This document shows, in pieces, positions 1-36,983 of a stretch of DNA of 36,983 nucleotides (positions are counted from its first letter, which is position 1; every line of letters starts with the position of its first letter). Both the position numbers and the translations under genes were made by a program. The notes under the pieces were generated by a model, which was given only the letters and a program-made list of their open reading frames with translations, made no database searches and was not told the origin of the DNA. Source of the stretch: a virus; IMG/VR virus record IMGVR_UViG_3300023174_000015, positions 1-36,983 of that record; one strand, written 5' to 3'.

Positions 1-36
1 CAGCTGCGCTCAGAACACAACGGAAGGTTTGTATGA
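1..36 (+). CDS. PD-(D/E)XK nuclease, 3' end (redundant copy)
   Basis: The first twelve codons (QLRSEHNGRFV then TGA) are in frame with, and identical to, the end of the nuclease gene at 35810-36892. On the circular genome this is the same gene end, not a second gene. Its TGA overlaps the ATG of the next gene at 33-36 (ATGA). Confidence 0.9.
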   Translation, partial: QLRSEHNGRFV

Positions 37-127
37 TAACGCCACCTATCCAAGACATTACTTTGCGTGATTATTTTGCAGCTTATGCCATGCAAGCAAT
101 CATTAACCGGTCAGACGCAAGATTTAC
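1..127. repeat. Terminal redundancy, left copy (circular contig join)
   Basis: Bases 1-127 are identical to bases 36857-36983, checked base by base. The repeat spans the end of the nuclease gene and the start of the 58-aa gene, so it does not lie at a gene boundary as true phage termini usually do. A length of exactly 127 matches a common maximum assembler k-mer, which favours a circular assembly join. Unit genome length is therefore 36,856 bp. Confidence 0.95.
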
Positions 128-209
128 AACAACATTGGAGTTTGTATCCGGCAAAGCGTATCAATATGCTGACGCCATGATCAAGGAGCGCAACCGTGAT
201 CCTTCGTGA
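33..209 (+). CDS. Small conserved phage protein (58 aa)
   Basis: The frame encodes 58 aa beginning MITPPIQDITLRDYFAAYAM. Its ATG overlaps the nuclease stop (ATGA at 33-36), and its TGA at 207-209 lies 14 nt inside the helicase gene, so it is tightly coupled on both sides. The T-L-R-D-Y-F-A-A core resembles a small protein I recognise from many phages and prophages, whose function is unknown to me. A clean SD is present upstream (GGAAGG at 21-26). It sits between the recombination nuclease and the helicase, which hints at a DNA-metabolism link by context only. Confidence 0.8.
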   Translation: MITPPIQDITLRDYFAAYAMQAIINRSDARFTTTLEFVSGKAYQYADAMIKERNRDPS

Positions 210-1902
210 CTACCAATCACGCTCGGTTGCCGATCTGTTTGCTTGGTGGACCAAGCACCAAGACAACGCCGATATTCCGTTGCTGGTGTTACCCACCGGT
301 TCCGGCAAGTCGGTGATCTGCGCCGAGATCGTGCGCCAGATGTGGGAGCAGTGGCCAGAGTACCGGCCACGCACCGTAGTGCTGGTGCCTAGCAAGGAGT
401 TGGCCGAGCAGAACGCTGGCAAATTGCAAGCATTGCTGCCGGACAACATACACGTTGGCTATGTCAGCGCTAGTCTGGGCAAAAAGCAGCATCATGCCGA
501 TGTGATTGTGGCCACCATTGGCAGCATCCACAAAAGCGCCCATCTGCTAGGTGACATCAAGGTGGTGATCATTGACGAAGCTCACCTGGTGAGCCCCAAA
601 GCATCTGACGCCGGCATGTACCGCACGTTTTTGGCCAAGCTGGGCGAGATCTGCCAATTCAGGACCGTGGGCATGACGGCCACACCGTTTAGGGGCAACC
701 AAGTATGGCTGACCGATGGCGATGAACCGCTGTTTAGCGGCATTGCGTCTAACGTCACCATGCGTGAACTGCTGGACCAAGAATTTTTGGCGCCACTGGT
801 CCCGCCGGCGGTCAAGATGACCACCCGCATTGATGCCAGCCAAGTTGGCATATCTAATGGCGACTACAAAGTCGGTGAGCTGTCTGCTGTGGTGGACACG
901 TACTTGTTGCAAGTGGCTAGGGAAGCCGTCTATATGGCCTCACAACGCACCAAATGGATTGCCTTCACACCAAGTGTTGCCAACGCTGAAAGCCTTGCAG
1001 ACAAGTTATGTGAGCTTGGTATTGGTAGCGCTGTGGTGTGCGGTGAGACACCGGCGCCGGAGCGTGCAGATTTGATACGCCAATTTAAAGCCGGCCAGAT
1101 CCATTGTTTGGTTACCGTGCTGGCGCTGTCTGTTGGTTTTGATGTGCCGGATGTTGATTGCATCATCTGGTGCCGGCCTACCAGGTCACCGGTGCTGTAT
1201 GTGCAGGGCATGGGCCGAGGCACACGAATTGCAGACGGCAAGACTGATTGTCTGGTGCTAGACTTTACTGACACAGTGGAGCGCCTTGGACCGGTAGACA
1301 TCATCAAAGGCCGAGCCAAGGTTAAGCGCAGTGATGATCAGGAAGGGCCGTACAGCATTTGCCCAGAATGCGGTGAACGCAACGCACCAGCTGCGCTAGT
1401 GTGCGTGCATTGTGGCGCCATTATCAGGGAAGAAATAGCTGAGCCCATGGACGCCAAGGTGTCTTATGCCGCACTGCTGTCAGCACAACGTGCAGAGATC
1501 ACAACTTGGCACGATGTCACAAGGGTTGACTACAAGCTGCACCGCAAGCCTGGCAAGCCTGACAGCATGAGAGTGGACTATTACAGCGGTTTGTTGCGTG
1601 TGGCCAGCGAATGGGTATGCTTTGAGCACACCGGCTATGCCAGACAAAAGGCAGAGCAATGGTGGGTTAAATTGCTTAACACAAAGGCAGGTTTGATTAA
1701 AGTTCCTGAAACTGTAGTTACTGCTTTGAAATTAATTGAAGCCATAAAAAGCGTACATGAAAAACAAGGCTTTGTTGGTTTTACAGAACCAACCCGCATT
1801 GCAACCAAACAAAACGGAAAATTTACAGAGGTCAAAGAATATGAATTTAGCAGAACTAAACGCCATCAAGATGCATTTGAACAAGCAACTGAAAGAGCTT
1901 GA
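196..1902 (+). CDS. DEAD/DEAH-box superfamily 2 helicase
   Basis: A 568-aa SF2 helicase that should use ATP to remodel DNA during replication or recombination. Motif I is PTGSGKS (residues 33-39), motif II is DEAH (127-130), motif III is TATP (161-164), and motif VI is the Q-x2-G-R-G-x-R run near residue 337. A C-x2-C ... C-x2-C zinc ribbon follows near residues 389-410. A C-terminal segment (about 440-500, with EWVCFEHTGYAR) resembles a domain I recall from phage helicases and polymerases. The start is GTG at 196, supported by AAGGAG at 183-188 with 7-nt spacing. It lies downstream of the Sak4/DUF669/nuclease set on the circle and probably works with it. Confidence 0.93.
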   Translation: MILRDYQSRSVADLFAWWTKHQDNADIPLLVLPTGSGKSVICAEIVRQMWEQWPEYRPRTVVLVPSKELAEQNAGKLQALLPDNIHVGYVSASLGKKQHHADVIVATIGSIHKSAHLLGDIKVVIIDEAHLVSPKASDAGMYRTFLAKLGEICQFRTVGMTATPFRGNQVWLTDGDEPLFSGIASNVTMRELLDQEFLAPLVPPAVKMTTRIDASQVGISNGDYKVGELSAVVDTYLLQVAREAVYMASQRTKWIAFTPSVANAESLADKLCELGIGSAVVCGETPAPERADLIRQFKAGQIHCLVTVLALSVGFDVPDVDCIIWCRPTRSPVLYVQGMGRGTRIADGKTDCLVLDFTDTVERLGPVDIIKGRAKVKRSDDQEGPYSICPECGERNAPAALVCVHCGAIIREEIAEPMDAKVSYAALLSAQRAEITTWHDVTRVDYKLHRKPGKPDSMRVDYYSGLLRVASEWVCFEHTGYARQKAEQWWVKLLNTKAGLIKVPETVVTALKLIEAIKSVHEKQGFVGFTEPTRIATKQNGKFTEVKEYEFSRTKRHQDAFEQATERA

Positions 1903-2044
1903 GGACATCCAGATCACATGCCTGCGTTGTGAGCATTTAAAGGCTGGCTACCGGTGTCAAAAATTTGACGCCAAGCCACCGGCTGAATGGATACATGGTC
2001 CTGTTGACTGTGAGCATTGGTCGTGGGATTGCATTCCCTTCTAG
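1841..2044 (+). CDS. Cys-rich small protein, possible zinc binder
   Basis: A 67-aa protein starting MNLAELNAIK. I chose ATG 1841 because AGAGG lies 9 nt upstream (1827-1831); a longer frame from 1757 would overlap the helicase far more. It still overlaps the helicase by 62 nt in another frame. The C-terminal half has CLRC, then C39, C57 and C63 with nearby His, and ends W-D-C-I-P-F. This pattern resembles small phage Cys-rich proteins that often follow helicases or recombination genes. The stop TAG is part of the palindromic operator at 2041-2055. Confidence 0.78.
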   Translation: MNLAELNAIKMHLNKQLKELEDIQITCLRCEHLKAGYRCQKFDAKPPAEWIHGPVDCEHWSWDCIPF

Positions 2045-2058
2045 CAATATGCTAGAAT
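2029..2058 (+). promoter_or_regulatory. Putative sigma70-like promoter overlapping a palindromic operator
   Basis: TAGAAT at 2053-2058 is a good -10. A weak -35 (TTGCAT, 2029-2034) lies 18 bp upstream. The -10 is embedded in the operator CTAGCAATATGCTAG (2041-2055), a perfect 6-bp-arm palindrome with a 3-bp spacer. The same site plus AATTCA (one base different) recurs at the rightward early promoter near 32902. A bound repressor would block this promoter, which would drive the accessory genes from 2084. Confidence 0.65.
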
Positions 2059-2083
2059 TCAGTGGACTTAACAAAGGAGAAGA

Positions 2084-2284
2084 ATGATGAAAGCAGTACC
2101 CGCTAAATACTTTGCGTTTCCCCCGTATTGCGCCAAAGACCTTGGCGGCAAGATGGGCTGGTGGGGCGTAATAAACCGCGATGGCTTTAATTGTCTGACG
2201 TTTCCCGAAAAGCTAGGGGCAGTGGTGACAACCGAAGAACGGGCAAAACAAATTGCAGATGAGTGGAACAAAAAATTTTTATGA
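2084..2284 (+). CDS. Small hypothetical phage protein (66 aa)
   Basis: First gene after the operator-promoter at 2029-2058. AGGAG at 2075-2079 serves either ATG 2084 (4-nt spacing) or ATG 2087 (7-nt spacing); the second is the more usual distance, so the true product may be 65 aa. The protein is aromatic-rich, has GWWGVINRDGFN, and ends with a helix ERAKQIADEWNKKF. I do not recognise a domain. Its TGA overlaps the next ATG (2281-2284). Confidence 0.72.
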   Translation: MMKAVPAKYFAFPPYCAKDLGGKMGWWGVINRDGFNCLTFPEKLGAVVTTEERAKQIADEWNKKFL

Positions 2285-2445
2285 GCAATTTTCAAATTTG
2301 GGAGCAACAAAACCTGGCTCGATTTGCACAGGAAGCAAACGAAAAAATGCTGGAACAACAAAAAGAGATTGAGCAGCTGCGCGATGATTTGCGTGTGGCC
2401 ATTGACGCATACCGACAACTCATAAAGGAGCACCATGAAAATTAA
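2281..2445 (+). CDS. Small coiled-coil protein (54 aa)
   Basis: The start ATG at 2281 overlaps the previous stop (ATGA). An in-frame start at 2263 exists but would overlap further and has no ribosome site. Residues of about 13-45 (EANEKMLEQQKEIEQLRDDL within it) show heptad-like spacing typical of a coiled coil. I cannot assign a function. Its last codons contain the AAAGGAG that serves as ribosome site for the gene at 2435. Confidence 0.65.
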   Translation: MSNFQIWEQQNLARFAQEANEKMLEQQKEIEQLRDDLRVAIDAYRQLIKEHHEN

Positions 2446-2626
2446 AGACTATTTTCAAGACATATTTGGTGAGTTTGAACTGGAGCCCAGTGACTTTGCC
2501 GAAATCGTATTCCGTGCTGGTTGGAACAGCGCAATGGATGAGGCATCTAAAAGGGTTGGTGATTTGCCGTTTGGTAAAGACACCCAAAACAGTTTTAAAA
2601 TTTGGATCAAGGAGATAAAAGAATGA
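2435..2626 (+). CDS. Small hypothetical phage protein (63 aa)
   Basis: The ATG follows AAAGGAG at 2425-2431 at short, normal spacing. The protein is acidic in its first half and contains AEIVFRAGWNSAMDEASKRV, a segment resembling the helix common in small phage accessory proteins (R-A-G-W-x2-A). No catalytic motif is visible. The last codons carry AAGGAG (2609-2614), the ribosome site for the next gene, and the stop overlaps its ATG. Confidence 0.7.
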   Translation: MKIKDYFQDIFGEFELEPSDFAEIVFRAGWNSAMDEASKRVGDLPFGKDTQNSFKIWIKEIKE

Positions 2627-2799
2627 CTGGCTGGCGTAAACGACAAATTTCTGATGACGATGACATTCAAGAATATGTGCGCCCGTGGATTGGGCTGACG
2701 GAGGAGGAAGCTGAAGATATTTGGCGGTCTTATGCGATGCACACGCCCGCAAAATTAGCCAAAGCTATTGAAGCCAAACTTAAGGAGAAGAACACATGA
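2623..2799 (+). CDS. Small protein with GLTEEE ... IEAKLKEKN module (58 aa)
   Basis: ATG 2623 has AAGGAG at 2609-2614 (8-nt spacing) and overlaps the previous stop (ATGA), which is why I prefer it to an upstream start at 2602. The protein has an acidic N-terminal stretch (SDDDDIQEY) and then WIGLTEEEAEDIW and AIEAKLKEKNT. The same C-terminal module recurs in the gene at 3080-3466. I recognise the W-x-G-L-T-x-E-E segment from small accessory proteins of Burkholderiales phages; its role is unknown to me. The final codons double as the ribosome site of the next gene. Confidence 0.72.
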   Translation: MTGWRKRQISDDDDIQEYVRPWIGLTEEEAEDIWRSYAMHTPAKLAKAIEAKLKEKNT

Positions 2800-3083
2800 C
2801 ACAAGATAAAGAAAACTTAGAACCAAGCACAATTGTTTTTCATAACACCAATGTAGATTGGGTAATGCGTATCACTGCTGATAGACGCATTGAAGTCAAT
2901 GAAGGTGTTGAAGTGACTGAAGCGGCGCAGAAAGTCTTAGATGCCATGCAGCAGTTGTTGACAAAAGGTCTTGATAAAGCTGTTGCTGATGAGCGTGAGG
3001 CGTGTGCAAATGTGTGTGAAGACAGCGTTGAATATGCTGGTGATGAATTGGCAAGACAAATCCGAGCAAGGGGACAAGCATGA
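2796..3083 (+). CDS. Conserved phage accessory protein (95 aa)
   Basis: The ATG overlaps the previous stop, with AAGGAG at 2783-2788 upstream. Residues 20-52 (with ITADRRIEVNEGVEVTEAA) resemble an N-terminal module I have seen in phage accessory proteins. The C-terminal EREACANVCED ... RQIRARGQA resembles another widespread small module (E-R-E-A-C-A-x-V-C-E). It may therefore be a mosaic of two common accessory modules. No enzymatic motif is seen. Confidence 0.75.
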   Translation: MTQDKENLEPSTIVFHNTNVDWVMRITADRRIEVNEGVEVTEAAQKVLDAMQQLLTKGLDKAVADEREACANVCEDSVEYAGDELARQIRARGQA

Positions 3084-3466
3084 ACGCAATTGAACAACTT
3101 AAATCCGTGCTTTGCGACCCAACTGGAAAGTGTTGCATTAAAGGGTCGGAAGAAGACCGTGCAATTGTTGATCGGGCATTACAAGCCTTGGCACAGCCAG
3201 AGCAGGAGCCTGTGGCGTGGTCTATGTTTAAACGTGGACGCCTTGAGTCATTTTGGATGGACAAAGGGGATGCTTACGATTATGAATTTACATCTGAGCA
3301 CGAATGGAAACCCCTCTACACCACCCCACCACAGCGCACATGGGTAGGGCTTACAGAGGAAGATTTAAAACTACTATCTGCTGAATGGCGAATTGTTTAT
3401 GGCGCATGGATGGATGACTTTGCCAAAGACATTGAAGCCAAACTCAAGGAGAAGAATTTTGACTGA
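3080..3466 (+). CDS. Modular phage accessory protein with EPVAW and GLTEED segments (128 aa)
   Basis: Starts with ATGA overlap at 3080. The middle contains QEPVAWSMF, PLYTTPPQRTWVGLTEED and the end has DIEAKLKEKNFD. The EPVAW ... PLYTTPPQ arrangement is one I recognise from mosaic phage accessory proteins of beta- and gammaproteobacterial phages, with no established function. The last module matches the end of the 58-aa gene at 2623-2799 in both protein and DNA, suggesting duplication or exchange of a cassette end. Its end carries AAGGAG (3446-3451) for the next gene. Confidence 0.78.
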   Translation: MNAIEQLKSVLCDPTGKCCIKGSEEDRAIVDRALQALAQPEQEPVAWSMFKRGRLESFWMDKGDAYDYEFTSEHEWKPLYTTPPQRTWVGLTEEDLKLLSAEWRIVYGAWMDDFAKDIEAKLKEKNFD

Positions 3467-3638
3467 AGAAGCAAAAATTATTTATGGCCTTAACAAGGAT
3501 GACTGGAAAGATATTGTTGATGCCATAGCCAAAGTTCGTGATGGCAGGGGGATTTACTTGGCGTGTAAACCTGCTGACGTATTACAAGATTGGTTTCTTG
3601 CATGGGGCACGGCAAAAATTAAGGAGAAGAACACATGA
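3459..3638 (+). CDS. Small accessory protein with TTG start (59 aa)
   Basis: I place the start at TTG 3459 because AAGGAG (3446-3451) is 7 nt upstream and the frame begins LTEEAKIIYG; it overlaps the preceding gene by 8 nt. Upstream ATGs in frame lie deep in the preceding gene and lack ribosome sites. The protein reads as a short helical accessory protein and ends in AKIKEKNT, the same KEKNT ending as the gene at 2623-2799. Function unknown. Confidence 0.65.
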   Translation: MTEEAKIIYGLNKDDWKDIVDAIAKVRDGRGIYLACKPADVLQDWFLAWGTAKIKEKNT

Positions 3639-3859
3639 AATCTAGGCACCACGCAATTCGTGAACTGTTGCTGGCGTCTGAAGATGGTCTAACTGTCAAT
3701 CAACTTGCCGAATATTTTGGAGCAACCACCAAAACCATTTGCAAGACGCTAAAGACCGTTTGCGGTGTGTACATTGACCGTTGGACGGGACCAAGCCGAG
3801 GTCAGTATACGGCGGTGTATATGTGCGTGGAAACGCCTGAGAACGCCCCGCGTCCTTAA
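3635..3859 (+). CDS. Predicted HTH protein of the accessory operon (74 aa)
   Basis: The ATG overlaps the previous stop and follows AAGGAG at 3621-3626. Residues 5-40 (AIRELLLASEDGLTVNQLAE followed by YFGATTKTICKTLKT) fit a helix-turn-helix or winged-helix fold that reads a DNA half-site. The C-terminal half has VYIDRWTGPSRGQY and ends PENAPRP. I recognise this layout from small phage proteins of unknown target. It is the last rightward gene; its TAA overlaps the stop of the convergent endolysin gene (3856-3859). Confidence 0.75.
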   Translation: MKSRHHAIRELLLASEDGLTVNQLAEYFGATTKTICKTLKTVCGVYIDRWTGPSRGQYTAVYMCVETPENAPRP

Positions 3860-4278
3860 GCGTAAAGGCGTGTGCCAGCCTTGTCAATAATCAGCTTACT
3901 CTTGCGTGGCGCGGCGCCGGCTACGTTAGGTATGCTGATGTGGGTCCAACGGTCAAACTCACGGATCACTTGGTCATAACCCAAGTCACTGGCGATGATG
4001 GCCTTGACAACCTCATCTGGCGTCATAGCGGGTACACGAATATCAGCAGCGCAGCCGATGCGATGCTGAGAAGTGTCTTTGCTGCCCACAGCATCATTGA
4101 CAGCTTTTGATCGGAAAGCTGAATTGACCATGATGGGCTTTCCTCCAAGTATTGTTTTGACTTGTTCAAGAAATTCTGCAAGACGTTGGAGGTTTGCAAG
4201 TTCTGTTTCATTAGGGATGTTGTCAAATTCACGATGGTCTGTGTGCGTTAGTTCCGCAAGGCTAAAGTGTTCAGTCAT
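3856..4278 (-). CDS. Peptidase M15-type endolysin (D-Ala-D-Ala carboxypeptidase-like)
   Basis: A 140-aa zinc peptidase predicted to cut peptidoglycan cross-links at lysis. The fold family is Peptidase_M15_3: S-A-F-R-S (53-57), then S-Q-H-R-I-G-C-A-A-D (70-79), giving zinc ligands His72 and Asp79, with the third, His113, in WTHIS. I start at ATG 4278, which overlaps the holin stop (4275-4278, ATGA); the longer frame to 4365 would run into the holin gene. No signal peptide is visible, consistent with holin-dependent release. It is the last gene of the leftward operon. Confidence 0.92.
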   Translation of the reverse strand: MTEHFSLAELTHTDHREFDNIPNETELANLQRLAEFLEQVKTILGGKPIMVNSAFRSKAVNDAVGSKDTSQHRIGCAADIRVPAMTPDEVVKAIIASDLGYDQVIREFDRWTHISIPNVAGAAPRKSKLIIDKAGTRLYA

Positions 4279-4769
4279 TTTGTGGGCGTAGATTGGTGGA
4301 GAAGATCGTCTTTGGCCTGTGAGCCAGCAGACGAACCAAAATAAAACGCAATGATGCCGGTCCACGCAGTGCCAAGCGACCCCAGCATCAACATCAGGGC
4401 GTCAGACGCCTTAAAGGTTTCAGTCATCATGCCAATCAGAATGCCAAAGAACCCGATGGTGACCGACACAGCCAGAACAGCAGGGATGTACGAACGGGTT
4501 TCGGCCTGCATTTCACGCGCAGACTTCCTGTCTTCAACATTCAACTTGGCAAAGTCCAGACCCATCTCTTGGGCACGCGCCGCCATAGCCACTTCAGCCT
4601 GCTTCAAAAGCATGATCTGATCTGCGCTCAGTTTGCCTTCGCTGATCGTGGACTGGACGTCTTTGGGGTCAATCCCGATGGCTTTTGACACCGCCTCAAT
4701 AGCGAGGCCAGCAAGAGGGCCACCCAGCGCAGTGGCTATGGTGGGCGCAATCGTTTTTAACCAATCCAT
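4275..4769 (-). CDS. Holin, 3TM family
   Basis: A 164-aa membrane protein next to the endolysin. Hydrophobic stretches lie at about residues 8-28, 95-115 and 124-145. The central and C-terminal part (SAREMQAETRSYIPAVLAV, and LGSLGTAWTGIIAFYFGSS) matches my recollection of the 'holin of 3TMs' family first noted in gene-transfer agents. It should form the membrane lesion that releases the endolysin. The start ATG at 4769 overlaps the preceding gene by 1 nt. Confidence 0.85.
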   Translation of the reverse strand: MDWLKTIAPTIATALGGPLAGLAIEAVSKAIGIDPKDVQSTISEGKLSADQIMLLKQAEVAMAARAQEMGLDFAKLNVEDRKSAREMQAETRSYIPAVLAVSVTIGFFGILIGMMTETFKASDALMLMLGSLGTAWTGIIAFYFGSSAGSQAKDDLLHQSTPTK

Positions 4770-5032
4770 TATTTTCCTTTCTGACGCTCTTCGAGCAGAG
4801 TTACTTTAACAAACAAACTGTTAATCTCTTTGTAGATTTCTTCCTTCAGTTTGTGCCGAGCTTCAGCCGACAATGGACTGTCTGTGGGTACGCCTTGGGA
4901 TGTAATCAGCGCAGGCATAGACCCCTCAATTTTGGTCAACCAAGTGTTGAAAGAAGATACTTCGCCAAGGAGCCACGCAAGTGATGCCACCACAATGGGG
5001 ATCACCGCTTTCATCACATCTGCCCAATTCAT
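4769..5032 (-). CDS. Small membrane protein of the lysis cassette (87 aa)
   Basis: One N-terminal membrane segment (about residues 8-24, AVIPIVVASLAWLLG) is followed by a hydrophilic region that ends in a helical, charged stretch (KLKEEIYKEINSLFVKVTLL). This N-in helix plus coiled-coil design fits accessory lysis proteins such as i-spanin-like or antiholin-like proteins, but no family is certain. It overlaps the holin start by 1 nt and has a 1-nt gap to the upstream gene. Confidence 0.75.
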   Translation of the reverse strand: MNWADVMKAVIPIVVASLAWLLGEVSSFNTWLTKIEGSMPALITSQGVPTDSPLSAEARHKLKEEIYKEINSLFVKVTLLEERQKGK

Positions 5033-5033
5033 A

Positions 5034-5522
5034 TCAATTCCTCAGTTTGTACATAATAAATGCAAACGTACCCCAACCAACAAATCCCGCCGCAAGAATA
5101 GAAGCAACCCCGATCAGCAGGATGTTTACCGTCTCTGCCAGATTCTCCCGTTTTCTCTTGGCCTTGGCTTCTGCTTCACGTTCCTCACGTTTACGGTTGG
5201 CCACAATCATGTTGTACTGCGCTTGGATCGCTTCCCAAACATCGCCCTGACCAGAGTAGATCAATTGCTCTCTCAATTGTTTTTCTGCATCCCGCAACGC
5301 CTTGGCCTGCATCACTGCGTTAACCGCCTGACCCATATCAGACTGCGGCTTTTTCTTTTCGTGTACCGCCGCCTTGGCTACGGTGTCTCTGTGTTCAAAA
5401 AACTTAATCAGATCGCCACTGCACTCTTGCAGGTCTTTGCCCATCTGGATGGCTTCTTTGACCCCAGCAATCGTGCTCTTTGCTATTGCAAATGCCGCAC
5501 CGATAGTAATCGGGTCAATCAT
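5034..5522 (-). CDS. Membrane-anchored protein with C-terminal TM helix (162 aa)
   Basis: Begins MIDPITIGAAFAIAKSTIAG and has a long charged, coiled-coil-prone middle (residues of about 100-130, rich in R, K, E). A single transmembrane helix near the C-terminus (NILLIGVASILAAGFVGWGT) would leave a short tail. I recall similar architecture in proteins of aquatic phages placed in lysis or late regions, without known function. The start overlaps the upstream gene's coding end within the coupled lysis cassette. Confidence 0.75.
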   Translation of the reverse strand: MIDPITIGAAFAIAKSTIAGVKEAIQMGKDLQECSGDLIKFFEHRDTVAKAAVHEKKKPQSDMGQAVNAVMQAKALRDAEKQLREQLIYSGQGDVWEAIQAQYNMIVANRKREEREAEAKAKRKRENLAETVNILLIGVASILAAGFVGWGTFAFIMYKLRN

Positions 5523-5740
5523 TTGTCCTGTTTCGTGTCTAACTTATCAAAAATCTTGCCTAGCATTTCTTTAATCTCATCAATGTCACGGCGGTAATCG
5601 TCCTTGGCAATATAGGTGTGGGGCATCTGACGCACATCAACATCAAGGCGCTCAATGGCCTTGGTGATATCGTTTAGAACCCACCCACCGAAGAACGCAG
5701 CCAAACCCAAAGCAACATTAAAGAACGTCTGGCTGTCCAT
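5519..5740 (-). CDS. Small N-terminal TM protein (73 aa)
   Basis: An N-terminal hydrophobic helix (residues 6-22, FFNVALGLAAFFGGWVL) precedes a charged helical region (DYRRDIDEIKEMLGKIFDKL). The pattern is that of small phage membrane proteins with a coiled coil. It belongs to the coupled run of membrane proteins before the holin. An i-spanin-like role is possible but there is no partner lipoprotein with a lipobox that I can see. Confidence 0.72.
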   Translation of the reverse strand: MDSQTFFNVALGLAAFFGGWVLNDITKAIERLDVDVRQMPHTYIAKDDYRRDIDEIKEMLGKIFDKLDTKQDK

Positions 5741-5864
5741 CTTTTTTATCCTGGAGTTGTTGGTTAATGGACTGTATCACTGGCGCAACCACGCCATACG
5801 GCGCAAGCATGAGCGCGTTGTTTATGACGGCCAGTTCTTGAGGGGTTAGAGTTAAAGTGATCAT
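5718..5864 (-). CDS. Small conserved phage protein (48 aa)
   Basis: Found from the junctions: ATG at 5864-5862 overlaps the tail-fibre stop (ATGA, 5861-5864), and the frame reads MITLTLTPQELAVINNALML then APYGVVAPVIQSINQQL before TAA at 5718. It overlaps the next gene by 23 nt. The pattern 'x-L-T-P-x-E-L ... A-L ... P-Y-x2-V ... I ... I-x2-Q' matches a very short, widespread phage protein I recognise, found after tail-fibre genes and of unknown function. Confidence 0.72.
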   Translation of the reverse strand: MITLTLTPQELAVINNALMLAPYGVVAPVIQSINQQLQDKKDGQPDVL

Positions 5865-7147
5865 ACTTTGTAATATGGAATTTTGTAATCCGTGCCTTGA
5901 ATGTTTACGGTGATGTAGCCTTGCACTTGGGCCGGAGGCGCTCCGTTAGTTCCAATAGTTGCCGTAGTAGAAGAATAAGCGCTGGTCCATGTTATTGTTT
6001 CTGCTACAACAACGCCGCCAGCGTCACTAAAAATTACTTTGTCTGTGCCGCTGACTGAGTATGTTAGACCAGCAACACCTGTACTGTTGTGGCGCAAACG
6101 GTACACAGACGAGGCGTCAAACGCCATGTTGTCGCCGTTCTTAATGCGGATTGCCGAAGTGCTGTTTGTAGATGTACCCAGATCAATACCAACCGTATAC
6201 GTGCCGGACATTTGAATGCCCCAAGTACCCGAAGATGAAACTTGGATGCCTACTGTCATGTTGCCATTTAGCGCAATGCCATCAGTTACTTGACCTTGGG
6301 TTAAATCATTGTCGGTCGGGCCAACGCGCAAACCATACGATGTAGTGTTGATTGTGCCAGCGGACACGCCTTTACCCACGCTAATGTCAACGCCGACACG
6401 GTTTAAACTGGTGTCTGTTCCGTTGGCAAATACGCCTGCTTCAATACCAACTAACCCTTTAGTAGGGTTAGCCACTTGGGTAAAGTCACGCGCTTCAGAA
6501 ACAATGCCCCATGTAGGGCCAACAGCACGCTTGTTGCCTTGACCGTACAAAGCCACGTTTTCACCAGCGGCTGAATAGTTGTCCATGATGGACACGTTGG
6601 TCCACTCAAACGATGTTTCGGTTGCGCCGGTTATGGTTCGTGCATAAACAGTTGGATTGACATAACCCACAGTGCCACCGGCCACGGCAGACGCGTCACG
6701 AAGCGCATTGACCGAAGCCTTGTATTCGCGGTCAGTGCCGGTTGCGGTTGGTGACACGCCATCCAACAGTTGCAAGCGGTCGTTGACTGTGGTGGTGACG
6801 TTGTTGTCGGTTGGGGTATAGCCGATCAGCGTAGCCCCGTTTGATGCGGCTAACAGCGCCAGCGTAGGACCGTTTGCACCATTAACGTTATCAGCGGTCC
6901 AGATCAACGTGTCGTTGGCATCTTTAAGGACCATGTAATAGCGACTGTTGCCGCACCACACAGCCGCCTCACCGCGACTGTTGAAAATCACAGGGTTGGT
7001 GTTGGCTGTGCTGCCGGTGTAATCGGTATACGTGGCCTGTGGTGTCGTTGTGCCAGCAGCATAGGTGTACAGTTTCCCGCCCACCAACGGGTTACCGTTG
7101 GCATCGAAGAACTGCATTATTGGGCTGGGGGTAAGCGTAGTAGTCAT
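5861..7147 (-). CDS. Tail fibre / receptor-binding protein
   Basis: A 428-aa protein. The N-terminal 80 residues (with IMQFFDANGNPLVGGKLYTY and GTTTPQATYTDY ... NPVIFNSRGEAAVW) are a known virion-attachment domain of podovirus tail fibres and tailspikes. The rest is rich in G, T, S and V, fitting a beta-structured trimeric shaft and a host-binding tip that ends IPYYKV. No depolymerase active site is apparent. AGGAA precedes ATG 7147. It follows the ejection proteins and precedes lysis, the same place P22 has its tailspike. Confidence 0.85.
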   Translation of the reverse strand: MTTTLTPSPIMQFFDANGNPLVGGKLYTYAAGTTTPQATYTDYTGSTANTNPVIFNSRGEAAVWCGNSRYYMVLKDANDTLIWTADNVNGANGPTLALLAASNGATLIGYTPTDNNVTTTVNDRLQLLDGVSPTATGTDREYKASVNALRDASAVAGGTVGYVNPTVYARTITGATETSFEWTNVSIMDNYSAAGENVALYGQGNKRAVGPTWGIVSEARDFTQVANPTKGLVGIEAGVFANGTDTSLNRVGVDISVGKGVSAGTINTTSYGLRVGPTDNDLTQGQVTDGIALNGNMTVGIQVSSSGTWGIQMSGTYTVGIDLGTSTNSTSAIRIKNGDNMAFDASSVYRLRHNSTGVAGLTYSVSGTDKVIFSDAGGVVVAETITWTSAYSSTTATIGTNGAPPAQVQGYITVNIQGTDYKIPYYKV

Positions 7148-7155
7148 GTCGATTC

Positions 7156-9039
7156 CTATTTGTTGGCCATGCCAGTTAAATCAATTCTAAGTGCGTTTTT
7201 GTTGGGTTGTTTAGGTGTTAATGCGTTGAAATTAACAGCTTCTTCAACTTTTTTCCCAATGGATTGTTTGCGTGCTGCTTCAGCAGCCATGCCAGTAAAT
7301 GGCAACTTTGTCTTTTCAAGTGTGTCAAAAACCCTAACCATTGCACTTGCTGTATTGGAATAATTCACAGCACCAGGCGGTTTGACCAAGGCATCTTTTA
7401 CCGTATCTCGCAAATCAATAATTTGATCACGGCCAGTTTTGCCAAACAAATAAGACAGCTTGCCTTCACGATCCAAGTTGTCAATCGTTGTTTTAAGTTT
7501 TGCAAATGACAATTCGCCACTTGCGTTTTTAGTTAATTGATCTTTCATGTGCTGAATAGTCTGACCTTGCACTTCGGCCCACGCTTGCTGCCCTTCTGGT
7601 CCAGCTTTTTTTAACAGCACTGCCACATTCTGCATTTGTTCTTTACTGCCGTCCAAAACAATGTGTTTAAACACATCATCAAGCGCAACTTTGCGGTCTG
7701 CATAGCCAGCCTTTGTACCAAGCAGTTCAGCAACCCTAAAGTTATCGTCAAATTGGTTTGCAAGCTCTCGCCTTTGAGTTCGTGCAGCTTTGTACAGATC
7801 ACCGCCAGCACCTTCAGTTACTTGATCAAGAACATTTCTAATGTCCTTCATGTATTTGCCAGATGTCTCACCAGGCTTGCCTAACTTGTTAGCAACTTGA
7901 TAGATTGACTCAATATCATCAATAGTCACCTGACCATTTTTTAAATCTTTAAACGCATTTAACTTTGCTTTGATAGAATTTATTTCTGGTACTGAAATAG
8001 CTTCGGCTGCAAGACTTGTCAAATAATCGTCTAACGCAGTAGTGTCAACAACTGTCTTGGTTTCGTTTGCATCTCTTGCTTTTTGATACGCCGTATCAAC
8101 TTTTTTCTTTTTATTTTCATAAGCATTGACCAATTCTTTGTCAACAATTGTGCCTAATTTTCGGTAGGATTCAGAATCAGACAAGGCACCTTGTGCGCCT
8201 GTTTCTTCTGCCATCCTGTCCATGCGATTTAAAATATCAGTTTTTTGTGCAGCTTTGGCCTCAAGCAATGGCTTGCCAATTGTTTCTGGAAAATTCTTAG
8301 CCGTTTCTGATTCAAACTGCAATTGACCAAGGTTTTGTTGTTGCTCACCTTTAAGCAATCTGATGTTTTGGCGCTGCGCCCTTTCAGCCCTCAACATATC
8401 TTCTTGAGTTGTCGCTGCACCCATACCTTGCATAGCCGGCTGTTCACGAGTCAATACATTGGCCAGCGCATTACGAGCTGGCGCCACAGCTTGTCCAATT
8501 GCCGGACGGGCAATTGCGCCAGCCTGCATCATGGCCGGTCCAGCCATTGCATTTAAGTTTGCACCAGCTGTGCCAAAGGTTGGTGGCAAAGCGCCGGTAA
8601 GAGGTTCCAAAACATTGCCAATTCCACCAAGGATTTGTTTGGCTGTCTCAGTGCGTGGTTGATAAAACTGAGCCCGAGCAGTGCGAGCTGCTTCCTCACC
8701 AGCTTGGACACCGGCAGGCGTTCCATACTGACCGCTTGCCAAAGATCCAATTAAGCCGGCCACGGGCGCCACAACGCCACTTGCAAGACCGCCGACAAGT
8801 GTCGCAGGTGTTTCAATCACGCCCATAATCCGGTCACGCAAAGAAACTTTTGGCGCAGGCTTAGTCACTACATTTTCAGCGCCAGGTATTTCTGTAGCTG
8901 AACCCAATCCAATGGTCTTGTAAAAGTCTATCTTTGGGATCTGGCTATAAAACTTTTGATGCAACGAATCGGCCAACTTTACATCTGGCACTTCATCGTA
9001 TTGAGGATACTGTGCTCGAAATTCAGCAAGTGTGGCCAT
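7156..9039 (-). CDS. Ejection / internal virion protein (627 aa)
   Basis: The N-terminal segment (MATLAEFRAQYPQYDEVPDV then LADSLHQKFYSQIPKIDFY) is a recognisable conserved lead-in of phage internal virion proteins. Residues of about 60-110 are hydrophobic and glycine-rich (PVAGLIGSLASGQYG), able to contact a membrane, and residues 200-560 are mainly helical and charged. As the third of three consecutive genes after the tail factors it occupies the place of P22 gp16, which leaves the virion to help DNA cross the envelope. Function is by position and composition. Confidence 0.7.
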   Translation of the reverse strand: MATLAEFRAQYPQYDEVPDVKLADSLHQKFYSQIPKIDFYKTIGLGSATEIPGAENVVTKPAPKVSLRDRIMGVIETPATLVGGLASGVVAPVAGLIGSLASGQYGTPAGVQAGEEAARTARAQFYQPRTETAKQILGGIGNVLEPLTGALPPTFGTAGANLNAMAGPAMMQAGAIARPAIGQAVAPARNALANVLTREQPAMQGMGAATTQEDMLRAERAQRQNIRLLKGEQQQNLGQLQFESETAKNFPETIGKPLLEAKAAQKTDILNRMDRMAEETGAQGALSDSESYRKLGTIVDKELVNAYENKKKKVDTAYQKARDANETKTVVDTTALDDYLTSLAAEAISVPEINSIKAKLNAFKDLKNGQVTIDDIESIYQVANKLGKPGETSGKYMKDIRNVLDQVTEGAGGDLYKAARTQRRELANQFDDNFRVAELLGTKAGYADRKVALDDVFKHIVLDGSKEQMQNVAVLLKKAGPEGQQAWAEVQGQTIQHMKDQLTKNASGELSFAKLKTTIDNLDREGKLSYLFGKTGRDQIIDLRDTVKDALVKPPGAVNYSNTASAMVRVFDTLEKTKLPFTGMAAEAARKQSIGKKVEEAVNFNALTPKQPNKNALRIDLTGMANK

Positions 9040-10619
9040 TACGGTTTGCCCCCAAAAAGTTCTAATGGGTCATTTGCGTTTGCACCAGATTTGTCAATGT
9101 AACTTTGGCCTTGTTTGCTAGTTGAAATTTTCATGCCCTCAATTGCGCGTTGTCTAGCTTTTGCTTTTTGTTGTACAACAGTTTTATCTTCGCCAACTAA
9201 AGGAAAATATTCTTTAATTGTGTTTGAAACTTCACTTGGCCCAAATGCAGCGCCAGATGTTGCTCTTAAATAAGCCGTTGCAAATGCAATTTGAGCTTGA
9301 CCTAGTTTTTGCTGATTGACATCTGGCCCTAAAAGTGAAGTTGGATCTTGTCTAAATATAGACTCAATAGCATTTGCAGCGTTTTCACCTGATCCCAAAA
9401 ATTGAGGGCTTAGTTTAGCAAGACCTTGCAACACAGAAACAGCAACTGGTGCAGTTGTTGTCCCATCTTTTTCAACTTTAGAAATTATGCCGTTTGCTTG
9501 GTTCATAGCCGCGCCAAACATAGCCGATTTGCTTTGAGCCTCAGTCATTGCCGTTCCCTTGCCAACTAACTGGCGAGGCCCACCAGCAGTTGGTGCAACA
9601 GCAGGGGCAGTCTGATCAAGCACACTGGTCATGCCAGGGATGGCTGGCACAACAGCGCCAGGCTGCGCCATGCGCGGTCCAGGCATACCGCCGGCGCCTT
9701 GAACCATTGGTGCAACAGCCGGTGCAGCGCCACCGCCAATAGTGACAGGAAATGCTTGCAATGTGCGCTTGTTTACTCCAAAAAATTCACCGTTTTCATT
9801 TTCTTTAAGTTCAAAACCTGGGTTGGCTTTTTCAAACGCAAATTTGGCTTGCTGAAGCGCAAGATTACCCGCAGAAATGTTTGCTTGTTGCTGCGCGATT
9901 CTGTTAGCCGCAATCTGTGCTGGTGTCATGCCAGAGGCTTGGGCAGGCATAACTTCTTTTTGGAACGTTGGACTGTTAGGGTTCTGGTCCAAGAAAATAA
10001 TACTGCCGTCTGCACGAGTGACTTGCATTGGTTTAGGTGATGTTTGCGTCAATCTTTCTTTGGCATCAAGAATGTTAACCAACATTCCTTTTTGCCAAGC
10101 CCCAAACGATGGCGCTTGTGCCAACTGGCCTTTGAGCATGTTGGCTTTTTGCTGATCAATGTCGCCGCTGGCAAGATGCTGATCAATGCTGGCTATAGCT
10201 TCTTCAGGACTGTTTAGCGCAGCAATATCCCCAATGGCTTTGGTAGCTTTGTCAATTCGTTGCTTAAATTCAAGACCGGTTGTTTCAACGGCGGTTTTTT
10301 TAATCGCGCCCCGTTCTTTTTCTGTGGCCAACATTTTGGTCTGCACATCAGGAATCAAATGACCAGCGCCGCGTTCGGCTAACCCTCGCATCAACATAGC
10401 GCTATCAATAGCGCCGGTCTGTGAGTTATATGCGGCCTTGTACGCATCTGACAAAGCGTTTTGCGTAAATTCCTGACGCTGTGCAGCGCCAAGTTGATAC
10501 TGAGCCAATTGATTTTGATTTTGCGCGTTTTGGATTTGCGCCATTTGGCTGTATTGCGTCAAAGGGTTAGGTAATTCAATACCCCGAACGCCAAGGGCGA
10601 TGTTTGGATCGAGTGCCAT
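9039..10619 (-). CDS. Ejection / internal virion protein (526 aa)
   Basis: Glutamine- and alanine-rich N-terminal 70 residues (NQNQLAQYQLGAAQRQEFTQ) are followed by helical charged stretches and a Pro/Ala/Gly-rich linker near residues 290-350. The C-terminal part resembles a compact helical domain. Placed in the middle of the three-gene set, it corresponds to P22 gp20 by position only. AAGGAA lies 8 nt before ATG 10619. The stop overlaps the next start by 1 nt. Confidence 0.7.
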   Translation of the reverse strand: MALDPNIALGVRGIELPNPLTQYSQMAQIQNAQNQNQLAQYQLGAAQRQEFTQNALSDAYKAAYNSQTGAIDSAMLMRGLAERGAGHLIPDVQTKMLATEKERGAIKKTAVETTGLEFKQRIDKATKAIGDIAALNSPEEAIASIDQHLASGDIDQQKANMLKGQLAQAPSFGAWQKGMLVNILDAKERLTQTSPKPMQVTRADGSIIFLDQNPNSPTFQKEVMPAQASGMTPAQIAANRIAQQQANISAGNLALQQAKFAFEKANPGFELKENENGEFFGVNKRTLQAFPVTIGGGAAPAVAPMVQGAGGMPGPRMAQPGAVVPAIPGMTSVLDQTAPAVAPTAGGPRQLVGKGTAMTEAQSKSAMFGAAMNQANGIISKVEKDGTTTAPVAVSVLQGLAKLSPQFLGSGENAANAIESIFRQDPTSLLGPDVNQQKLGQAQIAFATAYLRATSGAAFGPSEVSNTIKEYFPLVGEDKTVVQQKAKARQRAIEGMKISTSKQGQSYIDKSGANANDPLELFGGKP

Positions 10620-10629
10620 AATTTATTCC

Positions 10630-11325
10630 TTATAATTCGCTGCCGTATCCTGCTGGGGTAGAGCCAAAGAAGGAGTTATAACTAGGACGATTGCGTAAAG
10701 CATTGGCTAAATTATTGTTGCTGGTGTAGTTCATGTATTGGTTTGCACCGCCAGTAACAGCATTTGCCACGCCCACGCCGCCAGCCGCTTGTGCGGCTGC
10801 GCCACTGGTAAGCATGTTGCCTGCGTTGGTTGCATAGTTTTGTCCAGCTTGGGCAGAAAGCGCGTTTGCACTTCTACCAAAACCTGCAAGAGTCATGTAA
10901 GGCTCAAGGGTTGCGTTGCGTTCAGTTTGGTATCGGTTAAACGCATTGCTATATTCTTGCGATGCCAAGTTTTGGCCATAATTTTGCAATGCACCGCCAG
11001 TGTTCCCACTAATTAGACCACCTCGGGCCGCAGCGCTACGCTCTAATGCTTTTGTGCCTTGGTCCAATCGAAACTGATAACTGGGGTCTTGGGCAAACGT
11101 AGCCATGTTAAATGGCTTGTATTCGGCCAAACTTTCTAGTCTAGTCAGCGCTCGGCCACCCGCTTCACGGTAAGGGCGTTGCTGTTCATTTGTTATGTCA
11201 AATTGTTCTCTTTGAAGTTGTGCGGCTTGATTTGCCGCATTGGCTTGCGCCGCAGCGCCACTACTGGCTGCATTTGCGCCGATTAACGAGCTAGTAACTA
11301 CAGCTCCAGCTACCCAGAATGTCAT
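10630..11325 (-). CDS. DNA-transfer / ejection protein, P22 gp7-like position (231 aa)
   Basis: The protein starts with a hydrophobic, alanine-rich segment (residues 2-45, small residues) and then QLQREQFDITNEQQRPYREA. I recognise this region from phage proteins annotated as DNA-transfer proteins of podoviruses. The body is rich in N, Q, A and G, typical of ejected virion proteins. GGAGGTG lies 6 nt before the ATG, which overlaps the cupin gene's stop (11322-11325). It is the first of three consecutive ejection-type genes. Confidence 0.75.
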   Translation of the reverse strand: MTFWVAGAVVTSSLIGANAASSGAAAQANAANQAAQLQREQFDITNEQQRPYREAGGRALTRLESLAEYKPFNMATFAQDPSYQFRLDQGTKALERSAAARGGLISGNTGGALQNYGQNLASQEYSNAFNRYQTERNATLEPYMTLAGFGRSANALSAQAGQNYATNAGNMLTSGAAAQAAGGVGVANAVTGGANQYMNYTSNNNLANALRNRPSYNSFFGSTPAGYGSEL

Positions 11326-11786
11326 GGCAACACCTCCAAAGGTTGATCTTTAACAATATTACCGAGACTATACATGCTGTTGGGTTCTTCCTCAACCAAT
11401 TCGGTTTCAGCGTCCTCCACAGTTTGCGAATCGGTGCGATGGAAGGTCATGCAAATAGTATCCGTATGGGCATACACAGCGCGTTTCGTTCCTGGTTTAC
11501 TTTCAAATAAATACGGCCCTGATATTTCAATTGCGCCATCGTCAGTGGTAATGGACACGGTGCCCGACACAATCAAATAAAAATGTTCTTTTTTATGAAC
11601 TTTTCCTACCACCAACACGCCAGCATGACGGAACACTTCACGGCAGTACATGCCGCCATGAAAATAGTGTTTAGTTTTAGGTTCGTATTGCGGCAGCTTT
11701 GACACCTCAACCTGCAAGGCTTTTACCTTGTCAACCATTGACACTGCTGGCGCAATTTTAAACCCTTTACCGTAAGTCACTTGCAT
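11322..11786 (-). CDS. Cupin-like virion-associated protein (154 aa)
   Basis: I start at ATG 11786 (AAGG 7 nt upstream); the upstream TTG at 11813 lies inside the preceding gene. The core (GGMYCREVFRHAGVLVVGKV, KKEHFYLIVSGTVSIT, SKPGTKRAVYAHTD) has the beta-strand and His/Glu spacing of a cupin barrel. I recognise this protein type from podoviral tail modules, where its role is not established. It sits between the gp10-like tail factor and the ejection genes. Confidence 0.8.
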   Translation of the reverse strand: MQVTYGKGFKIAPAVSMVDKVKALQVEVSKLPQYEPKTKHYFHGGMYCREVFRHAGVLVVGKVHKKEHFYLIVSGTVSITTDDGAIEISGPYLFESKPGTKRAVYAHTDTICMTFHRTDSQTVEDAETELVEEEPNSMYSLGNIVKDQPLEVLP

Positions 11787-11790
11787 AGGA

Positions 11791-12156
11791 TTACCTTGGA
11801 ATAAGCGTAACAATGGGTGTGCCTGAGTACGTGATAGTTAGCGCGTCAGTGGGCGACAAACCAAACATGCCATAGTACGAACCCGTATTGTATTTTGTAC
11901 CAGTCCCACGTTGGAATTCGACCTTAATTACACCGCCGCCGCTGATCATAACGTCTACCGGCCTTTGGGTGTCGTTTCCAATAACCAATGGCGATGTGGT
12001 TAACGGTACATTAGCTGGATCACTTTGAGGTGTGTAATCAACATTTGACTCTAACAACGCCAAAAAATACCGATACCATTGCCGCGACATTAGACCCGTC
12101 ACTTCATCAAGAAGCGGTACACGGCTTGACGGGATATTGGTATCTGCGTTAAGCAT
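11791..12156 (-). CDS. Small virion-associated protein (121 aa)
   Basis: Contains SSRVPLLDEVTGLMSRQWYR near the N-terminus, a motif (R-V-P-x-x-D ... G-L-x-S-R-x-W-Y-R-x-F) seen in short structural proteins of many tailed phages. The C-terminal part is short beta-type segments with glycine. It overlaps the gp10-like gene by 8 nt and precedes the cupin gene, so it is likely a tail or neck accessory protein. Confidence 0.72.
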   Translation of the reverse strand: MLNADTNIPSSRVPLLDEVTGLMSRQWYRYFLALLESNVDYTPQSDPANVPLTTSPLVIGNDTQRPVDVMISGGGVIKVEFQRGTGTKYNTGSYYGMFGLSPTDALTITYSGTPIVTLIPR

Positions 12157-13666
12157 TGGTAGGCGTCACAAACAGTTCAGCGCCCATGATAGCAATCTTG
12201 ACCGGATCGGTGCCTGAAATTTCATACACGCGGTCGCGCAACTTCATTGTCATGCCCAAACGCCGCCAGATCACCCGTTGGCCGGTCTGACCCACAGCGC
12301 CCATAGATTTAGAATGGTAGTTGCCCCACGTATGGCCACCATCGTCCGACCACCGCAGCAACACCAAGGGCGTACCGTTGACGCTTGTTTGGTCACCTGT
12401 GATCAGGAAGTCGTAAGACTCAGTGATAATGTCATCGCTGTCTTCAGTAACAATAAATTGTTCTTCTGTAACTGGAGGCAGGGTAAACCCGACTTCACAG
12501 TCAAGTTGCAATGAATGCTGTGCGGTGCGCTTAAGCGTGTTCGTACCAGAGGCCAGCGCACGCCAAGAGCGAATCCACTTTTGGATGTGGTCATTATCCG
12601 AGTACACATCCAAATCAAACGCATAAATTTTGCCGTCTGCAAAGTCACCGACCAGCACTTCGCTGTTAAACACAGCGCGGCAGTTGGACCGATGACGGAT
12701 TGCGTTGTCGTTCTCCCAGCTTGCACGTTCGTGCCACGCTTGGGTTGAGGCATCGTAGACCCATGTGGCGTTGGCCGAAGGGAAGGTCAGCACATAGAAG
12801 GTGTGACCTTCTTGCTGGTACGAATAAGCGATGGCGTCTGTGATGTTGCCGTATTGGGCAATAGCATATTCAACTGCGTGCGTAGATATGCGTGTGCCCG
12901 TGTAACCGTTGGCACGGTAAACAATGCCTTGGCCACGGGCGTCAGCGCCCAGCCAGAACAAGCTGTTGTCTAGCTTGGCTACCGAAAACGCTGCCGCGCA
13001 TCCTATCTCGTTAAAAGCCCCTTGGATGCGCTGGAATGGCTGCCCAGGGGGCGGTAGTCCGGCGTCATACCAAACCTCAACCGAGTTACCACCAAATAGC
13101 CATAGTTCATTGTGGTCAGCGATCACGGCCACCAGACCATCGGGCGATCCTTCGGCACTGGCCACACTGGCTCCGTCTAGCACCGTGCCATCATACGAAT
13201 CAGTCACCCAAAACTTCTGGCTGTTGATTTCGTTAAAGATGAAATAGCCGTCCACAAACGTGACGGTCTGCGCTGGTGGAAATGTATTGTTCTGAACAAA
13301 AACGCCAGTTACAGAGTTGTAGACATAACTTGGACCGTTGGCCGCAATAAACAATTGAGTGCCGTTAAATGCCATCGACACGGGGCCGGTGTTGCCCACA
13401 GTGCCAAGCAGTGTTGCGTTGTAGCTTTGATCAACTTTGTACAGTTGATTGTTGGATACCACGTACAGCCATTGACCCGATTGCAACATGCCCCGAATAG
13501 GACCAACGCCTACGGATGTCACCAGCCGCAAGCCAGGGGCACGGTTTAAAAACGCCGCTTCCTTGCCACCCTCGGGGATGATCTCAGGAAACAGATTGAC
13601 CATGCGGTTATCCGCAGCATTGGTGCTGCGTGCAACGTAGCTAGAGCCAAGAATCTGCGTTTTCAT
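12149..13666 (-). CDS. P22 gp10-like tail accessory (packaged-DNA stabilisation) protein
   Basis: A 505-aa protein. P22 gp10 binds below gp4 and closes the portal to retain packaged DNA. The sequence has repeated beta-propeller-like strands and the conserved segments TVTFVDGYFIFNE, ELWLFGGNSVEVW, PFQRIQGAFNEIGC and FWLGADARGQG, which match the family as I know it. ATG 13666 overlaps the preceding stop (13663-13666, ATGA) with AGGA 7 nt upstream, so I prefer it to the longer frame from 13687. It lies two genes after the gp4-like protein. Confidence 0.88.
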   Translation of the reverse strand: MKTQILGSSYVARSTNAADNRMVNLFPEIIPEGGKEAAFLNRAPGLRLVTSVGVGPIRGMLQSGQWLYVVSNNQLYKVDQSYNATLLGTVGNTGPVSMAFNGTQLFIAANGPSYVYNSVTGVFVQNNTFPPAQTVTFVDGYFIFNEINSQKFWVTDSYDGTVLDGASVASAEGSPDGLVAVIADHNELWLFGGNSVEVWYDAGLPPPGQPFQRIQGAFNEIGCAAAFSVAKLDNSLFWLGADARGQGIVYRANGYTGTRISTHAVEYAIAQYGNITDAIAYSYQQEGHTFYVLTFPSANATWVYDASTQAWHERASWENDNAIRHRSNCRAVFNSEVLVGDFADGKIYAFDLDVYSDNDHIQKWIRSWRALASGTNTLKRTAQHSLQLDCEVGFTLPPVTEEQFIVTEDSDDIITESYDFLITGDQTSVNGTPLVLLRWSDDGGHTWGNYHSKSMGAVGQTGQRVIWRRLGMTMKLRDRVYEISGTDPVKIAIMGAELFVTPTNA

Positions 13667-13908
13667 AAAGAATCCTGATAGACCCATTGTGGGCTGTCAT
13701 CAATCCAAATGTCGGCGTTGATTACAGCCGACTTTGCTTTTCGGCTAGTGTAAACAACTTCAATTGGGGCATTGACAATTGTTTCAACTGGTGTACGCAT
13801 CGTGACAATTTTTACTGTGTGCCCACGATTTTGCGCTAATTGAACAAAATCATCCCACAACGCCGGATCGGCGGTGTAGGTTTTGTCGTAATCAAGCGCA
13901 ATCAACAT
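13663..13908 (-). CDS. Minimal HAD-superfamily phosphatase-like protein (81 aa)
   Basis: Only 81 aa yet it carries HAD motifs in order: motif I DYDKT (nucleophile Asp6 and acid/base Asp8), motif II Thr37 in IVTMR, a motif III Lys (57 or 59) in SRKAKS, and motif IV IDD (Asp70-71). No cap domain can fit. ATG 13908 overlaps the gp4-like stop by 1 nt. It is inserted between the two P22-type tail factor genes. Possible substrates are nucleotides or a phosphorylated end; none is shown by the sequence. Confidence 0.8.
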   Translation of the reverse strand: MLIALDYDKTYTADPALWDDFVQLAQNRGHTVKIVTMRTPVETIVNAPIEVVYTSRKAKSAVINADIWIDDSPQWVYQDSL

Positions 13909-14627
13909 CAATAATTGCCAGCATAAATGTTAAAGCGCTGGCGAGTGGCCACGATGGCGTAAGGCATCGACATCACATCGTCAGGGTTATTGATGCGCTT
14001 TAAGTCGCGCTTGCTGGTCATGGCAATGCGTTGCACTTGGGGGCTTGGCTCAACGCCAAACTCAGGCGCAATCTCCATTGCCAACGAATACGTAAACGCA
14101 CGCAGGTAGCCTGGCGGGAACGCTAGTACCGTGTTCAACGTAGCAGGCTGAGTTAATTCTTCAACACTGACAAAATGCCACTCCAAATCCCGCGTGGGCT
14201 TGGGGTAGATGTACATATCAACGTCTGGATATGTCATGTTGATAAACAACACTTGCGGGTAAGTAGACGTTACTGTTTTCACAGCAATACCATCGTATTG
14301 CTGCTGGTTAATCATTTTTATGCCGTAAGAAACGTTTGTGCTTGCGTCACGGTAGTAGGTTGCATCATCCAGCAAAATAGGCCGGTTGCCTACAAAATCG
14401 CCTGTTGGGCCAAGGGTGCGGTTAATAAAACCAGCAGGCCATGTAAAGACTTGATCTTGCGTAGAAAAAACAGACAGACGTTCTGTATTCCACGAATCTA
14501 TCATCTGATTTAGCGCAACAAGGCAATCGTTGGATGTTTCGGAGGAAGGCGTTTCACCTTCGGCCAGCATACCGATTAAGCGCAAGGCGCGGTTAATTTG
14601 ATCCCCAGCCGTAAAAACAGTAGCCAT
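13908..14627 (-). CDS. P22 gp4-like tail accessory protein
   Basis: A 239-aa protein fitting the P22 gp4 tail accessory family (packaged-DNA stabilisation). gp4 is the first protein to bind the filled portal. The N-terminal stretch (DQINRALRLIGMLAEGETPS) with ALNQMIDSWNTERL, and the middle FPPGYLRAFTYSLAMEIAPE, are the segments I recognise. It lies directly after the coat region in the P22 order, broken only by a homing endonuclease. The ATG abuts the endonuclease stop with no gap. Confidence 0.85.
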   Translation of the reverse strand: MATVFTAGDQINRALRLIGMLAEGETPSSETSNDCLVALNQMIDSWNTERLSVFSTQDQVFTWPAGFINRTLGPTGDFVGNRPILLDDATYYRDASTNVSYGIKMINQQQYDGIAVKTVTSTYPQVLFINMTYPDVDMYIYPKPTRDLEWHFVSVEELTQPATLNTVLAFPPGYLRAFTYSLAMEIAPEFGVEPSPQVQRIAMTSKRDLKRINNPDDVMSMPYAIVATRQRFNIYAGNY

Positions 14628-15203
14628 TTATTGCCCCTTTTTTGCAGCCCATCGGGCTTTAGCGGCTACAGAAATTTTCTGCTTTGCCTCGTCTGTATGA
14701 TAACGGCCAGTGCTGGTCGTTCTAATTTTTTCACGGGTTTCAGCAGAAAAAACCTTACCCTTGTTTACATTTGATAAATGTGCTTTTTGCGCCTCGGACA
14801 TTACGGAAACGCCCTTTTTAGCTTTTGAAATGTTTTGCTTATGTTTGTCAGAAAACCCACGCTTTTTAGCCGATACACTCATTTTAGCGCGTGTTTCAAT
14901 TGAGGCTTTTGTTCCAAGAGGTGAGTTGGCAATTGGACGCCCGTTGTAAGTTGGCTTAAAAAAATCCATCCAAAATTGCTCACGGGAGATCAAATTAGTC
15001 TTGTCATCAACAAACTGAATAATTTCCCAATCAAACGTATTTGCGCCGTACTTGTTATACGCCCGTTGAAGGCGTGTGTTGTAGTGGCATTGCTTAAACA
15101 ATAAATTACGATGCGCGTTCCATCTGCGATTAACAGCCACAGCAGAGCCAACGTACATGTCGCGGGTGACATTGTTGACAATAGCGTAGATGGCAGAGGC
15201 CAT
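14628..15203 (-). CDS. GIY-YIG homing endonuclease with NUMOD3 repeats
   Basis: A 191-aa free-standing homing endonuclease. The nuclease N-terminus has the AIYAIVN strand, a YVGSA strand (Y-I-G equivalent), Arg-containing NRRWNAHRN, and a Glu further on in SREQFWMDFF. From about residue 105 there are repeated DNA-binding NUMOD3-type units (SDKHKQNISKAKKG, SEAQKAHLSNVNKG, SAETREKIRTTSTG). It is wedged between two structural genes (3-nt gap before, no gap after), typical of an invading selfish element. No intron is evident. It could cut a homologous unfilled site in relatives. Confidence 0.93.
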   Translation of the reverse strand: MASAIYAIVNNVTRDMYVGSAVAVNRRWNAHRNLLFKQCHYNTRLQRAYNKYGANTFDWEIIQFVDDKTNLISREQFWMDFFKPTYNGRPIANSPLGTKASIETRAKMSVSAKKRGFSDKHKQNISKAKKGVSVMSEAQKAHLSNVNKGKVFSAETREKIRTTSTGRYHTDEAKQKISVAAKARWAAKKGQ

Positions 15204-15205
15204 GC

Positions 15206-15394
15206 TCAGACTCCTTCGGTTTCACCTTTGCGGGTGTATTTGCGCTTCACAACTAACGTGTTGGCCGCTTCTTCAGAGTCTGAAGGCGTGTCTGGATTGT
15301 AGCGCATCCAACCATTTTTTTCATCAAAATCGGCTTCAAGGTCCATTGTGGCTACTTTGCGACCGTGAACAGGATGAGAAAGATAAATAACCAT
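15206..15394 (-). CDS. Small phage protein downstream of capsid genes (62 aa)
   Basis: Begins MVIYLSHPVHGRKVATMDLE and ends in a basic tail (VVKRKYTRKGE). I recognise the 'x-Y-x-S-H-P-x-H-G-x-K-V-A-T-M' beginning from small proteins that follow capsid genes in podoviruses of beta- and gammaproteobacteria; role unknown. A terminator-like hairpin lies just upstream (15400-15426). Confidence 0.75.
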   Translation of the reverse strand: MVIYLSHPVHGRKVATMDLEADFDEKNGWMRYNPDTPSDSEEAANTLVVKRKYTRKGETEGV

Positions 15395-15399
15395 GATTT

Positions 15400-15426
15400 A
15401 AAAAATGGGGGTAATTAGCCCCCATT
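15400..15426 (-). terminator. Intrinsic terminator (minus strand)
   Basis: On the minus strand AATGGGGG pairs with CCCCCATT (8 bp) around a 7-nt loop, followed by a run of six T. It lies after the decoration-type gene at 15431-15847 and before the 62-aa gene. It would reduce read-through from the highly expressed capsid genes into the tail genes. Confidence 0.75.
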
Positions 15427-15430
15427 TAAT

Positions 15431-15847
15431 TTAGCTTGCGCCGTGGATGATTGCAAAGTTGATGATGACAGCTTCAGAATATGAAGTTGACGCAGTCAAG
15501 TTTCGCAACGTAATCAAGGCAGAACCAGCAGCCAAATACGAAACGTAAGTGGTGTAAGCCCCAGCAGCGCTACCAGTAGTGTTACTAGAAACGCACACAA
15601 TAATTGTGTCATTGATGGAGATTGAACTATTGGTCAAAACAAACGACACGGCGGTGGCTCCGGCCAACGCTGCGTTGTTCATTGTGATGCGGCCAGCACT
15701 AGTATTCAGCGTCACCCCTGTGGATTTGCTGGTGGCTTGCGTTACCGCACCTTGGGCTGCTGCGCTGTAGCCAATCTCTTGACTTGCGTAGCAGGTAGTA
15801 AATTCGGGATCGCTATACGCAACACCGACAGCTTGTGAATTTGCCAT
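15431..15847 (-). CDS. Putative capsid decoration protein (138 aa)
   Basis: A beta-rich, low-charge protein (ITMNNAALAGATAVSFVLTN, NDTIIVCVSSNT, LITLRNLTAS, EAVIINFAIIHG). This strand pattern I recognise from short structural proteins placed right after major capsid genes. A strong AAAGGAAAC leader precedes the ATG, similar to those of the coat gene and of the gene at 15889. It probably decorates the capsid, inferred from place and composition. Confidence 0.75.
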   Translation of the reverse strand: MANSQAVGVAYSDPEFTTCYASQEIGYSAAAQGAVTQATSKSTGVTLNTSAGRITMNNAALAGATAVSFVLTNSSISINDTIIVCVSSNTTGSAAGAYTTYVSYLAAGSALITLRNLTASTSYSEAVIINFAIIHGAS

Positions 15848-15858
15848 GATTGTTTCCT

Positions 15859-15885
15859 TTAAAACAGGGGCCGAAGCCCCCGTTT
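15859..15885 (-). terminator. UUCG-loop hairpin, possible weak terminator (minus strand)
   Basis: On the minus strand GGGGC-TTCG-GCCCC forms a very stable tetraloop hairpin, extended with one mismatch by flanking AAAC/GTTT pairing, followed by TTTT. It lies between the two decoration-type genes. The AAAGGAAAC ribosome site of the next gene follows directly, so it may also act as an mRNA stabiliser. Confidence 0.55.
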
Positions 15886-15888
15886 AAA

Positions 15889-16314
15889 TTACAAACGATA
15901 CAAAGACCAAGCAGCATCACCAGTCTTACGGGCGCGGAATGCAGCCGATGTACCAGCAGTAGCAGCAATGGTCATCAGACCCAGTGAGCCAGAAGTTCCA
16001 ACTGTCCAACCTGTGCCAGCAGTCATGGTGATAACACCAGAACTAGAGCCGTCCACGTTGATCACATTGAAGTCAAATGCTGAGTTAACGGGCATACTTG
16101 GGAAAGCAGCGTCCATCAAAGCAGCAGTGGGCAGTGTGTAAGCAGCAGCAGACGTACCAGGCGAGCCAAGAATAATCTTAGTAGCCAGTTGAGTCACAGT
16201 CAAAGTTGCTGCACCAGCGGCAATCGCGCTAGGTGTAGGTTGTGCATTGAACTGAATTTCGCCTGTATTGCCGTCACCAACTTGATAACCGCCAGAGCCA
16301 TTAGGTAAAGCCAT
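15889..16314 (-). CDS. Putative capsid decoration protein (141 aa)
   Basis: Beta-rich with little charge. Motifs such as TLTVTQLATKIILGSPGTSA, YTLPTAALMDAAFPSMPVNS, FDFNVINVDGSSSGVITMTA and the end AWSLYRL match a virion protein type found after capsid genes. The leader has AAAGGAAAA before ATG 16314. With the coat gene upstream it fits a head decoration or head-completion protein. Confidence 0.75.
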   Translation of the reverse strand: MALPNGSGGYQVGDGNTGEIQFNAQPTPSAIAAGAATLTVTQLATKIILGSPGTSAAAYTLPTAALMDAAFPSMPVNSAFDFNVINVDGSSSGVITMTAGTGWTVGTSGSLGLMTIAATAGTSAAFRARKTGDAAWSLYRL

Positions 16315-16341
16315 GATATTTTTCCTTTAAAAAAGAATTGA

Positions 16342-17550
16342 TTAACCCCAGAGACGGCAAGCCATCTGTGGACGAATGGTGCTAAAGCCATACAGAACGT
16401 CAATACGGCAAGGCAGGCGGTCGTTGTTGATGTCGTACTGACGAACAACGCGCAAGCTGATACCGTTGTGAACGGCACGGGCAGCCATGTCAACACCTTG
16501 TGGGAGCAAGAGGTCAGCAGTAGCGAACGTGATAGCGTCCTTGTGGTAAACCAAGTTTTGTGCGTAAGCAGTAGATGCAGTGCCCAAGAAGGTCACAACA
16601 GCGCTAGATACTGGCAAAGCGGTCATGGTAGCCAGTGCGTGAGCAGCGGAGTACATGGGGGCCACAGTTACAGTCCAATCGCCAGACACAGCAGTTGCGT
16701 CAGCCAAAGCCACAAACTGAAACAACGAACCAGTGGTTTCACGAGTTTGTGGGTTCACAGCAAAGCAAGCTGCAACAGTAAACACATCACCGGCTTTAAT
16801 GGTTGTGCTCACAGAGGCTTGAGTCAACACAAGGGTAGCTGCGCCTTCTGATGTTACAGTGGTTTTTACTGTAGTAGCAGCGGCTGCATCACGCGAACCA
16901 GTGGTGAACTGTTTGATCGACTGAGACATGTTGATCTCGTCATAACCCAACACGCCAGTGCCCATCATGCCGTTCTTAAACTGCTTGCTGATGGTGTCGG
17001 TAGGATTAAACAAACCTTTCATGCCTTCAACCAGACCAGCGTTAGCGGCAGGGTTGACGGTGGCGTAACGTGGGTTCATTACAGCGGCGTTTTCGTTCAG
17101 CTTCTGCTGGGCTTGCAACAAGACCAAAGAAGTTGAAGGTGTAGTGCCAGGAGTGCCAACCGAGTTGCCGATAGTCTTGAAGCAGTTAGCAACGTCAGCA
17201 TCAATGCTGGAGGCCAACTGGCTGATACGAGGCTTCAACACACGTTCTGCAAAGTCATCCAATTGCATGGTCAATTCAGCAGATGTGAAGTTGACACCAA
17301 TGTGCTTTTGGGTGGAGACAGTCAGAGTGGTAAACTGTTCGTTATCGTCCTGAACTTGCAGGGCGGCACCGTCAGTTACCAGAGCACGGTCAGGTAAACG
17401 GATACGCAGTGTGGAACCGATTTTTGCGCCTTCAACAGCGAAAGAATCGTCATACTGGCGGTTCACGTTGCGGGTGATCACAAGGTTATTTTCCAATATT
17501 TCCAAAGCCTTGCGGGTGATCATATCGATCGTTAGAATCGAATTACTCAT
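16342..17550 (-). CDS. Major coat protein, P22 coat family
   Basis: A 402-aa coat protein. Segments like TIDMITRKALEILENNLVIT, GSTLRIRLPDRALVTDG, QKHIGVNFTSAELTMQLDDF and the ending FSTIRPQMACRLWG fit the P22-type HK97-fold coat. I start at ATG 17550 because AAAGGAAA lies just upstream; a longer frame from 17592 runs into the HNH gene. It assembles the shell with the scaffold encoded at 18135-18905. The HNH endonuclease lies directly upstream, leaving only 11 nt between stop and start. Confidence 0.9.
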   Translation of the reverse strand: MSNSILTIDMITRKALEILENNLVITRNVNRQYDDSFAVEGAKIGSTLRIRLPDRALVTDGAALQVQDDNEQFTTLTVSTQKHIGVNFTSAELTMQLDDFAERVLKPRISQLASSIDADVANCFKTIGNSVGTPGTTPSTSLVLLQAQQKLNENAAVMNPRYATVNPAANAGLVEGMKGLFNPTDTISKQFKNGMMGTGVLGYDEINMSQSIKQFTTGSRDAAAATTVKTTVTSEGAATLVLTQASVSTTIKAGDVFTVAACFAVNPQTRETTGSLFQFVALADATAVSGDWTVTVAPMYSAAHALATMTALPVSSAVVTFLGTASTAYAQNLVYHKDAITFATADLLLPQGVDMAARAVHNGISLRVVRQYDINNDRLPCRIDVLYGFSTIRPQMACRLWG

Positions 17551-17561
17551 GATAATTTCCT

Positions 17562-18086
17562 TTAAGAAGTCAAAGTTGTTTGGTGAGGACAAACGCCACC
17601 GTTTTTATGTTTCCCTACTTGACAGTTCATACACAATACTTGGTAACCAGACGGAAAGCCTGACTTCCTAAGCCAGCGATAAAAACCGTATCCTGAGCCT
17701 GAATACAAACCCGATTTACGTTCTTTTGCGCCGTTATTATTTATATGATCTATCGAAAGAAACAATGATTCAGTTTCACCGCAGCAGTTACAAGTATAGC
17801 CACCATAAGCAACAAATACAGCATTTCTACATATCGTTTGAGCACGTTTGGTTTTTGCAGATTCATGCGCTCGAATTGCAGCGACTTCTTCTGGTGTTCC
17901 ATTCGCAATCTTACGATTACGCCATTCGCGGGAATGTTCACGGGATTTCTCCCTGTTTGATTCCCGCCAATCACGCATACGCTGATTGAACTTTTCACGA
18001 TTTCGTTCTCTATATCTAACAGATGCTTCTCTGTTGCGTTGCCGCTTCAGTTCTTCAGCCGTCAAATCTAAATTGTCACTCTCCAT
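17562..18086 (-). CDS. HNH homing endonuclease
   Basis: A 174-aa free-standing HNH nuclease. The N-terminal 60 residues are highly basic and arginine-rich with repeats like RxRNREKFNQRMRDWRESNR, probable DNA-binding helices. The HNH core has C99 and C101/C102 in YTCNCCGE, the SIDHINN motif (His114), and LCMNCQVGKHK (C152, C155, His160), a zinc-bound beta-beta-alpha type. It sits between scaffold and coat, interrupting the P22-like gene order, which suggests insertion of a selfish element. AGGAG precedes the ATG. Confidence 0.92.
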   Translation of the reverse strand: MESDNLDLTAEELKRQRNREASVRYRERNREKFNQRMRDWRESNREKSREHSREWRNRKIANGTPEEVAAIRAHESAKTKRAQTICRNAVFVAYGGYTCNCCGETESLFLSIDHINNNGAKERKSGLYSGSGYGFYRWLRKSGFPSGYQVLCMNCQVGKHKNGGVCPHQTTLTS

Positions 18087-18134
18087 TTCAATTCTCCTAA
18101 TTTCAGGTAATCATTGTACCCGATCTTAAGAGAG

Positions 18135-18905
18135 TTAGCGGTTCTGTGCTTCCCACTTCTTCCGCTGTCGCAACCTTTCGGCTTCAATCCACTGCGAGGC
18201 TGTCATGGTCTTGATAGACCGTGGGTCCGTAGTGTCATGTGCCGGTGATCCAGAGGATCGGGCGGTAACTGGCGAAATCGGCGCTGGCGCAGATGTTGTT
18301 TTCTTCATCGGAGGTTCAGCGGCCAATTTGGCTTCGATCCGTCCGATTTCCTTCGCCTGGCTCAAGGGCGTCATGCGTGAGATGCGATCTGCTTCTTTTG
18401 GATTTGACCCGAGGTAGTACGCTAACTCAGGTCCAATGTCCGAAGACTGGATCGTTTCTGCCATCACGTTGGTGATTGGTAGCTTGGGGTTGTACGCAAC
18501 TTGTTCAAAGTCATCGTATTTGCTCCGCGCTTCTTCCTCAAGATCGTGATAACTCTCAAGAACCTGCGAGTGCTGCTTGGCGGCTTCACGCTTGGCGATC
18601 AATTCTTCTGCCTTCTGGAGTGCCAGTGCGTCTGCATAGGCTTCAGTTGACTCAAACTGGTCAGCGGTGGCTGTCGGGGCTGCTCTCAACGTCTGTTGTT
18701 CAGACTGACGCTGTGCTTGTTCTCTTTCCCACTTACGTTGCTCTCTTGCAAGGCGTTTGCCGATAGCTGCATCAAGTTCCTCTTGCGAGAATGATTTGGC
18801 TTCGGTTACTTCCGGCGTACTTTCAGCAACTTCAGGTGTGGCCGTCACATCCGTGGTTGGCGCGGAGTCTACTTCCGCTAGGGCTTGTTGGACTTCTTCA
18901 GTCAT
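18135..18905 (-). CDS. Scaffolding protein
   Basis: A 256-aa, highly charged, helical protein. Acidic and Thr/Pro-rich N-terminus, coiled-coil centre (KRLAREQRKWEREQAQRQSE), and a basic C-terminal end (AERLRQRKKWEAQNR) that could bind coat protein, as in P22 gp8. It lies between portal and coat, the expected place. The scaffold is used inside the procapsid and then leaves. Confidence 0.85.
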   Translation of the reverse strand: MTEEVQQALAEVDSAPTTDVTATPEVAESTPEVTEAKSFSQEELDAAIGKRLAREQRKWEREQAQRQSEQQTLRAAPTATADQFESTEAYADALALQKAEELIAKREAAKQHSQVLESYHDLEEEARSKYDDFEQVAYNPKLPITNVMAETIQSSDIGPELAYYLGSNPKEADRISRMTPLSQAKEIGRIEAKLAAEPPMKKTTSAPAPISPVTARSSGSPAHDTTDPRSIKTMTASQWIEAERLRQRKKWEAQNR

Positions 18906-18939
18906 TTCTATGAATCCTAAGATTCCCTGATGGACTGCA

Positions 18940-19293
18940 TCAGTACAGTTTTATTGGCACATACGTTTGGTCAACCCACGGCAGGCCAGTTGTGATCAAT
19001 TGCGGTGCGGCTTTCTTGGCCAGTTCTTCATCAAGTCTGGTTTCATATTTACGCACTTCTTCTTCACCAAGCGAATTCTTGACCCAGCCAATTACTTGGT
19101 CTGGTGTCAAGGATGCGTACTCAGTGTACGGCGAACCTGGAGCGTACTCAAGATTTGCTGTACTGTAAATATGTGCAGTATAGTCCCCTTGTGTGCCGGT
19201 CAGCAACCAGTTCACCACATAAACGACATTTTCCTTGCCCTCATATTGGGGAAAACATTGCATTTGTTCTACGGTCCAAGTTTTGGTGGTCAT
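18940..19293 (-). CDS. Conserved small phage protein (117 aa)
   Basis: Contains WTVEQMQCFPQYEGKENVVY, NWLLTGTQGDYTAHIYSTAN, SLTPDQVIGWVKNSLG and ends LPWVDQTYVPIKLY. The layout 'W-x-V ... V-x-x-V-x-W-x-x-x-x-x-x-G-x-Y ... L-T-x-x-x-V-x-G-W-V' is one I have seen in proteins next to phage structural genes, of unknown function. It lies between the fibre and scaffold genes. Confidence 0.7.
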   Translation of the reverse strand: MTTKTWTVEQMQCFPQYEGKENVVYVVNWLLTGTQGDYTAHIYSTANLEYAPGSPYTEYASLTPDQVIGWVKNSLGEEEVRKYETRLDEELAKKAAPQLITTGLPWVDQTYVPIKLY

Positions 19294-19317
19294 GTTAATC
19301 CCAATTAATCAAAAACA

Positions 19318-19482
19318 TTAATTTATCTTTGGATCCAAAGATTCAAGTGCTTCTTGATATGTTAATTCACTTACAAATTCATAAACTAAGTTTTGATCGG
19401 TAAGCATAGCATCAATTGCTTCTTTACTCATGCCCTCATAAAAAACAAATCTTGCGCCGTCTATTTTTACAAAAAATTTCAT
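19318..19482 (-). CDS. Small hypothetical protein (54 aa)
   Basis: Found from its coupled start: ATG 19482 overlaps the fibre stop (ATGA, 19479-19482) and AAGGAG lies 6 nt upstream inside the fibre gene. It reads MKFFVKIDGARFVFYEGMSK and ends in LESLDPKIN. No domain is recognised. Such short genes after fibre genes may be chaperone-like or structural, but that is only context. Confidence 0.72.
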   Translation of the reverse strand: MKFFVKIDGARFVFYEGMSKEAIDAMLTDQNLVYEFVSELTYQEALESLDPKIN

Positions 19483-21674
19483 CGCATTCTCCTTGCGGTA
19501 ATTCTGCCAAATGCTGTAGCTGTAGATACTGAAAATTGAGCGTATGCAATTAAGTAATAAGTGGTAGTAGACGCAACTGACACTCTTGTTGTTGGAAACG
19601 TAAATGTGACTACATTGTTTAAAACTACCCCCGCTGCTCCGTAGGAAAATCGCGTTTCTTCCTCATAAGCTGAGTTTAAAGTGTCAGTTACTGTATTTAC
19701 GCCACCACCAACAACGGTAAAATTGGTTGTTGACGCATTATTAATTCCAATTGTCCCAAAAACATCCCAATCACCAGCAGTAAGAGAAATGCTAGTGATT
19801 GTTTTTCCTGTAAATGCGCCTGAAGCAGTTGTAAGTGAAACCGCCGAACCTACCGCAACAGATGACGACACTACCTCGCCAACACTTCCCGCGTTAGCAT
19901 TATTGTTTGTCGTTGTACCAACAATTCCAGCAGTTTGACTTGGCGTGATCGTACTACTAGCAGTAATGGAAGTAAACGCGCCAGTTGCAGGGGTTACGTT
20001 GCCAATAATTCCTTGCAAGGATGTGGCCGTTGCCACGCCCAAGATTGGAGTCACCAAAGTAGGTGATGTTGACAATACAGTATTGCCGGAACCCGTAGAA
20101 GTTGTAACGCCCGTTCCACCGTTTGCTACAGCAAGTGTTCCAGCAAGAGTTACAACACCCGTAGTGGCTGTGCTTGGTGTAAAACCAGTTGTACCCGCGC
20201 TAAACGAAGTTACACCGCCGCCACTTCCAGATGAGTTGATAGTTTGATTGGGCCAAGTACCAGTAATCGTGACGTTTGTACCTGCAACTAAAGCGGGAGT
20301 TGTTGTTCCTGTACCGCCGTTAGCTACGGGCAAAGTACCCGTGACACCTGTGGTCAGTGGCAAGCCAGTTAAGTTGGTAGCAACACCGGATGTTGGTGTG
20401 CCCAGCAAAGGCGTGACAAGTGTGGGGCTGGTAGACAAAACAACAGCGCCTGTACCTGTAGAAGTTGTGACACCTGTACCGCCGTTAGCCACCGCCAAAG
20501 TGCCAGTAACATCAGCCGCAGCCAAAGCCGCCAAGACCGAGTTTGTACCGTTGGATCGGAGGTAATAGGCCGAGGTTTGAGTGCCTGTCAAGGCAGTGAT
20601 AGCCGCCGCAGCAGTCGTTTGGCCTGTACCGCCATTCAAGACGGGCAATGTGCCGGTCACGCCGGTAGTCAAAGGCAAACCAGTTAAGTTGGTTGCCACG
20701 CCAGAAGCTGGTGTCCCCAAAACGGGAGTCACAAACGTAGGGCTGGTTGCCAAAGCCACTACAGTGCCTGTACCGGTGGTGCTGTATGAAGTGCCCCAAG
20801 CTGTGCCGGTAGAGTTGCCAATACCCGCGCCAGGGTAGACCATGCTACCGCCGCCAGATGAATTGATTGTTTGGTTTGGCCAAGTGCCGGTGATGGTCAC
20901 GTTTGTGCCTGCAACCAAAGCTGGTGTGGTTGTACCTGTGCCGCCGTTAAGCACAGGCAAAGCTGTGCCACTGTAAGCAATAGCCAAAGTGCCCGAAGTT
21001 GTAATAGGGGATCCAGTCACCGCCAAAAATGCTGGCACGGTAGCCGCCACCGAAGTCACTGTGCCTGAACCACTTGCTGTGGCGTTAACAGTTTGATTAG
21101 GCCAAGTGCCGGAAACCGTCACGTTTGTACCGGCTACCAACGAAGGCGTGGTTGTGCCAGTGCCGCCATTGGCAACAGGCAAAGTGCCAGTCACGCCAGT
21201 AGTCAGCGGCAATCCTGTAAGGTTTGTAGCTGTACCCGATGAAGGTGTGCCCAAAGCACCGCCGGTTGAATATTTGCCGTTAAAAGTATTCCAGTCAGTG
21301 GAAGTTAAATAACCACTGGCCGAAGTGCTGGCCGCTGGCATACTGATCACGGGCGCTGTGCCGCCGCTAGACACCACAGGCGATGTAGCAGTAACGCCAG
21401 TAACTGTGCCAGAACCTTTGCCGTTAAACGTATTCCAATCGGTCGAGGTCAAATAGCCGTTTGTGGAAGTGTTGGCCGCAGCCATGCTAATGGCAGGGGT
21501 CAGGCCACCCGAAGAAACTACGGGCGCAGTGCCGGTAACCGCCGTGACAGAAGTTGCACGCAGTTGAGCAACCGTGACCTTTGCGGTCGTTGTGCCTTGG
21601 ACCAGAGGCAAAACCTCCGTGCCTGCCAGCGGGGTGGTGGCCGCAGGGAGTTGGGAAATTTTGACGTTGGACAT
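19479..21674 (-). CDS. Large repetitive virion fibre protein (731 aa)
   Basis: The N-terminus (MSNVKISQLPAATTPLAGTE then VLPLVQGTTTAKVTVAQL) is an attachment module found on many phage fibre and tail proteins. The body consists of Gly/Thr/Val repeats, including GYLTSTDWNTFNGK twice and copies of NLTGLPLTTGVTGTLPV, VANGGTGTTTP and GTNVTITGTWPNQTIN. The C-terminal 170 residues form a non-repeated domain (ITSISLTAGDWDVFGTIGIN, FGRITARRMR). Its position between portal and scaffold suggests a head- or neck-bound fibre and not the main tail fibre, which is at 5861. Confidence 0.75.
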   Translation of the reverse strand: MSNVKISQLPAATTPLAGTEVLPLVQGTTTAKVTVAQLRATSVTAVTGTAPVVSSGGLTPAISMAAANTSTNGYLTSTDWNTFNGKGSGTVTGVTATSPVVSSGGTAPVISMPAASTSASGYLTSTDWNTFNGKYSTGGALGTPSSGTATNLTGLPLTTGVTGTLPVANGGTGTTTPSLVAGTNVTVSGTWPNQTVNATASGSGTVTSVAATVPAFLAVTGSPITTSGTLAIAYSGTALPVLNGGTGTTTPALVAGTNVTITGTWPNQTINSSGGGSMVYPGAGIGNSTGTAWGTSYSTTGTGTVVALATSPTFVTPVLGTPASGVATNLTGLPLTTGVTGTLPVLNGGTGQTTAAAAITALTGTQTSAYYLRSNGTNSVLAALAAADVTGTLAVANGGTGVTTSTGTGAVVLSTSPTLVTPLLGTPTSGVATNLTGLPLTTGVTGTLPVANGGTGTTTPALVAGTNVTITGTWPNQTINSSGSGGGVTSFSAGTTGFTPSTATTGVVTLAGTLAVANGGTGVTTSTGSGNTVLSTSPTLVTPILGVATATSLQGIIGNVTPATGAFTSITASSTITPSQTAGIVGTTTNNNANAGSVGEVVSSSVAVGSAVSLTTASGAFTGKTITSISLTAGDWDVFGTIGINNASTTNFTVVGGGVNTVTDTLNSAYEEETRFSYGAAGVVLNNVVTFTFPTTRVSVASTTTYYLIAYAQFSVSTATAFGRITARRMR
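20242..21251. repeat. Internal tandem-type repeats in the fibre gene
   Basis: Two closely matching blocks of about 162 bp (20242-20403 and 21090-21251), with shorter related copies at 20625-20720 and 20869-20963. They encode the GTxxSGxATNLTGLPLTTGV and GTNVTxxGTWPNQT units. Such repeats allow recombination that lengthens or shortens the shaft. Confidence 0.8.
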
Positions 21675-21677
21675 AAT

Positions 21678-21944
21678 TTAATCGTAGTAGACGGTTGCGG
21701 AAACAGTGCCACTGATGACAATGTAAATGCCCTTGTTGGCATAAATACCATTAACACCAAAATTGTAAGCAGTCGCCGCTGTTGGCGTAAACACTTTAAA
21801 AATCGGCGTGGTCGTAGTCGTTGCAGCCGAATCATAAACCGTGATGGTTGGTGTACCGCTGGCCGCAGTGACCATGATACCAATCAATTTACCAGCCGAT
21901 GCTTTGATGTTTACTGTTGCGTCAGTTTGGGTATAGTTTGCCAT
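21678..21944 (-). CDS. Small structural protein (88 aa)
   Basis: A beta-rich small protein reading MANYTQTDATVNIKASAGKL and ending YIVISGTVSATVYYD. Its pattern (K-x-S-A-G-x-L-x-G-I-x-V, ITVYD, I-Y-V) matches short virion proteins found with portal or capsid genes. It lies directly before the fibre gene with a 3-nt gap. Role not known; a decoration or fibre-associated role is likely from context. Confidence 0.72.
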   Translation of the reverse strand: MANYTQTDATVNIKASAGKLIGIMVTAASGTPTITVYDSAATTTTTPIFKVFTPTAATAYNFGVNGIYANKGIYIVISGTVSATVYYD

Positions 21945-21952
21945 AATAGTCC

Positions 21953-22315
21953 TTATGCAAGAAAGCGGAGTTTGTACAAAGTTCTTAAATAAATCTCAAT
22001 GATATTGTCAATCAGTTGTTGCAATGACATATCGGTTTTGTCAACCACCTCATATCTGGCGTCTTCGATCTGCTTGAGCGAGTCTTCCAAGAATTCAATG
22101 ATGTTAGATGTTTTCTTGGCCGAGTGCAATGTAATGGGGCCAATCAGACCGTGACGGCCTTGATAGCTTTCAGCAAAATCATCCGCTGCACCAATGATTC
22201 GGTTGTAAAAAATGTTAAGCGCTTCGTGCTTGGAAAAGCTGCGGGTGTTCAAATGAACACTGTGCGCCACATCTCTTGCAAGAAACAACAAACCTAAAAA
22301 TTCGTTTGCTTTCAT
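21953..22315 (-). CDS. Helical, possibly ferritin-like small protein (120 aa)
   Basis: An all-helical protein (MKANEFLGLLFLARDVAHSV, KHEALNIFYNRIIGAADDFA, YQGRHGLIG, LQQLIDNIIEIYLRTLYKLR). The pattern of H, E and D residues with four predicted helices resembles the phage protein family I recall as DUF5856, related to ferritin/Dps folds. It overlaps the portal gene by 4 nt. A metal-binding role is not shown by the sequence. Confidence 0.72.
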   Translation of the reverse strand: MKANEFLGLLFLARDVAHSVHLNTRSFSKHEALNIFYNRIIGAADDFAESYQGRHGLIGPITLHSAKKTSNIIEFLEDSLKQIEDARYEVVDKTDMSLQQLIDNIIEIYLRTLYKLRFLA

Positions 22316-24510
22316 TGTGGCATTCCCATCTGTTGTTCAGGTGGCATCATTTCCATACCTTCTTGCGGCATCTCAGCACCAACATCCATGTCACGGCCTG
22401 GCATTTCGCCAATCAGATCACCAGAGGTGATCATACCGTGAACCGTGCCCATCACGATGTCCTGAATCTGCTCTGGCGACATAGATGCCTGAACTTGCGC
22501 CAACCGTTTAGTCTCAGCTTCGTATGCCTTAACCTGCGCCTCAAAGTCTTTGCGCTTCATGTCTTGCACTTCAACCGACTGGTTAACGTGCATTAACATC
22601 TGGTGCATCTGTTCCATCTCTTGACCCATCGCTTGCATCTGTTGCTGCGCGGCCTGCAAGGCTGGATTCTCATCGCTGTCGTTCATCAACTTAGGATCAA
22701 TAGTCTTGGCAAACCGTTTGGCCATCTCTTGTGCGCCTGGCCAATCCATGTTTTTCACAAAAAGGTCACCGGCCACAGCCCACAGTTGATGGTTGCCTTG
22801 CAACAGTTGTGCCATTGCTTCAAGAGCCTCTTGACGTTTTGTCGCGTAGCCTGGGCCGGTGGTTGAAACGACATCGTACTTGCCAACGCCAGGGTTGTAG
22901 ATTTTCTCAAGCACAATCCCGTTTTGGTCAACAATCTTGTTGACCGGCTCGGGTTGCTCGGGGTTAATCTTGACCATTTTGGTGTCGCCATCTTCACCAA
23001 TAATTCGAGCAATACGCTGGGTGTCGTAAATCTTCGGAATCAAGTCCACCAGTTGACGAGCCACATGACGCACGCCACGGGCTAAGTTGTCACCATAGTG
23101 GTAAGTACCTACATCGCCTTCACGCTGACGCGCAAGGATGGCTTTGCCTGACCGTTCGTTGGAACCCATGCCAAGAGAAGCGTTATATTGGCCAGTGGTG
23201 GACTTAATGTCCTCAGATGCGCCAGCTTTGGCTTGCAGAAGACCGCTGGAAGCCATTGGAGGCTGGGCACGCTGGGGTAGTGGCATAACACTGCCTTGAC
23301 CGTCTGTAACGTCTGGATTGACCTCCAGATAAGGCCAATTGTTGGTGTTAGCGGTCTTCCACTTGTCTTCGTAGCCCTCAAACTGGCCGCCATAGCCAAT
23401 AAATGGCGCTTTTGGCGCCAAGGCCAGCATCTCAGCTTCTTGGGACACCCAATAGTTGTACATGCGCTGGGCATCTTTGGCGTTTCGGACCAAACCAGAC
23501 ACATACAAGCGGCCATCCACCTCAAATTCATTGCCAACAATGCGAATGACGGGAATATATTTGCCTGCCCACTCGCGTTGCTCAAGGATTTCGTAGCCGT
23601 TGATCTTGCAATACCGCACTTTTGGGCGGTCAGACTCGCGGGACTTGATGGGTTTGCCGTAAAACGCTTTTAATTGCTTGTCTTCAGGTGTGCCCTCAAA
23701 CGCCGTAGCGTTGCCAGGGTACAAATTCAGCGTTGTGCGGTCATAGTCGATGTAATAATAATCAGCAATGCGGATCGTGTCCTCATTGAGCCAATTGCTG
23801 ATCGACTGGTCACCCACACCCAACGACTGAAGCGTGGTGATCGGCGCTGCATCAGGATACATGCGCTCAAATTCTTCTTTGGTCAGGTCTTCGGTGATGA
23901 AACAATACTTGGCATCCGCACCCGTTGGGTCTTGGATTGTAGGGTCCATGTAGACACTGAAACTGTTGCGTACACGGCCAATCTTGATGTCTTGGTCAAA
24001 GCTGTTGTCTTCGCAATACTCAGTCAGCAGGCGAATATAGCCTTCGCCGTAGGACACTTGGTTCTCGCACGCCGTATCGTAGGCCACATCGGCATCACTG
24101 ATGTACTCAATGTGCCGAATCATGCCATTAAAAATGTCGGCCACCTCAATGTCAGCGTTGTCATCCACAGGAATGACTTTAGCGCCTGGGCGGTTTTGCC
24201 GTTGGTCGTTGGTGACCTGCCGCACATGCTGTGGTAGCTTGTTGATGGTTAGGCAAGGACGGGCGTTGATGGTTTGGCCTTGCACCGCGCCACGGGTGGC
24301 CAGTACATCGGCAGGCCACTGCCAATGGTTGTCTGGTGAGCCTGCGTAAAACTTCAGGTCATCGGTTTCGTCTTCACGGGATTCGGACAGTGCAGAGACA
24401 GCCATGTCCAACCTTGCACGCGCAACGGTCAGGATGTCTGCGTCAGACTTCAGTGGTTTGCCGCCAGCAGCAACATTAGCCGCAGCGACTATTCCGGTTG
24501 GATCAGCCAT
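22312..24510 (-). CDS. Portal protein, P22-type
   Basis: A 732-aa portal that forms the dodecameric DNA channel and binds TerL and the gp4-like protein. Conserved parts include DDLKFYAGSPDNHWQWPADV, NKLPQHVRQVTNDQRQNRPG, GMIRHIEYISDADVAYDTAC, QVSYGEGYIRLL and the phage-typical C-terminal helix rich in Gln/Met (ALQAAQQQMQAMGQEMEQMH), which may form the barrel. AGGGG lies 7 nt before ATG 24510. It is in the expected place after TerL. Confidence 0.92.
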   Translation of the reverse strand: MADPTGIVAAANVAAGGKPLKSDADILTVARARLDMAVSALSESREDETDDLKFYAGSPDNHWQWPADVLATRGAVQGQTINARPCLTINKLPQHVRQVTNDQRQNRPGAKVIPVDDNADIEVADIFNGMIRHIEYISDADVAYDTACENQVSYGEGYIRLLTEYCEDNSFDQDIKIGRVRNSFSVYMDPTIQDPTGADAKYCFITEDLTKEEFERMYPDAAPITTLQSLGVGDQSISNWLNEDTIRIADYYYIDYDRTTLNLYPGNATAFEGTPEDKQLKAFYGKPIKSRESDRPKVRYCKINGYEILEQREWAGKYIPVIRIVGNEFEVDGRLYVSGLVRNAKDAQRMYNYWVSQEAEMLALAPKAPFIGYGGQFEGYEDKWKTANTNNWPYLEVNPDVTDGQGSVMPLPQRAQPPMASSGLLQAKAGASEDIKSTTGQYNASLGMGSNERSGKAILARQREGDVGTYHYGDNLARGVRHVARQLVDLIPKIYDTQRIARIIGEDGDTKMVKINPEQPEPVNKIVDQNGIVLEKIYNPGVGKYDVVSTTGPGYATKRQEALEAMAQLLQGNHQLWAVAGDLFVKNMDWPGAQEMAKRFAKTIDPKLMNDSDENPALQAAQQQMQAMGQEMEQMHQMLMHVNQSVEVQDMKRKDFEAQVKAYEAETKRLAQVQASMSPEQIQDIVMGTVHGMITSGDLIGEMPGRDMDVGAEMPQEGMEMMPPEQQMGMPQ

Positions 24511-24745
24511 TAAAGACCCCTAAAACGTGAGGTTCGCGCATCAGCACGTACTCTTTGCCGCCATGCGTAAATTCTTGCCCAACATCGAAATATACACGAT
24601 CACCGACATTAACGTCTTTGCAATCTGGGCCTGCCGATAGTACCACACCAGTGCCAAGTTTCTCGCTAGACAAAAGTATGAGGGTGTCATGCTTCTCAAC
24701 ATCCCTCTCCATGATCAGGCAGTTTTGCAAGGCTTTTGGGGTCAT
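24503..24745 (-). CDS. GroES-like co-chaperonin (Cpn10 fold, 80 aa)
   Basis: The core [20 protein letters not shown] followed by VYFDVGQEF matches the beta-barrel core of GroES-like proteins, with the mobile-loop region reduced ([13 protein letters not shown]). Family members are about 95 aa, so this is short. Phage Cpn10 proteins such as T4 gp31 replace host GroES for capsid folding. It overlaps the portal start by 8 nt. Alternatively it could be a small beta-barrel protein without chaperone activity. Confidence 0.7.
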
Positions 24746-24882
24746 TTTTTCTTTGGAGGTGGAGAAGCACGCTTGACAGAATACGCAATGGCCACGGCTT
24801 GCTTGACCGGCTTGCCAGCTTTGACTTCAGCAGCTACGTTCTTGCGAAACGCCTCGGGTGATTTAGATTTAACGAGGGGCAT
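24742..24882 (-). CDS. Tiny Lys-rich phage protein (46 aa)
   Basis: Recovered from junctions: ATG 24882 overlaps the previous stop by 1 nt and the TGA overlaps the next ATG (24742-24745). It reads [20 protein letters not shown], then [19 protein letters not shown] and PPPKKK. The K-S-K-S-x2-A-F ... E-x3-G-K-P-x-K-Q-A-x-A-I-A-Y-S pattern is shared by small phage proteins (I recall a DUF6496-like domain). The charge suggests DNA or nucleoprotein binding; function is not known. Confidence 0.8.
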
Positions 24883-25037
24883 CACTTTGCTTTCTTAGCC
24901 GTTTTAGCAGAGTCTTTAAAGTCTTTGGCAGTTGGCGCACCCTTATCACTAGGGCTTCGCATCTTCTCTTTAGACCCAGCAGCAATTCGTTGTTGTTTAG
25001 CATGAATATTGGCATAAAGCCCCTGTTTAGTCGCCAT
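24882..25037 (-). CDS. Tiny Lys-rich phage protein (51 aa)
   Basis: Starts [20 protein letters not shown] and includes [20 protein letters not shown]; ends in TAKKAK. I recognise the 'G-L-Y-A-N-I-H-A-K ... R-I-x-x-G-S-x-E-K-M-R' core from phage and prophage small proteins of unknown role. It shares the MATK start and basic nature with its neighbours, so the three may act together. GGAAG lies 9 nt before the start. The stop overlaps the next ATG by 1 nt. Confidence 0.8.
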
Positions 25038-25039
25038 GA

Positions 25040-25300
25040 TTAACACTTCCATCGTTTAAGGGCAGCTTTAGCGCGTTCGCCATCTTTGGCGTTGGCGGCT
25101 ACCGCACCCATTCTTGCACAAAATGAATCCTTGCGGCCTTGGTCCGCTTTGGTCTTTGGATTAGGCGCTGGCGCTTTCAAGTTTGAACCCGTGGCCGCAT
25201 TGTATTTCTCGCGCCCTTTGGCCGTCAAACCCGCGCCTTTAGACACCGGCAACTTCTCACCTCGGCCAACAGATAATGACACGCCCTTTTTCGTAGCCAT
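25040..25300 (-). CDS. Small basic phage protein, DUF6321-like (86 aa)
   Basis: Begins MATKKGVSLSVGRGEKLPVS and has KGAGLTAKGREKYNAATGSN, KAPAPNPKTKADQGRKDSFC and ends ALKRWKC. I recall this as the DUF6321 family, common near phage packaging and replication genes. It lies 1 nt after the TerL stop. The frame could extend upstream to 25399 but that would lie inside TerL, so ATG 25300 is chosen. Confidence 0.82.
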   Translation of the reverse strand: MATKKGVSLSVGRGEKLPVSKGAGLTAKGREKYNAATGSNLKAPAPNPKTKADQGRKDSFCARMGAVAANAKDGERAKAALKRWKC

Positions 25301-25301
25301 G

Positions 25302-26828
25302 TTAAGACCCCATCCAACTGGTTGAAACTGCACCACGGTCTGAAGTCCGTAGTGTACGAGTTTTTTCACTGTACTCTCGGTGCGCCACAGGAAAAGCAAA
25401 GGTCACGCAAATGGCATCCGCTGCATCCGGTGAAGCAAGCCCCCGTGCTCTCATGTCTTTCTTGGACTCCAAGAATATTGTTCCACGTGAATCAGGCTTG
25501 ATCATAGGTGAAACCAGATCCGTTTTCAAGAACCTGTCTTTTGGAATGCTTGCTGACCTTAACCAGTCCTTCATCTTGCCCCACATCTCAGCACGCTTGT
25601 TGCCATACATGATAGGGTTGGCTGACTTGTTGCCAAAGTTTACACCCTTGACCTTGTAGCGCTGCTCTTTCAGGCGGTCAACAATACCGGCGCCAAGACC
25701 ACCTTCATCAATCACCACCATGGCCGGCTTCCATTCTTCCATGGCCTCAATGATGTGGCCAACCACCGTCATCGTGTCATCGCCTCGATGCCGGTCAATT
25801 CGGATAATGTCCCTGCCCTGCCGGATTGCAAGGACTGTTGCATCAGCGCCAAATCGTGCGGGATCCACACCAATAATAATAGGCGCAGTCTGATCCTTGT
25901 ACTTTTCGCGCTTCATGGCCTCGTCCACAATGTCAGCCGGTATGAACTGGTCATCACCTTCAGACGGGAACATGCCATAGACCTCAACGTGAGCTTGTGA
26001 GCTGTCGGGGCCGTATTCGTCAATGATGTTCTGATAAACAGCCTTGTCCGTACCCTCAACCGTTCGGGCGTCCACAACCTTGTTGGTCCAGAAGTCTCGC
26101 TTGGAGTTAAAGCATTCGTAAAAGTACCCCGTATTTCGGCGAGGGTTGCTGAACGCCAACCATAGGCGGTTTGGCGTGTTCTCCGTAAAGAATCCAGCGG
26201 TCACCGCCCAGATCGAGTCGTCAATACCAGATGCCTCATCAAAGATCACCATTACACCATCGTGGTTGTGGACTCCAGCGTAAGAATCTGGATTCTCAGC
26301 CGACCACAGCCGGCCTTCAACCGCCCAATACCGTGTGCCTTTTCGCAGATCTTTTTCCACTAGCTCAGTAAGCCAGTTGGCAGGGGCTACTTTTGTTGCA
26401 CTCACTTCAAACCAGTGGCTGTTAATGCTCATGGCCAACCACTTGGTAATCTCGGCCCATGTCACTGCTCTGAGCTGTGCTTCGCTGTTGGCCGAAATAA
26501 TGGTGGTCGAACCTATGCGTGTGGACAACATCCAGATGGTGAGCCAAGACACAAGGGCTGATTTGCCGATACCGCGGCCAGATGAGACTGCATGGCGCAG
26601 GGTTTCAAAGTCTATTAACCCATTCTGGCGCCTAATGTGCTCGGTAATCTCTCGCAACACTTCCCTCTGCCATTTTCTTGGTCCCTTGAAATTGTGCAAA
26701 GGCGTGTTCTCTTTGCCCCAAGGAAAAGCAAACAACACAAAAGCCTCGGGATTGTCTGCAATTGCCGGTGACCACAGAGTGGCCATCACCTCTTGTTCGT
26801 CTTCGGGCTTGTAGATTGTGGTTTGCAT
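25302..26828 (-). CDS. Terminase large subunit (ATPase-nuclease)
   Basis: A 508-aa packaging motor. The ATPase has Walker A SGRGIGKS (83-90) and Walker B VMVIFDE (192-198). The RNase-H-like nuclease has Asp322 in IIIGVDPARFG, Asp374-Glu375 in VVIDEGGLG, and Asp468/Asp471 in SPDAADAICVTF. It drives DNA through the portal and cuts the concatemer. The ATG overlaps the stop of the 452-aa gene (TAATG), so translation is coupled to that gene and not to TerS. Confidence 0.95.
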   Translation of the reverse strand: MQTTIYKPEDEQEVMATLWSPAIADNPEAFVLFAFPWGKENTPLHNFKGPRKWQREVLREITEHIRRQNGLIDFETLRHAVSSGRGIGKSALVSWLTIWMLSTRIGSTTIISANSEAQLRAVTWAEITKWLAMSINSHWFEVSATKVAPANWLTELVEKDLRKGTRYWAVEGRLWSAENPDSYAGVHNHDGVMVIFDEASGIDDSIWAVTAGFFTENTPNRLWLAFSNPRRNTGYFYECFNSKRDFWTNKVVDARTVEGTDKAVYQNIIDEYGPDSSQAHVEVYGMFPSEGDDQFIPADIVDEAMKREKYKDQTAPIIIGVDPARFGADATVLAIRQGRDIIRIDRHRGDDTMTVVGHIIEAMEEWKPAMVVIDEGGLGAGIVDRLKEQRYKVKGVNFGNKSANPIMYGNKRAEMWGKMKDWLRSASIPKDRFLKTDLVSPMIKPDSRGTIFLESKKDMRARGLASPDAADAICVTFAFPVAHREYSEKTRTLRTSDRGAVSTSWMGS

Positions 26829-28186
26829 TAAGGATTTGGCGGTTGTTGCTGAAGCATCGCATTGACCGGCGGCTGGGCCAACGCATTAGGCAACTCATAA
26901 TTCATGCCCAAAGCAGATCCAGCAGCTGCACCACCACCATAGTACAGCTCGCGCCAATCTGATGGCGCCATTACCGGATTTTCTGCTTGCGTATAACCGG
27001 CCTTCTTGTGCGCGGTTAGGGAATCTTTCATCTCCGTCCATGACTGGCGGGGCAACAACCGGTAATCTGGATGTGCAAATTCATGGGGCTCCAAACGCTG
27101 ACGGTACACATCCCACTTGCGCCACTGCTCTGGAAACAACTCAATCGTTGGATTTGAACCTCTGGATTCATCCACATAATCAACCACTCGCTTATAAAAC
27201 GGATTGAAATCTTGCAACTGCTTGGGCTCATACGCCAACTTTTCCGGCGTGGCCACACCAGGAATATCGTTCAATTCGCCAGTCTTTGTGCGGTACGTCT
27301 TCGACAACGAAGATCCCCCAATCACATCAATCGCAGCCTTCTCAACATCTTTAACCGGTTTACCCAAAATAGCTTCTGTCGTTGCGTCTGTCTTCAACTT
27401 GCCAGCCATCCGGTCACGAAACGCTTGGCCAACAATCGGATCATCCAACATCCGTTCATACGAATTACGGATCATGTGCAAATCAACCGCACTGGTATTG
27501 GCCTTCTCCAAATTCAACCACGGCGTGCCAAGTGATGCCGTCTTTGGCCCCAAGCCTGGCACCTGATTCATCACCCGCATAGTCACATCACGCATAGTCT
27601 CCCCAGGCGCCATCTGAAACATCTCCGGCTTGTCCAAAATCAATTTGGCCAACATTGCCTGATTTCCCAAATCAGCCGTACCCAATACACCCATGCCACC
27701 GCGGCCAGCTGCCTGCACACCAGTCTGACGCTGTGCGGTTTGCGATAAACCAGGCTCATTAACCCTACTGGCCAATGCCTGCAATTCATCATGGTTCACC
27801 AATCTCATGCGCTGCGCCAAAAACTCATTTGGCGTCAACGGCGCATTCGGCGACAACAACGCAAAATTCAACCGGTTAAACATGTCCACCTGATCAGGGT
27901 TCTGCACCTCATGCGTCCTGATCAACTTCTGCATCAACTCATCATGCGTCTTTTTGGGCAACGATGCCGGATCAATGTTGTTTGCCTTCATCCAAAACAT
28001 GTCAGGCACCGTAAACGTACCCTCCAAACCACCAGGTATTTTGACCTCACGCTTACTTGTCAGGTCCGACACACCAAGTGATTTGGGCTCAGTCAACGTC
28101 ATGTTGACACCATGCTTTTCACCCCAAGCCTTCCATTCAGCTTCGCTTGCCTTTGGACCAGGCGTGGTGGCCGGCTCGGCCCTCAT
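26828..28186 (-). CDS. Phage protein with HhH-GPD-like motif (452 aa), function unproven
   Basis: No whole-protein function is assigned. Residues 210-217 read PGLGPKTA and 233-240 read AVDLHMIR. In EndoIII-type DNA glycosylases the helix-hairpin-helix carries P-G-V-G-R-K-T-A and, 18 residues after the Lys, the catalytic Asp in A-V-D-T-H; here the Lys215-Asp235 distance is 20. Residues 48-130 (KIPGGLEGTFTVPDMFWMKA, NFALLSPNAPLTPNEFLA) resemble a module I recall from large phage virion or polyvalent proteins. The C-terminal end is Pro/Gln-rich. It lies between TerS and TerL and is coupled (ATGA) to the 196-aa gene. Confidence 0.7.
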   Translation of the reverse strand: MRAEPATTPGPKASEAEWKAWGEKHGVNMTLTEPKSLGVSDLTSKREVKIPGGLEGTFTVPDMFWMKANNIDPASLPKKTHDELMQKLIRTHEVQNPDQVDMFNRLNFALLSPNAPLTPNEFLAQRMRLVNHDELQALASRVNEPGLSQTAQRQTGVQAAGRGGMGVLGTADLGNQAMLAKLILDKPEMFQMAPGETMRDVTMRVMNQVPGLGPKTASLGTPWLNLEKANTSAVDLHMIRNSYERMLDDPIVGQAFRDRMAGKLKTDATTEAILGKPVKDVEKAAIDVIGGSSLSKTYRTKTGELNDIPGVATPEKLAYEPKQLQDFNPFYKRVVDYVDESRGSNPTIELFPEQWRKWDVYRQRLEPHEFAHPDYRLLPRQSWTEMKDSLTAHKKAGYTQAENPVMAPSDWRELYYGGGAAAGSALGMNYELPNALAQPPVNAMLQQQPPNP

Positions 28187-28773
28187 GCGCCCCTGGTCAT
28201 CATCGCATCATCAATCACCGACTTCGGCACAACACCAGAAATCTTAAATGCCGGACTCTGCATCAGCGATCTTGCAATATCTTCCTCACCGCCAACCGCG
28301 GCTTTTAATTGCGCCATGCTTCGAGCTACGCCAGTCCCATCTTGCTTGGCCCTGAACGCCTCAAGCGCTTGGTTCTTTTCTTGACCCTTTAATTTTCCAA
28401 AAGCCTCAGAGTTAACCAACCTCAATTCTGCTTTACTCAAATCCTGAATGCTTGCGCCCACCGGCAAATTCTTGGTTAACGGCGCCAACAACGGTGCGGC
28501 CTGCGCCATCAATCCCAAGCTATATGCCGGATTGGCCACATTGCGAATGCCTTGGTAATCCGGATGCATCACACTAAACCCCATCTGATCCGGCGGCGTT
28601 CCCAAGAAACCCTGCACCGCAGCATACGTCCGCGGGTCCGGCAGGGTGTTTACATCCCGTGCTTGCGCCAACTGCCTTGCGGCTGCTCCCTGACGCTGAA
28701 TGTTAAGGTTGCCAAAAAACGGCGCTGAAAGCGCATTCTGGCTTTGCTGGGCTAAGGCGTTGTATATGGGCAT
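28183..28773 (-). CDS. Phage protein upstream of the HhH-like protein (196 aa)
   Basis: Alanine/glutamine-rich N-terminus (MPIYNALAQQSQNALSAPFF) with PDPRTYAAVQGFLGTPPDQM, GFSVMHPDY and NLPVGASIQDLSKAELRLVN. I recognise the PDPRTYA ... GT-x-P-D-x-M-G-F-S-V segment as an N-terminal part of large aquatic-phage virion or polyvalent proteins. With the 452-aa gene it may be the split form of one such protein. No clear ribosome site precedes ATG 28773; the upstream region is AT-rich non-coding DNA. Confidence 0.65.
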   Translation of the reverse strand: MPIYNALAQQSQNALSAPFFGNLNIQRQGAAARQLAQARDVNTLPDPRTYAAVQGFLGTPPDQMGFSVMHPDYQGIRNVANPAYSLGLMAQAAPLLAPLTKNLPVGASIQDLSKAELRLVNSEAFGKLKGQEKNQALEAFRAKQDGTGVARSMAQLKAAVGGEEDIARSLMQSPAFKISGVVPKSVIDDAMMTRGA

Positions 28774-28823
28774 GGCGTGATGTTAAACGAAAAATTAAAA
28801 AATGAAAAATATTTTTAAAATGT

Positions 28824-28918
28824 TCGCGGGGCTACCGTAACCGCGGCCCTTTCGCGCCGGCCCTACCCCCCCCGACCGTGGCCAGTTGGGCAGGCCAGGC
28901 GCCGCGGGGCCACCCGAC
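28824..28918. other. GC-rich island with inverted repeats
   Basis: About 80% GC (75 of 94 bases by my count) in an otherwise balanced genome. It has two CCGCGG sites (28841-28846 and 28902-28907), a run of eight C, and GTGGCC (28878-28883) matched to GGCCAC (28908-28913), so the transcript could fold strongly. It directly follows an A/T tract. It may be a structured RNA, a protein-binding site, or DNA of foreign origin. Confidence 0.6.
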
Positions 28919-29066
28919 AACCCAAGTGTTAGTAGGCGCTTACATACTTAGCGGCTAAAATCATAATGAATACCGAATAGCTCAGCGACTTTATACAATG
29001 TCCATTATGTTAAGTCATAACGTGGTTACGCACAGCTTATACATGATCGTATGTCGCCAAACTCAG

Positions 29067-29113
29067 TTGTCCACAACCAACGATGAATAACTGCCAGTTT
29101 GCCCTGTGGATAA
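29067..29113. promoter_or_regulatory. DnaA-box pair
   Basis: TGTGGATAA at 29105-29113 is the exact complement of the DnaA consensus TTATCCACA. TTGTCCACA at 29067-29075 differs by one base. They face each other. Further weak matches lie at TTATACAAT and TTATACATG in the same gap. Host DnaA binding would link phage replication to the host. Confidence 0.55.
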
Positions 29114-29140
29114 CTGGCTTGAATAAGTCATAGGTTTTGC

Positions 29141-29169
29141 CTATCGGTTTTGCCAAACCGGTAGTTTTT
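29141..29169 (+). terminator. Hairpin followed by T-run (plus strand)
   Basis: CTATCGGTTT (29141-29150) pairs with AAACCGGTAG (29155-29164), with one T-G wobble, around loop TGCC, followed by TTTTT. It has the form of an intrinsic terminator on the plus strand, yet no plus-strand gene ends here. It may stop an antisense transcript or act as a DNA-structure signal. Confidence 0.5.
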
Positions 29170-29263
29170 GGCTATTTTTTGGTTGTGCGCCTGCGCGTAT
29201 TTGTAAAGAATTTCGGCGTAATTCGTCCAAACCCACCACTATTACCACACCAAAAGTCACAAA

Positions 29264-29773
29264 TCACCCATCCTTTGCCTGCACATCCACGACATTGCTA
29301 TCGTCTTGAAGCACGCGCTGTTTAGCTTCGTTCAGGGCATCCAAGACGCTGATGCGGGTGTCGGTAACGCTGACGTCAATGCGATCACCGTACATTTTGG
29401 GCTTGAGTTTGGAGGCAATCCATTTGCGCGCATCGACTTGCATTCGCTTTTGCTGAACCCAAGCAGAAGCCATGGGTCCTTCCAAATGATCTGGCATGGG
29501 TTCGTCAGCCAGCTCAAGAATTTCTTCAGCCAAGCGGTCGGCTCGGTTTTCAATGGCTTTTTCGTACATCTCACGAAACTGGGGATTTGTCCGAAGCATC
29601 ATCATCACAGCCTGGTACGAAGGCATTCCTTCGGTTTTAAGTGCACTGCTTAAACTTTTGCCAAGCGACATTTGCTCGGTCATGGTTTGCCAGCATGGAT
29701 TGTCAATGCCAAAAACGGTTGGCCGGCCTCGTCCCTTTTTTACCGCCATTTCAGACGCCAAGTTTTGAGTCAC
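29264..29773 (-). CDS. Terminase small subunit (Sf6 TerS-like)
   Basis: A 169-aa protein that should recognise the packaging site and recruit TerL. The N-terminal basic tail (KKGRGRP) is followed by an HTH-like region (SLSSALKTEGMPSYQAVMMM), an oligomerisation helix (EKAIENRADRLAEEILELAD), and QVDARKWIASKLKPKMYGDR, a typical Sf6/P22-type TerS segment. The start is GTG 29773 with AAGGAG 7 nt upstream. It is separated from TerL by a non-coding gap and two genes, unlike P22 where they are adjacent. Confidence 0.88.
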   Translation of the reverse strand: MTQNLASEMAVKKGRGRPTVFGIDNPCWQTMTEQMSLGKSLSSALKTEGMPSYQAVMMMLRTNPQFREMYEKAIENRADRLAEEILELADEPMPDHLEGPMASAWVQQKRMQVDARKWIASKLKPKMYGDRIDVSVTDTRISVLDALNEAKQRVLQDDSNVVDVQAKDG

Positions 29774-29924
29774 TTGTAAACTCCTTAAAAAAGATGAAGG
29801 CTTCGATTTGGTTTCGTCTGGGTAGGGGAGAAAGCCAGAAAATCCCTACGGAAACATCCTCGAGCGCTGGCTTAACAGCCTTCAGAAATGCGGCAACTGC
29901 AGTTTTCCCACCGCACGCCATCAT
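29751..29924 (-). CDS. Small hypothetical protein (57 aa)
   Basis: Supported by its start: ATG 29924 overlaps the resolvase stop (ATGA), and GAGGTGA (GAGG 7 nt upstream) is a strong ribosome site. It overlaps TerS by 23 nt and ends at TGA 29751. Sequence: MMACGGKTAVAAFLKAVKPA then LEDVSVGIFWLSPLPRRNQI and so on. I find no family. It fills the space between RusA and TerS exactly. Confidence 0.65.
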   Translation of the reverse strand: MMACGGKTAVAAFLKAVKPALEDVSVGIFWLSPLPRRNQIEAFIFFKEFTSDSKLGV

Positions 29925-30259
29925 GTTATCACCTCAATTTCAACCTTGTACTGCTTAACCCCATTGGAGCGTTGCTTGTACTGCCAGTCTAATTGCTTGT
30001 GCCCATCATCCACACCAAGCCAATCAGCAACCCCATCCCTGACCGCCTTAAACCCAGACTGCAGATTATCCCCATCCAACGCCCTTGGAGCCACCCTAGT
30101 GAGCACAATCGTGCAAGGTGGTACCGGAGGTGCGGCAACAGCACATAACGTGTTGTACGCCCTTTTACGGTGATCCTTGGCCAACTTAGCCTTAACCGCC
30201 CAATGCATCCTGACATTGGCCACACTCACCACTTTCATGTCCATTTCCACTTCAATCAT
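29921..30259 (-). CDS. RusA-like Holliday-junction resolvase
   Basis: A 112-aa protein with the RusA fold pattern: NVRMHWAVKAK early (basic, junction-binding), then LDGDNLQSGFKAVRDGVADW with Asp62, Asp64 and Asp75, and WLGVDDG with Asp84/85, matching the metal-binding aspartates of RusA. It should cut four-way junctions to clear branched DNA before packaging; its place directly before TerS fits. AAGGGG precedes ATG 30259 (5-nt spacing). It lies beside the iteron-like repeats. Confidence 0.85.
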   Translation of the reverse strand: MIEVEMDMKVVSVANVRMHWAVKAKLAKDHRKRAYNTLCAVAAPPVPPCTIVLTRVAPRALDGDNLQSGFKAVRDGVADWLGVDDGHKQLDWQYKQRSNGVKQYKVEIEVIT

Positions 30260-30260
30260 C

Positions 30261-30551
30261 CTAACCCCTTAAAAACTCAAAATCCGTGTACCGACGATTC
30301 GACCCGACTTTGTGTACCGAACCGAAGGGGGTATATATACCCCTTCGGTACGTTTCGGTACAACGGGCAAGTCGGGCATCGGTACGTTTCGGTACGTTTC
30401 GGTACATCGGTACATGGTTTCGGTACACTTTGACTGTACCGAACGTACCGAAATCGGTACACATCGGTTCGGTACGGTACATTTCACCCTCAAAATAATT
30501 GCCGTTTCGGTACATCGGTACATCAATTCTAACTGTTTCTGGCATGGTCAT
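30261..30551 (-). CDS. Repeat-encoded ORF (96 aa) over GGTAC iterons
   Basis: The ATG overlaps the primase-helicase stop (ATGA, 30548-30551) and the frame ends 1 nt before the RusA start, so it fits the operon exactly. Much of it is coded by GGTAC/GTACC repeats, giving recurring YRN, VPKRT and CTETYRR segments. The DNA is nearly stop-free in all minus frames because the repeat lacks stops, so openness is weak evidence. No strong ribosome site precedes it (weak GAAG). It may be a translated origin region or only an incidental frame. Confidence 0.5.
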   Translation of the reverse strand: MTMPETVRIDVPMYRNGNYFEGEMYRTEPMCTDFGTFGTVKVYRNHVPMYRNVPKRTDARLARCTETYRRGIYTPFGSVHKVGSNRRYTDFEFLRG

Positions 30552-30596
30552 TGCTTATTTTCTTCATTTTTTGATGTTTTCGGTACAGACCGGTAC
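30288..30596. repeat. GGTAC/GTACC repeat cluster (candidate iteron origin)
   Basis: I count 18 copies in 309 bp: GGTAC starting at 30347, 30357, 30381, 30391, 30401, 30409, 30422, 30456, 30471, 30476, 30509, 30517, 30582 and 30592, and GTACC at 30288, 30314, 30436 and 30445. Under one would be expected by chance. Several copies are 10 bp apart, one helical turn. Most share a TTTCGGTAC core. A bulged palindrome (ACCGAAGGGG around GTATATATAC to CCCTTCGGT, 30321-30349) lies at its left side. Two copies lie in the end of the primase-helicase gene. Confidence 0.9.
30321..30349. repeat. Palindrome with AT core
   Basis: Arms ACCGAAGGGG and CCCTTCGGT flank the self-complementary GTATATATAC, with a single unpaired G in the left arm. 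The AT core could melt easily. It stands beside the GGTAC iterons, the layout expected of an origin or a strong operator. Confidence 0.8.
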
Positions 30597-32599
30597 ACCT
30601 CATTGTGCAGGCTAACCATTTCTTTTTTCATCAGACCATCAACGCATTCCTTGAATCTACGCGAATTCAAACCATGGCTTTTAGCTGATTCCCGCCACTC
30701 ATCGTAATTGGCTGAAACGTCTATGCCTTCCATGCCATCGGTGGTTTTCTTGGCCTCAATGGCCACCAAACAGTTCAGGGCGATCAACTGGTTGCCTGGC
30801 AACACGGTACGCTTTTGCACACTGCTTACCAATCCGCTGATGTCCACACTGGTGAGGTACGCACCCTTAACTGGGTTGCCGTGCTTATCAAGGATTGGCA
30901 AATCAACCTGAGTGATCTGGAAATTCTTAATGGCAGGCATTTCTGCGTCCTTCATCTTTTTGGATTCAAACTGAATGGTCTTGGAGCCCGAATCCAGCTG
31001 GCACTTGTACTCAGCGTCAAGTGCGCCCTTTAATGCTGTCGATCCCCTGCTTCTGTCTTTGTCCATGGCGCCGCTGTGGTGAGCCACCAGCACGCAGCAC
31101 TTGTAGTCTTGGCGCAAGTAGGTATCCAAATGTTGGATAAAGCTGTTCATGTCTTGGGTGCTGTTTTCATCCCCGCCCATGTTCCGAGCCAATGTGTCAA
31201 TGACAATCATGGCTGGTATATGGCCACACTCTGTGGCCAAGGTTTTGATGGCCTCTGCCACCATGGCCGCTTCTGTGGCGTCATACAGTTGAGCTGCCCT
31301 GTGGCTTTTGAACAGTGGTGCGCCGGCCAGGCTGATGCCGTTGCCCAATTCCCACGCCTTGAAACGCCGTGCCAGTCCGTTGTGCCCTTCGCCGGCGATG
31401 TAGAACACTGCACCCTTTTGCACGCCATGCCCATGCCAAGGTGTGCCGGTTGCCACACAGCAGGCAATGTCGATGCTGACAAAGCTCTTACCGCCGCCTG
31501 GGTCACCGAACACCTGCGCCAAGCTGTCTGATTCGATGTAGTCATCGACAATCCACTTGATCTCTGCCAGCTCCAAACTGTCAATGCGCGAGAATTCAAA
31601 CGCCAGTTTTTCCCGTGCCGGTCCAGCTACGCGCTCAATCTGGTCCTTAACCGCATCAAGCCCCTGCAGGCAGTGCAAATCATTAAAGTCTGTTGGCTTG
31701 TTGTCCACCATGTCAGACTCTCCAAAGCTGGGATACACAATCTCGCCAAACACCAACGCAGCTGCCGCACGGCCCTTGGTCACGCCAGGGTTGCCCTCCG
31801 TCCACTGGTCATTGTCTGCGCCAATAATAATCTTAGAGCCTGGGAACATCTCTTTTGCGCTCTTGGCCACCTTGGCCAAGTTGCCACAATCAAACGCCAC
31901 CATGACGGTGTAGCCCGTTGCCTCATGGATGCTGGCGCAAGTGGCAAAGCCCTCACCCACAAACACAATCTTGCGGTTACCGCGCAACTCATAAAAGCCG
32001 CCATCAATCTTGCCACCCTTTAGGAAGCGTTTGTTCCCTTCAGCGTCAATGGTTTGGTAACTCAAGATCTCGCCGGTCTGGTTGATCACCGGCACTACCA
32101 AACGGCCAGCACGATCAATCTTGATGCCGTGTGCGCCAATGTGCTTGCGAACAAGGTAAGGATGATCATCGCTGGCATCTGCATAGGTGCCCACCTCATC
32201 TTCTGCACGCTCAGCAGCCATTGCCTGACTGGCCAACCGTTCTGCATCCTTCTTGGCCTTGAGCTCGGTCACCCACTTATCATGCTCAAATCGCTCGGTG
32301 AAACTCATGGACCGCCCAATGTCAGCCACCCACTTGGCTTCAAACGTAGGCTCCTTCCAGCAGCCGGCAATCCCCACAGGGATCTTGCCACTGGTGTGCA
32401 AGATATACCAGCCATCCAGCGCCCCCTTCTTGCTTGATACATGCGGCACACGGTGGATCTCACCATCAGCAATCAGTTCTTTGATCAGCAGCCCATTGGC
32501 CTCGCAGTGAGATCTGAACGCTGCTTCAGGGTTGATCAGGTCTTGCGACTCTGTGGCCACAGCAAAGCCGTTGGGGAATATGGTTGAAAGGGATGTCAT
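30548..32599 (-). CDS. TOPRIM primase / RepA-like replicative helicase
   Basis: A 683-aa two-part replication protein. The N-terminal half has a TOPRIM domain with Glu216 in IVFVGEGFAT and Asp262/Asp264 in IIIGADND. The C-terminal half is a RepA/RecA-like helicase with Walker A GDPGGGKS (365-372), Walker B MIVID (464-468), and VLVAHHSG (503-510). It should prime and unwind phage DNA while host polymerase extends. I start at ATG 32599 because it overlaps the regulator's stop (ATGA) and GGAGG is 7 nt upstream; a frame from 32650 runs into that gene. The end of the gene carries two GGTAC copies. Confidence 0.9.
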   Translation of the reverse strand: MTSLSTIFPNGFAVATESQDLINPEAAFRSHCEANGLLIKELIADGEIHRVPHVSSKKGALDGWYILHTSGKIPVGIAGCWKEPTFEAKWVADIGRSMSFTERFEHDKWVTELKAKKDAERLASQAMAAERAEDEVGTYADASDDHPYLVRKHIGAHGIKIDRAGRLVVPVINQTGEILSYQTIDAEGNKRFLKGGKIDGGFYELRGNRKIVFVGEGFATCASIHEATGYTVMVAFDCGNLAKVAKSAKEMFPGSKIIIGADNDQWTEGNPGVTKGRAAAALVFGEIVYPSFGESDMVDNKPTDFNDLHCLQGLDAVKDQIERVAGPAREKLAFEFSRIDSLELAEIKWIVDDYIESDSLAQVFGDPGGGKSFVSIDIACCVATGTPWHGHGVQKGAVFYIAGEGHNGLARRFKAWELGNGISLAGAPLFKSHRAAQLYDATEAAMVAEAIKTLATECGHIPAMIVIDTLARNMGGDENSTQDMNSFIQHLDTYLRQDYKCCVLVAHHSGAMDKDRSRGSTALKGALDAEYKCQLDSGSKTIQFESKKMKDAEMPAIKNFQITQVDLPILDKHGNPVKGAYLTSVDISGLVSSVQKRTVLPGNQLIALNCLVAIEAKKTTDGMEGIDVSANYDEWRESAKSHGLNSRRFKECVDGLMKKEMVSLHNEVYRSVPKTSKNEENKQ

Positions 32600-32814
32600 G
32601 CCTGTGCCTCCACCAGCTCTGGCCATATAGCGCCCCAGCTGTCCTGGCACAGCATCTTGCGACTTAACCGCCCACCGGTTTCTTGCTCGATGCGTACAGC
32701 CTCAGTGGCCGACATCTCCCGCCTGCCGGTGAGGCACTGGTAGAGATACTGTTCATTAATGCCGACTTTTTCTGCCAGTAGTCGGCGCTCGTCTGGTGTG
32801 ATTTGTGTATTCAT
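32596..32814 (-). CDS. Cro/YdaS-like DNA-binding regulator (72 aa)
   Basis: A 72-aa helix-turn-helix protein: LLAEKVGINEQYLYQCLTGR places the HTH, followed by REMSATEAVRIEQETGGRLS and DSWGAIWPEL. The ending is typical of YdaS/Cro-like regulators. It is the first leftward gene, divergent from the rightward operon. Three copies of a palindrome lie upstream (32827, 32880, 32902) and O1 is only 12 bp from the start, suggesting self-regulation. No strong ribosome site is visible, so it may use a very short leader. Confidence 0.85.
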   Translation of the reverse strand: MNTQITPDERRLLAEKVGINEQYLYQCLTGRREMSATEAVRIEQETGGRLSRKMLCQDSWGAIWPELVEAQA

Positions 32815-32826
32815 AGAAGCAGAACT

Positions 32827-32841
32827 CTAGCACATTGATAG
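32827..32841. promoter_or_regulatory. Operator O1 (regulator start side)
   Basis: CTAGCACATTGATAG, the palindrome with one arm mismatch. Its right arm on the minus strand reads CTATCA. It sits 12 bp before the regulator's ATG, over a possible minus-strand -10 (TATCAA). Binding would repress the leftward operon. Confidence 0.65.
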
Positions 32842-32879
32842 ACAGTTTGGGGTATAGGGAAAACACCTACAAAATAAAT

Positions 32880-32894
32880 CTAGCAAAGGGCTTG
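32880..32894. promoter_or_regulatory. Operator O2 (degenerate)
   Basis: CTAGCAAAGGGCTTG keeps a perfect left arm but the right arm matches only four of six bases. It overlaps the -35 box TTGACA of the rightward promoter and begins 22 bp before O3. Confidence 0.5.
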
Positions 32895-32919
32895 ACAAGA
32901 ACTAGCAATACGCTAGAAT
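32892..32919 (+). promoter_or_regulatory. Rightward early promoter (sigma70-like)
   Basis: TTGACA (32892-32897) and TAGAAT (32914-32919) with a 16-bp spacer form a strong housekeeping promoter. O2 overlaps the -35 and O3 overlaps the -10, so the regulator could switch it off. Transcription should begin near 32926 and serve the operon from 32981. Confidence 0.8.
32902..32916. promoter_or_regulatory. Operator O3
   Basis: CTAGCAATACGCTAG, with five-base arms intact. It and the following AATTCA match 2041-2061 at all but one base. It overlaps the -10 TAGAAT. Confidence 0.75.
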
Positions 32920-32980
32920 TCATCACATGGCGGGGAAATAGTTCACTGACCATCACGCCGAAAGGCCAAAGGAAACACAA

Positions 32981-33364
32981 ATGACAAACGCAATTTATAC
33001 AGCATACGCAGCATCCGACCTGTTCAACGCAGGTTATTCATTCGATGGTCATGCTTACATTGCTGAACAGTTTTACGTGATCATCGAAAACGCAGCTGGT
33101 CGCCGCTTCCGTCACACTGCTACTTTTAACGGCACTGAGCAGTTAATTTGCGAAGATACCGGCGATTCTTGCTTTCCAGATTATCGTGCAACAGCTGAAG
33201 CCAAAGCAGAACGTTTAGCCGCCCGTGTTAACGCAGCATTTGCCGCTGGCAAAGATGTTGATTGGACATATTGGGGCGAGATCGATCCAGCTTATGGCTC
33301 TGATGAGTACATCTCTCAAGGTACAGAAGCACAGCGTTGCTTTGCTGAGAAAGCCGCAGCCTAA
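32981..33364 (+). CDS. First rightward early protein, unknown function (127 aa)
   Basis: AAAGGAA at 32968-32974 precedes ATG 32981. The protein (MTNAIYTAYAASDLFNAGYS, EQFYVIIENAAGRRFRHTA, TYWGEIDPAYGSDEYISQGT) is acidic overall with an alanine-rich helical region (EAKAERLAARVNAAFAAGK). The ending 'D-P-A-Y-G-S-x-x-Y-x-S-Q-G-T-E' recalls a small phage protein type, but I know no function. As the first gene transcribed it may act on the host early after infection; this is a context guess. Confidence 0.75.
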   Translation: MTNAIYTAYAASDLFNAGYSFDGHAYIAEQFYVIIENAAGRRFRHTATFNGTEQLICEDTGDSCFPDYRATAEAKAERLAARVNAAFAAGKDVDWTYWGEIDPAYGSDEYISQGTEAQRCFAEKAAA

Positions 33365-33373
33365 TCAACCCAC

Positions 33374-33387
33374 GGGGCTCCGGCCCC
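33374..33387. other. GGGGC-TCCG-GCCCC hairpin between early genes
   Basis: A 5-bp GC stem with a UNCG-class loop at the 33364/33419 gap, not followed by T, so more likely an RNA stabiliser or processing element than a terminator. A weaker related element (AATCAACAAAGG then CTGCCCC) lies after the next gene near 33623. Confidence 0.55.
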
Positions 33388-33418
33388 ATAAGTCCCACAA
33401 AATTTTCAGGAGTTAAAA

Positions 33419-33622
33419 ATGAATGCATATCAAGTAAAACGTGTTGAAGAATTTAGGGTATTACGGGATGCGGTTACCCATGCAAAAAATTGTCTTGAGT
33501 CATGCGATGGCTGGGATGTTGAAACACTCAGTTTTAACATTGAATGTCGCTATCCAGAAATTGACTCAGACAAATGCGAACGCATGGCTGCTGCTGTGAT
33601 GCGTTATAAAGGATTGCTTTAA
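33419..33622 (+). CDS. Small early protein (67 aa)
   Basis: CAGGAGTTAAAA precedes ATG 33419 (AGGAG, 7-nt spacing). The protein has an N-terminal helix (YQVKRVEEFRVLRDAVTHAK) and two further short helices, with four Cys/His-type residues (H21, C24, C28, C42). It resembles small phage accessory proteins but no family is clear. Confidence 0.68.
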   Translation: MNAYQVKRVEEFRVLRDAVTHAKNCLESCDGWDVETLSFNIECRYPEIDSDKCERMAAAVMRYKGLL

Positions 33623-33658
33623 ATCAACAAAGGCTTCTGCCCCTACGAAAGACAAATT

Positions 33659-33802
33659 ATGAAACACAGCAAGTATTACCACTATCCCGAAGTCAAGAAC
33701 GCACGCATCAACGCACGCGCCGAGGCCGCACTGGACTTTATCTTGGCGCTCATCATTGGCGCCTCACTGGCCGTCCTGTTGATTGCATGGTGGACGGCAT
33801 GA
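33659..33802 (+). CDS. Small membrane protein (47 aa)
   Basis: Not in the longer gene set because of size, but supported by its coupling (its TGA overlaps the next ATG, 33799-33802). It reads MKHSKYYHYPEVKNARINAR then a single hydrophobic helix (about residues 25-44, with ILALIIGASLAVLLIAW). The basic N-terminus would stay inside the cell. Function unknown; early phage membrane proteins sometimes alter the host envelope. The ribosome site (GAAAG) is weak. Confidence 0.62.
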   Translation: MKHSKYYHYPEVKNARINARAEAALDFILALIIGASLAVLLIAWWTA

Positions 33803-33918
33803 AATCAGTTTGGATTCCTATTAAACCCAAGCCCACACCTTCACGTTGCGACATTCTTGGGGTGTGTCAATCTAAACATGCACCGGCCTGCGACAAACAA
33901 TGTAGGAAAGCAGCATGA
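33799..33918 (+). CDS. Tiny Cys-rich protein (39 aa)
   Basis: Start and stop both overlap neighbouring genes (ATGA at 33799-33802 and 33915-33918). It reads MKSVWIPIKPKPTPSRCDIL then GVCQSKHAPACDKQC. Four cysteines (17, 23, 31, 35) suggest a single metal site. Similar short 'C-x5-C ... C-x3-C' proteins occur in phages; their role is unknown. Confidence 0.65.
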   Translation: MKSVWIPIKPKPTPSRCDILGVCQSKHAPACDKQCRKAA

Positions 33919-34187
33919 ACACAACCCCTGTCTGCCCCCCTGGCTTTATTGAATTTGCCTGCGAACTTGAAGGCGTTGATTTGGTTTGTCACTTGGAATA
34001 CATCCCAAGCGAATACGGATCACAAGATTCTATGGGCTTACTCTATGAGCCCGACAGCGATCAAAGTATGGATCTGGTCAATGCCTATATTGCCGGCACT
34101 GACATCGACATCGGCCATTTGCTCTTGCAGTATCTGGTCGATCACATCACAACCACAGCACTTGAGGACATGAAAAATGATCACTGA
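33915..34187 (+). CDS. Small early protein (90 aa)
   Basis: AGGAAAG precedes ATG 33915, which overlaps the previous stop. It is acidic (net negative; YEPDSDQSMDLVNAYIAGTD) with N-terminal CPPGFIEFACELEGVDLVCH. No domain is recognised. Its end overlaps the next gene by 11 nt. Confidence 0.68.
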   Translation: MNTTPVCPPGFIEFACELEGVDLVCHLEYIPSEYGSQDSMGLLYEPDSDQSMDLVNAYIAGTDIDIGHLLLQYLVDHITTTALEDMKNDH

Positions 34188-34545
34188 ACTGACCGCCTTG
34201 CTTCGCAAAGCAAAGTTTGCAGAGTCTACTGCTAAGGCCGAACGTCTGCGCTTGGAAGACTTGATTGAGAAACAATTCACTAAGCCCGAAGGCGGTGAAG
34301 GCACGCACACTGATGAGGAGATCCGCATCAAGTGGTCAATTAACCGCAGTGTAGACACACCAGCTGTGGTGGCCGGCTGGGAGCAACTGACGCCCAACGC
34401 CAAGAAAGCATTTCGCTGGAAGGCTGATGTTGATTTAGCTCACCTTCGCGCCATCAAAGATTTGGACGCCATTGCCTATGCACAGGCCACGGTGTTCATC
34501 ACCAGCAAACCCGCAAAACCCTCTATCGAAATTTTGAAAGACTGA
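34177..34545 (+). CDS. Recombination-set accessory protein (122 aa)
   Basis: A helical protein (MITELTALLRKAKFAESTAK then AERLRLEDLIEKQFT) whose end TSKPAKPSIEILKD resembles a phage family I recall, found next to Sak4 and DUF669 genes, with no clear activity. It overlaps the previous gene by 11 nt, and the Sak4-like gene follows after 1 nt. A ssDNA-handling or nuclease-inhibiting role is possible by context. Confidence 0.68.
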   Translation: MITELTALLRKAKFAESTAKAERLRLEDLIEKQFTKPEGGEGTHTDEEIRIKWSINRSVDTPAVVAGWEQLTPNAKKAFRWKADVDLAHLRAIKDLDAIAYAQATVFITSKPAKPSIEILKD

Positions 34546-34546
34546 T

Positions 34547-35290
34547 ATGTTTGATTTAAAATCCATCTCCAAAACCCGCCGTGTCCGTGCCCCCAAAGTT
34601 GTTGTTGTTGGCACCGGTAAGATCGGTAAGACCACCTTTGCAGCTATGGCGCCCAACGCCATTGGCATCTTGACTGAGGACGGTGCTGACGCTGTAGACG
34701 CCAATGCATTTCCATTGGCATCGAGCTTGACCGAAGTTTATGCTGCTATTGATACGCTGATCAATCAGGACCATGAGTTTCAAACGCTGTTTATTGATTC
34801 GCTGGACTGGCTTGAGCCACTGGTGCAAGACCATGTGTGCAAGGCCAACAACTGGAAGAATATTGAGCAGCCAGGCTTTGGTAAAGGTTACGTTGCAGCT
34901 GCCGAAGAATGGCGCAACCTGCTGTCCGGCCTTGAAGTATTGCGTGCCAACAAGGGCATGGGCATCATCCTGATTGCCCACGACAAAATCAAGCGCATTG
35001 AAGACCCCTTGACTGAGGGCTATGACAGCCATGTGCTCAAGCTGCACGACCGCGCTGCCGGTCTGGTCCAAGAGTGGGCTGACGTTGTTGGCTATGCCGG
35101 CTACCGCATCTTTACAAACAAGACAGACGCTGGCTTTGGCAATAAAGAAACCAAGGCCACTACCACGGGTGAACGCATCTTGCACGTTGAACCCCATCCA
35201 GCCCATTGCGGTGGCAACCGCTTTGGCCTTACCAACATGCCGCTTGACTGGGCGGCATTCCAAGAAGCGCTGACTGTAGCGCAATCTTGA
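34547..35290 (+). CDS. Sak4-like RecA-fold ATPase (AAA_24), single-strand annealing recombinase
   Basis: A 247-aa ATPase. Walker A is GTGKIGKTT (22-30), Walker B is LFIDS (81-85), and a later IILIAHDKIK strand follows. The size and the neighbours (DUF669 protein, Cas4-like nuclease, helicase) fit Sak4 recombinases of phages. It would promote homologous recombination between phage molecules or with host prophages. The ribosome site (GAAAG) is weak. Confidence 0.85.
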   Translation: MFDLKSISKTRRVRAPKVVVVGTGKIGKTTFAAMAPNAIGILTEDGADAVDANAFPLASSLTEVYAAIDTLINQDHEFQTLFIDSLDWLEPLVQDHVCKANNWKNIEQPGFGKGYVAAAEEWRNLLSGLEVLRANKGMGIILIAHDKIKRIEDPLTEGYDSHVLKLHDRAAGLVQEWADVVGYAGYRIFTNKTDAGFGNKETKATTTGERILHVEPHPAHCGGNRFGLTNMPLDWAAFQEALTVAQS

Positions 35291-35326
35291 TTCTCAGTCC
35301 GTAACTTTAAACTTTGAAAGAAAACA

Positions 35327-35806
35327 ATGGCTCAATTTAACTTTGACGCATCGACCGTCACCCCCCAAGCCGCAACCGGCCCCGTCCCCGCCGGCACTTA
35401 CTTGGCTCACATTACCGAGTCTGATGTGCAACCGCTGAAATCCGGCAACGGCACTGGCCTGAAGCTGACCTTTGAAATTATTGATGGCCAGTATAAAGGC
35501 CGCAAGATTTGGGAGAACCTCAACATTCAGCATAGCAACGAAGACACCCAGCGCATTGCTCAATCGCAGCTGTCTGCGCTATGTCACGCTGTGAACGTGA
35601 TCAAGTTGCAAGACACTGCAGCCTTGCACCTCAAGCCTGTCAACTTAAAAGTTGTGGTGCGTGAGGCCCAAGGCCAGTACCAGGCAAGCAACAACATCAA
35701 GGGCTATGAGTCTGCCGGCGGTGTGCGTCAAGATCTTGGATTTAAACAACAAGTTGAAGAAGCACCAACCCTTAAACCTACAGCCCCTGCCTGGGCTAAG
35801 AAATAA
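35327..35806 (+). CDS. DUF669-type protein, likely ssDNA-binding partner of Sak4
   Basis: A 159-aa protein. The core (PVPAGTYLAHITESDVQPLK, GTGLKLTFEIIDGQYKGRKI, NLNIQHSNEDTQRIAQSQLS) matches DUF669, an OB-fold-like family that often replaces SSB in Sak4 sets. The end is Pro/Lys-rich (APAWAKK). It precedes the nuclease by 3 nt. Confidence 0.88.
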   Translation: MAQFNFDASTVTPQAATGPVPAGTYLAHITESDVQPLKSGNGTGLKLTFEIIDGQYKGRKIWENLNIQHSNEDTQRIAQSQLSALCHAVNVIKLQDTAALHLKPVNLKVVVREAQGQYQASNNIKGYESAGGVRQDLGFKQQVEEAPTLKPTAPAWAKK

Positions 35807-35809
35807 ACC

Positions 35810-36892
35810 ATGGCCGCAGTACCACAATCTGTTGTGGACCCTGTGGCTGACGCCATCTTTGCTCATTACAAGGCAAAGTTTGGCGCCGACCCACAGCGCC
35901 CCTATCTTGGCGCCAGTGCCATTGGCAAGCCTTGCTTGCGTCAGCACTGGTATTCATTCAGATGGTCCAAGCCGGCTGAGTTTTCTGGTCGTTTGTACCG
36001 TGTGTTTCAGTCTGGCCACTTGCAAGAGCCAAGGGTTTACGATGATCTGAGAGCAATTGGCTGTACGTTGTACGACACCGATCCAGTGACTGGCCGGCAA
36101 TGGACGTTTACCGAACCCACCAGTGGTGGCCATTTTCAAGGCAACGCTGACGGTATCGTGACCGGTTTGCCACAGGCGCCGAAGTCACCGCACATATTGG
36201 AGATAAAGACAGCATCAGGCAAGATGTTTGCAGAGATGCAAAAATCCGGTGTAAAGAAAGCCAAGCCCGAACACTACGCGCAGATGTTAATGTACATGAA
36301 GTGGAGCATTGATCAGTATAAAGAGAACGGATGCCACAAGGCCATCTACATTGTGGTCAACAAAGACAACGATGACATTTACACTGAGCGCTTGGAGTTT
36401 GACAAGATTGAAGCGCAGGCCGTAATCGACAAAGCCTTGGCGGTGATCGCCGCCACCGAGCCGCCAGTCGGGATTAGCCAAGATCCAAGCTGGTACGAAT
36501 GCAAGTTCTGCGACTACCACAGCATCTGCCATGGCACGGATGTGCCGGCCCCAACTTGCCGGTCATGTGCCCATGTCACGCCAGAGATGGACGGCAAGGC
36601 ACGCTGGACTTGTTCGTACCATGACAAAGATTTGCCGGTAATGAACCAACGCAAGGGTTGCGATTCACACCGGTACATTCCCATTTTGTTGGCCAAGTTT
36701 TCCCAACCGGTGGACATGGCCGGCGATGCGGTGGTGTACCAGATGGAAGACAAACAGTTTGTCAACGGCACACCCTCGGTTAACCAGGCTTGGATCAGCA
36801 GCCAAGAAATCCACGCCTGCAAGGACAAGAGTGCATTGATTGATGATCTTGCGCTCCAGCTGCGCTCAGAACACAACGGAAGGTTTGTATGA
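35810..36892 (+). CDS. PD-(D/E)XK nuclease, Cas4/AddB-like with Fe-S-type cysteines
   Basis: A 360-aa exonuclease-type protein. The active site has His70, Asp114 (GNADGIV), Glu131 and Lys133 (ILEIKT), and Gln158 (HYAQMLMYM). Cys42 together with Cys231, Cys234 and Cys240 matches the 4-cysteine iron-sulphur staple of Cas4 and AddB nucleases. A second cluster (Cys250, Cys253, Cys268, His271) suggests a zinc site, unusual for this family. It should process DNA ends for the Sak4-like recombinase. The last codons lie in the terminal redundancy. Confidence 0.9.
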   Translation: MAAVPQSVVDPVADAIFAHYKAKFGADPQRPYLGASAIGKPCLRQHWYSFRWSKPAEFSGRLYRVFQSGHLQEPRVYDDLRAIGCTLYDTDPVTGRQWTFTEPTSGGHFQGNADGIVTGLPQAPKSPHILEIKTASGKMFAEMQKSGVKKAKPEHYAQMLMYMKWSIDQYKENGCHKAIYIVVNKDNDDIYTERLEFDKIEAQAVIDKALAVIAATEPPVGISQDPSWYECKFCDYHSICHGTDVPAPTCRSCAHVTPEMDGKARWTCSYHDKDLPVMNQRKGCDSHRYIPILLAKFSQPVDMAGDAVVYQMEDKQFVNGTPSVNQAWISSQEIHACKDKSALIDDLALQLRSEHNGRFV

Positions 36893-36983
36893 TAACGCCA
36901 CCTATCCAAGACATTACTTTGCGTGATTATTTTGCAGCTTATGCCATGCAAGCAATCATTAACCGGTCAGACGCAAGATTTAC
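36857..36983. repeat. Terminal redundancy, right copy
   Basis: Identical to 1-127; see the left copy. Its exact match is the evidence for a closed circle. Confidence 0.95.
36889..36983 (+). CDS. 58-aa protein, 5' part (redundant copy, cut by window end)
   Basis: Same sequence as 33-127. On the circle it joins to the rest of the 58-aa gene. It begins with the ATGA overlap of the nuclease stop. Confidence 0.9.
   Translation, partial: MITPPIQDITLRDYFAAYAMQAIINRSDARF

Follow-up and report, generated by a model that had tools for sequence, protein, structure and literature searches.

Known origins of replication such as oriC and those of P1 (oriR) and pSC101 contain DnaA boxes near an AT tract that is prone to unwinding. 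A XerCD site is defined by two 11-bp arms and a centre of 6–8 bp, with the inner arm bases being the most conserved; according to the published rules for xrs sites, the XerD arm is conserved, the XerC arm varies more, and the centre is not conserved (PMC11724359). At cer and psi, an ArgR/ArcA–PepA accessory sequence is located on the XerC side (PMC11724359). Filamentous and some tailless phages use host XerCD to integrate at the host dif (PMC5357621, PMC10589892). The locus described here is a gap at positions 28774–29263 of a 36,983-nucleotide virus DNA (the whole stretch analysed, hereafter the window). The favoured and fairly likely reading is that it combines an origin dependent on host DnaA with a Xer resolution site of the plasmid type. 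The gap is a control site whose conservation extends across a family of freshwater phages that are uncultured, and through it two host systems are probably borrowed to begin DNA copying and to clear up after it.

An exact direct repeat of 127 nt is present at the two ends of the window (1–127 and 36857–36983), as is typical of an assembler on a closed circle, so that the window probably gives a complete map of a circle of 36,856 bp. End overlaps of 121–127 nt are also found in the relatives G003, G014, and G007. The gap lies between an Sf6-like TerS gene (29264–29773, minus strand; PF20901, 3e-29; phrog_1482, 7e-32) and a gene at 28183–28773 (minus strand). The original prediction regarded the gap as the only long gene-free stretch, with no recognised gene, and both descriptions are fair: its largest open reading frame has at most 62 amino acids, neither an Rfam nor a tRNA match was found in it, and the other apparent gap (24746–25301) is filled by small open reading frames. 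The genes at 28183–28773 and 26828–28186 separate the gap from TerL in the window. TerL directly follows the gap in many relatives, and different genes occupy that place in others; the region 26828–28773 looks like an insertion hotspot. On the other side of TerS, a TOPRIM and RecA-like primase–helicase is encoded at 30548–32650 (minus strand; PF13481, PF13362, phrog_2249), which is likely the replisome partner of the phage. A Cro/CI-like regulator gene adjoins the primase gene. Putative GIY-YIG and HNH homing endonuclease genes, judged from sequence, occur among the head genes (14628–15203 and 17562–18086, minus strand). A small, weakly GroES-like protein (a co-chaperone; 24503–24745, minus strand) is encoded next to the portal gene, and the gene neighbouring the portal in phage DSL-LC05 is annotated as GroES.

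The most informative part of the gap is a dif-like Xer site of 28 bp at 28988–29015 (plus strand), which the original prediction overlooked and which puts the locus in a different light. It is composed of a XerC arm at 28988–28998 (ACTTTATACAA), a centre at 28999–29004 (TGTCCA), and a XerD arm at 29005–29015 (TTATGTTAAGT). The 28-mer is present as a single copy in the window at up to three mismatches and was absent from 100 shuffles. It is identical at 25 of 28 positions to the chromosomal dif of three genomes (ACTTTATACGATGTATATTATGTTAAGT), whose XerD arm is the same, and a comparison by eye gave 24 of 28 identities with the published dif of Rhodoferax ferrireducens (PMC2731167). For the family to which MAG G001 belongs, 121 genomes were searched and a matching dif was found in 40, including the three just mentioned. 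The dif pattern read backward gave 0 hits in these 121 genomes, and a chance match to dif was rejected. The arrangement of 11-6-11, with a near-invariant XerD arm, a variable XerC arm, and a variable centre, agrees with the definition of a XerCD site, and the 28-mer is a putative site of this type at which XerC and XerD would carry out recombination. The Rhodoferax match suggests that the host belongs to Comamonadaceae; this assignment is drawn from the site itself and rests on how its arms match the dif found in the G001 family (25/28).

Among the relatives selected by TerS, the centre is TGTCCA, CGTCCA, TGACCA, or one of several others, and the TGTATA of dif was never seen. A 22-bp phage-type Xer site was found in only one stretch in 257 Gb of species genomes, and this rarity indicates that the 28-mer is a variant of dif and not a copy. 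That stretch belongs to a MAG contig (L202, 7465–7492), right after the gene of a 994-aa TOPRIM-like primase, and DnaA boxes are absent nearby. In many relatives (L009, L012, L075, and others), a palindrome (AGGGTTAACCCT or GGGTTTACCC) is located approximately 20–30 nt before the XerC arm; it is absent from the window.

The Xer-like site is followed, after 10 bp, by two direct DnaA boxes 41 bp apart and then by inverted boxes. Box 1 (29026–29034, plus strand) is degenerate in the window (TTACGCACA), and in relatives it is usually TTATCCACA or TTATGCACA. The original prediction had reported one perfect and one near-perfect box, which were confirmed as box 3 (29105–29113, minus strand, TTATCCACA) and box 2 (29067–29075, plus strand, TTGTCCACA), respectively. 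Across the window, 26 DnaA sites with at most one mismatch were observed against 37 expected. Single boxes are therefore below chance, and the case depends on their clustering and on their conservation in relatives. The composite Xer–DnaA motif has 7e-8 expected occurrences in the window. Host genomes with a matching dif contain TTATCCACA boxes in their dnaA region, so the phage boxes should be recognisable to the DnaA of the host.

The original prediction had named a lack of conservation of the boxes in relatives, along with a lack of any depth or transcript signal, as what would refute it. Relatives were collected from viral contigs by a TerS search alone, independently of the Xer and DnaA pattern, which gave 80 loci; conservation was counted on the 79 loci (window included) that extend 330 nt or more beyond TerS, of which 53 are non-redundant. 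The boxes proved to be conserved: in nearly all of the loci collected, they stand downstream of the TerS stop at set distances. The Xer-like 28-mer is present in 79/79. Among the 53 non-redundant relatives, 49 have TTATGTTAAGT as the XerD arm, 47 have a direct box starting at +10, and 49 have one starting at +51; every one of the 53 also has one or more inverted boxes at 60–110 nt. The background is 0.00045 per position, corresponding to approximately 0.02 boxes expected at any one position. A scan with the Xer pattern recovered at least 120 stretches, in which conservation at the pattern's own positions is circular; these stretches were excluded from the counts, and because of this bias conservation was recomputed on the TerS-selected loci only. 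A blastn search of the gap against phage records gave no match, and the module is absent from six cultured or named phages with a related primase, portal, or host (PB15, 1N2-2, CGphi29, P26218, DSL-LC05, and XX1924). The composite architecture, its conservation, the match to the dif of a bacterial family, and the independence from the terminase described below are all direct readings of the sequence.

The AT-rich tract and the GC island of about 80% in the original prediction were also confirmed. The AT tract (28780–28823, 11.4% GC) is a candidate DNA-unwinding element that includes the 40 bp of lowest stability in the window (28780–28819), and relatives carry ATTTTTATTTTTATTTTT-type tracts at the same place. 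The 60 bp of highest stability (28853–28912) fall in the GC island (28824–28915, 79.3% GC), and approximately 30 bp separate the two extremes. The unwinding-prone tract shares the gap with the DnaA boxes, but the GC island stands between them. A conserved GC core (TAGGGCCGGCGCGAAAGGGCC; 28845–28865, minus strand) is found within the island, on the same strand and always between TerS and TerL in relatives. It is a candidate for a packaging site or for a part of the unwinding region. When the GC core alone was used for a scan, 82 stretches were obtained and 80 loci were read. All 80 have DnaA boxes and a Xer-like site just upstream (the site being recognised in 74 by the strict pattern and in six by inspection, with TATTATGTTAAG), with TerS upstream and TerL downstream wherever these are on the locus. 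On the minus strand of the GC island (28845–28875), GGGTAGGG matches GGGNAGGG, the FtsK loading motif KOPS. Of 67 gaps, 58 have KOPS on the strand of TerS, but most members of one inverted group lack it and show a C-run in place of the G-run; it was dropped as a defining part of the locus because of this absence. A hairpin in the GC island was rejected as a terminator, since by eye its stem is not kept in L009.

In the favoured reading, host DnaA would bind the box array and melt the nearby AT tract. A bidirectional origin would then form, at which the phage primase–helicase and the host replisome would assemble. Host XerC and XerD would act at the 28-mer and resolve circular dimers arising from recombination, as at psi and cer. 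The binding of DnaA, the firing of the origin, recombination by XerCD, and a role in resolution instead of integration are all predictions. The replication origin suggested in the original prediction is supported by the position and spacing of the box array, which are conserved in nearly all relatives, and by its closeness to the least stable stretch of the window. The array also travels with replication genes: the relative G009 shares genes for the primase–helicase, a RusA-like protein, Sak4, Cas4, and a helicase with the window at 68–86% identity and has a different TerS, TerL, portal, and capsid, yet the Xer–DnaA module is still present. In this relative, the primase–helicase and the module are kept together despite unrelated structural genes. 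Against an origin with a resolution site, box 1 of the window itself is degenerate, and in some lineages the module is turned round relative to the AT tract, an odd arrangement if DnaA must load on this tract in one polarity. Headful-type phages need concatemers, and it is not evident what a purely lytic cycle would gain from a resolution site. Across the window, GC skew follows the direction of genes and of transcription; the gap is not marked by it as an origin, and the skew speaks neither for nor against one.

The adjoining TerS raises the question of whether the gap is a packaging (pac or cos) site recognised by this protein, as the original prediction had also proposed. The module occurs in G009 and also in G005–G007, whose TerL is only 30–33% identical, and its presence beside unrelated terminases indicates that it follows replication and host systems and not the terminase. 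For the Xer–DnaA module, the packaging proposal is therefore not supported. It fares better for the GC core, which was found nowhere except between this type of TerS and its TerL and, being specific to this group, could be a packaging site. The window and several relatives have terminal overlaps of 55–127 nt and their contig starts vary relative to the module, which speaks for no fixed end at the gap, and packaging as the function of the locus is quite improbable. A structured RNA, another proposal of the original prediction, or a small transcript from the gap would be in keeping with a terminator-like hairpin with a T tract on the plus strand (29141–29171, the hairpin itself at 29141–29164). 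This hairpin is lineage-specific and is not kept in the near relatives compared, and the Rfam scan of the gap was without a match. The module is inverted relative to TerS in the window and in 18 other TerS-match loci and has the opposite orientation in 121 loci, counts in which the same contig can appear twice. Its presence in both orientations relative to transcription makes a structured RNA unlikely, and an RNA from the gap is extremely improbable overall. On the TerS tree, the orientation label needs eight changes, of which at least five are forced by well-supported branches. Inverted copies have flanking sequence in common, and one inversion spread by recombination is therefore as likely as repeated flipping.

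The boxes might also be a control element and not an origin, serving for DnaA titration, for DnaA-controlled transcription, or as an accessory that steers Xer recombination. The distances of 10 bp between the XerD arm and box 1 and of 41 bp (approximately four helical turns) between the direct boxes are nearly invariant, which suggests one joint nucleoprotein complex, and single boxes are not in excess within the window. A pure control function is nevertheless unlikely, given the unwinding-prone tract nearby, the co-transfer with replication genes, and the lack of any other long gene-free candidate stretch in the genome. A more specific proposal can be put forward tentatively, in which DnaA is an accessory factor of the Xer site and a rigid Xer–10 bp–DnaA–41 bp–DnaA complex couples the initiation of replication to dimer resolution on the circular phage DNA. 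If true, approximately 130 bp would join two functions that lie at opposite ends of the host chromosome. The 28-mer could instead be the attP of a temperate phage that hijacks host XerCD for integration into the host dif, with the boxes acting as an origin after entry or excision. This is rather unlikely, even though the 28-mer mimics the dif of the family searched, a Cro/CI-like regulator gene stands beside the primase, and the same route is known in filamentous and some tailless phages (PMC5357621, PMC10589892). The phage also appears to lack an integrase, as PF00589 was absent from 10 near-full-length phage genomes and present in 14/14 controls. ParA was not found in the same 10 genomes, and no plasmid form of the phage was seen. 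No TerS prophage was confirmed in species genomes with the peptides used, the 401 family genomes sampled hold only distant TerS relatives (at most 41% identical), and none of these 401 contains a hybrid dif/phage attachment site, negatives that are limited by sampling (one genome per species, exact TerS peptides, and a 401-genome sample). The single occurrence of the 22-bp phage-type site in species genomes also argues against integration. Resolution is preferred over integration because the centre is never that of dif and because neither an integrase, a hybrid site, nor a close prophage was found.

As an origin with a resolution site, the module would provide isolate-less phages with a testable origin and, from the dif match, a testable host prediction. 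It is widespread in freshwater phage contigs (at least 120 stretches) and crosses packaging types. It also offers a natural system for studying a possible coupling of initiation with dimer resolution.

Each component of the locus is of a known kind. Rhodoferax phage P26218 (KP792623) resembles the window in having a long gap between the end of RepA and TerS, but its gap contains neither DnaA boxes nor a Xer-like site. Repeated TGTAGCAG units are found there instead; these TGTAGCAG/CTGCTACA repeats (L319, 33146–33653) are initiator-iteron-like and occur where the window has DnaA boxes. The boxes near an AT tract are shared with oriC and with DnaA-dependent origins such as P1 oriR and pSC101. 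Unlike the P1 oriR and pSC101 type, no initiator iterons were found here, and a dif-like site at a distance of 10 bp is part of the arrangement. As with psi (pSC101) and cer (ColE1), the replicon that carries the Xer site is extrachromosomal and has no recombinase of its own, and the centre of the site is unmatched to dif; the centre of psi is six bp, the same length as that of the phage 28-mer. The phage site differs in its neighbour: an array of DnaA boxes adjoins its XerD side, whereas psi and cer have the ArgR/ArcA–PepA accessory sequence on the XerC side. The dif of Comamonadaceae (Rhodoferax ferrireducens, PMC2731167) has the same 28-bp, 11-6-11 layout, an identical XerD arm, and a near-identical XerC arm, but its centre is TGTATA instead of TGTCCA, and it is located at the replication terminus and not beside DnaA boxes. 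The IMEX attP sites of CTXphi, VGJphi, and TLCphi and those of Jorvik-type phages also combine a dif-like site with the lack of an integrase (PMC5357621, PMC10589892). Those phages are filamentous or membrane-containing and are found integrated, whereas the phage described here is tailed, no prophage was found, and of the two IMEX features, it shows the lack of its own integrase, whereas integration at host dif with hybrid sites was not found in the 401 family genomes. A Xer–DnaA fusion in a tailed phage was not found described in the open-access literature. The borrowing of DnaA or of XerCD by phages and plasmids is already known, and the new point is one rigid unit that contains sites for both.
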